IMG/VR virus record: IMGVR_UViG_3300019132_000059
Span: 1-49,771 of that record
Source: a virus
Strand: one strand, 5' to 3'
DNA length: 49,771 bases
Shown here one piece after another: positions 1 to 49,771 of this stretch (position 1 is its first letter; the number at the start of each line of letters is the position of its first letter). The notes below the pieces were generated by a model. That model was not told the origin of the DNA. It saw only the letters and a program-made list of their open reading frames with translations, and did not search any database. The position numbers and the translations under genes were made by a program.

Positions 1-228
1 TTACATGGGGGGAAACAGATCTTCATACTTCACATCCGGATCAATCTTCTTGGCGGCCTTCAGCACCTTATGGACGGTTGTCTGCCGGGGTGCATACCCC
101 TTTTCTCCGGCCATCGCGTCAATCGTTTGCCGGTGCACGCCGCACTCCTTGGCAAATTCCACCGAAGTTTTCTTGTGGTGGTCCAGCCACTTCCCAAACG
201 GCGTCCGGTACTTCCCCAGTCCAAACAT
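1..228 (-). CDS. Small XRE-like helix-turn-helix protein
   Basis: 75-residue protein. The middle (about residues 20-45, including FAKECGVHRQTIDAMAGEKG) has the spacing of a short helix-turn-helix: helix, glycine turn, recognition helix rich in R/Q/T. The rest is basic (KVLKAAKKIDP) with an acidic tail. I chose the ATG at 228 because GAGGTGAGG lies just upstream; the reading frame runs on to a TTG at 258 that has no ribosome site. It is divergent from the gene at 381, so a role as local regulator of that cassette is an inference. The gene ends exactly at the window edge with a TAA. DNA binding is likely; the target is unknown. Confidence 0.7.
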   Translation of the reverse strand: MFGLGKYRTPFGKWLDHHKKTSVEFAKECGVHRQTIDAMAGEKGYAPRQTTVHKVLKAAKKIDPDVKYEDLFPPM

Positions 229-380
229 TTTCCTCACCTCGTCAACCAGCATGGACAAGGCCGGAAAATTTCATACTTCATCGCGTGAAATAATTCGTCA
301 TAATGGACAACCCGCGACGCATCTACATGTAACACATCCCCACCCCGCGCAGGGTGGAGCAACTTAGGGAGGTGTAGCGT

Positions 381-572
381 GTGGCAGAGCAACGCAAGGC
401 GGTGGTGTTCAACATCGACGATCCACTGGAAAAGGCATGTCTGGAGTATGCCAGAACGATCAACTTCAGTAAGTGGGTAAAGGACCGGTTGAAGCCGATC
501 GTGTTGTCCCTGCAGGCGCAGCGAGCGCAAAAAGAAAACCGCCCCGGGGAAGGCGGTCAAAGCAAAGCGTAA
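381..572 (+). CDS. Small ribbon-helix-helix-like protein
   Basis: 63-residue protein from a GTG start, with GGGAGGTG six bases upstream. A short beta-type segment (KAVVFNID, residues 6-13) is followed by two predicted helices (PLEKACLEYART and FSKWVKDRLKPIV) and a basic, disordered tail. That order matches the ribbon-helix-helix fold of CopG/Arc or relaxosome-accessory proteins, but no diagnostic family motif is present. It is first in a plus-strand series with the pilin-like gene and ATPase, so a regulatory or DNA-processing accessory role is plausible. Its 3' end overlaps a tiny gene on the opposite strand by 16 bp. Confidence 0.55.
   Translation: MAEQRKAVVFNIDDPLEKACLEYARTINFSKWVKDRLKPIVLSLQAQRAQKENRPGEGGQSKA
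529..557 (-). terminator. Rho-independent terminator for the tiny minus-strand gene
   Basis: On the minus strand ACCGCC (557-552) pairs with GGCGGT (543-538) around an 8-base loop, followed by TTTTCTTTTT. It begins at the stop codon of the 24-residue ORF at 557-631. The U-tract is on the minus side only, so it serves that ORF although it lies inside the 3' end of the plus-strand gene at 381. Confidence 0.6.
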
Positions 573-631
573 GCGATAGTTGCAACGCTACCAATGATCA
601 ATCCGATTCCAAGTCCGAGCAGCATGCTCAT
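557..631 (-). CDS. Tiny hydrophobic peptide (24 aa)
   Basis: 24 codons with two possible ATG starts (631 and 625); the AGGAGGG ribosome site spaces best with 625, giving 22 residues. The product is almost entirely hydrophobic, with GxGxG and small residues, and looks like a single membrane helix with no charged residues. Three signals argue it is real: a strong ribosome site, a 7-bp hairpin directly upstream that overlaps this site, and an intrinsic terminator starting at the stop codon. Size and layout recall small membrane toxins of type I systems, but the sequence is not one I recognise and no antisense RNA was identified. It lies between and opposite to two plus-strand genes. Confidence 0.5.
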   Translation of the reverse strand: MSMLLGLGIGLIIGSVATIAYALL

Positions 632-635
632 CCCT

Positions 636-657
636 CCTGTCAGTTTTATTTGACAGG
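636..657 (-). promoter_or_regulatory. Hairpin overlapping the ribosome site of the tiny gene
   Basis: CCTGTCA (657-651 read on minus) pairs perfectly with TGACAGG (642-636) across an 8-base AT-rich loop. The 3' arm shares its last bases with the AGGAGGG ribosome site of the tiny ORF, so folding would partly hide the site. The inverted repeat is seen; translational control is inferred. Confidence 0.45.
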
Positions 658-697
658 ATGCCCGACCAGGGCAAAAACCATACGGAGGTGCATCGTT

Positions 698-1132
698 ATG
701 ATAGTGCGTATCAATGGCGAGCCTTTAGCACCGGCGGCCGGATGTGAACGGGTGGTGGTAGTGAAACCAAACCCAAAGTTACGGCAGCTCGCGATCACGC
801 TATGGACGGTCGCGGGCAGCATGATGACCGCTGCACCGGCGGCCGCCGACAGCGGGAGCATGGCATCCGTTCTAAAGATGTGGAGCAGCTTCAGTCCGAT
901 GTTCGGAACACTCCAAGGGTTGGCGCTTGTGATCGGAACGCTCGGGCTTCTTGCCGGGATCGTGATCGTAATCTTTCAGCGCCGATTCGGCCGGATGACG
1001 CTCATGACGGCCGGAGGCATCATCCTGGGGACGGCACTGGTACCGTCAATGGTGCTGCTCTTGTACTTCCTGGGAGCGATGCTCAACGACGCAATCCAAG
1101 CAGGGATACAATCGACGTTTCTTCAACAGTAG
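698..1132 (+). CDS. VirB2/TrbC-like conjugation pilin candidate
   Basis: 144-residue membrane protein from an ATG with GGAGGTG seven bases upstream. Residues about 27-50 form a signal-like segment (basic KLRQ, a hydrophobic stretch, then AAPAAADS, a plausible signal peptidase site). Two membrane helices follow (about 70-93 and 99-125) separated by a short basic loop (QRRFGRM). Signal peptide plus two helices with a basic loop is the VirB2/TrbC pilin plan, although the mature part is a little longer than usual. It directly precedes a HerA/VirD4-like ATPase, which supports a DNA-transfer role. No pilin sequence signature is visible, so the family is inferred from topology and context. Confidence 0.5.
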   Translation: MIVRINGEPLAPAAGCERVVVVKPNPKLRQLAITLWTVAGSMMTAAPAAADSGSMASVLKMWSSFSPMFGTLQGLALVIGTLGLLAGIVIVIFQRRFGRMTLMTAGGIILGTALVPSMVLLLYFLGAMLNDAIQAGIQSTFLQQ

Positions 1133-1182
1133 GTTGGTCCGTTGCCAGAGTAGTCCCGCGCCTCTCCACGACCAACGAAGAT

Positions 1183-3240
1183 GTGGAGAATTTCGCGTCA
1201 CCGCTGGCTGATGGGTATCAGGAGATCGTGGATCTTATAGCTGCGGCTGCCAGAGGGTGGCGCTGGCCGGAACGGGAGCGCATTTTCTGGGAGACCATCA
1301 TAGCCCGGGACCGGTACGAGATCCGGATGGCGACGCCGGAGCACACCGCTGAGCTGGCGCAGCAACAGGTGGAGGCGACATGGCCGACCGCCGTGCTAGA
1401 GCCGGCAGAGGATGATCATCTGGCCCTGTTTGGCCCTGACACGGATGGTTGGCAACTTCGCCTCCGGTTTCCCCACTTCCTTTCACTCTCCACCGATCGT
1501 CGCAAACTGGCACCGCTCCCCCAGCTGCTGGAACTATCCCGGCAGTTCCGCTGGGATGACTATTCCGTCGTGCAGTTCGGCTTCCAAGCGGCGGAGCCTG
1601 ACTGGTGGAAAGATGCGGCGGCGGACCGGCGGGAGTTCGACGGTGGATACAAGCCGCGAGGCTGGCGGAAGGTCGGTCACCTGTCCGATGCTACTGAGCA
1701 GAAACTGGCCGGTCAGGGTTTTGACTTTGTGCTCCGCGTGCTCGTCCGCTCGGCCGACCCGCGCCGGCGGCAGCGTCTTGGTCGGGGCTTGTGCGCCGCT
1801 CTTGCCAGCCTAAACGGAGACAACCAACTGGATGCCCGCCGAGTGCCCGGGTGGCGGCTGAATCGCTTCCTCCGCGATACGCGCGCCCGGCGGATTGCCG
1901 TCCCCTTTTTCACCCCGCGCCGCGACATTATCACCCCAGCCGAGATCGGCCGACTGATCCAGTTGCCGCCCAGGTCACTGCAGGAAGAGTACATGGGGGT
2001 GGCTGCCAAGTCGCAGCGGGAATCAAAGGCACCGGCGGAAGTACGACGGGGTGGGCTGAAGCTTGGGACCGTTGAACAAAAGGACGGGACATATGAAGTG
2101 TGTATGCCTATCGACAACCACGATGAGCTGTGCCTGCCCCGGGTGGTCATCGGCGGCATGGGATCGGGAAAAACGCGGGGATATGGCGCCAACCTGATGG
2201 TGGAGGCAGTCAAGAACGGGTTCGGTGCCCTCAGCATCGACCCGGCCAAAGGGGAGATCGGCAACGAGGTAGCGGCGGCGCTGCAGGCGAACAAAATCAA
2301 GCGGATCCGGATCGACGGCAGCGTGCCGATCGCTTTGGACTTCTGCGAGGTGCAACACTCCCCCAGGGCCCGGAACCGGCTGGCGAAGAGCATCATCTCC
2401 TTCTTCAACTCGGCGACCGATGAGGCCGGCGCGCAGACGGCGCGATACCTACGGGCAGCGATCATGGGAATGAGGACGCCCAGACTGGCCGAGATCCTAC
2501 GCATTTTCGAGGATGACGACTACCGGGAGGAGCTTGTCGCCGGTATGCCGCCGGGCATCCACCGGTCCACCCTAGAAGACTTCGGGCGGATGACCGACGG
2601 AAGGCGTGCGCAGGTGCTGGCCCCCATCCTCAACCGGTTGGATACTATCCTTGGCGACGAGTTCCTGGCGGAGTGCTTCGATTCCGACAACTCGCTTGAT
2701 ATGGTCGAGCTGATGAGCCAGCGGCATGCGGTCATCATCGACGTGCCGAAGACTGCTCTCGGACCCGAGGGAGTTGACCTCATCGTCAACCTGCTGTCCG
2801 TGAAAATCGATCTGGCGATGACGCTGCGGCCGGAAGAGAAACAGTTCCCCTTTTTCGTCATCTATGACGAGCCGCACCAGTTCCTCCGCTCTGCCCGCGC
2901 CTGGAATTCGGCAGCCGTGGAGTCGCGGAAGTGGCGTGTAGGGTACGTCTGGATGTTCCACTCCTGGGAGCAGATCCCGGGCGACCTGGCCGAGATCATC
3001 CGGAGCGCCGGGCCGCACTACCACATCTACCGGGCGAGCAAGAAGACGTTCCGCGAGTTGGCCGAGGAGCTGGCACCGTACACAGTTGAGGACTACGTCA
3101 AGATGCCACGGTTCCACGCTCTGAACGTGCTTCGCGTGGGCGACCAGCAACATGTAGTGTTCATGGCGCACATGGCGCCGCCGCCGAGTATGCAGCGCAA
3201 CGCATCACCCCAACACCCCTCGCCGCACCATGTAGCATAA
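1183..3240 (+). CDS. HerA/VirD4-like conjugation ATPase
   Basis: About 685 residues from the GTG at 1183. The frame is open upstream through the pilin gene but has no ATG, GTG or TTG between the pilin stop and 1183, so this start is tentative (next ATG 1327). An N-terminal domain of about 300 residues is followed by Walker A GGMGSGKT (about 324-331) and Walker B FFVIYDEPH (about 556-564). The N-terminal part resembles the accessory domain of Firmicutes type IV secretion DNA-transfer ATPases; a late segment (KWRVGYVWMFHSWEQIP) sits where HerA/TraG proteins carry their sensor region. It would be a cytoplasmic, membrane-linked ring ATPase moving DNA or substrate. No relaxase is present in this window, so the transfer system is partial or continues to the left. 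Confidence 0.7.
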   Translation: MENFASPLADGYQEIVDLIAAAARGWRWPERERIFWETIIARDRYEIRMATPEHTAELAQQQVEATWPTAVLEPAEDDHLALFGPDTDGWQLRLRFPHFLSLSTDRRKLAPLPQLLELSRQFRWDDYSVVQFGFQAAEPDWWKDAAADRREFDGGYKPRGWRKVGHLSDATEQKLAGQGFDFVLRVLVRSADPRRRQRLGRGLCAALASLNGDNQLDARRVPGWRLNRFLRDTRARRIAVPFFTPRRDIITPAEIGRLIQLPPRSLQEEYMGVAAKSQRESKAPAEVRRGGLKLGTVEQKDGTYEVCMPIDNHDELCLPRVVIGGMGSGKTRGYGANLMVEAVKNGFGALSIDPAKGEIGNEVAAALQANKIKRIRIDGSVPIALDFCEVQHSPRARNRLAKSIISFFNSATDEAGAQTARYLRAAIMGMRTPRLAEILRIFEDDDYREELVAGMPPGIHRSTLEDFGRMTDGRRAQVLAPILNRLDTILGDEFLAECFDSDNSLDMVELMSQRHAVIIDVPKTALGPEGVDLIVNLLSVKIDLAMTLRPEEKQFPFFVIYDEPHQFLRSARAWNSAAVESRKWRVGYVWMFHSWEQIPGDLAEIIRSAGPHYHIYRASKKTFRELAEELAPYTVEDYVKMPRFHALNVLRVGDQQHVVFMAHMAPPPSMQRNASPQHPSPHHVA

Positions 3241-3275
3241 AAACAAGGCCTCCCACCCTTTCGGGAAGGAGGCCG
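3241..3275 (-). terminator. Strong hairpin terminator between convergent genes
   Basis: GGCCTCC (3248-3254) pairs with GGAGGCC (3269-3275), extended by CCC/GGG inside. The T-rich tail (TTGTTTTTA) is on the minus side, so it mainly ends transcripts from the gene at 3388-3924. It may also block readthrough from the ATPase on the other strand. Confidence 0.7.
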
Positions 3276-3387
3276 CAGTATTCCCTAACGCTCGCTTGCG
3301 CCTATGCGCTATGCTAGAGCGTATGCAGCGACGGGTGGCTTTATTCCTTTTCCACCTAATTCTTCACGTTTCTGCTTAGTATCGTAA
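3276..3387. other. Non-coding stretch with a GC-rich hairpin patch
   Basis: No ORF is supported. At 3304-3324 ATGCGCT pairs with AGCGTAT (one G-U) around a 7-base loop, beside a second short inverted repeat CGCTCGC/GCG. Read on the minus strand it contains GCGCATAGGCGC, loosely like the GCATAGG end of the RNA units at 4.4-4.7 kb, but the match is too short to call a third copy. Confidence 0.3.
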
Positions 3388-3924
3388 CTAAATTTCGTAT
3401 GAATTCTGAATGGTAACAACCTCATGACCTAGCTGCTTGTTAATTTCATTTGCAAAGGTTGTCATTTCGATTCTCTTCACAATCCCTTCTGAAACAAATA
3501 CGGCAGTTTCTTCAATCCCGTCTTTTGTTATGTAGTCAAGGGACATGAAAAGCACTTCCTGCTGCTTGGTCTTTGTACCAACACCGGATAATCCCCCAAC
3601 AACAGCGCCTAATGGGCCTAATACTAGTCCACCAGCAACAGCACGTTTGATTACCGACTTTTGCTTTTCCCTTAGTTGTTCACCAGTAGATAAGTGAGCG
3701 AATTTTATTCTCGATAACGGAATGGTCTGCTTATGGTTCACCGTGATTCGCTCCGAATCCAGAAACAGATTCACCTTCACCCCGTCTGGCAAGCCCTTGA
3801 TACCACTGACATGTGTAGTTTGTATTATCGAAAGATATTTTTTTCTCATTTTAAAAAGTTTACCTGCGATTATCAAACAAATAACAGACATTAGCAAAAG
3901 GATGAATATCATTGCCAAGACCAT
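3388..3924 (-). CDS. Membrane-anchored glycine-zipper protein, function unknown
   Basis: 178 residues from the ATG at 3924, chosen because GGGGG lies about seven bases upstream; the frame extends to 3963 without a better site. An N-terminal membrane helix (MVLAMIFILLLMSVICLII) is followed by a basic segment and a beta-rich cytoplasmic part. Around residues 95-115 there is a glycine-zipper stretch (AVAGGLVLGPLGAVVGGL) that could form a hairpin in the membrane. Similar proteins occur widely in Bacillales and their mobile elements as uncharacterised ORFs. It is AT-rich compared with the ATPase region and has its own terminator at 3241-3275. Confidence 0.65.
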   Translation of the reverse strand: MVLAMIFILLLMSVICLIIAGKLFKMRKKYLSIIQTTHVSGIKGLPDGVKVNLFLDSERITVNHKQTIPLSRIKFAHLSTGEQLREKQKSVIKRAVAGGLVLGPLGAVVGGLSGVGTKTKQQEVLFMSLDYITKDGIEETAVFVSEGIVKRIEMTTFANEINKQLGHEVVTIQNSYEI

Positions 3925-3928
3925 TTTA

Positions 3929-4393
3929 CTACCCCCTGTATAAATTCCATCTCCTTCCATCATAGCTGGTTTGACTAAAATAGGAAAGCCTTACGGCGAG
4001 TGCTAAACGCAACGGCTCGCCTATTCCTTTTCGCGCCAGTCTGCTACAAATTTTTGCATCAACTATCCGAAGCAGCTCGGTCTCTCCTCTGTGCTTCCAC
4101 ATCAGAATGTATTCACCGTGCCCCATCTTTTCGCCTAGGCGAATGTCGTGTCGACGGAGCTCCTGAACGGCCTTCTACACCTTGTAGTAAGCCTCTTTAC
4201 CGATCAATCGGAAAATTGTGCTGTACTGGCGAGGAAACCGGACCTCGGCCTCTTCGACCAAGGGAATGTCGTGCTGGAGAAACTTCACGACTTGGTGCCA
4301 GAGAAGCCAGGACATGACAAGTTCTTTCGATTCCAAACAGCTCACCACACAGGAACGTTTGTTCTGTATTAAATGCAAACTGAAGGTGAACAT
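3929..4393 (-). pseudogene. Gene interrupted by one in-frame amber codon
   Basis: Two open stretches, 4393-4178 and 4174-3929, lie in the same frame and are separated by a single TAG at 4177-4175. Together they would encode about 154 residues. After the stop the sequence continues as KAVQELRRHDIRLGEKMGH, protein-like and with similar composition. I do not recognise the family. No good ribosome site precedes the ATG at 4393, so the original start may differ. A nonsense mutation in a decaying accessory gene is the simplest reading; sequencing error is possible. It lies 4 bp upstream of the membrane protein start at 3924 and directly after the terminator of the RNA units. Confidence 0.5.
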
Positions 4394-4397
4394 ACAA

Positions 4398-4430
4398 ATA
4401 AAAAAACCTCAGCCATTAAAGACTGAGGTT
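4398..4430 (-). terminator. Terminator of RNA unit 1
   Basis: AACCTCAG (4405-4412) pairs perfectly with CTGAGGTT (4423-4430) around a 10-base loop, followed on the minus strand by TTTTTTTAT. It lies 18 bases after the closing stem of the RNA unit at 4449-4511. Confidence 0.8.
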
Positions 4431-4526
4431 TTATGTATCGGACAGATACCTATGCAACGGCTGCCCATACAGGCCGCTTATGCGCATAACACCTGCACAC
4501 GATTACATAGGGTTTACTCTATCCTT
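4398..4526 (-). ncRNA. Structured small RNA, unit 1 of tandem pair (DUF3800-associated)
   Basis: On the minus strand the core 4511-4449 folds as a three-way junction. P1 is CCTATG/CATAGG; P2 is GTGTGC/GCGCAT; P3 is GCGGCC/GGCAGC (5 of 6 pairs, loop TGTATG); CGTTG links P3 to P1. A small hairpin GTATC/GATAC and an intrinsic terminator follow. A promoter-like TTCATA (4561-4556), 17 bases, TATATT (4538-4533) lies upstream, predicting a start near 4526 and an RNA of about 130 nt. Unit 2 repeats the fold with compensating base changes. It lies downstream of a DUF3800 gene; from memory, several RNA motif classes have been named after DUF3800 genes. Function is unknown. Confidence 0.6.
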
Positions 4527-4560
4527 GAAGTTAATATATGATTTACGAGCCTTTTTATGA

Positions 4561-4587
4561 AGAAAAACGACCTTTCTAAGAAGGTCG
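4561..4587 (-). terminator. Terminator of RNA unit 2
   Basis: CGACCTT (4568-4574) pairs with AAGGTCG (4581-4587) around a 6-base loop, followed on the minus strand by TTTTTCTTC. It is the first intrinsic terminator seen downstream of the DUF3800 stop codon at 4820. Confidence 0.75.
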
Positions 4588-4687
4588 AAGTGGGTGATAT
4601 ATACTGTATGCGCGAAGCCTATGCAACGACTGCCACACAGGCAGTTTATGTGTTAAATAATGTCACACGTATACATAGGTCTTACTC
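4561..4687 (-). ncRNA. Structured small RNA, unit 2 of tandem pair (DUF3800-associated)
   Basis: The core 4679-4618 (minus) has the same layout as unit 1: a conserved GAGTAA lead-in, P1 CCTATG/CATAGG, P2 GTGTG/CACAT, P3 ACTGCC/GGCAGT with loop TGTGT, and the linker CGTTG. The outer pair of P3 is A-U here and G-C in unit 1, and a P2 pair is U-A here and U-G there, so pairing is kept while sequence changes. No clear promoter lies immediately upstream (TTGAAG, 17 bases, TACTGC is weak), and no terminator separates it from the DUF3800 stop. It may therefore be the 3' untranslated end of the DUF3800 mRNA. Confidence 0.6.
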
Positions 4688-4819
4688 GCGCAGTACAAAC
4701 AACGTTTAGCAACTTCAAGTAAATACTACTAAAAAGCGATCACTTTGTAAACAGTTTAACCACATTTTATACTAGCGAGTTATTTCCATTTGAATCAAAA
4801 CTTAAACCACATATAATTG
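4688..4819. other. AT-rich non-coding stretch
   Basis: No ORF and no convincing terminator are seen between the DUF3800 stop codon and RNA unit 2. The only symmetric element is AAGCGATCACTT (4734-4745), without a loop or U-tract. Confidence 0.4.
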
Positions 4820-5488
4820 CTAACCATTTATCTTGCTTAAGTCAATAACTTTTTCAGTTCCGAAAAATGCACGCGGAAAAAGTTCCTGCTGTACGATTTT
4901 AGGTTTAATCAAGTTATAAAATTCGTTGTATCCGTATTCATATTTAGCGTAAATTGCATTTGCCACAAAATCAGCTGCCTGAATTGCGTAAGAATTTTGT
5001 GATTCAATGTATTTTACTCTAATGTTTACGTTGCAGCCCATTTCGTAGTTTAGTTTGATTTTTATGTAATCTGCAAATGAGTTAGTTGATTTAACCTTAA
5101 TGCTCCGTTTATCTAGATTGAGTGAGAGGCTTGTAATTTCTCTTCTTTTCGCCACAGGAGCAATAAGAAAATGCAACAAGTAGTTATACAGCAAGTTCTC
5201 ATCATCAAGTAAAGCCTTTTTTACGTGGTGTAGATCTGCAACAACGTATCGAATATCAATATCTTTACTCGCAATTTTTCGTAATAAATAGTCCTTTACT
5301 ACAGGGTACGCATGGCTTGCCTTAATTTCCCGCTCATTTTCAAATCTTGGAAATTTATTTTTTACCTTTAAAATGGCTTTTTCCATTACATTTTCCAGTG
5401 GTTTTGTGTTTACCGTGCTAATACAGGCAATAGTGAAAAAACGACCAGCAGTTCCGAGATTTCCTGATTCGTCAAAGTTCAAAATCAT
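4820..5488 (-). CDS. DUF3800 domain protein (left copy)
   Basis: 222 residues from the ATG at 5488, which follows GTGGGTGAT; the frame continues to 5572 without a ribosome site. The N-terminus has the family hallmark, a strand ending in DESG (D6-G9), then a G-rich turn and a second strand. EIKASH (54-59), an internal NLDKRS and a C-terminal QAADFVANAIY (170-180) complete the expected pattern of acidic residues. DUF3800 proteins are predicted to adopt an RNase H-like fold and are common in mobile elements; no activity is established that I can name. Two structured RNA units lie directly downstream on the same strand. The coding sequence is very AT-rich compared with the phage late genes, which suggests separate acquisition. 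Confidence 0.8.
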   Translation of the reverse strand: MILNFDESGNLGTAGRFFTIACISTVNTKPLENVMEKAILKVKNKFPRFENEREIKASHAYPVVKDYLLRKIASKDIDIRYVVADLHHVKKALLDDENLLYNYLLHFLIAPVAKRREITSLSLNLDKRSIKVKSTNSFADYIKIKLNYEMGCNVNIRVKYIESQNSYAIQAADFVANAIYAKYEYGYNEFYNLIKPKIVQQELFPRAFFGTEKVIDLSKING

Positions 5489-5582
5489 TTTTATCACCCA
5501 CTTATATTTCTTGCTCTCTTTTATATTACAAACATATTTAATTATATACTCAATTTCGACACTTATCCACACTATGTGGATT

Positions 5583-5633
5583 ATTTACAAAAAAAACGAC
5601 AAAGCCCTGCAGCGGATCTCCGCCAGAGGGCTT
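5583..5633 (-). terminator. Terminator-like hairpin upstream of DUF3800
   Basis: AAGCCCT (5602-5608) pairs with AGGGCTT (5627-5633), with a second stem GCGGA/TCCGC inside. The minus strand continues TGTCGTTTTTTTTG. It would stop minus-strand transcripts arriving from the lysis region before the DUF3800 gene. I see no supported gene immediately upstream on that strand (5634-5757). Confidence 0.65.
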
Positions 5634-5757
5634 CACTGTTACTTCCGGTTCGCATCCAACATAATCGAACGAGGCCTGTGTTGATTGCATCAGGCTCGCT
5701 TAACGTATCGGCTGCTGGATTTCATGCTGGTATTGCCAATCTTTTATAAAATAATTG
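5634..5757. other. Non-coding stretch before the plus-strand cassette
   Basis: No supported ORF. A 46-codon minus-strand ORF starts inside this stretch but runs through the terminator at 5583-5633 and has no ribosome site, so I leave it out. Confidence 0.35.
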
Positions 5758-5786
5758 TTGTACAATGTACAATGTAATGTTATAAT
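5758..5786 (+). promoter_or_regulatory. Sigma-A promoter with palindromic operator
   Basis: TTGTAC (5758-5763), a 17-base spacer, then TATAAT (5781-5786): a near-consensus promoter about 20 bases before the ribosome site of the gene at 5810. The -35 box is part of a perfect 15-base palindrome TTGTACA-A-TGTACAA (5758-5772), a likely repressor site. The HTH protein encoded third in this cassette is one candidate to bind it. Confidence 0.7.
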
Positions 5787-5809
5787 AAAATCAGAAAGGA
5801 GGTGGAAAC

Positions 5810-5944
5810 TTGGGATGGTTGAAAGAATGGCTCCCGCTCATCATCTTCCTGTACACGATCTACAAGGATTGGGTACATCCGCAGCTGGTAAAGCGGAGGA
5901 AAAAGCAAAAGCGGCGCCCCCGCCAAGGTAAACGCCGCAAGTAA
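5810..5944 (+). CDS. Small membrane protein with basic tail (44 aa)
   Basis: Starts at a TTG seven bases after AAAGGAGGTGG; an ATG at 5815 in another frame is spaced worse and encodes no coherent peptide. The product has one N-terminal membrane helix (WLKEWLPLIIFLYTIY) and a strongly basic tail (about half K/R). It is the first gene behind the 5758 promoter. The topology would place the tail in the cytoplasm. I recognise no family. Confidence 0.6.
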   Translation: MGWLKEWLPLIIFLYTIYKDWVHPQLVKRRKKQKRRPRQGKRRK

Positions 5945-5949
5945 CACCG

Positions 5950-5967
5950 GGGAGGGAAACCTCCCCT
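5950..5967 (+). other. Intergenic hairpin in the plus-strand cassette
   Basis: GGGGAGG and CCTCCCC form a perfect 7-bp stem around GAAA, right after the stop codon of the 44-residue gene. It lacks a U-tract, so it more likely stabilises or separates message segments than terminates. Confidence 0.4.
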
Positions 5968-5985
5968 CACCATCCTAAGTATAGC

Positions 5986-6153
5986 ATGAAAAACCGAAAA
6001 TTAGACGTTCGAAATCTGGTTTCTACTCGTGGAGTTTTAGGTCTGGCTCTTCTGTCCACATACTCCCCCACCGATCAGTGGTGGCAAAACGTTATCCTAG
6101 TTGTCGCTGTGGCATACTTGTGGGTAACAGCAGTAATGGGAAGAAGGGATTAA
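5986..6153 (+). CDS. Small membrane protein (55 aa)
   Basis: 55 residues from an ATG at 5986; the ribosome site is weak. A basic N-terminus (MKNRKLDVR) precedes two hydrophobic stretches (about residues 16-26 and 36-52) divided by a polar turn with DQWWQ. It stops two bases before the GTG of the next gene, so the two are probably translated together. Function unknown; two-helix topology is compatible with a holin-like or phage accessory membrane protein. Confidence 0.5.
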   Translation: MKNRKLDVRNLVSTRGVLGLALLSTYSPTDQWWQNVILVVAVAYLWVTAVMGRRD

Positions 6154-6154
6154 A

Positions 6155-6379
6155 GTGAAGGTTGAGCTTGATGAAATTCTGGGGTTTGGCGAGGTCTGTC
6201 AGATAACTGGAAAATCAAAGGGTTACATCCAGGAGTACATCCGCCGCGGCCAGTTTCCGGAACCGGTAAAAACGTTGTCTTGTGGGCCCTTGTGGCTTCG
6301 GGAACAAATCCAGACGTGGATTGATACACCGAGAAGAAGAGGAAGGCCAAAGAACACAAAAATGCCCTCCGGCGAGTAA
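6155..6379 (+). CDS. AlpA/excisionase-type helix-turn-helix protein
   Basis: 74 residues from a GTG preceded by AAGGGAT. The order ILGFGEVCQITGKSKGYIQ, then a wing-like segment with QFPEPVKT, then LWLREQIQTWID matches short MerR-fold proteins of the AlpA/Xis type: helix-turn-helix at about 9-30, wing, and a final helix. Such proteins act as transcription regulators or recombination directionality factors. It is third behind a promoter with a palindromic operator, so autoregulation is plausible. Its stop codon lies inside the terminator hairpin that ends the opposite-strand lysis operon. Confidence 0.7.
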   Translation: MKVELDEILGFGEVCQITGKSKGYIQEYIRRGQFPEPVKTLSCGPLWLREQIQTWIDTPRRRGRPKNTKMPSGE

Positions 6380-6390
6380 CGCCAGAGGGC
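6356..6390 (-). terminator. Terminator ending the prophage late operon
   Basis: GCCCTC-C-GGCG (6364-6374) pairs with CGCC-A-GAGGGC (6380-6390) around a 5-base loop; the minus strand continues with ATTTTTGTG. It lies just after the 45-residue ORF at 6399 and overlaps the 3' end of the plus-strand HTH gene. Confidence 0.7.
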
Positions 6391-6398
6391 TGTAGTGT

Positions 6399-6536
6399 TT
6401 AGAAGAGCGTATCCATGACATTGACGATCTGCTGCTGAAGCTCTTCGCTCAGACCAATTGCTGCACCAGCAAGCCCAATGATTCCAGACACGATGAGCAT
6501 GACGTTTTTCTTATTCTGTTTCAACCAAAACTTCAT
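6399..6536 (-). CDS. Small membrane protein at end of lysis cassette (45 aa)
   Basis: 45 residues from the ATG at 6536, two bases after the amidase stop. A basic N-terminus (KFWLKQNKKN) is followed by one glycine-rich membrane helix (VMLIVSGIIGLAGAAIGL) and a short amphipathic tail. Its place after holin and amidase suggests a lysis accessory (second holin or pinholin-like), but there is no family signature. Translational coupling to the amidase is likely because the only ribosome-like site (AAAGG) is 12 bases away. Confidence 0.6.
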   Translation of the reverse strand: MKFWLKQNKKNVMLIVSGIIGLAGAAIGLSEELQQQIVNVMDTLF

Positions 6537-6538
6537 GC

Positions 6539-7438
6539 TTATGCACAACCTTTCAATATTACCGTTATGGTATTGCCATCCCACTCCACAGTCAGGCTGA
6601 GAGCTGCAGCGATTTCCTGAGACCAGGCGTAACCGGTGCCGTTTATGATCTGCAGGGTAGCCAACTCCTTTCCATTGAGAGTTACCGTCCTACTGATATC
6701 ACACCAGCCGACGACCTCACCCTTACCTACCGCTTCCGCCACCGCCCGCACTGGTAGCAGAGACTTGCCGTCTCTCAGGATTCCACGGACGGCCAGCAGC
6801 TTCCCGTTCACTTCGATTGCACAGGCGTTATCCACAGACGAATGTTCTTTTTGTGAATAATCCACTGATTCATAATTCAATCCGCAATATTTACAGATAG
6901 CCTTGGCAATCGCCACCGCGCACTTCTCGCGGTAGTCAGGGGTTTTGAGCAAGGCGCACTCGTCCTTGTTGGTCATGAATCCCAACTCGCAGAGTACACC
7001 AGGTATGCCGTACCGAGCTGTCTCTCGGGTGATGTGGAGGTCCGCTTGCTTCACGCCACGGTTGCGCAGACCTGTTTCCTGTATCAACCGCTGCTGGATG
7101 AGTTCTGCAAGTTGCTTCGCCAGATCGTTCGTGAACGTTTCGATGCCGTGTGCCGGGCCCCATCCGGCCCCCGCGGCGTTGGCGTGGATCGAAACCAGCA
7201 GGACGTCATATCCTCGGCGCTTCAACTCCCGTGCTAGGTTGGTGCGTTTGATTAGAGGCATGTCAGTGTCATCGGTTACCGTCAGGCGGGCATCAATCCC
7301 GACCGCCTGTAGCTTCTTCTGCAGCCGGCGGGCGACGTCGCGGTTAAATTCGTATTCCCGGAGCGATCCGTCCGGGGAGCACTTTCCCGGCGTTTCTGCC
7401 CCGTGGCCGGGGTCGATAAGAACGATACGTTTAGCCAC
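6539..7438 (-). CDS. Phage endolysin: N-acetylmuramoyl-L-alanine amidase
   Basis: 299 residues from a GTG preceded by AAGGAGG. An Amidase_3 catalytic domain (about 4-185) shows the zinc and catalytic pattern: DPGHG (H12), REYEFN (E28), SIHAN (H85) and CELGFMTN (E151). It would cut the lactyl-amide bond between muramic acid and the stem peptide. After a linker rich in S/E comes a C-terminal domain (about 205-299) with LPVRAVAEAVG, the repeat seen in copper-amine-oxidase N-like stalk domains, here probably cell-wall binding. No signal peptide is visible, so export depends on the holin encoded directly upstream (stop and GTG separated by one base). Confidence 0.9.
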   Translation of the reverse strand: MAKRIVLIDPGHGAETPGKCSPDGSLREYEFNRDVARRLQKKLQAVGIDARLTVTDDTDMPLIKRTNLARELKRRGYDVLLVSIHANAAGAGWGPAHGIETFTNDLAKQLAELIQQRLIQETGLRNRGVKQADLHITRETARYGIPGVLCELGFMTNKDECALLKTPDYREKCAVAIAKAICKYCGLNYESVDYSQKEHSSVDNACAIEVNGKLLAVRGILRDGKSLLPVRAVAEAVGKGEVVGWCDISRTVTLNGKELATLQIINGTGYAWSQEIAAALSLTVEWDGNTITVILKGCA

Positions 7439-7439
7439 T

Positions 7440-7853
7440 TCACTTCGCCTCCTTCTCAGATTGGCGGTTCTTTAACCGATCCAGCGTGCTCATCAGGAAC
7501 GGCGGCACCGGTAGCCCCAGCTTACCGCAGTTCTCCAAGATACTAATGCCCTCTGTACCGATCAAAAACAGCAGGATCGCGTCTCGGATGAATCCCTGAC
7601 TGTTCCCACTGATCACGTCGAGTTGATGCGCCACGATTACGAAGGTAAACATCGCCACCTTCCGGCCAATCCCTGCCAATGCAGTCCTGCTGTTCACTTC
7701 ACGGCGGTAAATCGCTGCTGCGAGACCGGTTAAGTAGTCAAGGACAAGAAAAATTGCAAAGGCGGCCAGGAGATGGTCCAGTCCGCCAAATAGATACGTC
7801 AAAGTTGCGATTGTTCCGCCAGTTGCAATTGTTAGCCATCCGTCGTATTTCAT
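7440..7853 (-). CDS. Phage holin (Phage_holin_4 family)
   Basis: 137 residues with about three membrane segments (10-30, 33-50, 66-105) and a charged C-terminus ending KNRQSEKEAK. The FLVLDYLTGLAAAIYRREVNSR segment is typical of the holin family that includes TcdE-type and many Firmicutes phage holins. It oligomerises in the cytoplasmic membrane and releases the amidase. GAGGAGG precedes the ATG at 7853. It stands alone upstream of the amidase after the structural-operon terminator. Confidence 0.88.
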   Translation of the reverse strand: MKYDGWLTIATGGTIATLTYLFGGLDHLLAAFAIFLVLDYLTGLAAAIYRREVNSRTALAGIGRKVAMFTFVIVAHQLDVISGNSQGFIRDAILLFLIGTEGISILENCGKLGLPVPPFLMSTLDRLKNRQSEKEAK

Positions 7854-7917
7854 TTGTCTTGGTTCCTCCTCACCCCCTTATTGGGGCAAAAGTAAAGGAA
7901 GCTGCAGCAGCTCCCCA

Positions 7918-7954
7918 ATAAAAAAACGCTCAATCTCATTTGAGAAGGAGCGTT
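7918..7954 (-). terminator. Terminator at end of tail/fibre operon
   Basis: AACGCTC (7925-7931) pairs with GAGCGTT (7948-7954), closed further by CTCATTTGAG-type pairing, and the minus strand continues TTTTTATT. It starts within the stop codon of the gene at 7953-8183 and separates the structural genes from the holin. Confidence 0.75.
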
Positions 7955-8183
7955 ACACGGTTGGGTATGGCTCAATTTTCGCAACAGTATTTTCATACTC
8001 TTGCTGGGTGATCCATCCCTGCGCCAGTGCGTTGTCGATCTGCTCTTGCGTGAAGTACGTTGCCGCGTACTGCTTGATCTCTTCGTGGTACGTGGCATTA
8101 ATGTCAGAAAAACGCTTGTAACCGTCAATATAAATCTGATAAGCGTACCCGCGCACCAATCGCTGCCGTAAAGTTTCTACCAT
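7953..8183 (-). CDS. XkdX-like small phage protein
   Basis: 76 residues from the ATG at 8183 with GGGGGG upstream; the longer frame to 8405 lacks a site. Alternating short helices (YHEEIKQYAATYF, EQIDNALAQGWITQQEYENTV) resemble the C-terminal half of XkdX-type proteins found between fibre and lysis genes in PBSX-like prophages. The role is unknown even in model phages. It is last in the structural operon. Confidence 0.55.
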   Translation of the reverse strand: MVETLRQRLVRGYAYQIYIDGYKRFSDINATYHEEIKQYAATYFTQEQIDNALAQGWITQQEYENTVAKIEPYPTV

Positions 8184-8200
8184 GTTTATCCCCCCGTTTT

Positions 8201-8539
8201 TTATACCAATCCGTTGGTGACTAGCGTTTCCAAAATAAAATTCACGTCGTCTTGTATGATCGTATCCCTTGATCTCAGGTAAGTATTTTCGTCTTTCAGC
8301 TTCGCGTTTTCTGCTTTGAGTGCTTCCACTTCTTCCTCCAAAGTTTTGTGAGATTGCTCTTGTTTCGGAGTGTAATGGAATTGCCCGTTGGAATATGTGA
8401 AACATGTTTTGTCGTGCATTATCAAATCTGCGTATTCTCCCGGAACGGGAACCGCCTCCCCTTCAAATGGCGAATGTTCAAAACCGAACGCAACCTGTCC
8501 AATTGTTCCATCATCATTTATCTGACAGAATCCTTTCAC
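8201..8539 (-). CDS. Phage tail-fibre-associated protein with coiled coil
   Basis: 112 residues from a GTG preceded by AAAGGG. The N-terminal part (MKGFCQINDDGTIGQVAFG) resembles XkdW-like or fibre-assembly proteins located after tail fibre genes. Residues about 62-90 (LEEEVEALKAENAKLKDENTYLRS) form a heptad coiled coil, so it probably oligomerises or binds the fibre trimer. A chaperone or base-of-fibre role is inferred from position. Confidence 0.5.
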   Translation of the reverse strand: MKGFCQINDDGTIGQVAFGFEHSPFEGEAVPVPGEYADLIMHDKTCFTYSNGQFHYTPKQEQSHKTLEEEVEALKAENAKLKDENTYLRSRDTIIQDDVNFILETLVTNGLV

Positions 8540-8557
8540 GTCTATTCACCCTTTCGA

Positions 8558-10645
8558 TTACGCTTTAAGGTAATATGCTACCCCAGCAGAACCTGATTGT
8601 CCGATACTCGACACATTAATTGACGAACCTGGATTGCCCCCTGCAACGCTAATGACTGCGGTATGGGAAGGTGCAATAATTCCAACTACGCCGCCACCGC
8701 CGCCACCACCGCCGCCGCAGCTTTGATAACTCCCCTCACTATACCCATTTCCACCGTTGCCGCCTTTCGACTCAATCCGTACAGATGGTATTGCGTTTGG
8801 GGAAATGACGATCACTACACCGCCGCCACCGCCACCTCCTCCGCCTACGCCTTCATTCCATCCGCTATTTGTGGCTGTTGCCAAATACCCACCACGACCG
8901 CCGCTGCCACCAATTCCTGCGCCACCGCCGCCTCCTGCGCCGCATACACTGGAAACTGATCCATCATTGTCCTTGCCACCACCGCCGCCTCCTGCACCGC
9001 CGACATCGGCACTGATAGAAAAGGACGTTAATGGGTCAATTGACATTACGCGATTCACCAATCCGGCCAGAGTAGGGACGGCGCTTCCTCCGTTCGGCGT
9101 TAAAGTATCATCGTAACCGCCCGCTATACCCCGTGTTACCATTTGGCCTAACAAACTCCCGTTTGTTCCATGTGTTCCGGCTACTTTTCCGGACGTCCCA
9201 AGGGATACGGGCGATTTTCCGTTCTCTCCATTGGCTGATATAGTACCTGATCCAACAATCTTATTTGCAACCACGATCAACACACCGCCGCCACCGCCGC
9301 CAGCATTGTCGGTTGATCCACCAGCACCACCCGCCGCGCCCCTGCCGTCGGCGTGAAGTCTACCACCACTGTTGATGGTCAGCATCCCTGCAACATAGAT
9401 TACGTTTAGTCCTGTATTCGTGGGACGTAGTGATGCCCCCGCGTTGATTGTCAAGTTGTTATAGAAACAGGTCGTGTGATCGAATGTCTCATCCGCACCC
9501 GTGACAACTCTATCACCATTCGTTGCCCCGAAATGGTGGAACCTTGCCGCTCCCGATCCAATGACCTTTTCCAGTTTGTTTTTGTCGTCAGCACTCATGA
9601 ACCCGGCGGCTGTTGGCGTTGCAACGGCGTGTGTATGAGTAGACAGTGACACATCTACGCCTTTGAATTGTAACACGCCTGCGTTGTAATCGGCTTTCAG
9701 GATGTAGTTCTGCCCATCTTCAGTTATGACGTCGAATCTGTTGGCGTTGGCATTCAAAAATGTGCGCTGCCCGCTTGTCTCGCCTATACGTGAGCCATCC
9801 GAGAATTGCACCTCGCTGACTCCGATTATGGCATTGCCGCCCATCCCAAGATTTCCGGTCATTGTGTCACCGGTTTTGTTTACTTTCCCGTCCCATGCCG
9901 TAACCTTGGCGGGATCAACCGAAATCGTGATTTCATCCGTTGCAGAATCAGGCGTCATGAGGATAGCTGTTCCTTCTCTTAATGTCGCTGTATCCTGTTT
10001 GGAGTCTGCGGCCACACTACCCTTCGATGTTCCGGCGTTGTTCTTCACGGCGATTGTTGCGAATGTGTTCTGGTTGACCTCAGCGCCCGTTGCAATGCCG
10101 TCCAGCTTGGTCTTGTCGGCGGCAGCCATGAATCCGGCGGCGGATTGCGTTGCAACGGCGTGTGCCGCTCCCCCGGCCCCAACGTGTGCCGCCGGTGCGA
10201 ATTGCGTGGTGTCAACGGCGATTGTCATGGTGTCCGTTGCGTCGTTCGGCGTGATAATGATGGCCGACCCTTCTTGGATGTTCAATGTGTCTGCTGATTG
10301 ATCTGCCGCCAAGTTGTTTCCTTTTTGTGCCCCGGTAGAAGTTTTGACGCTCACACTTGCGAACATGGACGGATTCGCATTCGCCGCAGCGTCCCACCGG
10401 GTTTTGTCTGCCGGTGTTACGTGTATGCTTGTGTTGTTGGCGTGAGCGTCAACCTTGGCCTGTGCTCCTGTCGTCGTTTCGCCGTTGTTTTTGATCTCAG
10501 AAAGCGCTGCGGATACCAGGTTGAAAAACCAGTTGAAAAGAGAGGCAGACGGCTTTTCTCCCGGTCCGAATCCGGCATCCAGTTTCGATTGCGGCGGATC
10601 AGGTTCGCTCTTGTTCCATTGCGGCAATTTGAAATTGAATGGCAT
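8558..10645 (-). CDS. Tail fibre with polyglycine receptor-binding tip
   Basis: 695 residues. The N-terminus (FNFKLPQWNKSEPD) is the baseplate-attachment end. The shaft holds repeats of the type AVAT-AAGFM-ADKTKLDGI (about residues 165-190 and again 338-360) and beta-rich segments starting LGMGGNAI. The last 270 residues contain several runs of 7-11 glycines separated by short beta segments (VVIVISPNA, VVGIIAPSH). This pattern recalls the stacked polyglycine-II helices of T4-like gp38 adhesins, here fused to the fibre instead of being a separate protein. It should bind a host surface receptor. Confidence 0.8.
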   Translation of the reverse strand: MPFNFKLPQWNKSEPDPPQSKLDAGFGPGEKPSASLFNWFFNLVSAALSEIKNNGETTTGAQAKVDAHANNTSIHVTPADKTRWDAAANANPSMFASVSVKTSTGAQKGNNLAADQSADTLNIQEGSAIIITPNDATDTMTIAVDTTQFAPAAHVGAGGAAHAVATQSAAGFMAAADKTKLDGIATGAEVNQNTFATIAVKNNAGTSKGSVAADSKQDTATLREGTAILMTPDSATDEITISVDPAKVTAWDGKVNKTGDTMTGNLGMGGNAIIGVSEVQFSDGSRIGETSGQRTFLNANANRFDVITEDGQNYILKADYNAGVLQFKGVDVSLSTHTHAVATPTAAGFMSADDKNKLEKVIGSGAARFHHFGATNGDRVVTGADETFDHTTCFYNNLTINAGASLRPTNTGLNVIYVAGMLTINSGGRLHADGRGAAGGAGGSTDNAGGGGGGVLIVVANKIVGSGTISANGENGKSPVSLGTSGKVAGTHGTNGSLLGQMVTRGIAGGYDDTLTPNGGSAVPTLAGLVNRVMSIDPLTSFSISADVGGAGGGGGGKDNDGSVSSVCGAGGGGGAGIGGSGGRGGYLATATNSGWNEGVGGGGGGGGGVVIVISPNAIPSVRIESKGGNGGNGYSEGSYQSCGGGGGGGGGVVGIIAPSHTAVISVAGGNPGSSINVSSIGQSGSAGVAYYLKA

Positions 10646-10660
10646 GTCTTTACACCCCCG

Positions 10661-11884
10661 TTAAATTGGCAATTCCACGTCATGCTCTGGGTCGTATGTG
10701 TATCCCAATGTACCGCCCTGCGTACCGTCCACACTCGCAAAACCCGTTGCAGGATCAATTTCCTCCTGCGTGTAGTTGGACGAAAACGCGAACGTCCCGG
10801 CAAACAACACTTCGGCCCTCACCCCATGGGCCGTTACCGCATTGACAAGGCGGCCAAACTGATTGAGTGAAAGACCGGTCTTGGCAATTTCCCCGGCAGG
10901 TACGTCCACATGCAACGCGGCCCACCTGCCCGGAGTGGACGCCACCACATTGGCGTCAACATAGCGGTATTTATTCGCAATTTCTTTGCAAACTTCGAGG
11001 CTCGACGCGGTTACAAACGAATCAAACTCCGCTTGTGTGATTTTGAAAATCCGGAACGAATCCACGTTGAACGCATGACCGGATGTGCCTGTGTGTTGAA
11101 TCCTCGGGTAAATATAAGACACTCCGGGCGTTGTAACGGCAGTTACTTTGAAAGCATAGACAACTGGCACAAATATTCCAACCGTAGTCGCCGCATACGA
11201 TCCTGTTACATTTGACGTTACGACCTTTGCTGTGCGCGTCACTCCGGTAGACAAGGAAGTCATGTACACATTTGTTGCGGCGTTTTCGTTGTACACATCC
11301 GCAATTGCTAGGTAACAATCGCCAACTGCCGGGTAAATGCGTTTTGCGGCCAGAGGATCGACGTTTGTTGCGGTTGATGTTTTTGTAATCTTGACACTGT
11401 TGGCTCCGGTTGTCTTTCGCGTGCTGTCCAGCGCTGCCGTTCCGCCTCCGTATGCCATGGTGTTTGTTGCCTCGAAATTCCCATCAGTACCTAATAAGTT
11501 ATTCCGCAGCAACCAATCATCATCCGGCCACAACTCCCGCACCTTCACCACCTGCGGATCGACTTGCAGAATGAACGCCAGAAACTCAATGATTGTGTCG
11601 ATGGACCCGTTGGAAAAGTTTCGCAGCACCTTTGACTTGATGAGAACGCGAAAAACCTCGTCAGTGGCCTGCCCGCGCTCCTGCCTCACGTTGCGCCCGT
11701 GCCGGTCCAGCACCGCCCCCTCTGCCTTGTCAACGTCCCGCCACTCTTCGATTTTGTCCAGCAGGTCGGTGTTCTCTTGGATGTGTGCGGCGGCAATTTT
11801 CAGCAGCTTGCTTACGTTTGAATTTGGATGCTTATTGAAATTGTCGGTCAATCTGTCCCAAAACTTTTGCAGCACATCAGACAA
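10661..11884 (-). CDS. Baseplate/tail protein (XkdU/DUF2612-type) with inserted beta domain
   Basis: 407 residues from the TTG at 11884, which follows GGTGGTGG and overlaps the 3' end of the baseplate J gene; the frame extends to 11968 inside that gene. The first 120 residues (FWDRLTDNF, LLDKIEEWRDVDKAEGAVLDRHGRNV) have the conserved start of P2 gpI/XkdU-like proteins, and the C-terminus (GLSLNQFGRLVNAVTAHG) the end. Between them, residues about 145-300 form a beta-rich segment with the look of a carbohydrate-binding jelly roll. This insertion is absent in the short family members I know. It would sit at the baseplate wedge tip next to the fibre. Confidence 0.7.
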   Translation of the reverse strand: MSDVLQKFWDRLTDNFNKHPNSNVSKLLKIAAAHIQENTDLLDKIEEWRDVDKAEGAVLDRHGRNVRQERGQATDEVFRVLIKSKVLRNFSNGSIDTIIEFLAFILQVDPQVVKVRELWPDDDWLLRNNLLGTDGNFEATNTMAYGGGTAALDSTRKTTGANSVKITKTSTATNVDPLAAKRIYPAVGDCYLAIADVYNENAATNVYMTSLSTGVTRTAKVVTSNVTGSYAATTVGIFVPVVYAFKVTAVTTPGVSYIYPRIQHTGTSGHAFNVDSFRIFKITQAEFDSFVTASSLEVCKEIANKYRYVDANVVASTPGRWAALHVDVPAGEIAKTGLSLNQFGRLVNAVTAHGVRAEVLFAGTFAFSSNYTQEEIDPATGFASVDGTQGGTLGYTYDPEHDVELPI

Positions 11885-13061
11885 TGTTAACCACCACCTT
11901 GCCCGGCGCTGTTTGTGCAACTTTCTTCGGATCAATTGATACGTTGGCGGCGGCGTAGTTGGTTCCATCCGTCGAAATCGTCACTGTTGCATCCACGACG
12001 CCCGGCGCGGTCAGCTTCGACAGCGCGACAAGGTGGGCTTGGATAACGTCCTCGCCCATTCCGAGGCCGTCATGGAAGTTACCGCTTGCGTCTTGCCCGC
12101 CGATGTACTCCACGATTTCCTGTTGAATCAGCGCGGCCCCATTTGCCGGGTACAAGCTATTGGTGCGAATGTCCACCTTCACCCAAACGTCCACCTGTTG
12201 AGCGTAACTGAATCCAATTGTCTGATTGTTGCCGCTTGCGTCCTGTACCACGACAACCGTTGATCCGTATGCCCGGATGCCCGCCGCCTTTGCCCGCAGG
12301 ATCGCTTTGGCAATGTCCGGCGGTTGACCGCCAAGCACGATGGCCTCCACGGAATGAGGCGGCCTTCCGTCTGCGTCCGGCACGTCGCCCTCGTTCTCTA
12401 CCACGATTGCCGCCCTTACCTCCGGAACATCTTTCAAAATCGTGGCCCGGATGCCGTCGCCTGTCGGCAGTCCATCTTTCGCCCCTTGCTGCAACGCCCT
12501 TTTTCGCAATTGCTCGTCGGTTTCGGCGTCTTGCCCGCCTGTTGTCGGCGTTGCATTGGAAACGGATAACACTCCGGCTGCCGGTGTGGTGATCTTGGTG
12601 ATAGTGTTCGCTGGCACGTTACCCCTCGCCCCGGCTTCTACCGCTTCAATGTCTGCTACCACTACACCGTTGTTGTCGCTGTCTGTGACCGGCGAAACGG
12701 TCTTGAACACGATTCCGCCAAGTGTCTCCGCCATGAATCCCGCCGGAACGGTCGTGCCCGGATCAACGGTTATGCTCAATTGCCCCTCCGCCTTACGCTC
12801 TTGACGGCGGCGAATGCCGATTTTCGCCACTTCCCGGTCAAGACTTACGCCCTCTGCCGTATCAATGAAACCGGCGTTATACACCGCTTCTGCCTTCTCG
12901 TTTTCTTCGGCGCGGGCATAGGCCCATAGCTTAATCAATTTGCCCAGCTTCGACCTGTCAGACAGGTTGACATTGGCCCCGAACTCTTGCCGGGCTTGCT
13001 CCTGCATTTCAGCCAAAAATTCCTCGTAGCTTTTCCGCTTAAACCCCTGCGCCGTCAGCAC
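11877..13061 (-). CDS. Baseplate J family protein
   Basis: 394 residues from a GTG preceded by GGGGGG. Typical baseplate J/XkdT features are present: an N-terminal helical segment (SYEEFLAEMQEQARQEFG), GVSLDREVAKIGI, the hallmark region LSITVDPGTTVPAGF, and VPANTITKITTPAAGVLSVSNA. It forms the wedge of the contractile-tail baseplate. It lies between the gp25-like gene and the XkdU-like gene, the conserved order in PBSX-type and Pam3-type tails. Confidence 0.9.
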   Translation of the reverse strand: MLTAQGFKRKSYEEFLAEMQEQARQEFGANVNLSDRSKLGKLIKLWAYARAEENEKAEAVYNAGFIDTAEGVSLDREVAKIGIRRRQERKAEGQLSITVDPGTTVPAGFMAETLGGIVFKTVSPVTDSDNNGVVVADIEAVEAGARGNVPANTITKITTPAAGVLSVSNATPTTGGQDAETDEQLRKRALQQGAKDGLPTGDGIRATILKDVPEVRAAIVVENEGDVPDADGRPPHSVEAIVLGGQPPDIAKAILRAKAAGIRAYGSTVVVVQDASGNNQTIGFSYAQQVDVWVKVDIRTNSLYPANGAALIQQEIVEYIGGQDASGNFHDGLGMGEDVIQAHLVALSKLTAPGVVDATVTISTDGTNYAAANVSIDPKKVAQTAPGKVVVNIV

Positions 13062-13062
13062 G

Positions 13063-13419
13063 CTAGAATCCCCCCTCTACCACTTCGCCGTTTCGTTTGA
13101 CAACCCGGAATGAACCGGACAACTTGCGTTCTTTGCGGTCAAACTCCCATGTGATTTCCTCGACGGATTCCACCCGGTCCTCCTGCAAAACGGCAGCCAC
13201 CAACCTCTCGGTGATTTCCTCCCGGTTGAACTTTTCGCCCAACACCTCATAACGCGGGAAGCCGTGACCTTCGGGATTGAGAAACCATTCCCCCAGGTTC
13301 GTTGTCAGAATGTCGGCCACGCATTGCATTAACTCGTCGTCGCCTTCGACCAACTCAAGGTCATTTTGTCCGTCAAATACCAGGTCGCCGGTTGCGTCCA
13401 CTTTGAAATCAATCACCAC
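13063..13419 (-). CDS. gp25/GPW family baseplate protein
   Basis: 118 residues with the short gp25/GPW plan: an acidic N-terminal strand pair, DILTTNLGEWFLNPEGHGFPRYEVLG (the EPR-core equivalent, residues about 37-62), two helices, then a beta segment (ITWEFDRKERKLSGSF). It links baseplate wedge to sheath, nucleating sheath assembly. It overlaps the spike gene upstream by 7 bp and is one base from the J gene, as expected for tightly coupled baseplate genes. Confidence 0.85.
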   Translation of the reverse strand: MVIDFKVDATGDLVFDGQNDLELVEGDDELMQCVADILTTNLGEWFLNPEGHGFPRYEVLGEKFNREEITERLVAAVLQEDRVESVEEITWEFDRKERKLSGSFRVVKRNGEVVEGGF

Positions 13420-14006
13420 GATTCACTCCCTTGCTTGCCGATGATCCGCACGCCCCGCCCTGCCGGATTGTCGGCCCGGAAAGTAACGCCCATCGGCGCG
13501 ACGATCTCAACCCCGTTTTGGTTGTCGCTGTACATTTTGATGCCGCCTGCTTCCGTCAAAACGATCCGGTCCTTCATGTCCTTGGATGCAATCAGCAAAT
13601 CTCCCGGATTGATCGGCGTCACCTTGCCGCTGTCATTCGTGTCAATCGCCTGTTTTGGGAGTGGCCGGGTAAACAGGTTTATCCCGCACACCACAACGGC
13701 GTCATTGACGTCCAACATGCGATCCGTTGGTGTGGCGCTGTCACCATGCAGGATGCCGTCAATGTCCCGCATACAGAAGGAAACCAACACATAATCCCCG
13801 CGCTTATACGGCGTCCGAATGATGTACCTGCCCGTTTGAAAATCGGCCACCGGAACGGCTGTAATCAGGTCGCCGTCCGGCAGCAGTTTCACGTCGGCCA
13901 TCAGTTTTTCCGCGTCGTATGTCTCGATCTGACCGATTGCGGACGTGTGTATCCCGGAAATCAAGCTATTCGCAAAATCATCGAAAAACTTTTCTGGCTC
14001 ACTCAT
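13413..14006 (-). CDS. Gp138-type membrane-puncturing spike
   Basis: 197 residues. The N-terminal OB-like domain (IGQIETYDAEKLMADVKLLP ... GDYVLVSFCMRDIDGILHG) is characteristic of Gp138-type spikes of simple contractile tails. The C-terminal half (DRIVLTEAGGIKMYSDNQNGVEIVAPMGVTF) is a repeating beta pattern like a beta-helix tip. It sits at the centre of the baseplate below the hub and pierces the envelope. ATGA overlap with the hub gene upstream. Confidence 0.8.
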   Translation of the reverse strand: MSEPEKFFDDFANSLISGIHTSAIGQIETYDAEKLMADVKLLPDGDLITAVPVADFQTGRYIIRTPYKRGDYVLVSFCMRDIDGILHGDSATPTDRMLDVNDAVVVCGINLFTRPLPKQAIDTNDSGKVTPINPGDLLIASKDMKDRIVLTEAGGIKMYSDNQNGVEIVAPMGVTFRADNPAGRGVRIIGKQGSESW

Positions 14007-14842
14007 ACCGGGTACACCTCCATTTCCGTGTAGAATGATGTGCCGTCGTGTCGGCCTTTCTCGACCCGGAAAAGACCGTTTGCCGTCTTACTTTTGATCT
14101 GCACGATGGCATCCGTCGTGATCCGGTGATTGAGCAGCGAAACAACTTTCCAGCCTTGGCGCGTCACCTTTTTGTCCTTTGCGTCGGGAATCTTAATGGT
14201 TTCCGTTGTCTCAATCGGCGTCGGGCTTCCGATCAAACCGCGGTCCTTGTCGATCACAATGCCGATAGGCTGGCCCTCGTTTTTGGGCCGAATAAAGATT
14301 TTTCCCCGCGTGACGTGCGCTTTGGCTCCGCACTCGGCGGCCACCTGTGCAATCGCCCGTGAGAGAGGCGCGTTGATCGTTTTCCCGCCAAGATATTTCC
14401 GGTCGTTCGGCAGGTTGAATGCCCCAATGTGCAGGCCGCATTGCGCCAATAAATCTGTCAGGATGGCTTTTCCTGTGATACCGGGCTTGTACGTCTTTTT
14501 GATGTGCAGTCTCAACCATTGCCCGTTGCCGTCCACCGCTTGGATTTTCGTCACCTTGTCAACGCCCTGCCATTCCGTTTTCGGCTTTTCCACGAAACCG
14601 AGAAACAACGCCCCCACGTCGCCTTGATACCCGGCATTCAGCACAATTGGCGTATCCTTCTTGATGGCAAGAATGGATTGGTCGGATAGGTTGTAGACGG
14701 TGATCGTTGCCACGTTCGGCTCCTTTCCATCGTCAAAAGGTATGTCAAACTGGATGGTCGGCCCGTCTTTCCCCAATCCGCTCTCGAATCTCTTGTTGCC
14801 TGCAATCAATTCGATCTGCCGACCGTACAATGCCCCGATCAT
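14003..14842 (-). CDS. Baseplate hub protein (gpD/XkdQ-like)
   Basis: 279 residues. Two T4 gp27/gpD-like hub barrels are suggested by TIQFDIPFDDGKEPNVATITVYNLSD (about 29-54) and by VTKIQAVDGNGQWLRLHIKKTYKPGITGKAIL (about 96-127), which is a strong match to phage hub proteins. It connects the tail tube to the spike. It overlaps both neighbours by 4 bp, showing translational coupling inside the baseplate cluster. Confidence 0.8.
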   Translation of the reverse strand: MIGALYGRQIELIAGNKRFESGLGKDGPTIQFDIPFDDGKEPNVATITVYNLSDQSILAIKKDTPIVLNAGYQGDVGALFLGFVEKPKTEWQGVDKVTKIQAVDGNGQWLRLHIKKTYKPGITGKAILTDLLAQCGLHIGAFNLPNDRKYLGGKTINAPLSRAIAQVAAECGAKAHVTRGKIFIRPKNEGQPIGIVIDKDRGLIGSPTPIETTETIKIPDAKDKKVTRQGWKVVSLLNHRITTDAIVQIKSKTANGLFRVEKGRHDGTSFYTEMEVYPV

Positions 14843-15171
14843 GCGGATTCACTTCCCGGCGGCTCCACCATCAGGAAAACGGTTGTGCCCAATTCATCCC
14901 ATCCGACACGCGACGCCTGGCCGCTCAAATCCTTTGGAATCAGTTGCAATTTCGGCAGCCGGGAATCTGTCAGGGAAGAAAACAACGCCCTGCCAATGAC
15001 CATTTTTTCGCCGTACACAAGCACGTTCCCGTCCCGCTCAATATCAACGGTGAAGAAATCGAAATCGTGGTTGTAGTGAAATTCCAGCGTGAAAATTTCT
15101 CCGGCCAAGTCGATCTCAAAACGGTACGGGATTTCCTCCACGTCGATCTCTATGTACTCCACGCCCGCCAC
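14839..15171 (-). CDS. Baseplate plug protein (Pam3 gp18-like)
   Basis: 110 residues, acidic and beta-rich: IPYRFEIDLAGEIFTLEFHYNHDFDFFTVDIERDG fits the pattern of small plug proteins in Pam3-like minimal baseplates (residues about 14-48), followed by NVLVYGEKMVIGRALF and an ending with LMVEPPG. It would close the tube end near the hub. Position between the Dit-like adaptor and hub agrees. Confidence 0.75.
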   Translation of the reverse strand: MAGVEYIEIDVEEIPYRFEIDLAGEIFTLEFHYNHDFDFFTVDIERDGNVLVYGEKMVIGRALFSSLTDSRLPKLQLIPKDLSGQASRVGWDELGTTVFLMVEPPGSESA

Positions 15172-15172
15172 C

Positions 15173-15658
15173 TCACTCTAACCCTTTATTTCGCAGGAAT
15201 GCCGCTCGACGCTCCATTGGAGAAGGCGGCCCTTTCTTTGTCTGCTGCCGCCCTTTGTTTGTCACCGGCTTGGATCGCACGCGCTGCGGCAACGCCATAC
15301 CCTTTACCGGCGACGACTGCGTAAGCCGCACGCGAACCAACGTCATTGAAAACTGAAATCCGTTGGCGACTTCTTTGCCATGCTCTGTGCCAAAACTCTC
15401 AATGACCAGGTTGTCGTATCGCACGCGATTGGTGTATGTGAGCAGTTGTCCCTTTTTTTGCATATCTTCCAGCTTTGTCAGTCTGCTTGCGGCATCCGGC
15501 CCGGTGACAACGCCGCTAATGCTCAACACTAGCGGCTTTCTCTCCACATGATCCGCGACGCTGTTTCCGTCCTCAATCGGATGCTGCGAAACGGTTGTCT
15601 GTCGGTCCGGTTTGTCTGCGTAGACGACGTTCAACAAAACCCCGCCCAATAATGCCAC
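15173..15658 (-). CDS. Dit-like baseplate adaptor protein
   Basis: 161 residues from a GTG preceded by GGGGGTG. The segment ISQHP-type IEDGNSVADHVERKPLVLSISGVV (about 27-50) and LTKLEDMQKKGQLLTYTNRVRYDNLVIESF (about 60-90) match the N-terminal domain of Dit-like adaptors found in myoviruses with small baseplates. The last 40 residues are basic and low-complexity. It lies right after the tape measure, joining tube to hub. Confidence 0.75.
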   Translation of the reverse strand: MALLGGVLLNVVYADKPDRQTTVSQHPIEDGNSVADHVERKPLVLSISGVVTGPDAASRLTKLEDMQKKGQLLTYTNRVRYDNLVIESFGTEHGKEVANGFQFSMTLVRVRLTQSSPVKGMALPQRVRSKPVTNKGRQQTKKGPPSPMERRAAFLRNKGLE

Positions 15659-15669
15659 GCCTGCACCCC

Positions 15670-17579
15670 CTAGCTGCCGAACTTGACGGCCAAATTCTCG
15701 AACAGGGCCGCCAATTCTCGCTTGGTAATCTCAACGATTTTGTTTTCGTCCAACGGCTGGCCGCCCGCTCCGTTGTGAATGTGAATGGCAATGCTTGGCG
15801 CAACCGTCGTGACATTGCTTGTCTTGCTCGGCGCGGCTGCGGCCCTCAGGTCAACTGTCGGCTTCCCGGCATTTTCCCCCAGCACGCCCGCCTGCCGCAA
15901 TGCGTTGGATTGCCTCGCGGTCAGGACGCTTTCCCCTTTGTGCAACTCCGCGATATATCCGTCCTTTTTGACCTCGGCCAGCCCGCTTGCGTGTGATCCA
16001 TCCGGCTGAATCAACCCGTTTCCGCCCATCCACTTCGGCAGGCCGAAACTCGGCATTTTGAATGACATGATCGATTCCTTGAATGCGTTCCACTTGTCGG
16101 CAAGACGACCAAAGAAGTCAAATACCGGTTGCAGTTTGTCCATCACTGCGTCCTTGATCGCGGCGAATTTCTCCTTCAACGCGCCCCACAACTCGATTGC
16201 CTTGGCCTTGACGGTATCCCAATTGCGGTACAGAAGGACACCGGCAGCAACGACGACGGCAATGCCTGCCGCAACCCACGTGAGAGGATTGGCCCACATT
16301 GCGCCGTTCAACGCCAACTGCGCCAGCGTGACGGCCACTGTGCCCGCTCTCCACGCCTTTAACAACGTGGCAATAGTTGTAACGACCTGCAACCCCTTGA
16401 TTGCCACCACGAACGCACCGACGGCAGCACCCGCAGCAAGAACGGTATCCTTGACTGCGCCCCAATTGTCGATGATGAAGCCCGTTGTCGCTTTGAATCC
16501 GTCCAGCACCACCGTTCCGATTGGTGCCAATTCCTTAATCAACATGCCCGCAATCGTCGCCAGATTCGCCAGCACATCCATGAACACCGGACCGTTGGCC
16601 TTTGCATACTCGATGAAGCTTTGGAACGACTTGTTTTTGCCAAGGCCGTCGGTCCACTTCTTAAACCCCTCGCTCATGCCCAGGAAGCCTTTTTCCACGT
16701 CGTCCATGATCGGATCGAACGCACGCAGCAGGTTGAGAAATCCGGATCCAAAGTTGCCGAATGTGGCCATCAGGTTTTTTAAGCTGTCCACCGCGTTTGC
16801 TTCCAGCCATTTGAAGAACTTGAACGCGCCATACCCCTCCATTTTTTCGCTGAAGCTGCGGGCCAGATTCCCGAATAAATCAGCAACGCCGGAAATGGTC
16901 GGTTCCAGCTTGGTCAGGAGTGTTTGCACGCCTTTCAGCCCGTAGGTGAACATTTTGAATACCGGCTTCTCGAAACCTTTGACGAACCCGCGCCAGAAGT
17001 CCTTGAACGATTGCAGACTTTGCAGCGCGGCCCTCTGTTCCTCGCTGATGCCTGCATACACGCCAGCCAATTCTTTCAGCGCGGCGGCCCGCTCCTTCGC
17101 GTCTTTGCGTTGGCCGCCTTTTCTTCCAGCTTTTCGATCTCCTTGGCCGTTTCAAACACTTGGGACAACGCGCCAATGGCCACCGCGCCGAACGCAGCAG
17201 CACCCGCCCCTGCTGCAAGGAACGATGCACCCAGCGCTCCGATTGCGGCCAACGTCGGTCCAGAGGCGGCGACTGTCATGGCCAGCAGGCTCGTTATGGC
17301 AACGCCGAACGCCGTCGCTTTTACCGTTGCCCATCCAAACTTGTCGCCCAGCCTATCTACGGTCGCGCTTGCAATGAGTGATTCGCGTTGAATGTCATGC
17401 AAGGCCGTTTCCGCAACTTCCCCCAGCGTGGCAAACTCACCGGCAGCCTCGATGATCTCATGGCCCATGCCAGAAAGCGAATCCTCAATCTCGTCAATGA
17501 GCGAATCCACGCGGGCCAGCGTCTTTAGGTCAACGTCCCCAAAATCAATCTTGACGATCAAATCGCGCAATGTCTCCAA
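15670..17579 (-). pseudogene. Tail tape measure protein, split by a 1-nt frameshift
   Basis: Two frames together cover the gene: 17579-17076 (TTG start after GGGGGTGAGG; METLRDLIVKIDFGDVDL) and 17070-15670. Reading continues smoothly if one base is restored in AAAGAC at about 17102-17107: the message would then read ANAKDAKERAAALKELAG instead of ending TRRSGPPR. Restored length is about 636 residues, with a glycine/alanine-rich membrane-like stretch (about 85-150), an amphipathic region and a C-terminus with SVLTARQSNALRQAG, normal for tape measure proteins. The product sets tail length and passes into the host membrane. Either the prophage tail is defective or this is a sequencing error. Confidence 0.8.
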
Positions 17580-17591
17580 GTCCTCACCCCC

Positions 17592-17835
17592 TTACTTTGG
17601 TTTGTAGACCGGCTCTTGCCGGTGACTATCTACAAGCATGATCCGCGCCAGCGTTTCCAAAATGTCGTCCGGTGGCCATTCCTTTACGTCATGGGGATTG
17701 ATTCCCGGAAACTCCTGCGCTATCACGTATGCCCACCACCAACGGTTAGCATTAAGAATGTGGGCCTTACCCACATCATAGATGCTTGCAAGGCCCAGCA
17801 ATTCATCATTTGCCGCGTTGAAATCGGTACGCCGC
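17592..17835 (-). CDS. Tail assembly chaperone, frameshift-extension part
   Basis: The frame encodes ANDELLGLASIYDVGKAHILNAN, then WWWAYVIAQEFPGINPHDV and ends EPVYKPK, the usual second (T) part of tail chaperones. Its only start candidate (TTG 17801) has no ribosome site, and coherent protein sequence (DFNAANDELL) extends upstream of it, overlapping the end of the first ORF. Expression by +1 or -2 frameshifting near 17815-17835 is therefore likely, producing a fusion of about 160 residues. The start given is the approximate start of the overlap, not a start codon. Confidence 0.6.
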
Positions 17836-18075
17836 CATCGACAACTCCTCTACCTCGGCGTAGTCCTCGAAATCGTCAATGCTCACCTTCGGATCAACCA
17901 CAACGTGCTCGAATACAATATCGGTCAGCTTTTCGTTGGTCTTTCCCTTGTCCTCCCACTCGTCCATCAGTTTCAGCCAGGGACGCGGCGCGACTTTTTG
18001 CAGCGTGTATTCCACGCCGGAAATCTCACTTTTGAATTTCTTTGTAGGCATGTACGGATTCTTGCGTTGGCTCAT
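17806..18075 (-). CDS. Tail assembly chaperone (G-type)
   Basis: 89 residues from an ATG with GGAGGGG upstream. It is acidic at the C-terminal half (VSIDDFEDYAEVEELS) with an N-terminal basic KKFKSEISGVEYTLQKVAP, in line with the G protein of tail chaperone pairs. It binds the tape measure during tube polymerisation. It sits between tube and tape measure, the canonical place for a G/GT frameshift pair; the extension ORF is the next gene. Confidence 0.75.
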   Translation of the reverse strand: MSQRKNPYMPTKKFKSEISGVEYTLQKVAPRPWLKLMDEWEDKGKTNEKLTDIVFEHVVVDPKVSIDDFEDYAEVEELSMAAYRFQRGK

Positions 18076-18103
18076 TGTTTACCCCTCCAAAATGTCCTGT
18101 TTT

Positions 18104-18505
18104 TTATCGTTGGTCATAGTCCGCCACGAAATATTGCACTTCAACGCCTGTCACTTCCGTACCGCGCTCCAACGGCGGCATTTTGAGTACGCGTGCCTCT
18201 GTGCCCCCAACGCGCACTCGCGGATCGTTTTGATCGTCCAGCATGATTGGGAAGGTTTTGCGGGCTTTGTACAACTGCCGGACGTGCGCCAACGCCGGAC
18301 TGTTGTGCTTGTATGTGACAGTGATCGTGCCGGTTTGGTCAGCACTTTCCGCAAACACCACTTCGCCATCAGCGCCAACGTGCGGCGTCACGCCGTCGTT
18401 GTTTTGCTCAGCCCGGATCGGCGAACCGTCCATAAACCCGGTGTGGTGCCTCCCATCAACGATGAGCGACACTTTCTTGAAATCGTAGCTTGTTGATTTT
18501 GCCAT
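18104..18505 (-). CDS. Tail tube protein
   Basis: 133 residues, beta-rich, with VSLIVDGRHHTGFMDGSPIRAEQNNDGVTPHVGADGEVVFAES forming the beta-hairpin region (about 12-54) and DQTGTITVTYKHNSPALAHVRQLY following; this matches tube proteins paired with DUF3383 sheaths. It makes the inner channel of the contractile tail. Start ATG follows AGAGAGGGG. Confidence 0.8.
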   Translation of the reverse strand: MAKSTSYDFKKVSLIVDGRHHTGFMDGSPIRAEQNNDGVTPHVGADGEVVFAESADQTGTITVTYKHNSPALAHVRQLYKARKTFPIMLDDQNDPRVRVGGTEARVLKMPPLERGTEVTGVEVQYFVADYDQR

Positions 18506-18522
18506 CTATCTCAGCCCCTCTC

Positions 18523-19545
18523 TTAGACTTTCAGCACGCCTTGTACTTCTACCTGATGAATGGCCCCGGCAATCGTTGCGGACCATTCCACGTCCGGGAG
18601 AAGCCTGTTGGCGCGGTCATTCGTCGAAACCTCAGCGCGCGTCGGCGCGGTTACGGTGTAAAGCGCCTCACCGTTTTCCTCCGCAATCATTCCGTTGTTG
18701 TACGCTTCTTTCAACGGTTGATCTACGGCTGCCACCGTCATAGAAATCCCGGCGTTGGTGAATGGCACTTTCGGAACCCGCGTCAGGAGGCCGAACACAC
18801 TTTCCGCAATGCGTGCTTGCAGGAAATGCGCCGACTGAATCACGTCGATAAACTCCCCGGACGTCGCTTTCGCCGCCGATACGATGTTGACGCCACCCTC
18901 GCGGATGTACGTGGCCATGTTTTTCTCGTGGATCGCATCCACGTCCATATCGTGCGTCGCGCCGAAATTCGCCGGTTGCACGCCATTCAGCGTCTTAAAC
19001 TGGACAGTGTACGATCCGATTTCCAACGGTGCAATGTATCCCACCAACGCTTCCGCCGGGAATTGGTCGTCAGCGTCCGGGTGAACCATGATGAACGTGT
19101 TGTCGCTGTTGGGAGAAGTCAGGTCTTTGTTTGACGTAGAAGCGAAATACAGACGGTCATTGGCCGCCGCCCACGCGGATAGCGCAGCGATCTCGTCGTC
19201 GCCCTGCTCCGGGGATACCAGGTAATAAAAATCGCTGTGTTCCCGCAGGAGTGTATCCAGCGCCGCTTTCAAGTCGTTCGGATCGCCCGTTGCGCCGTCA
19301 TAGGCAATGCCGTAAACGGCCACCTTTGCCGGTTTGTTCTCTTGTCCCAGCAACTTCTCAGCCAGTTTGTATTCTCTGGACGCTTGCCCAAAGTCAACTC
19401 CGATGGATGCCAGCGCATTATCTCCGGTGTATTCCTTGTACGCCTGCACCTTGGACGTGGCTAGAATCAACGGCGTGCCAAAACCCTGCTGGCTTGCCGG
19501 TCGTGTTTCGCGTGTGATTGTCACGTTGACATACCGATTGCCCAC
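18523..19545 (-). CDS. Contractile tail sheath (DUF3383)
   Basis: 340 residues from a GTG. The N-terminus (VNVTITRETRPASQQGFGTPLILA) is the donor strand region of DUF3383-type sheaths; the middle (YYLVSPEQGDDEIAALSAWA, LYFASTSNKDL) and C-terminus (VEWSATIAGAIHQVEVQGVLKV) complete the sheath fold. It polymerises around the tube and contracts on infection. Its presence makes this prophage a myovirus. DUF3383 sheaths go with the Pam3-like minimal baseplate seen downstream. Confidence 0.9.
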   Translation of the reverse strand: MGNRYVNVTITRETRPASQQGFGTPLILATSKVQAYKEYTGDNALASIGVDFGQASREYKLAEKLLGQENKPAKVAVYGIAYDGATGDPNDLKAALDTLLREHSDFYYLVSPEQGDDEIAALSAWAAANDRLYFASTSNKDLTSPNSDNTFIMVHPDADDQFPAEALVGYIAPLEIGSYTVQFKTLNGVQPANFGATHDMDVDAIHEKNMATYIREGGVNIVSAAKATSGEFIDVIQSAHFLQARIAESVFGLLTRVPKVPFTNAGISMTVAAVDQPLKEAYNNGMIAEENGEALYTVTAPTRAEVSTNDRANRLLPDVEWSATIAGAIHQVEVQGVLKV

Positions 19546-19558
19546 GATTCATGCCCCC

Positions 19559-20065
19559 TTATGGGTAAATTTTGTTGTTGATCTCCACCTTGTCGAAATA
19601 CCCGACTTCCTCAATGCCCTGCTGCAACGTCTTGTGCGCCCGCAGGATCACGTCAAAGCCGTTTCGCCGCTCGTAGTCGTCAACCACAAGGGCATCCCGG
19701 TTCTCCACTTGGCCGAGAGAGACCACGGCAATGCCGGCAGCTTCCAAATCTTCCTGGCCGTAGAAGTCGAACCAATCCCGGATTTTCTGAGCCAGCTCGA
19801 TCGATTCATCTACGTCCTTGTGATAGGCCGTGATCGAAAGCGTGACTTTGAATGTCTCAGTCTGGCGCAGCAAGTAAGTCTCGGCCGTTTCTACAACGGT
19901 GACCTCAGGTTGACCAATGTCTTTTACATAGGGGCTCGTGAATTTGTAAGTGGCGTGAGCCCCTGTCGGCCTTTTCCCGGTCTGATCGGCCTCAATCACG
20001 GGCAAGCCGCCAATGTGGGTTTTGAGCGCGGGAATGATCAAGTCTCGAATCTCCGTGATCTTCAC
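19559..20065 (-). CDS. Neck/tail terminator protein (gp12-like)
   Basis: 168 residues from a GTG overlapping the previous stop. The pattern IPALKTHIGGLPVIEADQTGKRPTGAHATYKFTSPY and ETFKVTLSITAYHKDVDESIELAQKIRDWFDF fits the LIC_12616/Pam3-type neck terminator family. It caps the tail tube and sheath for joining to the head. Order neck terminator, sheath, tube matches Pam3-like phages. Confidence 0.75.
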   Translation of the reverse strand: MKITEIRDLIIPALKTHIGGLPVIEADQTGKRPTGAHATYKFTSPYVKDIGQPEVTVVETAETYLLRQTETFKVTLSITAYHKDVDESIELAQKIRDWFDFYGQEDLEAAGIAVVSLGQVENRDALVVDDYERRNGFDVILRAHKTLQQGIEEVGYFDKVEINNKIYP

Positions 20066-20406
20066 TCGCCCACCCCCCTTGCAATGTAGATGAACACGTC
20101 CGCATAAGCTGAATAGTCCTTGAAGTTCTGGATGGTGTAGTTGCGGCCGCCGTACTCCATCTTCTGGCCGGCTTTCAGCGGTCGGGTGGTGTATATCTTC
20201 CTGTCTGCCTCCGTGTAGGTGCCGTTCGGAACGTAGCGCAGATCATCGTCCGAGAGCGGCAAAATGATCCCCTGGACTGTAACCGGCGTTACCTCACCAT
20301 CCACCCATTTGCCGTTGTCGGAATAGTGGCCTTCGTCATGCTCATAGATGGTGAACTCCACCTTGAATTCCTCTACGAAATCGACAAACTCAAACTGCTT
20401 GGCCAT
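20062..20406 (-). CDS. Head-tail completion/stopper-type protein
   Basis: 114 residues, acidic N-terminus (FVDFVEEFKVEFTIYEHDEG), then a beta-barrel pattern (VTVQGIILPLSDDDLRYVPNGTYTEADRKIYTTRPLKAGQKMEYGG, residues about 44-89). Similar small beta proteins stand between the HK97 gp10-like and terminator genes and act as stopper proteins. Family is inferred from the pattern and gene order. It overlaps neighbours at both ends. Confidence 0.6.
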   Translation of the reverse strand: MAKQFEFVDFVEEFKVEFTIYEHDEGHYSDNGKWVDGEVTPVTVQGIILPLSDDDLRYVPNGTYTEADRKIYTTRPLKAGQKMEYGGRNYTIQNFKDYSAYADVFIYIARGVGE

Positions 20407-21038
20407 TATTCCACCACCTTATGCCGGATCGAGGTCACGAGTCGTGTTGTATCAATCAAAGGATTAGACGAGCCTTTTGTCAGCGTCGTTGAGTAGTGGT
20501 TGGGAGGCGACTTAATACTGCGTAACTTCTTCTGGATCAGCCCGGCAAACTCCAAGCCAATGGCCTCCAAGAATTCGTCAGGTGATACACCAAACCGCAG
20601 CACATCATTCATCATTCGTCCGATTTTCCTGGTGATCTTATCCACGTTTTCATCAAACCCGGATCGGAGAAAAGAACGCTCAGGAATGGTCACCTTCGGC
20701 ACCAACATGAACAGTAACTCCAGCTTCCCTTTTTTCCCCTTCTTCCGGGCAATGTAGCTTACTCCCTCATTCCCTTTGACAATGAACGAATCCGGGAAAT
20801 CCGATGCCCGCTTGCCCTTTGCCGCCTTGTTGATCGGCACCGTCAGGAACTTTGCCCGCTTCGGCTTGATAGTCATGCCGTACTCATGCACGCGAGCCAG
20901 TGTGACAATATTGATTGGTTCCTCGTCCACGTTGGAATCCTCACCGAACACCCCGACCTGTATTTCGCTTTTCTTCAACTCCTGCAAAATCTTGATCAGT
21001 CGCGGAATATTGTTGGTACTTCGGAACGTCACGCCCAT
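20406..21038 (-). CDS. Phage virion morphogenesis protein (gp10/gpG-like)
   Basis: 210 residues from the ATG at 21038, which overlaps the previous stop codon (TGATG); the frame extends to 21071 without reason to use it. IQVGVFGEDSN, ARVHEYGMTIKPKRAKFLTVPIN and PERSFLRSGFDENVDKITRKI are the hallmarks of the HK97 gp10/Mu gpG-like tail-completion family. A long basic insert (ARKKGKKGKLELLFML) lies in the middle. It acts in neck assembly. Confidence 0.75.
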   Translation of the reverse strand: MGVTFRSTNNIPRLIKILQELKKSEIQVGVFGEDSNVDEEPINIVTLARVHEYGMTIKPKRAKFLTVPINKAAKGKRASDFPDSFIVKGNEGVSYIARKKGKKGKLELLFMLVPKVTIPERSFLRSGFDENVDKITRKIGRMMNDVLRFGVSPDEFLEAIGLEFAGLIQKKLRSIKSPPNHYSTTLTKGSSNPLIDTTRLVTSIRHKVVE

Positions 21039-21358
21039 CAGACAAAACCAACCTTTCGATATGGCTTCCAATAGCGGCGCGCTGCCTTGTAAGTGCCACC
21101 CTCAAAGAAGCTTTTGGATATGTCACCAAGAGACTGCGACTGCACGCTCTGGTTTTCCATCATGGCTTTCACCAAGGTCGCCACACCCATCTGGACGGCT
21201 ACCGGAAGCAGGAGACTTCCAGATTCGTCCAGAAAATCACGGTTGCAGTCCTGTTTTACATGGTCGATTGCCGCAGCCAGAACGGCCTCGTAACGGGCCT
21301 GCTGCGGCGTGCCGGTAATATTAATGCCGAGAAGGGTTTCCAGATCGGAAAGTGTCAT
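21038..21358 (-). CDS. Head-tail connector (gp6-like)
   Basis: 106 residues from the ATG at 21358, preceded by GGGGAAGTGATG. TLSDLETLLGINITGTPQQARYEAVLAAAIDHVKQDCNRDF (about 2-42) is an all-helical start typical of gp6/gp15-like connectors, and SLGDISKSFFEGGTYKAARRYWKPYRK closes it. It binds beneath the portal. The longer frame to 21400 overlaps the gene upstream. Confidence 0.7.
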   Translation of the reverse strand: MTLSDLETLLGINITGTPQQARYEAVLAAAIDHVKQDCNRDFLDESGSLLLPVAVQMGVATLVKAMMENQSVQSQSLGDISKSFFEGGTYKAARRYWKPYRKVGFV

Positions 21359-21362
21359 CTCA

Positions 21363-21593
21363 TCACTTCCCCTTGCCTCTGTCCTTGCTTCTGCCGCCAT
21401 TTTTCTGCGGTGGTTCTTGATCAGCTACGCCCGTTTCCTCAACATTTTCGTCAGCAGTCTCATCAACGTTTTTACTTGGACCAACTGGATTATTCTCAGT
21501 CTTGACCCGTTTCAAGGCATCTTGTTCCGCCAGTTTTCTGCCTTCTTCCTCCGCCTGTAACCGGCGCATGCGGTTAAACGCTGCGAGTCCCAT
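21363..21593 (-). CDS. Small phage head-region protein
   Basis: 76 residues. The N-terminus GLAAFNRMRRLQAEEEGRKLAE recurs in small proteins coded between capsid and connector genes of Firmicutes phages. The rest is charged, low-complexity and probably disordered (VDETADENVEETG). Role unknown, perhaps decoration or a scaffold remnant. Confidence 0.6.
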   Translation of the reverse strand: MGLAAFNRMRRLQAEEEGRKLAEQDALKRVKTENNPVGPSKNVDETADENVEETGVADQEPPQKNGGRSKDRGKGK

Positions 21594-21610
21594 AAAGGGA
21601 TCCTCCTTTC

Positions 21611-21645
21611 AGAAAAAGAGGAAGGGGAATGCCCCCTTCCCTCTC
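21611..21645 (-). terminator. Terminator after the capsid gene
   Basis: GAGGAAGGGG (21618-21627) pairs with CCCCTTCC-CTC (21633-21645), followed on minus by TTTTTCT. Placed directly after the capsid gene, it would lower transcription of connector and tail genes relative to capsid, a common phage arrangement. Confidence 0.75.
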
Positions 21646-21650
21646 AGCTA

Positions 21651-22625
21651 TTAAGAGATTTTGAACCGGAACTTCACGACGCGGATCTTCTTAGGCTCAT
21701 AGACCAAAGACCAGTTCGAGCCATTTTCCAACTCCGTATTGGTCGGGAATTCATCAGCAACTGCTGCCTCCGTCCATTTGATTCCACGTGGGTGCAGGAT
21801 GTAGATGCGGCGGTTGATCAGGTAGTCTTCACCCGAGCTGGCAAGCGAATCACGGTCAATCTCCGTGCCGACAATTCGAGGATGAGATCCGTTGCCCAGC
21901 GCGACCGCGCCAGGGCCAAAGATGTACATCGACGCCACCTTTGTACCAGGGTCGAAAGGCATCGCATCATCAACGATGACACGCTTGCCCATGAAATAGG
22001 GAACGCGTACCGATTGATTGGCCTCTTGCACATACTCGATCAGTTGCTGCTTCGCAAGATGGCTTTCAACAGCAGAGTGCATGATGACTGCGTTTACTTG
22101 GTCCTTTGCATCCCCTAACAATTGGGTTGCATCGATGAAGGATACGCCGTCCAACACTTCGGCCCCGCCTGTCAGTCCGGAGATGTCCAGGACGTGATTG
22201 GCCATGGTCGGCGACGCAAATACGCCTTTCAGTGTAGAAAGGAGCACTTTTTGGTCATCGCGGACCCAATAGTTCGAAACCAAATCACCGATGGCTGCCA
22301 ACGGATCGGCACCGGACAGCAAAGCCGACAGACCATTTGCTCCCCAAGCACGCGCCCGGCCGTGACGGCGTGCAACGTCTTTATTGGTCCCGATATTACC
22401 GGGAGTCAGGGCGCCCTGGTCTTTCATGATTTCAGAGTCGCCAGTGAGATCGTTGAAGTACGGCATATTGATCAGATTGCTAGGGCCGCTGGCCAGTTCA
22501 TCAAATTGCGGATCATTCACAACGATTCCACTCTGCACCAGCGCAGATTTCTCCATCGTTCTTTGAACGACATAGTTGGTAAACGTGGTAGGTTCGATCA
22601 CATCAGCAATACGTGTGATAGGCAT
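21651..22625 (-). CDS. Major capsid protein (HK97 fold)
   Basis: 324 residues from an ATG preceded by AAGGAATG. The N-terminus (IADVIEPTTFTNYVVQRTMEKSALVQSGIV) and the middle (LGDAKDQVNAVIMHSAVESHLAKQQLIEYV) match the family of capsids found after a gp20-like scaffold in SPP1/PBSX-type phages. YFMGKRVIVDDAMPFDPGTKVASMYIFGPGAVALG (about 208-243) is the conserved A-domain end. It forms the icosahedral head. Confidence 0.9.
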   Translation of the reverse strand: MPITRIADVIEPTTFTNYVVQRTMEKSALVQSGIVVNDPQFDELASGPSNLINMPYFNDLTGDSEIMKDQGALTPGNIGTNKDVARRHGRARAWGANGLSALLSGADPLAAIGDLVSNYWVRDDQKVLLSTLKGVFASPTMANHVLDISGLTGGAEVLDGVSFIDATQLLGDAKDQVNAVIMHSAVESHLAKQQLIEYVQEANQSVRVPYFMGKRVIVDDAMPFDPGTKVASMYIFGPGAVALGNGSHPRIVGTEIDRDSLASSGEDYLINRRIYILHPRGIKWTEAAVADEFPTNTELENGSNWSLVYEPKKIRVVKFRFKIS

Positions 22626-22649
22626 TAAGAATCATTCCTTCCCAAATAG

Positions 22650-23375
22650 TTATCTTACTCCCGCGGCAGCCATCAACTGCTTGGCCAACTCGGGGTTTTC
22701 GCGTAAAATGCGTCCTTGTTCCGTGTAGTTTAACTGGTCTTTGGCCCAAGGGTTTTTCACGCCGGGAGCACCTTCTTTACCCTTACCGGGCTCATGACCG
22801 GTTTGCTTAAACCGTTCGTCGACGGCCTTCTTCAGCGCTCCCTGCCACATCTGCTGAAACACGCCGATCCGCTTGTTGGTGTCCTCGATGTCAGCGCCAG
22901 CAAGGATATCACGGAATTCTAGCGGCAGTTCCAGTTCGCGCAGCTTATCGACGGTATGCAGGGCAACTTCGCGCCGCAGGAGTTCGGTTTCTTTTTCCCT
23001 CAACTCCCGTTCCTTCTGTTGACGCTCGTATTCCGCTTTTTCCTCAGCGGACATCTTTTGCTTTTTTAGCTCTTCCAGTTGGTCCTGGAGCTCTTTGTTT
23101 TTCTTGCTGTATTCGGTGCGGACACGATCGGCGGCGCTCTGCTCGGCTTTAGAAACAGCCTCGGCGATCATGCGCTGGACTTCCTCAGCGGTCATCGTCC
23201 CACCAGCACCGGAGCCACCACCTCCGCCTGCAGCATCATCGACGCCTTTCAAAGCTTCATCGTGCTGTTCCTGTGTGACAGACCCAGCGTCCATAAGCTT
23301 TTTCAATTCGGCTTTGAACTGCTCCTTAGTGATTTTGCCCTCAGCCAGTTGTTGTTTCAGTTGCTCGATGTTCAT
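22650..23375 (-). CDS. Capsid scaffold protein (gp20/DUF4355-like)
   Basis: 241 residues. A glycine-rich hinge (GGGGGSGAGG, about 52-61) divides an N-terminal helical pair from a long coiled coil (about 64-145, rich in K/E/Q). The C-terminus (ELPLEFRDILAGADIEDTNKRIGVFQ) is the conserved capsid-binding end of phage minor structural GP20 proteins. It guides head assembly and is lost from mature heads. Confidence 0.85.
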   Translation of the reverse strand: MNIEQLKQQLAEGKITKEQFKAELKKLMDAGSVTQEQHDEALKGVDDAAGGGGGSGAGGTMTAEEVQRMIAEAVSKAEQSAADRVRTEYSKKNKELQDQLEELKKQKMSAEEKAEYERQQKERELREKETELLRREVALHTVDKLRELELPLEFRDILAGADIEDTNKRIGVFQQMWQGALKKAVDERFKQTGHEPGKGKEGAPGVKNPWAKDQLNYTEQGRILRENPELAKQLMAAAGVR

Positions 23376-23440
23376 GTTTCAAATCTCCTTCCGAGTTGCC
23401 CGTCTCCCACCCTCCAGAGGAGTTTGGAGTGACCGGCACC

Positions 23441-24346
23441 TCACGTTGTTTTTATTCGCTCACTCATCCACTGCTCGAAACTCATGTCGGCAAGTTCTGT
23501 ATGCCGCGGCTTCTCCACCCCCTCAACTGTGTACGTCAAAAAGCAACGGCAGTGGATGTCCTCGGCTGCCGAATGAAGGTTGCCGGGGGACGGTCCCCTG
23601 CCGAAATAACCAACGAAGTTTTGATCTATCGGTATTTTCTTGTTGTTCAAGTGCTTGTGAGATGATCGCACCCTAGAGTCTTCGCTGCTGTTCCACTGCT
23701 TCATCATGATGACACCGTTTCGCTCGGCATGCTCTGCCGCCCCGTGTTTGGCGCTTTCCTGCACGCGGTGCGCTTCGGTTCGGACAATTCGCACAGACTT
23801 GGCAGCATCACCCTCTAAGGCTGTTTTGAGCCTCCCGGCCATCTCCCGATAAGTCTCCCCTTTTACGAGTCCTTGTGTGACCTCCTGCTGGATCCGGTAA
23901 ACGATCTCCGCTCGGTTCTTCTCCAGCCGATGCTTGAGGGTCAGTCCGCTGACCGGGTTATTGATGGCCTCCAGGATAACGTCACTGGGAACCGTAGAGA
24001 AAGCCAGTTTGGCCTGAGCCACAGTTTCGATTCCCCACGCTGTGAGATAGTACCCTTCCTTGAACACCTTTTCCAAGGTGTCAGCAAATGTCTTGGCAAT
24101 ATCCTTGTAGTTCGTGGCCACCTCCTGATTTATCTCGTTGAGGAACTTTTGAAGCCGATCAAACTTGGCCAATTCATCATAGGTGAGTATGCCGTCCGAC
24201 TCATACTTCTCGTAAAGCAAACCGAGCATGCCGCGGATCTCAGCGAGAGTTTTGGCGTATCGCTTGATTACCTCTCGCTCGCTGCCTTTGACCAGGCGAT
24301 CGACAATCTTGTTTATCAGCTGAATGGCCTTTTCCAGGTTGGTCAT
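23441..24346 (-). CDS. Phage minor head protein (Mu gpF/SPP1 gp7-like)
   Basis: 301 residues. An N-terminal helical region is followed by GLTLKHRLEKNRAEIVYRIQQEVTQGLVKGETYREMAGRL and the family core VRIVRTEAHRVQESAKHGAAEHAERNG, then CRCFLTYTVE near the end. The HxxRTE-to-CRC module is the Mu gpF-like domain. In SPP1 the homologue binds the portal and helps DNA ejection. It lies between portal and scaffold as usual. Confidence 0.88.
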   Translation of the reverse strand: MTNLEKAIQLINKIVDRLVKGSEREVIKRYAKTLAEIRGMLGLLYEKYESDGILTYDELAKFDRLQKFLNEINQEVATNYKDIAKTFADTLEKVFKEGYYLTAWGIETVAQAKLAFSTVPSDVILEAINNPVSGLTLKHRLEKNRAEIVYRIQQEVTQGLVKGETYREMAGRLKTALEGDAAKSVRIVRTEAHRVQESAKHGAAEHAERNGVIMMKQWNSSEDSRVRSSHKHLNNKKIPIDQNFVGYFGRGPSPGNLHSAAEDIHCRCFLTYTVEGVEKPRHTELADMSFEQWMSERIKTT

Positions 24347-24350
24347 TCAA

Positions 24351-25733
24351 TCACCCCGTGTCCTCAGGGCCGGCCTCTATTTCCCCCTTATCTAAGGGAA
24401 CGTTGTCCAAATCAACCACGGCTTCCCGTTCCTGTTCGATTCTGCGCAACTCTTCCTCCACGTCCTCCACAAAGGACAGCTGTGACAACGCCGTCTGGTG
24501 AGATGTTACGCCCAGCAGTGCCTTGGCCGCGTCAGCCTCATCTTTGATGTTGACCGGGATGTTGCGGGTGTATTTCAACTCCAGCTGCGTGTAGTCAAGC
24601 AGCAATGAACGCTTCCGCCAGGCGCTTGCCAGCACCTTGAACATGTACAGCATTGCCGCCTCATGCTTGCGCTCCATCGTCTTGGCCTTGGTCTCCAGGG
24701 CGAACAGTTTGAATCGCATGGCAACTCCCGACAAATTCCCGGCAAACTGCTCGTCGGTGAAATTGACGTGCTTGGCAAAACGGGTGATGTTGGCCTCCAG
24801 ACGATCCAGATGGCTGTCGATGGCAGCGTGAGGCAGCTCTTTCACCAGAAACCGGATATCCTCTCCGTTTTCACAGTCCGGAATGAACAGGGCGCCCGTT
24901 CTGCGCATGCTGTTGATTGTCTCTGCATCAGGAGCATACCCGATGAACATCATATAGGCCGAACGGAACTGCTCAATCTCGCTGTTCATGTCCGATATTG
25001 CCCGGTCATAGGCATCAATCAGGCTGAGGACCTTGTCACCATCCCCTTGCAGTTCAGCATTGTTTGGCAGCCCAAATAACGGGCAGTAATCGAAGGGGTG
25101 TGGTTTTGTATCCCCCAGTTCCAAACTCGCGAAATCGGGCCCTTGGAATACGTATACGTTCGACTGATCGTAGAACTCCACCCGCGCCTTGCCATCGTGG
25201 GTTTTGTAGTAGATCATGCCATATGTCGGGTCAGTGATCTCCGTTTCAGAGATGATCACCGTCTCCCAGGGATTCACCCGCATCAGACGCTCCTGGCCAT
25301 CCCGATCAATATACAAAAGCAGGCCGTCGTACCCGCACATGGCGGCGAACTTGCCTGCTTCACTGTTGAGATCGTCCAGATGGTTGACTTTCCGGAACCG
25401 CTCGATCTGTTTGGATACCACATCATACTGCTGCGCCGACTTGTCCAGCATGTAGTTAACCGGTTGGCCAAACATGTACCCAACTTTCGTGTCAATGATT
25501 TCACTGAAGAAGTCATTGGCCAGCTTGTTGTTTATCTTGTTGGCTTCTTCCTGGTCAAATGAGCGTTTGTAAATTGGAACTCCCTGACCATCCTTCTCGG
25601 CTTTGTAACGCTCGTAGTTGGCCAGCATCCTGGTCCGCATCACGGTATGGTCCGCAATGATGTCCTGGATGATCTTTGGCGTAATCCCTTCCTGCTCAAT
25701 CAACTCGATATATTTTGAAAACAGATGAGTCAC
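24351..25733 (-). CDS. Portal protein (SPP1 gp6-like)
   Basis: 460 residues. Motifs typical for SPP1-type portals: KSAQQYDVVSKQIERFRKVNHLDDLNSEAGKFAAMCGYDGLLLYIDRDG (about 88-136), NNAELQGDGDKVLSLIDAYDRAISDMNSEIEQF (about 220-252) and NFTDEQFAGNLSGVAMRFKLF (about 320-340). The chosen GTG at 25733 touches the AAGGGGGG ribosome site, so the true start may be a few codons downstream. It forms the 12-subunit DNA entry ring. Confidence 0.9.
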   Translation of the reverse strand: MTHLFSKYIELIEQEGITPKIIQDIIADHTVMRTRMLANYERYKAEKDGQGVPIYKRSFDQEEANKINNKLANDFFSEIIDTKVGYMFGQPVNYMLDKSAQQYDVVSKQIERFRKVNHLDDLNSEAGKFAAMCGYDGLLLYIDRDGQERLMRVNPWETVIISETEITDPTYGMIYYKTHDGKARVEFYDQSNVYVFQGPDFASLELGDTKPHPFDYCPLFGLPNNAELQGDGDKVLSLIDAYDRAISDMNSEIEQFRSAYMMFIGYAPDAETINSMRRTGALFIPDCENGEDIRFLVKELPHAAIDSHLDRLEANITRFAKHVNFTDEQFAGNLSGVAMRFKLFALETKAKTMERKHEAAMLYMFKVLASAWRKRSLLLDYTQLELKYTRNIPVNIKDEADAAKALLGVTSHQTALSQLSFVEDVEEELRRIEQEREAVVDLDNVPLDKGEIEAGPEDTG

Positions 25734-25738
25734 CCCCC

Positions 25739-26995
25739 TTAATAAAGCGAGTTCACGGCACGCATTTTCCCCTTTTCAGTTCGCTTACCTTCGATTCCAT
25801 ACCGAAGTGCCGCCATGGCATCATCAAAGACTTCCACCGGCTCATCGATGTATTTCCCGGTCTTCTGATCCTTCTTCCACTTCCACTGCTGGATCTCTTT
25901 GATCGTGTTCACGCAGCGAGGATGAATGTGAATCTTGAGACGTTTGAGGAAGTCGATCTGCGCTTTTACGCTGCCCGGTTCCTTCTTCACTGCCTTAGCA
26001 GCAAATCCACGTTTCTTCCAGGTCTTGATCCTGTCCGGCTCTGCAGAGTCACACCACATAGTCAGCCGCTTGTCGAAACCTTTTTCCACGGCCAGTTCAA
26101 TGATCTCATCCGTGTCTTTCTCATGGACATAGACCTCATCACAGACGTAAAGTTCCCCGTCTTTCCAGCCCAACAAGAGGATGGCGTTCGCGTGGTTGAA
26201 GCCAAAGTCTTGGCCGAAATTCATGCTATCAAAGCGCTCAAACGCCGTTTCAAACTCATGAACATGGTAGTTGTGCAGGATCAGGCCGCCAAGCTCGCCC
26301 CACTCACCAAGGCCATAAACCCGGTAACCGTCCGGGTCCTGCTCTTTACGCAGCATCATGCGGCGGTGATAAGCCTCGTCAATGAAACGGTTCTGTAGAT
26401 AAGTGGAGTGGTGTGTAAAAATGTCCGGATGATCGATGTCGAAATACTTCCGCTTGATCCAGTGGCTGGCCGACACCGGGTTGAAGGTGAACGTAATCTG
26501 ATAGTACAGATTCGGGTTCGGCAACACACCGCGCAATCGGTCATCCAGTATATCAACGTCCGATTCCTGCAGCTCGGTCGCCTCTTCCACCCATATCCAG
26601 GTCAGCTTGCCGTGGGGGAAGTTGATCGATTTCAGCTTTTCTCGGTCGCGCGCGTCGTTAACGCCACGAAAGATGACGCTGTTACCGGTGATCTTGCAGC
26701 GAAGGGACAGCGGCGACTGCCTAATCTCCCAAAACTCATCTGCCCGGCTGCCAAAAATACGATTAATGGTCGCGGTCAGTTCCGCAAAGGTGCTGTGCCG
26801 GTTGGTTTCGTTGACCTTCCGGACGCAGAGGAGGTTCGCCCCCTTGTATTGCGGATCAGACAGCTTGATGATGAAGTCCTGTGCCACGTTGACGGACTTA
26901 CCCGAACCGGCTGAACCCTTCATGACCCGGTATCTTTTGCGCGTCTGGTTAGCATCACGGAAATGAGCATTGAAGTGGACAAGTACAGCCGTCAT
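25739..26995 (-). CDS. Terminase large subunit (PBSX/SPP1 type)
   Basis: 418 residues. Walker A is GSAGSGKS (27-34), Walker B WIWVEEA (133-139), and the RNase H-like nuclease begins with GQDFGF (261-266). HIHPRCVNTIKEIQQWKWKKD carries the usual late motif. It pumps DNA into the prohead and cuts the concatemer. It overlaps the small subunit by 4 bp. The head genes follow in the standard order. Confidence 0.93.
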   Translation of the reverse strand: MTAVLVHFNAHFRDANQTRKRYRVMKGSAGSGKSVNVAQDFIIKLSDPQYKGANLLCVRKVNETNRHSTFAELTATINRIFGSRADEFWEIRQSPLSLRCKITGNSVIFRGVNDARDREKLKSINFPHGKLTWIWVEEATELQESDVDILDDRLRGVLPNPNLYYQITFTFNPVSASHWIKRKYFDIDHPDIFTHHSTYLQNRFIDEAYHRRMMLRKEQDPDGYRVYGLGEWGELGGLILHNYHVHEFETAFERFDSMNFGQDFGFNHANAILLLGWKDGELYVCDEVYVHEKDTDEIIELAVEKGFDKRLTMWCDSAEPDRIKTWKKRGFAAKAVKKEPGSVKAQIDFLKRLKIHIHPRCVNTIKEIQQWKWKKDQKTGKYIDEPVEVFDDAMAALRYGIEGKRTEKGKMRAVNSLY

Positions 26996-27729
26996 GTTTG
27001 ACCATCCCCGTAATTGATCTGGATCACGATTCCCTTGTCATCGGTGCCGGGGCCCTGCAGCTTGCCAATCTCCAGCTTCAGCTTTTCAATTCGAAGCCGT
27101 TGTTCCTCGGTTCCCAGCGCCGCCACCAGCATCTCTTCATATCGCTTGATTAAGCCTTGAAGCGTAGCCATCGCCCTAGACTGCGCCTGCAGAAAGGCAG
27201 CGTGCTTGTCCCAAGCGTGCTGCAATTCCCACTCCATTTCTTCTCCGAACATGCCGGGTTTGAACTTTTTCAACACTTTTGTCTGGTCCTCTTGATCACG
27301 AACAAACATGATCTTCTGCGCCCGGGCAATCGCCGTGTACTGGATGACGATGTTCTCCCAGAGAATGTCCAGCGGGCTCTTCACGCCAATCTCCCCGATG
27401 ATGGCATGCGTCTCCTCGTCATCCGGAAAGATGCGACGAAAAAAGCCGTGAGTCACGGCGTTGCTGTTCCCTTTCGGTGCAGCTCCTCCCGCGTTGCCCA
27501 CGGCGTTCTTATTCCCCTTTGGCGCCCCGCCACGTTTGGTAACGTTACTTTTGGGAATGGTAACGTTACTATTCAGGCGTTCGTCCCATCGGTCTTGATT
27601 CTTCCACTTCCGGATCTGTGTGTCCGACAGCCCCAAGGCATCGGCGATGTCTTTTAGCTTCATCGTTCCGCCGCTGTCGCGCCACATCTCAAATGCTTTG
27701 TCTCGGTCAGGACTTCGTGCTCGTGCCAC
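26992..27729 (-). CDS. Terminase small subunit (XtmA-like)
   Basis: 245 residues from a GTG. The N-terminus (DKAFEMWRDSGGTMKLKDIADALGLSDTQIRKWKNQDRWDERL) is the DNA-binding helix-turn-helix of PBSX-type small terminases. A GAPKGNKNAV/AAPKGNSNAV repeat (about 68-92) follows; it is the usual basic linker in this family. The C-terminal half is helical and oligomerises. It recognises the packaging site. Confidence 0.9.
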   Translation of the reverse strand: MARARSPDRDKAFEMWRDSGGTMKLKDIADALGLSDTQIRKWKNQDRWDERLNSNVTIPKSNVTKRGGAPKGNKNAVGNAGGAAPKGNSNAVTHGFFRRIFPDDEETHAIIGEIGVKSPLDILWENIVIQYTAIARAQKIMFVRDQEDQTKVLKKFKPGMFGEEMEWELQHAWDKHAAFLQAQSRAMATLQGLIKRYEEMLVAALGTEEQRLRIEKLKLEIGKLQGPGTDDKGIVIQINYGDGQT

Positions 27730-27760
27730 TACATCATCACCACCACCTGGTTGAGTTTGT

Positions 27761-27792
27761 TTTGGAAAAGAAAAAGCACCGGGTGGGTGCTT
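27761..27792 (-). terminator. Terminator of the DndB-like gene
   Basis: AAGCACC (27774-27780) pairs with GGGTGCTT (27785-27792), followed on minus by TTTTTCTTTTCC. It closes the DndB-like unit 12 bases after its stop, separating it from the terminase genes. Confidence 0.75.
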
Positions 27793-27803
27793 AATGGTTA
27801 ACC

Positions 27804-28901
27804 TTATTTTGAATAAACAATTGGCTTGTTGTATTTAATTAGCGCATTAAAAATACCGTTTTTCCCACCACTTGTACCGTTGAAGATCACTCTATTTTTA
27901 ATTGCATCATACTTACCACCAAATTCAGTCCAAATTTTTGCTGAATGACTCCAGTCAATGCTGCCCAGACCTGAAATGTATTCCGTCACGTTAATGATTG
28001 TGTCATCATTCATTAGATGGTGAATGTATTTTGCAATAGCTTGGAATGATCCTGAGTAACCCAGAATGTATTTACCTCTATCATTACAATCATCGGGAAG
28101 CGCTTTGAATAGTTCGTTCAATAATTCATCTATCATTTCTTTATTCGTATCATAATTATCTTCATTTAGCAATTTTCTTGTGTCTTTTGATGATCCTACA
28201 ATCATATAACTAATGGTGTCTCGAAGAGTCGATAACAGCATAACTTTTGTACTTTTTTTCTTTAACATTGCAGCTTCACTTTCGACACCAAACGCTTTAA
28301 GATATTCATTTTGGTTAGCAAGTTCTTTGGCCATACGATTATAGAGATCCACCTGATCAAATTTCAGAGATACTGATCGGGTCGGTTTTGTACTCAATAA
28401 ATTTAGATCATGAAATAGTTGCTGTTCAGCCTCTTCATTCATGTTGGAATAAATGACGACTGGGATAGTCATATTGCTGATTCTTTTGTACTGTTCTGCG
28501 AAATTATTTTTTTCATCACCTGTTGTTGCACGTTCCATTTTCTTTTTTATCTCATTAAGAGCCAATTTTATTCCTTCTAACCTATGTTGCCCATCGTTAA
28601 CTGATAGAGCCGAATTGATATCTATTTTTATTTGCTTACTATTTTCATCATAATCAATCTCTCCACGACATGACACTGTCAATGCACTGATAAACGAGTA
28701 ATTATCCTTTAGATCGCCTTTTAATATGTACTCTGCAATCCCTTTTACTTTCTTCGGGGAGACGGTTCTCTGAACATTAGGAAATACCTTAAAAAAGTTT
28801 TCAAGTGAATTGAACGGAAACATCGCGACAAATGTATTTCTCCCAAATTGATTACCTCGGGCCCCTATAAAACTCACACTAATCATCTGCTGCGACATCA
28901 T
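27804..28901 (-). CDS. Orphan DndB-like DGQHR-domain protein
   Basis: 365 residues from the first of two adjacent ATGs (28901), six bases after AGAGGAG. The signature DGQHR is at about 103-107 (SVNDGQHRLEG), followed by PVVIYSNMNEEAEQQLFHDLNLLSTKPTRSVSLKFD (about 148-183). This is the DndB/DGQHR family; DndB regulates the dnd phosphorothioate DNA modification genes in other bacteria. No dndA, C, D or E partner is in this window. The gene is AT-rich, with a consensus promoter and terminator of its own, lodged between early genes and terminase, which marks it as a recently acquired cargo gene. A role in interfering with, or reading, host DNA modification is inference only. Confidence 0.8.
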   Translation of the reverse strand: MMSQQMISVSFIGARGNQFGRNTFVAMFPFNSLENFFKVFPNVQRTVSPKKVKGIAEYILKGDLKDNYSFISALTVSCRGEIDYDENSKQIKIDINSALSVNDGQHRLEGIKLALNEIKKKMERATTGDEKNNFAEQYKRISNMTIPVVIYSNMNEEAEQQLFHDLNLLSTKPTRSVSLKFDQVDLYNRMAKELANQNEYLKAFGVESEAAMLKKKSTKVMLLSTLRDTISYMIVGSSKDTRKLLNEDNYDTNKEMIDELLNELFKALPDDCNDRGKYILGYSGSFQAIAKYIHHLMNDDTIINVTEYISGLGSIDWSHSAKIWTEFGGKYDAIKNRVIFNGTSGGKNGIFNALIKYNKPIVYSK

Positions 28902-28942
28902 GATGTACTCCTCTCAAAAATATTAAAATGCACGTTTTTAAG

Positions 28943-28970
28943 AGTATATCGTGAGCCGCTCTTGAATCAA
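28943..28970 (-). promoter_or_regulatory. Promoter of the DndB-like gene
   Basis: On the minus strand TTGATT (28970-28965), 16 bases, then TATACT (28948-28943), about 40 bases before the start codon. Near-consensus sigma-A boxes, so the gene is probably expressed in the lysogen independently of phage operons. Confidence 0.65.
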
Positions 28971-29023
28971 TGCGAAATTATTGCCATTTTGAAAAACTGG
29001 GTGTTGAGTACTTGAGGTAATCC

Positions 29024-29052
29024 GAAAAAATCCCGCCCCGTTTCCGAGGCGG
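29024..29052 (-). terminator. Terminator of the early operon end
   Basis: CCGCC (29033-29037) pairs with GGCGG (29048-29052), with a GC-rich loop region, followed on minus by TTTTTTC. It lies downstream of the small membrane protein at 29128 and upstream of the DndB promoter. The stretch 29053-29127 holds no ORF. Confidence 0.65.
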
Positions 29053-29127
29053 TAATGGAAGGGGTTCTAGTGAAAGAAAAGTTCCTTTCAATAACTATTG
29101 GCTTTCGTGTGACAAAAAATGTGCTTT

Positions 29128-29316
29128 TTAACTCAGCCACTTTGCAAACAAGTAAATGCCGCCCAACATGACGGCGGCACTCATAATACCTCGCATCCAC
29201 TTTGGTGCCAATGTGTTTACCAACGCAAGGGCAACAGCAAGTCCAACAGTATACACCCCCAGTTTGATCGCTCCGTTCATTATCCACGGTGCATTTTCAG
29301 TCAAATCTAATGCCAT
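29128..29316 (-). CDS. Small two-helix membrane protein (62 aa)
   Basis: 62 residues from the ATG at 29316, preceded by GGTGGAGG; the frame runs to 29346 without a better site. Two membrane helices (about 15-34 and 40-58) are joined by PKWMRG. Its place right after the late activator suggests a phage membrane protein, for example an exclusion or holin-like protein, but no family is recognised. Confidence 0.6.
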   Translation of the reverse strand: MALDLTENAPWIMNGAIKLGVYTVGLAVALALVNTLAPKWMRGIMSAAVMLGGIYLFAKWLS

Positions 29317-29353
29317 ATGAATCGCCTCCACCCCTTTTATCGACAAAAACAGC

Positions 29354-29860
29354 CTATCCCACTAGGAATAAGCTGTTCATCAGTCGCTTAGATATTTTCG
29401 CCTCCGCACGCTTTATATGCGTCGCCACGCTGCTTTTGCTAATCCCGAGTAGATTGGCAATATCCTCGAAGGAGAAGCACTCCCCATGCGCCAACACATA
29501 ACACTCCCGTTCCCGATCGCTAAGAGTACACAGCGCGTCCTCGATCTGCTGCCGTTCCCACTCTGTCAAGTTGGCCGGGCTACCTGCAGTCGATCGCGAA
29601 ATAAACGCCTGCATGCGGATCGGGTCCATCGGTTTCTCTCGCTGATAAGCAGCCAAACGTTCCACTCCCCGCTTGTTCCCCGGCCGGCGCCCGGTCTCCA
29701 ACCATTGAATGACGAATTCAACATCTCCGATCATATCGGAAATCATTTGCCGCTCAGCTAATGCCTGGTCATCCAGCACCTTCTCGCCTTCTCTGCGGGC
29801 TTCGTAGGCACGTTTTAAAGCCTTCCTAGTTTCTTTATATTCCCGAAGCAATCCCTGCAT
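29354..29860 (-). CDS. Sigma-like late gene activator (Xpf/positive control factor type)
   Basis: 168 residues. The C-terminal 55 residues hold a sigma region 4-like helix-turn-helix: LSDRERECYVLAHGE, FEDIANLLGISKSSVATHIKRAEAKI. The N-terminal two-thirds are helical and lack regions 2-3. This architecture matches PBSX Xpf-type positive control factors that turn on late phage genes with host RNA polymerase. It is the last regulatory gene before the terminase operon. Ribosome site GGGGAGGGG precedes the ATG. Confidence 0.8.
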   Translation of the reverse strand: MQGLLREYKETRKALKRAYEARREGEKVLDDQALAERQMISDMIGDVEFVIQWLETGRRPGNKRGVERLAAYQREKPMDPIRMQAFISRSTAGSPANLTEWERQQIEDALCTLSDRERECYVLAHGECFSFEDIANLLGISKSSVATHIKRAEAKISKRLMNSLFLVG

Positions 29861-29881
29861 GAGAACCCCTCCCCATTGCGT

Positions 29882-30109
29882 CTATTTGCGCCTGTTACCC
29901 CGGTCTTTAAGGAATCGCCGCGCCCCCACGTCTCCCATCAAACGCCGGTATTCCTCTAATGAGATTTCTTTCGCTGGCTGCCCGGGCTGTTTCCGTTGTT
30001 TTTCTCTGTGACATAGCCGTTCCTGCGCACGCTGGACATGCTCGGCAAAGTTGATCGGTTCTTTCTCTCTCTTTTGCTTGAACTCCATGATGTCTCTGAT
30101 TTTTGCCAC
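29882..30109 (-). CDS. Small basic phage protein
   Basis: 75 residues from a GTG with AGGAGG upstream. Highly charged (INFAEHVQRAQERLCHREKQRK) with an ISLEEYRRLMGD segment. Function unknown; possibly nucleic-acid binding from its basicity. It is the gene immediately upstream of the sigma-like activator. Confidence 0.55.
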   Translation of the reverse strand: MAKIRDIMEFKQKREKEPINFAEHVQRAQERLCHREKQRKQPGQPAKEISLEEYRRLMGDVGARRFLKDRGNRRK

Positions 30110-30130
30110 GGTCCGTCCTCCTCTCTGGCA

Positions 30131-30182
30131 AAATAAAAAGGACGCCAGAACACACCCGTTTTGGGTGAAGATTCTGACGCCC
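30131..30182 (-). terminator. Long terminator hairpin in the early region
   Basis: GGACGCC-AGAA (30139-30149) pairs with TTCT-GACGCC (30172-30181), with CACCC/GGGTG inside around a TTTT loop, followed on minus by TTTTTATTTTG. It ends transcripts reaching the 65-residue gene upstream. Confidence 0.75.
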
Positions 30183-30203
30183 TCCGCTTTTCGGTCAGGC
30201 TAT

Positions 30204-30401
30204 TTATTTGGCTCTTCTGTAACGCTTCCGTTTGGTTTCCTCGGTATCGAGTAGCTTGTCATCCTGGGTTATGATCGTGAACTTGTGATGAGCTTCCAAC
30301 TTGCAGCTTTCCACGATGTTACCGTCCTCGATGATGACCACCCTGACACCTTTTTCTAAGGGATATTTTACCACAATCTCTTGTTTTTCAACAGCGCTCA
30401 T
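30204..30401 (-). CDS. Small phage protein, function unknown (65 aa)
   Basis: 65 residues from the ATG at 30401, following AGGGGGAACGG; the reading frame extends to 30611 but overlaps the upstream gene. Beta-rich (EIVVKYPLEKGVRVVIIEDGNIVE) with a basic tail KRKRYRRAK. Unknown family. Confidence 0.55.
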   Translation of the reverse strand: MSAVEKQEIVVKYPLEKGVRVVIIEDGNIVESCKLEAHHKFTIITQDDKLLDTEETKRKRYRRAK

Positions 30402-30486
30402 CTTCCGTTCCCCCTGTCCGTTTACCCGTGTTATAATGGTGGTGCGAACATCTTTTCGGGCTCCTGCATAGGGGCTTTTCTTTTTG
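30402..30486. other. Short non-coding spacer
   Basis: No ORF. A weak hairpin with two G-U pairs (30461-30476) is followed on the plus strand by TTTTCTTTTTG, but no plus-strand gene ends here, so its role is unclear. Confidence 0.3.
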
Positions 30487-30885
30487 TCAGGCGCGAACGA
30501 TTGATTCCAGCGCGTCTTCCGCACATTCTCTCGCTCCCGGATCGTCTGTTTCCTTAGCGATCGTCTGGAGCGCCATGACCAGCTTTTCGTATCCAGCACC
30601 AGCCAGCGCAACCACTCGAGCGTTTTCCGCCTTCAACCGTTCCACTTCCGTCTCTGCTGCGACCGCCTGTTGTATCCAGTAAGGCAATGCTTGACGGGCT
30701 TCGGCGATGAAACGGGCGTCCGCCTCGCCACGTAGTGACTTGACGAAAACGATCCGGGCTGTTACTCCGCTTACTTTGACCTCGACTTCATCGCATACGC
30801 AGCTCCAAGGCCCCGGCGTAGCTGTTTCACACAGCTCAAGATCAGTCGATGCATCGCGCTTTTTTGTTTCACATTCTGCTTGCAT
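30487..30885 (-). CDS. Ead/Ea22-type phage protein
   Basis: 132 residues from the ATG at 30885, with GGGAGGAG upstream. The order ATPGPW...DARFIAEARQALPYWI is a recurrent motif of phage early-region proteins that also occur in Ea22-like accessory genes of temperate phages. A C-terminal coiled segment (AAETEVERLKAENARVVALAG) follows. No known biochemical role. The frame is open upstream to 31038 but without a site. Confidence 0.6.
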   Translation of the reverse strand: MQAECETKKRDASTDLELCETATPGPWSCVCDEVEVKVSGVTARIVFVKSLRGEADARFIAEARQALPYWIQQAVAAETEVERLKAENARVVALAGAGYEKLVMALQTIAKETDDPGARECAEDALESIVRA

Positions 30886-30914
30886 CCCGTTCTCCTCCCG
30901 TGGATACTTTATTG

Positions 30915-31727
30915 TTAGATCCCAGGCAGCGAGAAGATTGTCCGCTGCCCATGTTCTGCAGCTACCGGATTGATCCAGAGGACTTCGGTTCTCGATCTCC
31001 CTGCCTCTGCCTGTACTTTGCGCTCTTCGCGGTGCCACCCCCGCAGTCGGTCGTTGTACAAAGGGTGATCGTATCCGGATAGCAGTACAGGGCCGGGATG
31101 CGCCAACAGCGTCTCCAAAAGCTCCTCGTGATCGGCGTCCTTCATCTCGTGCTTATACATCCGTTTGCTACGAGTGGAAAGAATGTACGGTGGATCGGCA
31201 TAGATCAGAACTTCCGGACGCTTGTATCGCTCGATCAGCTTTACCGCGGGCTGGCACTCAATCTGCACACCCCGCAGCCTGTCCGTAACAGTCATGATCT
31301 TGTCCGGCAGCAACTGCCAGTCTTTTGCAGGATGAGGCGCGTTGAGGTCGATAATATGCCGCCATCCAGTTCGGTCGCTGGTCTTGCCTCCACGGGCCAT
31401 CCAGCAGCGGACGAGAAACCTTCTTGCTCGTTCCAAGTCGTCTCCTTCCGTCTCATATCCCCTGTAGTATTCGGCGCGGGCGTAAGGCGTCCAGCTAATA
31501 GCTCTGGCCAAAGCTTCCGGATTATCTCGTATGACGGAAAATAAGTTTGAAACTTCACCGTCCAGGTCGTTCACAGTTTCAAGAATCGCTCGCTCCTTGT
31601 TGAACAGGACAGCTCCACTGCCGAAAAATGGTTCCAGATAAGTCGTATGCTCCGGCATGTGGCTGATGATCCAGTCAGCCATGCTCCACTTGCTTCCTGG
31701 ATAGTGTAGTATCCGTGGCGCTTTCAC
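30915..31727 (-). CDS. D12-class DNA adenine-N6 methyltransferase
   Basis: 270 residues from a GTG preceded by GAGGAGGAG. The N-terminal YPGSK (9-13) and FFGSGAV (34-40) bind S-adenosylmethionine, and DPPY (178-181) is the catalytic motif; the order is the Dam-type (alpha) one. It methylates adenine in a specific DNA site, unknown here. No cognate restriction enzyme is near, so it is an orphan phage methylase, probably for protection from host restriction or for timing. Confidence 0.85.
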   Translation of the reverse strand: MKAPRILHYPGSKWSMADWIISHMPEHTTYLEPFFGSGAVLFNKERAILETVNDLDGEVSNLFSVIRDNPEALARAISWTPYARAEYYRGYETEGDDLERARRFLVRCWMARGGKTSDRTGWRHIIDLNAPHPAKDWQLLPDKIMTVTDRLRGVQIECQPAVKLIERYKRPEVLIYADPPYILSTRSKRMYKHEMKDADHEELLETLLAHPGPVLLSGYDHPLYNDRLRGWHREERKVQAEAGRSRTEVLWINPVAAEHGQRTIFSLPGI

Positions 31728-31836
31728 AGGTTCTCCTCCTCTCTTCCCACATTGCGAGTTTTGTTTATGTCTTTAGTACCGTTCACCCTGGACCAAATAG
31801 TATAATTTTTCAAATGACGATAGGGGTGACTAATGA
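31728..31836 (+). promoter_or_regulatory. Upstream region of the plus-strand membrane gene
   Basis: TATAAT (31801-31806) lies 30 bases before the start of the gene at 31837. No clear -35 box at 16-18 bases is found, so a promoter here is likely but incomplete on the evidence. Confidence 0.35.
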
Positions 31837-32025
31837 ATGTTAGGTGAAGAAATCGGTTGGTATATTGTTTCCGGATTAATACTTATCCCAGTTGGGTTTT
31901 TCATTATTGGAATTTCACTATTAGTTGCTTCAATTTTCAAAAGATCATGGGTTCATCTTTTTGCTTCACTTATTTTCTTTGTTCTTGCTACCCTCACTTT
32001 CTGGAAGGGTTTTAATTTTACATAA
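31837..32025 (+). CDS. Plus-strand two-helix membrane protein (62 aa)
   Basis: 62 residues; AGGGGTGAC lies about 8 bases before the ATG. Two membrane helices (about 8-30 and 36-56) with a short basic loop (FKRSW). It is AT-rich and runs against the surrounding early operon, which suggests an independently acquired cargo gene such as a superinfection or exclusion factor. This role is only inferred. Confidence 0.55.
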   Translation: MLGEEIGWYIVSGLILIPVGFFIIGISLLVASIFKRSWVHLFASLIFFVLATLTFWKGFNFT

Positions 32026-32129
32026 TTAAGCGTTTGTTCCCACCCTACAGACTAAAATCGTACTCTGACCCCATCTTCTTTTTTTGTCCCAACGCTCCGT
32101 GTTACGTTCACATAAAGGAGCGTGAGCAT
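32026..32129 (+). promoter_or_regulatory. Leader with hairpin hiding a ribosome site
   Basis: ACGCTCC (32092-32098) pairs perfectly with GGAGCGT (32117-32123), which contains the GGAG of the ribosome site for the gene at 32130. Folding would block translation start. No other gene is seen in this interval. Confidence 0.4.
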
Positions 32130-32345
32130 ATGAAAAAGTCGTTTTACTACTCGGTACCATGGAGTGAACTCAACTACCTACGCGAGACTTTAGCTTCCAG
32201 GGAAATTCCGTTTACACTCGAGCAAGTTGCCTGTTTACAACTGACCAATGGCGAAGTCGCTGTCGTCTTCCCCGACTTACACGTCCGTGTTTATCGCCAC
32301 GTTCGGGAACTGTTCGGTGGCGATGGTCGTGCCTATCCATGGTAG
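32130..32345 (+). CDS. Plus-strand small protein, function unknown (71 aa)
   Basis: 71 residues from an ATG nine bases after AAAGGAG. The sequence (FYYSVPWSELNYLRETLASREIPFTLEQVACLQLTNGEVAVVFPDL over its first 50 residues) shows a helix then beta hairpin. No recognised family. Its 3' end overlaps the minus-strand gene at 32333 by 13 bp. It shares orientation with the membrane gene at 31837 and may form a unit with it. Confidence 0.5.
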   Translation: MKKSFYYSVPWSELNYLRETLASREIPFTLEQVACLQLTNGEVAVVFPDLHVRVYRHVRELFGGDGRAYPW

Positions 32346-32554
32346 CTGCGGGTGTTCCGATCGAAGTCTCGAATGATCGTGGTCTTGCTAATTCGTTTTC
32401 TCAGTACGGGACCGTACTTTTTAATCAACTGCTGTCTTTCTTCCTCGCTTAGGTGGTAGGTTTTTACGTCACCAGCGGGGCTACCTTTCAGCTTGTTCCG
32501 ATTCAAGATTCCTTCAGGACCAGCAAAATAGTCGTTTGATGTACTCGTACTCAT
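32333..32554 (-). CDS. Small phage protein downstream of rusA (73 aa)
   Basis: 73 residues; ATGA overlap with the RusA stop, and GGAGGGAG in front. Basic, with EEERQQLIKKYGPVLRKRISKTTIIRDF over the C-terminal half, resembling a small helix-turn-helix or basic DNA-binding protein, though no motif is firm. Unknown function. Confidence 0.5.
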   Translation of the reverse strand: MSTSTSNDYFAGPEGILNRNKLKGSPAGDVKTYHLSEEERQQLIKKYGPVLRKRISKTTIIRDFDRNTRSYHG

Positions 32555-32943
32555 GCGGCTCCCTCCCCCAACAGAAAAAACTTGATCTCAACCCGCGGGT
32601 TTGCTTTGTCCACCTGGAAGTCTATGTACCGCGGCAGCAGCCACTGATCGTTTTCGTAGACGATGCCCTCCAAAGCGTCCCACAAGAGCTTACCCACGTT
32701 CTCCACGTCTCGTTTGCGGCGGGTCGGCCAGTAGATCGTCACCTCGGCGACCAGCTTTTCGTCTGTGCTCTTTTGCCACCCCTGCTGGTTGATGGCCGCC
32801 TGGGCAAGCATTTGCACGTCTCTGACCCATTTCTGTCCGTCCCGCGTGGTGATCCGCCGATTGACTGCCACGTTTCGATACACGTGGTTTAGCGTCGGCG
32901 GGTTACCGGGGATGATGAGGCGCAGCTCTTTCACTCCACTCAT
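32551..32943 (-). CDS. rusA: RusA-type Holliday junction resolvase
   Basis: 130 residues. The active-site segment KRDVENVGKLLWDALEGIVYENDQWL (about 77-101) carries the RusA aspartates (D79, D89, D99) and basic residues. PGNPPTLNHVYR near the start is also typical. It cuts four-way junctions formed in phage recombination, matching the RecT/exonuclease system upstream. It overlaps the next small gene by 4 bp. Confidence 0.88.
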   Translation of the reverse strand: MSGVKELRLIIPGNPPTLNHVYRNVAVNRRITTRDGQKWVRDVQMLAQAAINQQGWQKSTDEKLVAEVTIYWPTRRKRDVENVGKLLWDALEGIVYENDQWLLPRYIDFQVDKANPRVEIKFFLLGEGAA

Positions 32944-32955
32944 GATCCAATCCCC

Positions 32956-33108
32956 TTACGCCGACCGCTTGCCGTTCCGCTGCGCTTCATACCGGTGCCA
33001 TTCGTCCATCAGTTCGTCAATGCTGGCTTTCTCCAAAGGCTTACCGCACGCTTCGGTTATTCCGTGCCGCAATAGCTTGCTCATCAACACTTCCTGCAAC
33101 AATTTCAT
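32956..33108 (-). CDS. Small phage protein (50 aa)
   Basis: 50 residues from an ATG preceded by GGGAGGGG. All-helical and charged (LLQEVLMSKLLRHGITEACGKP, SIDELMDEWHRYEAQRNGK). It is shorter than the usual calling limit but fits exactly between the BRO and RusA genes with good signals. Family not recognised. Confidence 0.55.
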   Translation of the reverse strand: MKLLQEVLMSKLLRHGITEACGKPLEKASIDELMDEWHRYEAQRNGKRSA

Positions 33109-33126
33109 GTCTCTTCCCCTCCCGTC

Positions 33127-33909
33127 CTATGCCGGACGCTTTTCGTTTTTGAATTTGTTCACAAAGTACATTTGACCCTTGCCAGTAACTTTCGTTGTCT
33201 TGGTGACACGCACGCTGCCGTCCGGGTTGTTGATTGTCCGTGTCTTGATCTCAAACAGTCCCAGATCCATGGATCGCTGGGTCGGCATATTGTAATACTC
33301 GCCTTTGCGTCCAAGATACCCTTGCTCCCTGAGAAGAGCGAAAAGTCGATTCTGGCCGATGTCGATTCCGTTTTGCTTCAGGATTTTTGCCAACTCACCG
33401 ATCAGGATGCTCGTGTTCGACGTCTCCAGCGCCTCAGCAAAGATCACTTTGGGACGATCCAGTTCAATGCGTCTTTCTGCAGCAATCCGCTTGTCCCGCT
33501 CTTCTTTGAGCTTGGATACAACATCCAGCAACAGGTCTGGATTGTCGAGCAACTCGTCTTTGGCGTACATACCGTGCTTGCGGATGGACGGAATAACTTC
33601 ATGGGTGATCCAGCGCTTGAAGGCTTTCGCTTCCGGCTTCCGACTCTTCATCACCAAGCTGTAAAGACCGGGTTCGTTAACAACCGCCATCTCCTGCGGT
33701 CCTCCAGGGGTATTGACAATGGCAATCCCCTTTTCGTCTGGGTCGAGACCGCTGTCAGGCCGATCAGCTCGACCATTGATTGCCAGACTTACGTTTTCTA
33801 AACCAAGTGGTTCGCACACATCTTTTGCCACAAACCACGGATCGCCGTCTTTCACAACAACCCGCACCTGTTTTTCCTGAAAGCTGAAAACGTTCTGGAG
33901 TGCTTGCAT
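33127..33909 (-). CDS. BRO-N/KilAC antirepressor-type protein
   Basis: 260 residues from the ATG at 33909, which follows GGAGGAAC; the frame extends to 33951. An N-terminal BRO domain (about 8-110: VVVKDGDPWFVAKDVCEPLGLENVSLAI, EPGLYSLVMKSRKPEAKAFKRWITHEVIPSIRKHG) is followed by a helical linker and a C-terminal KilAC/ANT domain (ILKQNGIDIGQNRLFALLREQGYLGRKGEYYNMPTQ). Such proteins act as phage antirepressors or DNA-binding regulators. Confidence 0.85.
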   Translation of the reverse strand: MQALQNVFSFQEKQVRVVVKDGDPWFVAKDVCEPLGLENVSLAINGRADRPDSGLDPDEKGIAIVNTPGGPQEMAVVNEPGLYSLVMKSRKPEAKAFKRWITHEVIPSIRKHGMYAKDELLDNPDLLLDVVSKLKEERDKRIAAERRIELDRPKVIFAEALETSNTSILIGELAKILKQNGIDIGQNRLFALLREQGYLGRKGEYYNMPTQRSMDLGLFEIKTRTINNPDGSVRVTKTTKVTGKGQMYFVNKFKNEKRPA

Positions 33910-33947
33910 AAACGGTTCCTCCTCTGTCTTCTCTCCACGCAGTCGAT

Positions 33948-34958
33948 TCATCCGCCCGAACTCTTTCGTTCGCGAAGATCACGAAGCATAGCAGCAAGCT
34001 CGGGATCGTCCATCACTGTGCGTGTTTCTTGTCGTTTCGTATCGTAGACGCCGGCTTTTTCCTTTTCGAGTTGGCGTTGAACAGATGCGGGAAGCTTGTC
34101 CTGACGAATTGGAACGACTTTGTTGATGTTTGAGCCTCGCTGCTCCTTGGCTTGGTGGAAAGTCTGAGCGTCTAAAACGGCCTGCTCAAGCGTCTTAACG
34201 CCAGATTTGGAATAGCGATCGAGAATGCTCCTGCAGTAGTTCCACGGTTTACCACCTTCCGTAGTTTCTCTCATGGCAAAAGCAATTGCTTCAGGTTTCA
34301 TACCCTCGTCCAGGTAGGAGTTCAGCAAGAGCAAGATGCTTTGGTTTGGAATAAACCCGAAGTAGTGTTCGTAAAGGTCAAGAGCACTCTTGAAAACATG
34401 GAGTGGTCTGTCGCCGACCACGACCACCTGAGATCTTTCTTCGGATGAGGTAGTAGGTGGTGGGGGAATCAGAGAATCAGGAATCAGTTTAAGGGAATCA
34501 GGAATCAGAGAATCAGCACGGCTTTTATCAGGCTGAGCCGTTCCTTTTCCCGTACTTTCCGAGGAAAGCCCTAGGCTGTCCTGGGGCTGTGACTGCCAAT
34601 CCTGATCTTCCTTCACTGAATCCTCAGTTTTGTTTCCCGGCTTTGGGAGTTTGCTCGGTGCCTCCCTGTGATGAGGGTTCTGGTGTTCAACGAACTTCGG
34701 AATGGAGATGTATTGGCCGCCATCGACTTCATATCTGATGATGAACCCCTTGTCGTGAAGTTCTTGCAGGTGCTTATCTACATCCACGTTCTCATAAGGA
34801 AACAGTTCTCCCTTGATTCGTTTTGGACGATCCTCCAGCAGCCCTTCACGGTCAGCCAAGCACCAAAGCCCGATAAACAACAGGCGTGCATAAGGGTCCA
34901 ATTCAGAAAGATCTTCATTTTTGAAAAAGCTAGGCTTGATATTGCGTGCTCTCGCCAT
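33948..34958 (-). CDS. Phage replication initiator with DnaD-like domain
   Basis: 336 residues, GAGGAGGAG before the ATG. An N-terminal winged-helix-type domain (ARNIKPSFFKNEDLSELDPYARLLFIGLWCLADREGLLEDRPKRIKGELFP) is joined by a low-complexity linker (about 100-165) to a DnaB2/DnaD-like segment (FKSALDLYEHYFGF ... GKPWNYCRSILDRYSKSGVKTLEQAV). This is the plan of phage initiators that bind the origin and load helicase. The linker is encoded by direct repeats (34465-34516) that may be the origin. No helicase loader or helicase is visible, so host proteins would be used. Confidence 0.8.
   Translation of the reverse strand: MARARNIKPSFFKNEDLSELDPYARLLFIGLWCLADREGLLEDRPKRIKGELFPYENVDVDKHLQELHDKGFIIRYEVDGGQYISIPKFVEHQNPHHREAPSKLPKPGNKTEDSVKEDQDWQSQPQDSLGLSSESTGKGTAQPDKSRADSLIPDSLKLIPDSLIPPPPTTSSEERSQVVVVGDRPLHVFKSALDLYEHYFGFIPNQSILLLLNSYLDEGMKPEAIAFAMRETTEGGKPWNYCRSILDRYSKSGVKTLEQAVLDAQTFHQAKEQRGSNINKVVPIRQDKLPASVQRQLEKEKAGVYDTKRQETRTVMDDPELAAMLRDLRERKSSGG
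34465..34516. repeat. AATCAG iteron-like cluster, candidate origin
   Basis: Six AATCAG boxes in 52 bp, in two copies of GGAATCAGAGAATCAG (34465-34480 and 34501-34516) flanking a third box pair with TTTAAGG between. They lie inside the initiator gene, in the segment that codes the linker. Lambda-type origins also consist of repeats inside the O gene, which makes this a candidate replication origin. The peptide DSLIPDS repeat is the coding consequence. Confidence 0.5.
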
Positions 34959-35124
34959 CTTCGCTCCTCCTCTCTGCTAAAACTCTGTGGTTGTTCAACT
35001 TGATTGGTTTCCATTCCGGATAGTACCGCCTCATATATGCTGTAGCGAAACGTTTCAGTGTCTCGGGATTGCCTAAAGTGCGGTACATATCCGGGAGCAG
35101 AAACCATTGTGTTCGTTCACTCAT
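34930..35124 (-). CDS. Small phage protein between recT and initiator (64 aa)
   Basis: 64 residues; the ATG at 35124 overlaps the RecT stop (ATGA), so it is coupled to recT. Aromatic/basic N-terminal half (QWFLLPDMYRTLGNPETLKRFATAYMRRYYPEWKP). Its end overlaps the initiator start by 29 bp. Unknown function; seen commonly as a small ORF at this place in phages but without a name. Confidence 0.5.
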   Translation of the reverse strand: MSERTQWFLLPDMYRTLGNPETLKRFATAYMRRYYPEWKPIKLNNHRVLAERRSEDGESTQYQA

Positions 35125-35960
35125 TCGAACAGTGAGCCACTCTCGGTTGGGTCAGCTTCTTTCTTTTCCTCATCCGCAGGAATCGACTCCGCCGCCGAGA
35201 TATTGATGTCAATCGCATCACTGTAGACGCTGACCGGCTCACTGACGAGATCCTTCCGAATCACTTCATCCTGGGCTGCCTGCTGCTGGATCTCCACACT
35301 GATCGGCAGGTACTTCCACATATGGCGGATAACCGTTTTTTTCGCCATTTCCTCGTAGTCCGTCACCCAAGGTCCATTCTTGGCGGCTTTCGAGCGAGAC
35401 CGGCGCTTCTCGATCTCCTCTTTGTCCATCACTTCGAACTGGTAGCCGCCGTCCTTGAAATGAGCAACAGCGTAGACGTACTTCATTTCACCGCGGCGAC
35501 CGGTTGCCGGTTTGTGGTGTAGCTTTGGATGCAAGCCCAGCTCGTAATCAAACTCGTCCGCCTCGTATACGCAGTGAGCGTAGATGCTTTCGATGTTTCC
35601 GCTGCGCCTGGCCAGATCGATCATACCTTTGTACCCGATGATAAATTGTGCTTCTTTCCCATATGGGATGATATAGCAGTGGCCGATAAGGCCAGGCTCA
35701 AGTCCCAGCTGCGCGGCCTGCATGACCGCCCCAAGTAGAGATGGTACATTACATTCCAGTAGCTTCGGTGTAGTACGGATGGTGGTAAGCGCGATCCGCG
35801 CCATCCTGTCCGCATTCATATGGGATGGCAGCGCCTTTTCGATCTCCGGTGCCATGCGTTTCAGATATGCCGCGATTGTTTGCTCAGGAGACTGCGGCTG
35901 TTGGGCCGGTTGATTGGCCCTGTTTGCCAGTTGATTCTTTACGTCTTGATTGGTTGCCAT
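35121..35960 (-). CDS. recT: RecT single-strand annealing recombinase
   Basis: 279 residues. Conserved RecT regions are visible: APEIEKALPSHMNADRMARIALTTIRTTPKLLECNVPSLLGAVMQAAQLGLEPG (about 36-90), the IIPYGKEAQFIIGYKGMIDLARRSG strand-loop (about 96-121) and KTVIRHMWKYLPIS. It anneals complementary single strands made by the exonuclease encoded just upstream. Together with RusA this is a complete phage recombination set. Confidence 0.93.
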   Translation of the reverse strand: MATNQDVKNQLANRANQPAQQPQSPEQTIAAYLKRMAPEIEKALPSHMNADRMARIALTTIRTTPKLLECNVPSLLGAVMQAAQLGLEPGLIGHCYIIPYGKEAQFIIGYKGMIDLARRSGNIESIYAHCVYEADEFDYELGLHPKLHHKPATGRRGEMKYVYAVAHFKDGGYQFEVMDKEEIEKRRSRSKAAKNGPWVTDYEEMAKKTVIRHMWKYLPISVEIQQQAAQDEVIRKDLVSEPVSVYSDAIDINISAAESIPADEEKKEADPTESGSLFE

Positions 35961-35975
35961 GTGACTCCTCCCTCC

Positions 35976-36914
35976 TTACACTGCTTTCACGCTAAATCTG
36001 CGTGAGAACGATGGTTTCAGGTACTTTTGATAGATCTCCGGGTGATCTTTTTGCAGTGCCTTGCTATCGAGACGATTCGTGGTAACGTTCTTCCAAGTGA
36101 CAACATGGTGACTAGCGGTCCCGGTTTCGTATTCACCCAGCATGGCTTTTAGGCGGTTCTCCAGCTCCGCGACGCGTTCGCCCGCTGCCTTCTCTTCCTG
36201 CTTCGCCAGTTCTAGTTGTTCAAGGAGCATGTCCGCCTCCAAAGGTAGTTCGGTCTCGCTGTCAGGCTCCCCAATTGGATACATGGTTTTCAGAAGTGTG
36301 GTTGAAGCGTCTGAACCGTCCACCATCGGCGGAACTTGCGGCAGCACGTGGTTATGCCAGAAGTCGGATTCCAGCTTGATCAGGTACTGGATGATCTCTT
36401 CGTCTCGTTCGATACGTTTGTAGACGAACTTATTGCCGCCGATCAGCACGGCAATCCACCAAGCCTCATAACCCGTTACCGCCATGTAGTGCTGACACTG
36501 GAGCAGGTATGGAGCAGGGATTTCTTGGCCTTCCCACTCGCCCTTCAGGTATTCGTTGGCTGTTTTGCACTCCAATCCAGCGCGTTCACCTACGATCAAA
36601 CGGTCAACGTTGGCGAGCATGAACGGAAAATCCGGGTGCTGCAGGATTGCATTGCGGCGTTTCACCTTCAAGCCTGTCCGGCGCGTAAATTCCTGAGCGA
36701 CCACGTCTTCCAGGATTGTTCCGAAGTATGCCGATTCGCTCTGTAATTCTTCCAGAGGCGCTTGTCCAGTTTTTTCAAGATATACAGCCACCGGTGACTT
36801 CCACTTGCTCAGCCCGGCGATTGCAGCGGCGTCCGAGCCGCCGATCCCCTTGCGGCGGAACTGAAGCCAAAGTGCCCGATCCATATCTTTTGTTGAAGCA
36901 ATGGCAACTGCCAT
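35976..36914 (-). CDS. YqaJ-type viral exonuclease
   Basis: 312 residues. The lambda exonuclease-like fold shows GGSDAAAIAG (25-34), D104 in ANVDRLIVG and the catalytic LECKTAN (E115, K117), with CQHYMAVTG following. It degrades 5' ends to give single strands for RecT, encoded 15 bp downstream. The C-terminal third adds a coiled helix (LLEQLELAKQEEKAAGERVAELENRL), a feature of many Firmicutes members. Confidence 0.9.
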   Translation of the reverse strand: MAVAIASTKDMDRALWLQFRRKGIGGSDAAAIAGLSKWKSPVAVYLEKTGQAPLEELQSESAYFGTILEDVVAQEFTRRTGLKVKRRNAILQHPDFPFMLANVDRLIVGERAGLECKTANEYLKGEWEGQEIPAPYLLQCQHYMAVTGYEAWWIAVLIGGNKFVYKRIERDEEIIQYLIKLESDFWHNHVLPQVPPMVDGSDASTTLLKTMYPIGEPDSETELPLEADMLLEQLELAKQEEKAAGERVAELENRLKAMLGEYETGTASHHVVTWKNVTTNRLDSKALQKDHPEIYQKYLKPSFSRRFSVKAV

Positions 36915-37016
36915 GTAAACCCCTCCTCTTGTCTTTTGGAGGCCGATACGCTACGATTGAAGTACGATTCCCAATCGATGCTTATCGACCGAGACTCAGC
37001 GTGCCAGCGCTGGGTC

Positions 37017-37232
37017 TTATTCATTTTCATCAATGAATCTTGCGATGTTTTCTTCAGCCTTATTGATCGCATCGATTAAGTCGTTTAGGTGTTTAGCATG
37101 AAAATCTGCAAACGCTTTGAGGATTTCCGACGTAACTCTTCGGGTATCGTCGGTGTCCCGCTTTAGGTTTTCGAGCTCGATCCGAACGTCCTCCAGATCA
37201 CTTATTACTTGATGAAGCTTATCCACTTCCAC
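37017..37232 (-). CDS. Small coiled-coil protein (71 aa)
   Basis: 71 residues from the GTG at 37232, spaced eight bases from AAGGGGG; the frame is open to 37259 without a site. Helical and charged throughout (DLEDVRIELENLKRDTDDTRRVTSEILKAFADFHAKHL). Oligomeric coiled coil likely; function unknown. Confidence 0.5.
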   Translation of the reverse strand: MEVDKLHQVISDLEDVRIELENLKRDTDDTRRVTSEILKAFADFHAKHLNDLIDAINKAEENIARFIDENE

Positions 37233-37257
37233 CAGTTTCACCCCCTTTCGTTTTGTC

Positions 37258-37326
37258 ACGAGGCCGCCGCCGGCCCTACCTCTCCGACAGCCGCGCGCCT
37301 CCTCGGGCGCTCCCGTTTGGCCTCGT
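37258..37326 (-). other. GC-rich folded intergenic segment after the HNH gene
   Basis: ACGAGGCC (37258-37265) pairs perfectly with GGCCTCGT (37319-37326) as an 8-bp closing stem over 69 nt. Inside, GCGCC pairs with GGCGC, and several GC runs can pair. The composition is far richer in GC than the genes on both sides. It may be an untranslated RNA structure of the HNH-related insert. Confidence 0.35.
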
Positions 37327-37338
37327 ATATGTAGTTGC

Positions 37339-37782
37339 CTACATTACTTCCTTCAATCGCTTTGATAGGTTGCTGTGGATTAAAGTGATTCTTTCGAGCA
37401 GTTCCGGAATCGTGTAATCATGCTTCATTCGATTACACTTCTTATGGGCCCATTTCAGATTGGATATTGTGGTCATGCCGCCTTTGGTAAGAGGGATGAC
37501 ATGATCAACTTCCGCATGTTCCCACTTTAGTGGCAAACCGCATAGGTAGCACGTATCCGGTTCGCCAAGTTGACTCTTTATCTGCTCCAGCGTTACGTCG
37601 CTTTTTGGATAACGCTTCAAATTGTTCTTCAATTTTTGCCACTTATAACTCTCCGATTTTCTTTGATAACACTTCTCGCACTTTTTGCACCAGGACTGAT
37701 ACGTATCCCTTTTAGACCTCTTCCTGAACTCACTCAGAGGTTTTTCGACTTCGCATTTAGAACACTTCTTGGAACTACTCAC
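37339..37782 (-). CDS. HNH endonuclease with zinc-binding N-terminus
   Basis: 147 residues from the GTG at 37782, eight bases after AAGGAGG; the frame is open to 37809. CxxC pairs at 7/10 and 32/35 form a zinc site; a second CxxC (78/81) precedes the HNH fold with VDHVIPLTKGG (H94), N108 and H113. HNH proteins of this size are usually homing-type phage nucleases. It lies between two GC-rich, foldable intergenic segments, and inside a cluster of short early genes, consistent with an inserted free-standing nuclease gene. Confidence 0.85.
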   Translation of the reverse strand: MSSSKKCSKCEVEKPLSEFRKRSKRDTYQSWCKKCEKCYQRKSESYKWQKLKNNLKRYPKSDVTLEQIKSQLGEPDTCYLCGLPLKWEHAEVDHVIPLTKGGMTTISNLKWAHKKCNRMKHDYTIPELLERITLIHSNLSKRLKEVM

Positions 37783-37810
37783 ATCCTTCACCTCCTTTTG
37801 ACCTGTCATC

Positions 37811-37888
37811 GGTTCCCCGATCCGCTTTCGCGGTCATCAGGCAGGGACGGTCAACTCCCTGCGACCGAGGCCGGGGCCCCGGTTTCGA
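37811..37888 (-). other. GC-rich folded intergenic segment before the HNH gene
   Basis: On minus, GCAGGGA pairs with TCCCTGC (37841-37862) around an 8-base loop, ACCGC/GCGGT-like pairing closes a GAAA tetraloop (37819-37834), and CCGGGGCCCCGG (37871-37882) is a 12-base palindrome. No ORF fits. It mirrors the folded segment downstream of the nuclease. Confidence 0.35.
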
Positions 37889-38110
37889 CTATCCAATTAA
37901 CCTCTTTGCTTGATCCCGTACTGCTTCCCGAAACTCCGATCGGCTCATCGTCGCCTGCATATCGACCAGGTATTCCAACTCCTCGATCACGTCCCGGATT
38001 GTCCACTCCAGATCATCATTGCCAACATCAAAGGCAAGCACCTGCAGGTGACGCTTCCGAATGGGTTCCGTCCGTTCGACGTGCTCCGGAAAATCAGGCA
38101 ATGGCTGCAT
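37889..38110 (-). CDS. Small phage protein (73 aa)
   Basis: 73 residues, AGGAGGCG before the ATG. Acidic helical core (DVGNDDLEWTIRDVIEELEYLVDMQATMSRSEFREAVRDQAKRL) with a basic stretch RKRH before it. Overlaps the upstream gene by 17 bp. No family recognised. Confidence 0.55.
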   Translation of the reverse strand: MQPLPDFPEHVERTEPIRKRHLQVLAFDVGNDDLEWTIRDVIEELEYLVDMQATMSRSEFREAVRDQAKRLIG

Positions 38111-38327
38111 GTCGATTCGCCTCCTGCAGCGCGGTCAACTCTCTGATACGCCACTCGATCTCATGCGCCAAATCTCGCTTATGCGCATCCAACTCTTCGC
38201 GAAGACGTTTCAGTCTGACGTATTCCACATCCACCGCGCGCCACTCGTCGTCCGTCATTCGGAATTCCCGTTCCAAATTCGCCAGTTCGCGCTGCAGATC
38301 AGCAATCTGCGAAGAAAGAGTTTTCAT
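38094..38327 (-). CDS. Small coiled-coil phage protein (77 aa)
   Basis: 77 residues, nearly one helix: TLSSQIADLQRELANLEREFRM, then EYVRLKRLREELDAHKRDLAHEIEWRIRELTALQEANRH, with heptad hydrophobics. It probably forms a coiled-coil oligomer. Function unknown. Confidence 0.55.
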   Translation of the reverse strand: MKTLSSQIADLQRELANLEREFRMTDDEWRAVDVEYVRLKRLREELDAHKRDLAHEIEWRIRELTALQEANRHAAIA

Positions 38328-38386
38328 AGACTTGTCATCTCCTCATGTAGCGTGATAAGCTACCAGTATCTGATTTTTTGGTTTGA

Positions 38387-38539
38387 TCAGGCCGTCTGTT
38401 CGCTGCAGGCGGTCGTTTCTTTTTCAGCCATGTGTTCCAGTTCAACCATTTCTCCGATTGTGATCACCTTGCGTCCCAACGGACGATCCGCGTCACATAC
38501 CAACTCGATTACACCAGCTGCTGTTGTCAGATCTTTCAT
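38387..38539 (-). CDS. Small phage protein (50 aa)
   Basis: 50 residues, ATG preceded by GGGGAGAA and overlapping the stop of the next upstream gene (ATGA). DLTTAAGVIELVCDADRPLGRKVITIGEMVEL is a compact alpha/beta-like stretch; the tail is charged. It is short, but coupling and the ribosome site support it. Unknown function. Confidence 0.5.
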   Translation of the reverse strand: MKDLTTAAGVIELVCDADRPLGRKVITIGEMVELEHMAEKETTACSEQTA

Positions 38540-38706
38540 GCACCATTCTCCCCCTTCGCTTTGAGCTTTTGTTGAAACGCAACTAACCGGTTCACGTACT
38601 CCTCTGCCGCTTCTTTTCCACCTGGCCGCTTCATCATCGGTACCGCATCCGTCTCGTAGGTGTTCGCCAAAATTTCAAACAACCGTTCGTTCCAGGACTT
38701 CGTCAT
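38536..38706 (-). CDS. Small phage protein (56 aa)
   Basis: 56 residues, ATG after GCAGGAGGG, overlapping the stop of the upstream regulator gene and running into the next gene by ATGA overlap. Helical: SWNERLFEILANTYETDAVP, then EAAEEYVNRLVAFQQKLKAK. Unknown function. Confidence 0.55.
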   Translation of the reverse strand: MTKSWNERLFEILANTYETDAVPMMKRPGGKEAAEEYVNRLVAFQQKLKAKGENGA

Positions 38707-39335
38707 AGGCTTGTCCCTCCTGCCATAAGTGCTTCCTGCCTTTCACGCCTCAGCAACTCGCGTGGGCAACTGACGATAATCTCCTGTGCCCGCGCTTCTA
38801 CAAGCCAGTTGTGCTGATGGATTGCTGGATCTATCCCGTACTTCTCGTCCATCAGGATATGTACATCGTCACCGGCTTGGAAAAGATCTTCGATTTGCTT
38901 GCCCAAGTGAGTGAGGAGCCTTTCATCCTCCTGTGAGACCGGCTGCCACGGACGCCTTCTGCGTTCCCATTCAATTGCTTCCCTGGCTGCCTCGATTACA
39001 TCCTCACACTGCTTGATGAGGTTGTAGAGGCCGACGGTCAGGCTCACCATTAGTCGCGGATCAGTCGGCGGCGGTGCGTCTCCATACAGATGCTTGAGCA
39101 TTCTTGTAGCTCGGTGGTTCCCGCATGCTTGTACGAACGCTTCCGCATCTTCCCTGAGCGGTGTTGCTCGCCCGTTGATCACATCGGAAACCCACCGCGC
39201 TGACCTCCCCAACTTCTTACCGAGCGACTCGTACGTCATCTGTTCGCCTGTTCTTTGGTGGCGGAATGCGTATTCGCAGATGTCATGTATCCGCGACCGT
39301 GCGTAAAGACTTACCGGCGTGTTACTGTTCCCCAT
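38703..39335 (-). CDS. Helix-turn-helix phage regulator (210 aa)
   Basis: 210 residues. An N-terminal XRE-type domain (about 15-75) with TGEQMTYESLGKKLGRSARWVSDVINGRATPLREDAEAF shows helix-turn-helix geometry. The rest is helical, rich in acid and aromatic residues (VSLTVGLYNLIKQCEDVIEAAREAIEW), probably oligomerisation or ligand binding. It heads the run of small early genes. Ribosome site GAGGAG before the ATG. A control role for early genes is inferred. Confidence 0.65.
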   Translation of the reverse strand: MGNSNTPVSLYARSRIHDICEYAFRHQRTGEQMTYESLGKKLGRSARWVSDVINGRATPLREDAEAFVQACGNHRATRMLKHLYGDAPPPTDPRLMVSLTVGLYNLIKQCEDVIEAAREAIEWERRRRPWQPVSQEDERLLTHLGKQIEDLFQAGDDVHILMDEKYGIDPAIHQHNWLVEARAQEIIVSCPRELLRRERQEALMAGGTSL

Positions 39336-39428
39336 CTGTTCTCCTCTTTTCTATTTGGTTGTCGATGTACAATGAAACTGTGCTCATCTTCCTTTGCTCC
39401 CTCGGCTGCTCACCGGAGGCTTTTTCTC

Positions 39429-39656
39429 CTATGCCGTCATCGTGATGCCATATACTTGCTCGATCCAGTTAATGAGCGCCGACTTCGGAACCCGCAGCAT
39501 CGGACGCTTGTCCGATCCGATGTTGATGACCGGGAAGCCGGTTCTGCGCGCCAGCTCGTAGGCGTATTTCCGATCTACCCGGAGGATCTTGGCCACCTCG
39601 TCCATCTTGAGAAGAGGCGGGAAGGTCTCAAGGTTTAGTGGTTGCTGGCTGTTCAT
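39429..39656 (-). CDS. Excisionase/AlpA-type helix-turn-helix protein
   Basis: 75 residues from the ATG at 39656 with AAAGGAGG upstream. PPLLKMDEVAKILRVDRKYAYELARRTGFPVINIGSDKRPMLRVPKSALINWIEQVYG has the order of MerR-fold excisionase proteins: helix-turn-helix (about 17-35), wing (IGSDKRPMLRV), final helix. In a prophage early operon next to lysogeny control this may be the excisionase or an early gene regulator. Confidence 0.75.
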   Translation of the reverse strand: MNSQQPLNLETFPPLLKMDEVAKILRVDRKYAYELARRTGFPVINIGSDKRPMLRVPKSALINWIEQVYGITMTA

Positions 39657-39670
39657 TTGGCAACCTCCTT

Positions 39671-39883
39671 TCACTTCGGCCATTGAAGTTCGAGTATGAC
39701 AAACGTCGTATCTGCCTCTAGGATGGTGCAGCATTTGTGAATCGTGGTGCCGAAAGGGTTGTACGGCTTATTGGCTTCGAATCGTTTCACACAAGAGAGC
39801 GATACGCCTGCTTTGTCCGCGAGTTGCTGCTGAGTCAGCCCCAGTTCTTTGCGGTGGTTGCGAAAGTAATCCGAAACCTTCAC
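39671..39883 (-). CDS. XRE-family DNA-binding protein (70 aa)
   Basis: 70 residues from a GTG after GAAAGGATGA. A complete XRE fold is visible: FRNHRKELGLTQQQLADKAGVSLSCVKRFEANKPYNPFGTTIHKCCTIL (about 7-56). It would bind an operator as a dimer. It lies 14 bp upstream of the excisionase-like gene. Together with 40641 and 41030 this makes three XRE-like genes within 1.7 kb. Confidence 0.75.
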   Translation of the reverse strand: MKVSDYFRNHRKELGLTQQQLADKAGVSLSCVKRFEANKPYNPFGTTIHKCCTILEADTTFVILELQWPK

Positions 39884-39999
39884 GGGGAATCATCCTTTCG
39901 GAAGGATTTTCCATTACCTCCATCGAATCTGTTTGTCGGAAGAACGTGAACTTTGGCGAGTGGCGTTCTTCTAAATTCAGATGTAGAGGAGGTGAAGTT
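39884..39999 (+). promoter_or_regulatory. Leader region with 8-bp inverted repeat
   Basis: GAAGAACG (39939-39946) and CGTTCTTC (39964-39971) form a perfect inverted repeat with a 17-base loop between the divergent genes at 39883 and 40000. It could be an operator for the XRE proteins or an RNA hairpin in the leader of the gene at 40000. No ORF lies in the interval. Confidence 0.35.
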
Positions 40000-40470
40000 A
40001 TGGAACAAAATAATCGGACACCGAACTTCCTTAATAATCGAGTTGACCTTAGATACCATACGCTAACTATGCTTAATTCCGGCATTGAATCTCTGAAATC
40101 CAAGGAAAATAATGAAATTTCGATCAGTGATGACACTCGAGTCTTTATCATGACGAATTTTGGATTGATCGCAGCGGATATTAAAGAGTTAGGCGTATCG
40201 GACAACTCCTCTGAAAACGTAAAGCCTGGTCAGAAGCTGTTTCAGTTAATGCTCGAGGCCCTTCTTAACTCCCGAAACAACTACTTATCTGAGCAAGAAG
40301 AATTAATTGGCCAAGGTAATTTACGTGTAATTAACGACTCATCATTTGTCGTGCTTGAGAACGTTACTGTAATCCCATTTGCCAATCCAAACACAAAATC
40401 CAATCTTGATTCTCTGATCCTATTTACAGATCAGATAGTCGGTATCTCTTTTGGAACGGTACATGCTTGA
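40000..40470 (+). CDS. Plus-strand cargo protein, function unknown (156 aa)
   Basis: 156 residues from the ATG at 40000, seven bases after GAGGAGG. An alpha/beta pattern is suggested (ISISDDTRVFIMTNFGLIAADIKELG; NLRVINDSSFVVLENVTVIPFAN; LDSLILFTDQIVGISFGTV), which looks like a small globular protein without membrane segments. AT-rich and opposite to its neighbours, so it is probably expressed in the lysogen. Family not recognised. Confidence 0.55.
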   Translation: MEQNNRTPNFLNNRVDLRYHTLTMLNSGIESLKSKENNEISISDDTRVFIMTNFGLIAADIKELGVSDNSSENVKPGQKLFQLMLEALLNSRNNYLSEQEELIGQGNLRVINDSSFVVLENVTVIPFANPNTKSNLDSLILFTDQIVGISFGTVHA

Positions 40471-40614
40471 CGCTGCTCTTGAAACTTCCTGAATGGTCGC
40501 ATTAAATTGCACACTTGGATAGAAGGCCGTCGTTTCTGCGGCGGCTTTCTCTTCCAAAAATGCTTTGATCTCTTCCCGCACGATCTCGCGGATGCGTTTC
40601 TCGGTCAGTTGCAT
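40420..40614 (-). CDS. Small phage protein after the Cro-like gene (64 aa)
   Basis: 64 residues from the ATG at 40614 with GGGGAGGTG upstream. Charged helix EKRIREIVREEIKAFLEEKAAAETT and then ATIQEVSRAASSMYRSKR. Overlaps the 3' end of the plus-strand gene by 51 bp. Proteins of this type often follow the Cro-like gene in Bacillales phages; role unknown. Confidence 0.55.
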   Translation of the reverse strand: MQLTEKRIREIVREEIKAFLEEKAAAETTAFYPSVQFNATIQEVSRAASSMYRSKRDTDYLICK

Positions 40615-40640
40615 GGCAGTCACCTCCCCTTGTTGCCTTT

Positions 40641-40865
40641 TCAGGCGGGTTTAGAATCATAAAGCAACGATTCGTTTCCTTTTTCTCTAAAAAAAAGCGT
40701 CCAATCAATATTGAGCACAGCAGCTATTTTTTTGGCTACTTTTACACTTGGGTCCCGACTACCATTTTCAATCATGCTATAGTACTGTCGCTTTATCCCA
40801 ACTTGTTTAGCCACTTCCTCGTGTGTAAGATTTCCACGAGCATTTGCAAGCCATTGACGAGACAA
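40641..40865 (-). CDS. Cro-like XRE repressor (early side)
   Basis: 74 residues from a TTG after GGGGGTGAG. A compact XRE domain (LTHEEVAKQVGIKRQYYSMIENGSRDPSVKVAKKIAAVLN, about 13-53) fills most of the protein, as in Cro. It is divergent from the CI-like gene at 41030, with three shared operators between them. It is the first gene of the early leftward transcript behind a perfect-consensus promoter. Confidence 0.8.
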   Translation of the reverse strand: MSRQWLANARGNLTHEEVAKQVGIKRQYYSMIENGSRDPSVKVAKKIAAVLNIDWTLFFREKGNESLLYDSKPA

Positions 40866-40882
40866 TAGTACTCACCCCCTAC

Positions 40883-40996
40883 GCAACGTTTTGTTGCCCT
40901 TTAACCTCAATTATACGCAACAATATGTTGCTGTCAATAGCTATTGTCAACTTTTTGTTGCCTCTCTTACAACGCAACAATGAGTTGCCCTATAAT
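40883..40996. promoter_or_regulatory. Lysogeny switch: three operators and two divergent promoters
   Basis: Three copies of GCAAC-N5-GTTGC lie at 40883-40897, 40917-40931 and 40974-40988, with a half-site GTTGC at 40957-40961. The leftward promoter has TTGACA (40937-40932), 16 bases, TATAAT (40915-40910); operator 2 fills its spacer and operator 1 lies just past the start. The rightward (repressor) promoter has TTACAA (40967-40972), 18 bases, TATAAT (40991-40996); operator 3 fills its spacer. Binding would block both promoters, and differential affinity would set the switch. Confidence 0.85.
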
Positions 40997-41029
40997 AAAT
41001 AAAAATAATAAGTATGCGAGGTGAAACCC

Positions 41030-41380
41030 ATGTTGGCCATAAGATTGGTATCACTTAGAAAAAAACATAAGTTTACACACCAAGATATGGCAGAAAAACT
41101 TGGGATTACCCGGCAAGCATACTCCAACTATGAAAACGGAAAACGCGAACCCGATTATGATACTCTTGAAAAAATCGCAGATATTTTTAAAGTAAATATC
41201 GATTACCTACTTGGTCGCACTGATGATCCGTCGCTTGTAGACAGTAAAAACGAAACCGACGAACTTACCACCATCATGTTTCATAAGTGGGATCAGTTGG
41301 ACGAGAGAAGACGGAAACAAGCTCTGAAACTAATCGAGATCCTTGAGCAAGAGGCCGACGAAGAGAACAACAAAGGATGA
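41030..41380 (+). CDS. CI-like XRE phage repressor
   Basis: 116 residues from the ATG at 41030, eight bases after GAGG. The N-terminal XRE domain (IRLVSLRKKHKFTHQDMAEKLGITRQAYSNYENGKREPDYDTLEKIADIFKVNIDYLLGR, about 4-63) binds DNA. The C-terminal 50 residues are a helical, acidic tail rather than a LexA-type peptidase, so induction would not be by self-cleavage; the ImmA-like protease encoded downstream is the likely inactivator. It autoregulates through operator 3 in its promoter. Confidence 0.85.
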   Translation: MLAIRLVSLRKKHKFTHQDMAEKLGITRQAYSNYENGKREPDYDTLEKIADIFKVNIDYLLGRTDDPSLVDSKNETDELTTIMFHKWDQLDERRRKQALKLIEILEQEADEENNKG

Positions 41381-41425
41381 CAAATTGCATCATTTTTTCA
41401 GATTCGATGGATAGAGGGGATCAAT

Positions 41426-42196
41426 TTGGATTTGGTCTATTTAGATGAATCAGGAGATGTAATTTATACCGAGAGTAAAGGAACAAGGCGTTTCGTTTTA
41501 TCTGCTTTTGTCGTTCCAGAGGAGACGTGGAAGGATGTTTTTGAGGTTGTAAAAAAATTTAGATTGTACTTAAAAAGTGAATACGGCATCCCGATGTACA
41601 AAGAATTACATGCACGAGATTTTATAAACGGTAGGGGGCGCCCAAGCAAAAAGAAAGTTATCTCAAAATTTGAGAGAGTGAATATTACAAGAAACTTTCT
41701 AAAAGGACTTGCAAAGTACCTACCACAGTTAGGTGTATATGTAATTAACGTCTGTGTTGAAAATAAACCTGGGCTCAATAGTTATGATACTGCTGTTGAT
41801 CGAATGCTTAATAGGATTGAAAGGACCCTGAAGCAAAAGAACCGACGAGGACTACTTATATTCGATGAAGGAAAAGAACAATTGGTGGTCAGAATATCTC
41901 GGAAAATGCAAGTTTTTAATCCTATCCCTAGTAGATATGGTGTTTGGTTAGACGACGGAAAAACGACCAAGAATATTACAACGAACCATATCGTAGGTGA
42001 TCCATTCTTTCGCAATTCACAGGATGATTACTTTATACAAACTATTGATTTTATAGCATTTCTATTACTTAAATACATGGAACCACCCACAGAACATGTG
42101 GAGAAATACAAAATAATGGATTTATTCCCAATATTAGAACCGATTTTATACAAACCAGCTTCTAAATATCATCCACTAGGAATAGTGACAAAATAA
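41426..42196 (+). CDS. DUF3800 domain protein (right copy)
   Basis: 256 residues from a TTG after GAGGGGATC. The family DESG motif is at 7-10 (LVYLDESGDV), followed by RRFVLSAFVVPEETW, then KELHARDFINGRG (59-71), LLIFDEGKEQ in the middle and DDYFIQTIDFIAFLLLKYME near the end, the acidic positions expected for an RNase H-like fold. It follows the repressor on the same strand and is therefore probably expressed in the lysogen. It is only distantly like the copy at 4820 outside the motifs. A hairpin that can be transcribed from the opposite strand begins four bases after its stop codon. Confidence 0.8.
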   Translation: MDLVYLDESGDVIYTESKGTRRFVLSAFVVPEETWKDVFEVVKKFRLYLKSEYGIPMYKELHARDFINGRGRPSKKKVISKFERVNITRNFLKGLAKYLPQLGVYVINVCVENKPGLNSYDTAVDRMLNRIERTLKQKNRRGLLIFDEGKEQLVVRISRKMQVFNPIPSRYGVWLDDGKTTKNITTNHIVGDPFFRNSQDDYFIQTIDFIAFLLLKYMEPPTEHVEKYKIMDLFPILEPILYKPASKYHPLGIVTK

Positions 42197-42240
42197 AAAA
42201 GCACGGCCGATGATCCAGCACCGCTGGGTCGGTCATGCAA
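42191..42240 (-). ncRNA. Short convergent RNA or terminator hairpin after the right DUF3800 gene
   Basis: On minus, the hairpin 42238-42201 pairs TGC/GCA, GACCGA/TCGGCC-like segments and CCAGC/GCTGG around a 3-base loop, ending in TTTTTTATTTTG. The promoter at 42245-42273 predicts a start at about 42238, so the transcript would be only about 45 nt, almost all hairpin. It faces the DUF3800 gene. It may be a real small RNA or just a bidirectional terminator. Confidence 0.45.
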
Positions 42241-42244
42241 CTAC

Positions 42245-42273
42245 ATTTTAATACATCCAGTATTTATTGTCAA
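42245..42273 (-). promoter_or_regulatory. Consensus promoter facing the right DUF3800 gene
   Basis: On minus TTGACA (42273-42268), exactly 17 bases, then TAAAAT (42250-42245). No ORF lies downstream on that strand before the terminator hairpin at 42201-42238, so the transcript would be non-coding. Confidence 0.6.
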
Positions 42274-42319
42274 TAGACCAAAATTATAAATATTACCACA
42301 CTTGTTTCTCTACATCAAG

Positions 42320-42343
42320 AAGCCCGTTAATGGGCTTTTCTTT
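42320..42343 (+). terminator. Terminator downstream of the right DUF3800 gene
   Basis: AGCCC (42321-42325) pairs with GGGCT (42332-42336) around TGTTAAT-like loop, followed by TTTTCTTT on the plus strand. It ends the repressor/DUF3800 transcript before the ImmA-like gene. Confidence 0.75.
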
Positions 42344-42386
42344 CACCCATTAATACGAACATATATTCTGTTGTTGGGGGGAACTT

Positions 42387-42953
42387 ATGCTGCAATGGAC
42401 TTTTTACAAGCCAACCGAACTTGAAAAGCGAATCTCAGAACTGTACCAGTCACTCGGAATATTATCCCCCGAAGATATTCAGGAGGAAGGGATCGCAGCC
42501 CGACTTGGCATTAGGCTCATGTATGAGGAATCCCCTTCCCTCGTGTATGAGAAAGGGAAGTTTCGCTGCATCGTGATTGACAAAACGTTACCAGCGATTG
42601 AGCAGCGGAAACACTTTTTCCACGAGCTGGGGCACCTTCTACGCGGTCATGCCGGTGTGCAGTCAGAGTTGCCGGATCTCTTCGCAGAGCTGCAAGAGGA
42701 GCAGGCCGAACACTTTGCCAGGTACGCTCTGACGCCATACAACATGATCCAGAGTCTCCCCCTGCCGGAGTACGAATGGGACTTCCCATATTTGATCGCA
42801 TCCTCATTTCATGTCACGCTTGAAATGGCAAAAGATCGTTGGGATCAGATCAAGCGTCGGATCAGTGCCGGCAGGTGGGAGCAAGCAAGTGTTGAGTATG
42901 AGCGCGGCCGGTATCGAAAATCGTTCTGGTTCAGGGAGGTGGCAGCCCGATGA
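42387..42953 (+). CDS. ImmA/IrrE-type metallopeptidase
   Basis: 188 residues from an ATG after GGGGGG. The zinc motif HELGH (79-83) with a following HAG (88) and acid residues in LPDLFAELQEEQAEHFARYALTPYNMI match the ImmA peptidase family. Such proteins cut XRE repressors after DNA damage to induce integrative elements and prophages. The repressor at 41030 is the probable substrate. It is coupled to the next gene by ATGA. Confidence 0.85.
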   Translation: MLQWTFYKPTELEKRISELYQSLGILSPEDIQEEGIAARLGIRLMYEESPSLVYEKGKFRCIVIDKTLPAIEQRKHFFHELGHLLRGHAGVQSELPDLFAELQEEQAEHFARYALTPYNMIQSLPLPEYEWDFPYLIASSFHVTLEMAKDRWDQIKRRISAGRWEQASVEYERGRYRKSFWFREVAAR

Positions 42954-43300
42954 AGATCCGCGTTTACTTCGACTACTATGGTGACAAACTGGTCCCGATG
43001 CAGATGGTGATCAGCTTTCGCAAAGGAGACCTCCCTTGGGATCGGGAGAAAGTGTTCGTGCCGGTGATAGCCCCGTTTGACAAGATGGGGGTTGAGGATT
43101 TCATATCTGATTCCCTTGCTATCAGTGTCACCCAGGGCGAATTGATTCTGAGCGCGGACAAGCCGGGAAAGTTCGGGATCCATCTCCCGCCTCTGCGCCG
43201 CCGCGCTCTGGAAGGAGGGGTGGACTACTGGGAAGTTGAGAACTTGGTCATCCAAATGGCCGATCTGGAAGAGTTGCTGCAGACGAGTGTGTTTGTATGA
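42950..43300 (+). CDS. Small protein between ImmA-like and integrase (116 aa)
   Basis: 116 residues; its ATG overlaps the ImmA stop and follows GGGAGGTGG. Beta-rich first part (IRVYFDYYGDKLVPMQMVISFRKGD) and a helical end (WEVENLVIQMADLEELLQTSVFV). No known family. Position in the lysogeny operon suggests a regulator or partner of the protease or integrase. Confidence 0.5.
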   Translation: MKIRVYFDYYGDKLVPMQMVISFRKGDLPWDREKVFVPVIAPFDKMGVEDFISDSLAISVTQGELILSADKPGKFGIHLPPLRRRALEGGVDYWEVENLVIQMADLEELLQTSVFV

Positions 43301-43316
43301 ACAGGAGGGATGAGTG

Positions 43317-44474
43317 ATGAAAGGACATGTGAGGAAACGTGGTGATAAGTGGTGCTTTGTTGTGGAGCTTCCGCGGGATGAGCTCACTGGCAAGCGCCGG
43401 CAGAAGTGGTTTTCGGGGTTCAACACCAAAAAGGAGGCTCAACAGGCGCTGATCGAAAAGTTGCGTGAGATCCAGACGGGCCTCCTCGTAGACACAACGG
43501 ATATGACGGTCGAGAAATACATGAGCTACTGGCTGGAGAACTACGCAAAGGTTTCGTGCCGTCACTCAACGTATGATGTCTATCGCCAACGATCACAGCG
43601 TTACGTGATCCCGCTGATCGGCCGCGTGAAGCTGAAAGACCTCAAGACCATGCATCTGCAAAAGATGTATGCCGATCTGCTGAAGGACGGCGCCAAGTAC
43701 CGGTCTGGAGGCATATCACCGATGACTGTTCGACACATTCACGGGATGGTGCACAAGGCGTTAGAAAACGCTGTGCGCTGGCAGATCATCCCCCGGAATG
43801 TCGCTCAGATGGTGGAGCTCCCACGAGTCGAGAAAAAGGAAACGGCCGTTTTAACCAGAGAGCAGGTTCAGTGCCTTGTGGAGGCAGCAAAGGATCATGA
43901 ACTGTATATCCCGATCTTGCTGGCTGTCACAACCGGCATGCGGTATGCAGAGATTTTTGGCCTTGCGTGGAAGGATATTGATCTGGACAAACGTTTTATC
44001 CATGTGCGCCAGCAGTTGGTCAGAACCAAAGGAGAGTTTCGTCTGACCGAGCCCAAAACCAAGAGCAGCGAAAGAGTGATCTCCCTTCCGGAAAGTTTGG
44101 TCGCTCCTCTCCGTCGCCACAAAGCCGAACAGGCACAGCAGAAACTTCTGATCGGGCCTACATATAACCCGGATGGTCTGGTCTGTTGCCGCCCTGAAGA
44201 CGGTCAACCCTATTCGGCCACACCAGTGCGGCGGAAGTTTGATTCGCTTCTGGATAAAGCCGGTCTCCCGCGCATCCGCATCCATGATCTGCGGCACACT
44301 GTGGCCACGCTACTTCTGGAGCAAGGCGTCCACCCCAAGGTGGTTTCCGAACTGCTTGGTCATGCCAATATCGGCATCACTCTGGACCGGTATAGCCATG
44401 TTTCGATTACGATGCAAAAAGAGGCGGTTGACTCCCTGGAGGCGGCCATTTTCACCTCCAAAAGTGCACTTTAG
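43317..44474 (+). CDS. int: Tyrosine-type phage integrase
   Basis: 385 residues from the ATG at 43317, eight bases after AGGAGG. An AP2-like arm-binding domain (about 1-55: HVRKRGDKWCFVVELPRD), a core-binding domain (about 60-170) and a catalytic domain with R209 (TTGMRYAE), K249 (PKTKSSER), H323-R326 (HDLRH), H349 (LGHANI) and Y359 (LDRYSH). All catalytic residues are present. It integrates the phage by site-specific recombination. Convergent with the Tad operon to the right, its 3' end lies close to the element boundary. Confidence 0.95.
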   Translation: MKGHVRKRGDKWCFVVELPRDELTGKRRQKWFSGFNTKKEAQQALIEKLREIQTGLLVDTTDMTVEKYMSYWLENYAKVSCRHSTYDVYRQRSQRYVIPLIGRVKLKDLKTMHLQKMYADLLKDGAKYRSGGISPMTVRHIHGMVHKALENAVRWQIIPRNVAQMVELPRVEKKETAVLTREQVQCLVEAAKDHELYIPILLAVTTGMRYAEIFGLAWKDIDLDKRFIHVRQQLVRTKGEFRLTEPKTKSSERVISLPESLVAPLRRHKAEQAQQKLLIGPTYNPDGLVCCRPEDGQPYSATPVRRKFDSLLDKAGLPRIRIHDLRHTVATLLLEQGVHPKVVSELLGHANIGITLDRYSHVSITMQKEAVDSLEAAIFTSKSAL

Positions 44475-44612
44475 TGTCATAAAGGTTTGCAAAATGTTTG
44501 CATCGGGCATCTTCACACCTTTATATGCCTTATTTTATGAGGTTTTCTGACCCCTATCCAAAGATGAAAAACATTTTTGACATTGAGAACCACTCTCCTT
44601 TGACTGTTCGAT
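44475..44612. other. Intergenic junction, probable right attachment region
   Basis: This stretch lies between the integrase stop and the last host tad-region gene. It contains a perfect inverted repeat GCAAA-ATG-TTTGC (44489-44501), a shape expected for a tyrosine recombinase core site. AAAGGT and ACCTTT (44481-44515) may close a larger hairpin over the same repeat. I looked for a matching direct repeat on the left side by eye and found none, so the attachment core is unproven. Confidence 0.35.
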
Positions 44613-44765
44613 TTAATTGGAAGGAACGGCATTATCGATCCACCGAACAGCGCGGTCACGCAAGCCGTCCTCTTTTACAATGGATTCATTCACTTTTGCC
44701 ATACTGGCCACGATGATTCCCAACGTAAAAACGATGCAAATGAGAACAGAAAAGAGCTTGCTCAC
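44613..44765 (-). CDS. Small membrane protein at end of tad operon (50 aa)
   Basis: 50 residues from a GTG after AAAGGATC, 15 bp downstream of tadC. One membrane helix (FSVLICIVFTLGIIVASMA, about 5-23) and a charged tail (ESIVKEDGLRDRAVRWIDNA). Its size and topology are like an accessory pilus protein rather than a Flp pilin: no pilin cleavage motif (G/XXXXEY) is visible. It is the last host gene before the prophage integrase. Confidence 0.5.
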   Translation of the reverse strand: MSKLFSVLICIVFTLGIIVASMAKVNESIVKEDGLRDRAVRWIDNAVPSN

Positions 44766-44780
44766 ATGTACAGATCCTTT

Positions 44781-45620
44781 CTATACGAGATATTTGTCCA
44801 GAATCTCGGTCAGGAGCTTGTACCAGGGAAACATGGCGACCAACAACCCCATGTAAAAAGCAGGGTAAACAATCACACTGTACCCGATCCCCAGCGATTT
44901 GATTTTTTTGCGATGACGAAACATCCTGCGATTGTCGACAGCCCACTCCAACCGCTGCATCGTCGTTGCCATTTGACTTTCGTTCAACTGCTCGATAGTC
45001 CGCATGCTGGATACGAGAATAATCGCGTCATCCACGCCCAATTTTTGCTTGAATGCTTCCAAGGCTTCGTCCGGGTCTTTATTCCACTCGGACAAAGTGG
45101 GGATATACTCCTTTAATTTCCGGGTGGGTCTGGCCGCCTTGGCCATCGCGTTGTACACGGGAACGTGGTTTTCCAGCAAATTCACGTACCGATTGATAAA
45201 GCGGGCAATGTCGTTGCTCAACACTTCTTCCCGATATCCCGCCCACGCTTTCAGCAAGAAGTAAGGAAGCAAAAATCCGACGGCTGATGAAAGCATAAGT
45301 GAAAGGAATGGGAAATCACCCTCACCGGAAAACAGAGCAACCAGTACGTGGAGCAGCACCATCACACTGCCGCTGACCAGTTGGGTAAAGATCCATTCTG
45401 CTTTTCCCCATCCAAACGGCCGGCCTGCCCGCTTCAATAACGATGCCCACTTTGGCTCTTCCTCGGAAGCCATCACCTTTTCCCAAGTCTGCCACCAACG
45501 TTGGGACACGAATAACCGATGGCGTGCCCGCAACACAATCGTTCCCACCACCGTGAAGAAAACCACGAACATGCACAGTGAGCCCATACCGATCAGTACG
45601 TATAACATCATCAACATCAT
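44781..45620 (-). CDS. tadC: TadC-like inner-membrane pilus assembly protein
   Basis: 279 residues from the ATG at 45620, eight bases after GGAGG and overlapping the tadB stop; the frame is open far upstream. A type II secretion F-type domain is in the C-terminal half (NDIARFINRYVNLLENHVPVYNAMAKAARPTRKL; VDDAIILVSSMRTIEQLNESQMATTMQRLEWAV), with membrane helices near the start, middle and end. It pairs with TadB as the pilus platform. Confidence 0.75.
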   Translation of the reverse strand: MMLMMLYVLIGMGSLCMFVVFFTVVGTIVLRARHRLFVSQRWWQTWEKVMASEEEPKWASLLKRAGRPFGWGKAEWIFTQLVSGSVMVLLHVLVALFSGEGDFPFLSLMLSSAVGFLLPYFLLKAWAGYREEVLSNDIARFINRYVNLLENHVPVYNAMAKAARPTRKLKEYIPTLSEWNKDPDEALEAFKQKLGVDDAIILVSSMRTIEQLNESQMATTMQRLEWAVDNRRMFRHRKKIKSLGIGYSVIVYPAFYMGLLVAMFPWYKLLTEILDKYLV

Positions 45621-46519
45621 TACCGATACCTCCGTCCCCAAATGAACGCCAACAGGATGGACAAACACCACACCGCACTTGCCAGTGAAAGAATCGCCTG
45701 ACCGTCGGCCGTAAAAAAGTAGAGACGGTAGGAATCCTTTAACAGCGTTTGATTGTACGGTATCAGACAGAGACAGATGGCGATTACCAAAAGCAAACTG
45801 ATCCAAATCGCGTAAATCTCACTATCCCTTTCCTCTTTTTCGTCCTGTTGGACAAACATCTCATTGGTCAAACGGTTGAGGGACGTTTGTATATCCTCCG
45901 TCTCCCCTTCCAAGCCGCTTGCCACATAGGTAGCAAAGTCATAGGCCCAGGGATGGTGCAGCCGTTCTGCAAACTCTTCCACTGCCGCAACCAAGCTGCC
46001 ACCGTCTGTGAGCGTGTTGTTGAGCAGAATCAATTCCGGCAGTAGTTCTTTCGGGCACTCGGCAACCATTTCCCGAAAGGTTAAGATGATGTTTTTTCGA
46101 CTGCTGTAATATCTGGAGAAGAGTTCCACGAAGCGACAAAACGATTGGACCTTTTGATTGATGCGTACCGTGTACCTGGCATACAGAAGGAGTGTCGGCA
46201 GCAGGATGAACAGGAAAAAAAGCGAGAGTGAGACGATCAGGTTTTGCAACAATACTCCTGAGAGGAAACCGGCGACGGCTCCGATAAGGGAGAACAAAAT
46301 GTAACTCTCCGGCTGCCCCCCTGCAACTGTGCACCATTCCGCATACCGCTCGTATAACATTCTCCTGGAGGGGTTTTGCAAGAGTTTTTCCCGCAAGGTC
46401 CACACGGTTTTTGGGAAAAAAACTTTTGGGGTTGACCAAATTTTCTGAACGTACAAGCCCAGGAACAAAAAGCCGGCCAATAGACAAACGGACATGGGCA
46501 GCAGAATCATCATCTTCAT
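45620..46519 (-). CDS. tadB: TadB-like inner-membrane pilus assembly protein
   Basis: 299 residues from the ATG at 46519, overlapping the tadA stop (ATGA). An N-terminal helix, two central helices (about 80-125), an F-domain-like cytoplasmic part (SFCRFVELFSRYYSSRKNIILTFREMVAECPKELLPELILLNN) and two C-terminal helices give the usual TadB layout. It forms the membrane platform for the Tad secretion ATPase. Confidence 0.75.
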   Translation of the reverse strand: MKMMILLPMSVCLLAGFLFLGLYVQKIWSTPKVFFPKTVWTLREKLLQNPSRRMLYERYAEWCTVAGGQPESYILFSLIGAVAGFLSGVLLQNLIVSLSLFFLFILLPTLLLYARYTVRINQKVQSFCRFVELFSRYYSSRKNIILTFREMVAECPKELLPELILLNNTLTDGGSLVAAVEEFAERLHHPWAYDFATYVASGLEGETEDIQTSLNRLTNEMFVQQDEKEERDSEIYAIWISLLLVIAICLCLIPYNQTLLKDSYRLYFFTADGQAILSLASAVWCLSILLAFIWGRRYR

Positions 46520-47865
46520 ACCTGCCGTCCTATATCGGTCACACGCAAGCTTCGCAATACATCCACATCCGCCTGGCCCAGGCTGCACATGTATTCTGCC
46601 AGATGCCCCTCCAGTTTCCTGCCCGTCCATTCGTACTCACCCGTAGCCAGATTGCGCTGGACCAGCGGCACGGACTCCACTCTTTGCATGGTGTCGTTCC
46701 ATTCCGTTACATGGATTGCGTCAATGAAACGATGTCCGTTGCGCCGATACTGAAGGGAGTTGATGAAATTCACAGCCCGACTAATTCGCTCCTGCGTTAA
46801 TTCAATACTCCTGCCTCCATACTGATACACCAAATCAGTCAGATCATTTAACGCTTTGTGAGGGAAGCGTTCGTGCAAAGCTGCAATGGTTGCGTCTGTT
46901 CCCCGAATACCGGCATTCACGAACTGATAGGCCTCGATCGGTTCCCGAATTTCACCGATCAATATGGTGTTGGCCGTTGTCCGGTACATGTCTTTGAAGC
47001 AATGACCCAGCTCAATGCCAATCTCCTCGACGTTTTGCAGTTCAATCACCTCTCCCGGCCACATATCGCCAAACCGCATCTCATGTTCGCTTTCATATAT
47101 GGTGATATAGTCGGAGGAAGGGTCTTTCAACTTTAACATGCAAATCATGAGTGTCGTTTTTCCCGCAGCCATGGGACCAATCACCAACACATTGCTGCGG
47201 CCGTATACTTGCTGTTCCAGCAGCAGCTGCACCTTTTCATCAAATGTCGGAAGGTCTTGTGTGCGCAGTTGGTCCAGGGAAAACGATCGCGTGGTAAAGC
47301 GTCTTACCAGTACCGTTGGCACCCTTGAATAGGGAAAGGTAAACATGGTAAGCCGAGCCTTTAACGTATCCAGGTACCCGCTTAACCGCGGTTTTTTTTC
47401 ATTGAAGGAAAGTCCCGCTGTGTTTGTTAATTTTTGCTGCAAGATCTCTACCTCTTGCCACGTAGGCTTATACTCCAAAAACTTTTTTACCCCTTGTTCC
47501 AAATAAGCAACGTTTTTCCCTGCAGAAATGCGCACCTCCTCAATCCATGGGGAAAGGTGGAGCACAACATCCAAAATCCCCCATCCATAGGTGGAAAATG
47601 CAATGCCTTCATATCCGTTTACACAGGGAAGGATTTGCTCCGTAACGGGCCGTTTCACCACCTCCTCAAAGTAGTGTTGCAATCGAACAATTATGTGATT
47701 GTGACTTTCCCGATCCCCATTTTCCGCCATTGTGAGAATGCGCTGCATCTCCAGCTTTTCTTCCCTCGTCGTGCCAAAGTTGTTCAGGTAGTCACGAGCT
47801 GCCTGTTTGAATTCTTCTGCCGTTGTCAGTTGTAAGGACTTTCGATCTGAGGCAATGTTTTTCAT
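46516..47865 (-). CDS. tadA: TadA/CpaF-type pilus assembly ATPase
   Basis: 449 residues. Walker A is GPMAAGKT (230-237), followed by the acidic YITIYESEHEM region and ILIGEIREP (301-309), then HERFPHKALNDL, the His-box-like segment. The N-terminal part binds the platform (RISAGKNVAYLEQGVKKF). It powers Flp pilus extrusion. It overlaps both neighbours by 4 bp in an operon with cpaB, cpaE, tadB and tadC. Confidence 0.85.
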   Translation of the reverse strand: MKNIASDRKSLQLTTAEEFKQAARDYLNNFGTTREEKLEMQRILTMAENGDRESHNHIIVRLQHYFEEVVKRPVTEQILPCVNGYEGIAFSTYGWGILDVVLHLSPWIEEVRISAGKNVAYLEQGVKKFLEYKPTWQEVEILQQKLTNTAGLSFNEKKPRLSGYLDTLKARLTMFTFPYSRVPTVLVRRFTTRSFSLDQLRTQDLPTFDEKVQLLLEQQVYGRSNVLVIGPMAAGKTTLMICMLKLKDPSSDYITIYESEHEMRFGDMWPGEVIELQNVEEIGIELGHCFKDMYRTTANTILIGEIREPIEAYQFVNAGIRGTDATIAALHERFPHKALNDLTDLVYQYGGRSIELTQERISRAVNFINSLQYRRNGHRFIDAIHVTEWNDTMQRVESVPLVQRNLATGEYEWTGRKLEGHLAEYMCSLGQADVDVLRSLRVTDIGRQV

Positions 47866-48980
47866 CCGTATATGACCGCTCCTCGTTTCCGTTTATCGGC
47901 ATCTGCTATCTCTTGCAGGCTGTTGATATACTGCTTGGGTGGAAAAAACTCTTCCACCAGCGCGCTGTGACTGCGATGAGATTGAATAAGACGATTTTCG
48001 GAAATACGCGGTACGACACCATAGACGGATAACCCCTCTCCGATCCGATGGGAGTTTCCTTTGTCAAAGTGACTAACCAAAACTTCATGTTGAATCCCTT
48101 GACCAAGCCAACGGGTAATCCATGCTTTTGCACTCTCCACGCTAAACGGATCCGCCCGAACGAAAAACAGATTGCGATCCGCTGATAACAAGAGACGATG
48201 AAGCGCTTCAGTTTCGGGAAAACAATACCCCCAATCGAGATAGACGTAATCAAATTGCTGGCGCAAAGCTTCTATCAGATTGTACAGTTCATTGCTCTTC
48301 CATTTGATCGTCCCGTTGGCGTAATACAGATTTTCCACGCCGCTGCTCTGTTTAAAAACCGCTGCCCAATTGCGTTTCACTGCCGAAGCTTTATCCAGCA
48401 AATCGGAACGGTATAAAGCCAACTGATGCTGATGCAGACGAAAAAAACGGGTCAGATCCGGTTTTTCACCATTCATGTCGATAACCGCAATTCGTTTGTC
48501 CGGATTTCGCTTGGCGAGGAGAATGGGATAATTGATGCAGAACGTCGTAATACCCGATGCACCGTAGCTCAGAAGTGCGTAAACCAAACCCGTGCCTTGC
48601 AGGATTGACTCCTGCTGCGTCGCTGCGATTCCCAGAATCATCCCGATCCGACTGCGAAGCTCATCATGTGTGGCAGCTGCAGGCAATACGTACGTGTTTG
48701 GAAACCGTGCCTGTTCTATCACCGTGTGGATGAGCGGTTCATCTTTGCATATCGGTGCAATGAGTACTGCCACCCGTTCGTCAAGGCAAGCACGGACGGA
48801 AGGAATCCATTCCCAAGGCGGTGTCGTGAACATTTCGGAAAACACAACAACTGCCTCCGGTTGATAGATCGATGCCAATCGAAAAAAGTCTTCATCATGT
48901 TCTGCTGCCAGCGCTTCGCACCCGTTTGGCAAAAAGGAATGGACCAGAGATTTCATCGGGTAGCAAACCAATATCTTCAT
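47862..48980 (-). CDS. tadZ: TadZ/CpaE-like pilus localisation protein
   Basis: 372 residues; AGGAGG before the ATG. A receiver-like N-terminal domain (about 1-115) is followed by a MinD/ParA-like ATPase fold (YALLSYGASGITTFCINYPILLAKRNPDKRIAVIDMNGEKPDLTRFF, about 133-178; YVYLDWGYCFPETEAL, about 262-277). The P-loop reads GASGITT and lacks the usual lysines, so ATP use is doubtful and a scaffolding role is more likely. It is placed between CpaB and TadA as in other Tad loci. Confidence 0.75.
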   Translation of the reverse strand: MKILVCYPMKSLVHSFLPNGCEALAAEHDEDFFRLASIYQPEAVVVFSEMFTTPPWEWIPSVRACLDERVAVLIAPICKDEPLIHTVIEQARFPNTYVLPAAATHDELRSRIGMILGIAATQQESILQGTGLVYALLSYGASGITTFCINYPILLAKRNPDKRIAVIDMNGEKPDLTRFFRLHQHQLALYRSDLLDKASAVKRNWAAVFKQSSGVENLYYANGTIKWKSNELYNLIEALRQQFDYVYLDWGYCFPETEALHRLLLSADRNLFFVRADPFSVESAKAWITRWLGQGIQHEVLVSHFDKGNSHRIGEGLSVYGVVPRISENRLIQSHRSHSALVEEFFPPKQYINSLQEIADADKRKRGAVIYG

Positions 48981-49771
48981 TTTTTGTGCACCTCCTCCTG
49001 TACAAGCACGTGACCAATTTGTATCGTTCCGTAGTTCATTGCCTCACTTAAGGCAGTAAACTGTTCGTCGGTCAGATTGAATCCAATATAAGCAGGCAGT
49101 GAACTCGGCTGCGATCGATAGTCCCGATACCGCTTCTCCCCATTTGCGTATTTCTTCGCTTCTGAACCCTTGAATACAGCGGAATCCATCTGTTCAGCCG
49201 GTGGCAGCAGGTTGGGCTTCAGGGTATAAATTTCAACCCCGTTGTTGTCTTTCACAGTTACGAGCTGACTGATAAACAACGGATCCGCTGTATGATTGCT
49301 CTTGTGAAAATGTGCGGGCGCCGGCATGGACTGCAGCTCCGTCAGCGGCTTGTACTTGACCCACACCTTGACCTTGTCTCCCTTGCGAAGCTCCGTGATC
49401 GGCATGATCGAGTGTAGAGGGAACTCATATCTCGCTTCCCCTATTTGAGGCAACAACTGGGTTTCCGAAAGTTTTTCTTTGAGCAGCTGCTCCCCCTCAT
49501 ACAATGGCTGCATGCTTCTTTTTCCCAGCACACTCTCCAACGTCTGTAATGCACCGGGGAAAATTTCATCTGCCTCCTCCTGAACGAGCACTACATCGTC
49601 CCTGGTAATGGGCTCGTACGGGGAAATCTCTTTGCCTTTCGCTACTTTTACGACAGGCGCAAATAATCGTTCAGAAGCGAGTGCATCCAGATAGTAAGTT
49701 GCAGCGTAAAAACTTGCTGCCGCCATCAGCAGCGATAGGAAGCCAATCGTTAACAGTGTCTGTTTCTTCAT
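48977..49771 (-). CDS. cpaB: CpaB-like Flp pilus assembly protein (SAF domain)
   Basis: 264 residues; the ATG is exactly at the window end, so upstream sequence and ribosome site are unseen. An N-terminal membrane anchor (about 7-25) is followed by a SAF domain: VVKVAKGKEISPYEPITRDDVVLVQ (about 40-64) and LGKRSMQPLYEGEQLLKEKL (about 82-101). A second beta region (RKGDKVKVWVKYKPL) follows. It is the periplasmic or cell-wall-side part of Tad pilus assembly and overlaps tadZ by 4 bp. Confidence 0.8.
   Translation of the reverse strand: MKKQTLLTIGFLSLLMAAASFYAATYYLDALASERLFAPVVKVAKGKEISPYEPITRDDVVLVQEEADEIFPGALQTLESVLGKRSMQPLYEGEQLLKEKLSETQLLPQIGEARYEFPLHSIMPITELRKGDKVKVWVKYKPLTELQSMPAPAHFHKSNHTADPLFISQLVTVKDNNGVEIYTLKPNLLPPAEQMDSAVFKGSEAKKYANGEKRYRDYRSQPSSLPAYIGFNLTDEQFTALSEAMNYGTIQIGHVLVQEEVHKK

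Follow-up and report, generated by a model that had tools for sequence, protein, structure and literature searches.

Structured RNAs beside DUF3800 genes were previously known from computation, and the closest described family is DUF3800-I (Rfam RF02969), whose members lie directly beside a DUF3800 gene and on the same strand, with a 5' hairpin before helix P1 and a terminator straight after the fold. Within the DUF3800 literature covered in part here, with the primary motif paper outside its scope, no tested function of such RNAs was found. For the protein, an RNase H fold has already been reported and DUF3800 domains have been placed in some Cas12a2-type loci, with a proposed role in interference or crRNA handling (PMC10910872), and DUF3800 is described as an accessory family of certain CRISPR loci of types V and VI (PMC12669027). 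A further point of comparison is formed by the type III toxin-antitoxin systems ToxIN and AvcID, in which the gene of a nuclease or another enzyme adjoins that of a structured RNA on phages and plasmids (PMC5086642, PMC10511110), the enzyme ToxN being an endoribonuclease (PMC5086642).

The window analysed in this study, that is, the whole stretch of 49,771 bp, is a virus record with an integrase gene at 43314-44474 and, on the minus strand, a module of one DUF3800 gene and two RNA units (Table 1). Exact att repeats were searched for at the prophage ends and not found. Tad/Flp pilus-like genes, recognised by eye from the translations, flank the prophage at 44781-49771 (-), and a TadB-like gene (L062 15209-16081, also by eye from translations) flanks a prophage that carries one of the orphan RNAs described below. 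A second DUF3800 gene of another subfamily is situated at 41426-42196 (+) of the window, adjoining a repressor-like gene at 41021-41380; an RNA set was looked for near this second gene and none was found.

Table 1. Positions of the features of the module in the window and of the orphan RNAs in their own loci
Feature	Position	Strand	Evidence or remark
DUF3800 gene, 222 aa, ATG start	4820-5488	(-)	PF12686 7e-13, 50 bits
RNA copy 1, DUF3800-proximal: P0, GUAA internal loop, P1, three-way junction (P2, UAA, P3)	4609-4692	(-)	R1 81.4 bits; fold z -4.1; covariation
RNA copy 2, distal, architecture as copy 1	4440-4524	(-)	R1 77.4 bits; fold z -3.1; RF02969 sub-threshold, 21.0 bits
Intrinsic terminator of copy 1, then TTTTTCTT	4568-4587	(-)	folded
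Intrinsic terminator of copy 2, then TTTATTT	4403-4432	(-)	folded, z -5.8
Predicted sigma-70-type promoter of copy 1, TTTACA-17-TAGTAT	4723-4751	(-)	match at this single site within chance
Predicted promoter of copy 2, TTCATA-17-TATATT	4533-4561	(-)	weak match alone; predicted +1 about at first P0 base
12-nt segment UAUCACCCACUU 3' of copy 1	4588-4599	(-)	complement of DUF3800 mRNA ribosome-binding region, about 5494-5505
Prophage endolysin	6539-7438	(-)	PHROGs 2.6e-48; same strand, precedes DUF3800-RNA module
Prophage holin	7440-7853	(-)	PHROGs 2.9e-25; same strand, precedes DUF3800-RNA module
Orphan RNAs	L020 1501-1584; L050 1501-1584; L051 1501-1576		genomes without detectable DUF3800

The first-pass annotation of this DNA had described two cores of 62-63 nt (4449-4511 and 4618-4679) with a P1/P2/P3 fold, each followed by a terminator on the minus strand, and had pointed out that the copies differ by A-U against G-C in P3 and by U-A against U-G in P2. 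The fold, the terminators and the differences between the copies are all as described, and the core coordinates are correct, but the true units are longer, 84-85 nt. An outer helix P0, absent from that description, continues each P1 across an internal loop containing GUAA, and reads GGAUAG...CUGUCC in the distal and UGCGCG...CGCGCA in the proximal copy; a G.A mismatch within P3 of the distal copy had likewise gone unmentioned. The fold z of the cores is -2.4 (copy 1) and -1.8 (copy 2), compared with the values of Table 1 for the full units, and none of 200 shuffles folds as well as the full unit of either copy. One unit folds about as well when read as a plus-strand RNA; the terminators, the predicted promoters and the gene order agree on the minus strand, which is therefore preferred. 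Both promoter-like sequences, with the window taken alone, are matches within chance. In several relatives the region just upstream of copy 1 likewise has a TTTACA, with a -10-like hexamer 16-18 nt further on, and in the staphylococcal type TTGACT-17-TATAAT precedes the RNA and lies within the last part of the DUF3800 reading frame.

In a MAFFT alignment of 13 RNAs, a consensus of 24 pairs is observed, with double-sided changes in 21 of them, and 90% of the cells pair, compared with 28-44% when the partners are slid. A covariance model, R1, widened the set to 26 RNAs, in which 92.6% of the pair cells pair (28-43% in slid controls), 22 of the 24 pairs change on both sides, no shuffle reaches any of the measures, and all five pairs of P0 show covariation. 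As the alignment of 26 RNAs is fitted to the R1 model, the MAFFT alignment is the cleaner test. Since the pairs covary in relatives, a chance origin of the units is excluded.

The idea, first drawn from the window alone, that these RNAs are linked to DUF3800 genes is strongly supported, as a search with the RNA model only found members beside such genes, and the covariance search that had been proposed as a check did return further members near them. Relatives of the DUF3800 protein that are 54-74% identical are encoded in Paenibacillus, Alkalicoccus and Sporolactobacillus, on a Paenibacillus plasmid and on viral contigs, and more distant ones on a Ligilactobacillus plasmid, in streptococcal satellite phages and on staphylococcal-type phage contigs, one of which also contains a member of the Rfam family SprC; the genes of these relatives are followed by RNAs built in the same way. 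Bacilli genomes, viral contigs, phages, satellites and plasmids yielded further RNAs adjoining DUF3800 genes. Among 399 Bacilli genomes the RNA-only search picked out four, three of which have a DUF3800 gene of the clade immediately beside the RNA, and a protein-only search of the same genomes gave strong hits in exactly these three (G002, G105 and G241). Of 297 Paenibacillaceae genomes, four (G002, G105, G451 and G494) were hit strongly in the protein search and all four were recovered by the RNA search, which was positive in seven genomes; as 11-15 candidates were scored per genome in the genome-wide RNA search, RNA counts are to be read as lower bounds. Because R1 was built from relatives that include G002 and the genome matching L004, it is G105, G241 and G494 that count as independent finds. 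Four whole genomes have the RNA solely beside the DUF3800 gene, and not one of roughly 16 complete clade loci, a count that leaves out three viral contigs ending at the DUF3800 gene, has the gene without the RNA. Judged from sequence, the link between RNA and nuclease is well supported.

The order of the module varies, with the RNA downstream of DUF3800 in Bacillota and upstream in gammaproteobacteria, where the RNA matches are weaker (L029, L030, L071 and L073). The divergence of protein and RNA is strongly correlated over all loci (r 0.88), but significance is lost within the close clade (p 0.19), so that this co-divergence mostly reflects taxonomy. DNA-pattern matches in L042 and L043 were rejected as chance. 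In Fusobacterium vincentii, a promoter with perfect TTGACA and TATAAT hexamers and a similarly built RNA can be seen by eye at L072, about 2200-2280, after a DUF3800 gene; this RNA is below the R1 threshold and has no Rfam match. On an Acinetobacter pittii plasmid (L071 1459-3291) the DUF3800 gene and a gene for a reverse transcriptase face each other across 283 nt, and on the Ligilactobacillus plasmid three salivarius-1 RNAs (RF03030; L005 2275-2728, minus strand) are found just upstream of the DUF3800-RNA module.

The Rfam scan that had been suggested for both units places neither in a family at threshold, so that membership of an existing family is ruled out at this level; it does name DUF3800-I as the nearest, with 21.0 bits against a gathering score of 44.2 bits, which is unreached in the window and in relatives of the window type. 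Sub-threshold matches to PyrR, GibS and Spot 42 rest mainly on the terminator hairpin, make no genomic sense and were set aside. Copy 2 aligns over its full length to the RF02969 model, and a viral RNA (L030) matches both R1 and RF02969. The two models each find four of the 399 Bacilli genomes, with no genome in common. The core common to both types consists of a P1 of 5-6 bp, a small internal loop, an inner helix of about 4 bp, P2, a UAA linker and P3 with a loop of the UGUGU/UGUAA type. The window type differs in its longer P1, in often having two diverged copies, and in P0 across the GUAA internal loop, which replaces the 5' hairpin of DUF3800-I: the bases 5' of P1 form P0 together with the 3' side, and not a 5' hairpin. 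Compared with the families of Rfam 15, and going by sequence and predicted pairing, the window RNAs are a DUF3800-I variant outside RF02969, as they fall below the Rfam threshold and have P0 in place of the 5' hairpin.

The DUF3800 protein of the window belongs to PF12686, its score exceeding the curated cut-off of 21 bits. In a Foldseek comparison of its AlphaFold2 model (pLDDT 89.8) with the PDB, the best 17 matches are all RNase HII/H2, with 1eke on top (E 2.3e-6, TM about 0.5). In alignments, the conservation of D6-E7 (in the motif DESG), E54, D126 and D173 extends to distant DUF3800 proteins, single exceptions aside, and these five positions are candidate active-site residues. On the strength of the model, the fold can confidently be called RNase HII-like, and the protein is predicted to be a metal-dependent nuclease; the specific likeness to RNase HII, as modelled, is new here. 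RNase HII carries a DEAG motif, and as the nearest solved fold it has this motif at the position of the D-E of DESG, with 15% identity over the aligned part. DUF3800 differs from RNase HII in having a further conserved element, E54-x-K, and an RNA partner of its own. The protein is not assigned to any defence family in PADLOC.

Two copies of the RNA are present in eight loci. Copies within a locus are 57% alike, hardly different from the 55% of copy 1 against copy 2 across loci, and one clade (local support 0.967) unites every copy 2 sequence with two orphan RNAs. A recent tandem duplication is ruled out by these two observations; the duplication is older than the dispersal among these genera. 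Of the two, copy 1 is more conserved than copy 2 (71% vs. 58%), and they probably have different duties.

In three of the seven RNA-positive Paenibacillaceae genomes (G581, G138 and G589) the RNA is present and a PF12686 match is found nowhere in the genome, a small count from genomes of unstated completeness, in which a diverged DUF3800 could escape the Pfam profile. One orphan RNA (L051/L062) lies directly after a phage endolysin, another (L060) in a prophage-like region, a few kilobases past lysis genes, and the third (L061), which looks decayed, in ordinary chromosomal DNA close to a type I toxin-like RNA. Two of the three orphans retain 21 of the 24 pairs. The orphans could be remnants, as for instance L020, which retains 18. 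Beside this RNA, at L020 1615-1900, sub-threshold BsrG-like and RatA-like matches are seen, perhaps a type I toxin-antitoxin pair.

The three RNA-only genomes suggest a restraining and not a guiding action of the RNAs on the nuclease, and an inhibitor is favoured over an activator or guide because RNA without protein exists while protein without RNA is unseen. The reading that I tentatively put forward, which may well be right but falls somewhat short of probable, is that of a nuclease-RNA module of mobile elements in which the RNA is an antitoxin-like inhibitor of DUF3800. The RNAs would be transcribed from their own predicted promoters, ended by their own predicted terminators, and most likely be bound by the DUF3800 protein in a complex; such a ribonucleoprotein is suggested by the strongly conserved fold and conserved unpaired bases that adjoin a nuclease gene. 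Recognition may proceed via the conserved unpaired GUAA and UAA bases, in the P0/P1 internal loop and the three-way junction, and the RNA would thereby occupy and restrain the nuclease, which would be freed when the RNA is lost or modified during infection or upon loss of the plasmid or prophage. The role could be superinfection exclusion or prophage maintenance. Superinfection exclusion, defence or maintenance of the element would fit the usual site of the module just past lysis genes (endolysin and holin in the window, L007, L008, L009, L022 and L063, and endolysin in L065) and its additional presence on satellites and plasmids.

Alternatively, the units might be ordinary terminators, repeats or functionless chance hairpins, and terminators do adjoin both of them, but the compensatory changes in 22 of the 24 pairs across several genera and phyla, and the return of RNA-only searches to DUF3800 genes, leave this explanation a practically negligible probability. 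The RNA might also act chiefly on the expression of DUF3800, for instance as an antisense to its ribosome-binding site, as the tail of copy 1 is a perfect 12-nt complement of that region in the window and 11 nt are complementary in L024. However, most loci lack the complement, exchanging tails between loci does not weaken the pairing significantly (permutation p = 0.06), and conservation resides in the structured fold and not in the tail; as it is not conserved across loci, the 12-nt complement is of doubtful meaning. Antisense control of this site was therefore rejected, and regulation of DUF3800 as the main role of the RNA is quite improbable.

The RNA as an activating cofactor or guide, a scaffold with perhaps the P2 loop as a short guide to a nucleic-acid target, would accord with the tight linkage to an RNase H-fold nuclease, with the P2 loop being the most variable unpaired part, and with the Cas12a2-type loci mentioned above. 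This loop is about 11 nt long, though, identical in L008 and L044 and only modestly different between L019 and L027, and neither an array nor a spacer-like segment was found. The guide suggested by the first-pass annotation is not supported in this respect: in CRISPR and OMEGA guide systems a variable, target-matching segment is attached to a conserved scaffold, whereas here the 11-nt loop alone varies and is not hypervariable. A guide role is disfavoured as there is no variable target-like segment and, with RNAs also occurring in genomes without detectable DUF3800, a cofactor or guide is unlikely. The RNA could further be processed or degraded by the nuclease as its substrate, or be part of a ribonucleoprotein with another role, such as phage regulation or packaging; the two copies with a predicted terminator on each and the phage-borne module speak for this, but the double-stranded, strongly conserved fold with its conserved unpaired bases looks like a binding platform and nothing points to cleavage sites, which makes this option distinctly unlikely.

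Should the RNA indeed be an antitoxin-like inhibitor, it is conceivable, if doubtful, that the module represents a new type of RNA-inhibited nuclease, consisting of an RNase HII-like toxin and one or two diverged three-way-junction RNAs in prophages, satellites and plasmids, and that phages with the RNA only carry an antidote against the nucleases of rivals. What this locus adds is a strongly covarying branch of RNAs below the Rfam threshold, a nuclease fold predicted with confidence in which candidate residues of the active site can be named, two RNA copies that can be studied apart, and orphans that occur naturally, so that the question whether the RNA restrains, activates or guides becomes directly testable. 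The RNA would also provide Rfam and phage annotation with a model for a module that is now labelled as of unknown function (PHROG 9243).

In type III systems the antitoxin is a tandem array of short repeats that precedes the toxin gene and shares one promoter with it. The DUF3800 RNA, in contrast, consists of one or two diverged units and not of an array of near-identical short repeats, and in Bacillota it follows the gene, with a predicted promoter and terminator for each unit; this order, unlike that of repeats followed by toxin, is a point against the antitoxin reading. ToxN is not known to have the RNase H fold, whereas the nuclease here is RNase HII-like. In type III systems the RNA may occur without the toxin, but not the toxin without the RNA, and the same asymmetry is observed here, in small numbers, with three orphan RNAs and no complete clade locus that lacks the RNA. 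If the DUF3800 RNA inhibits its protein, the two systems would be alike in their working.
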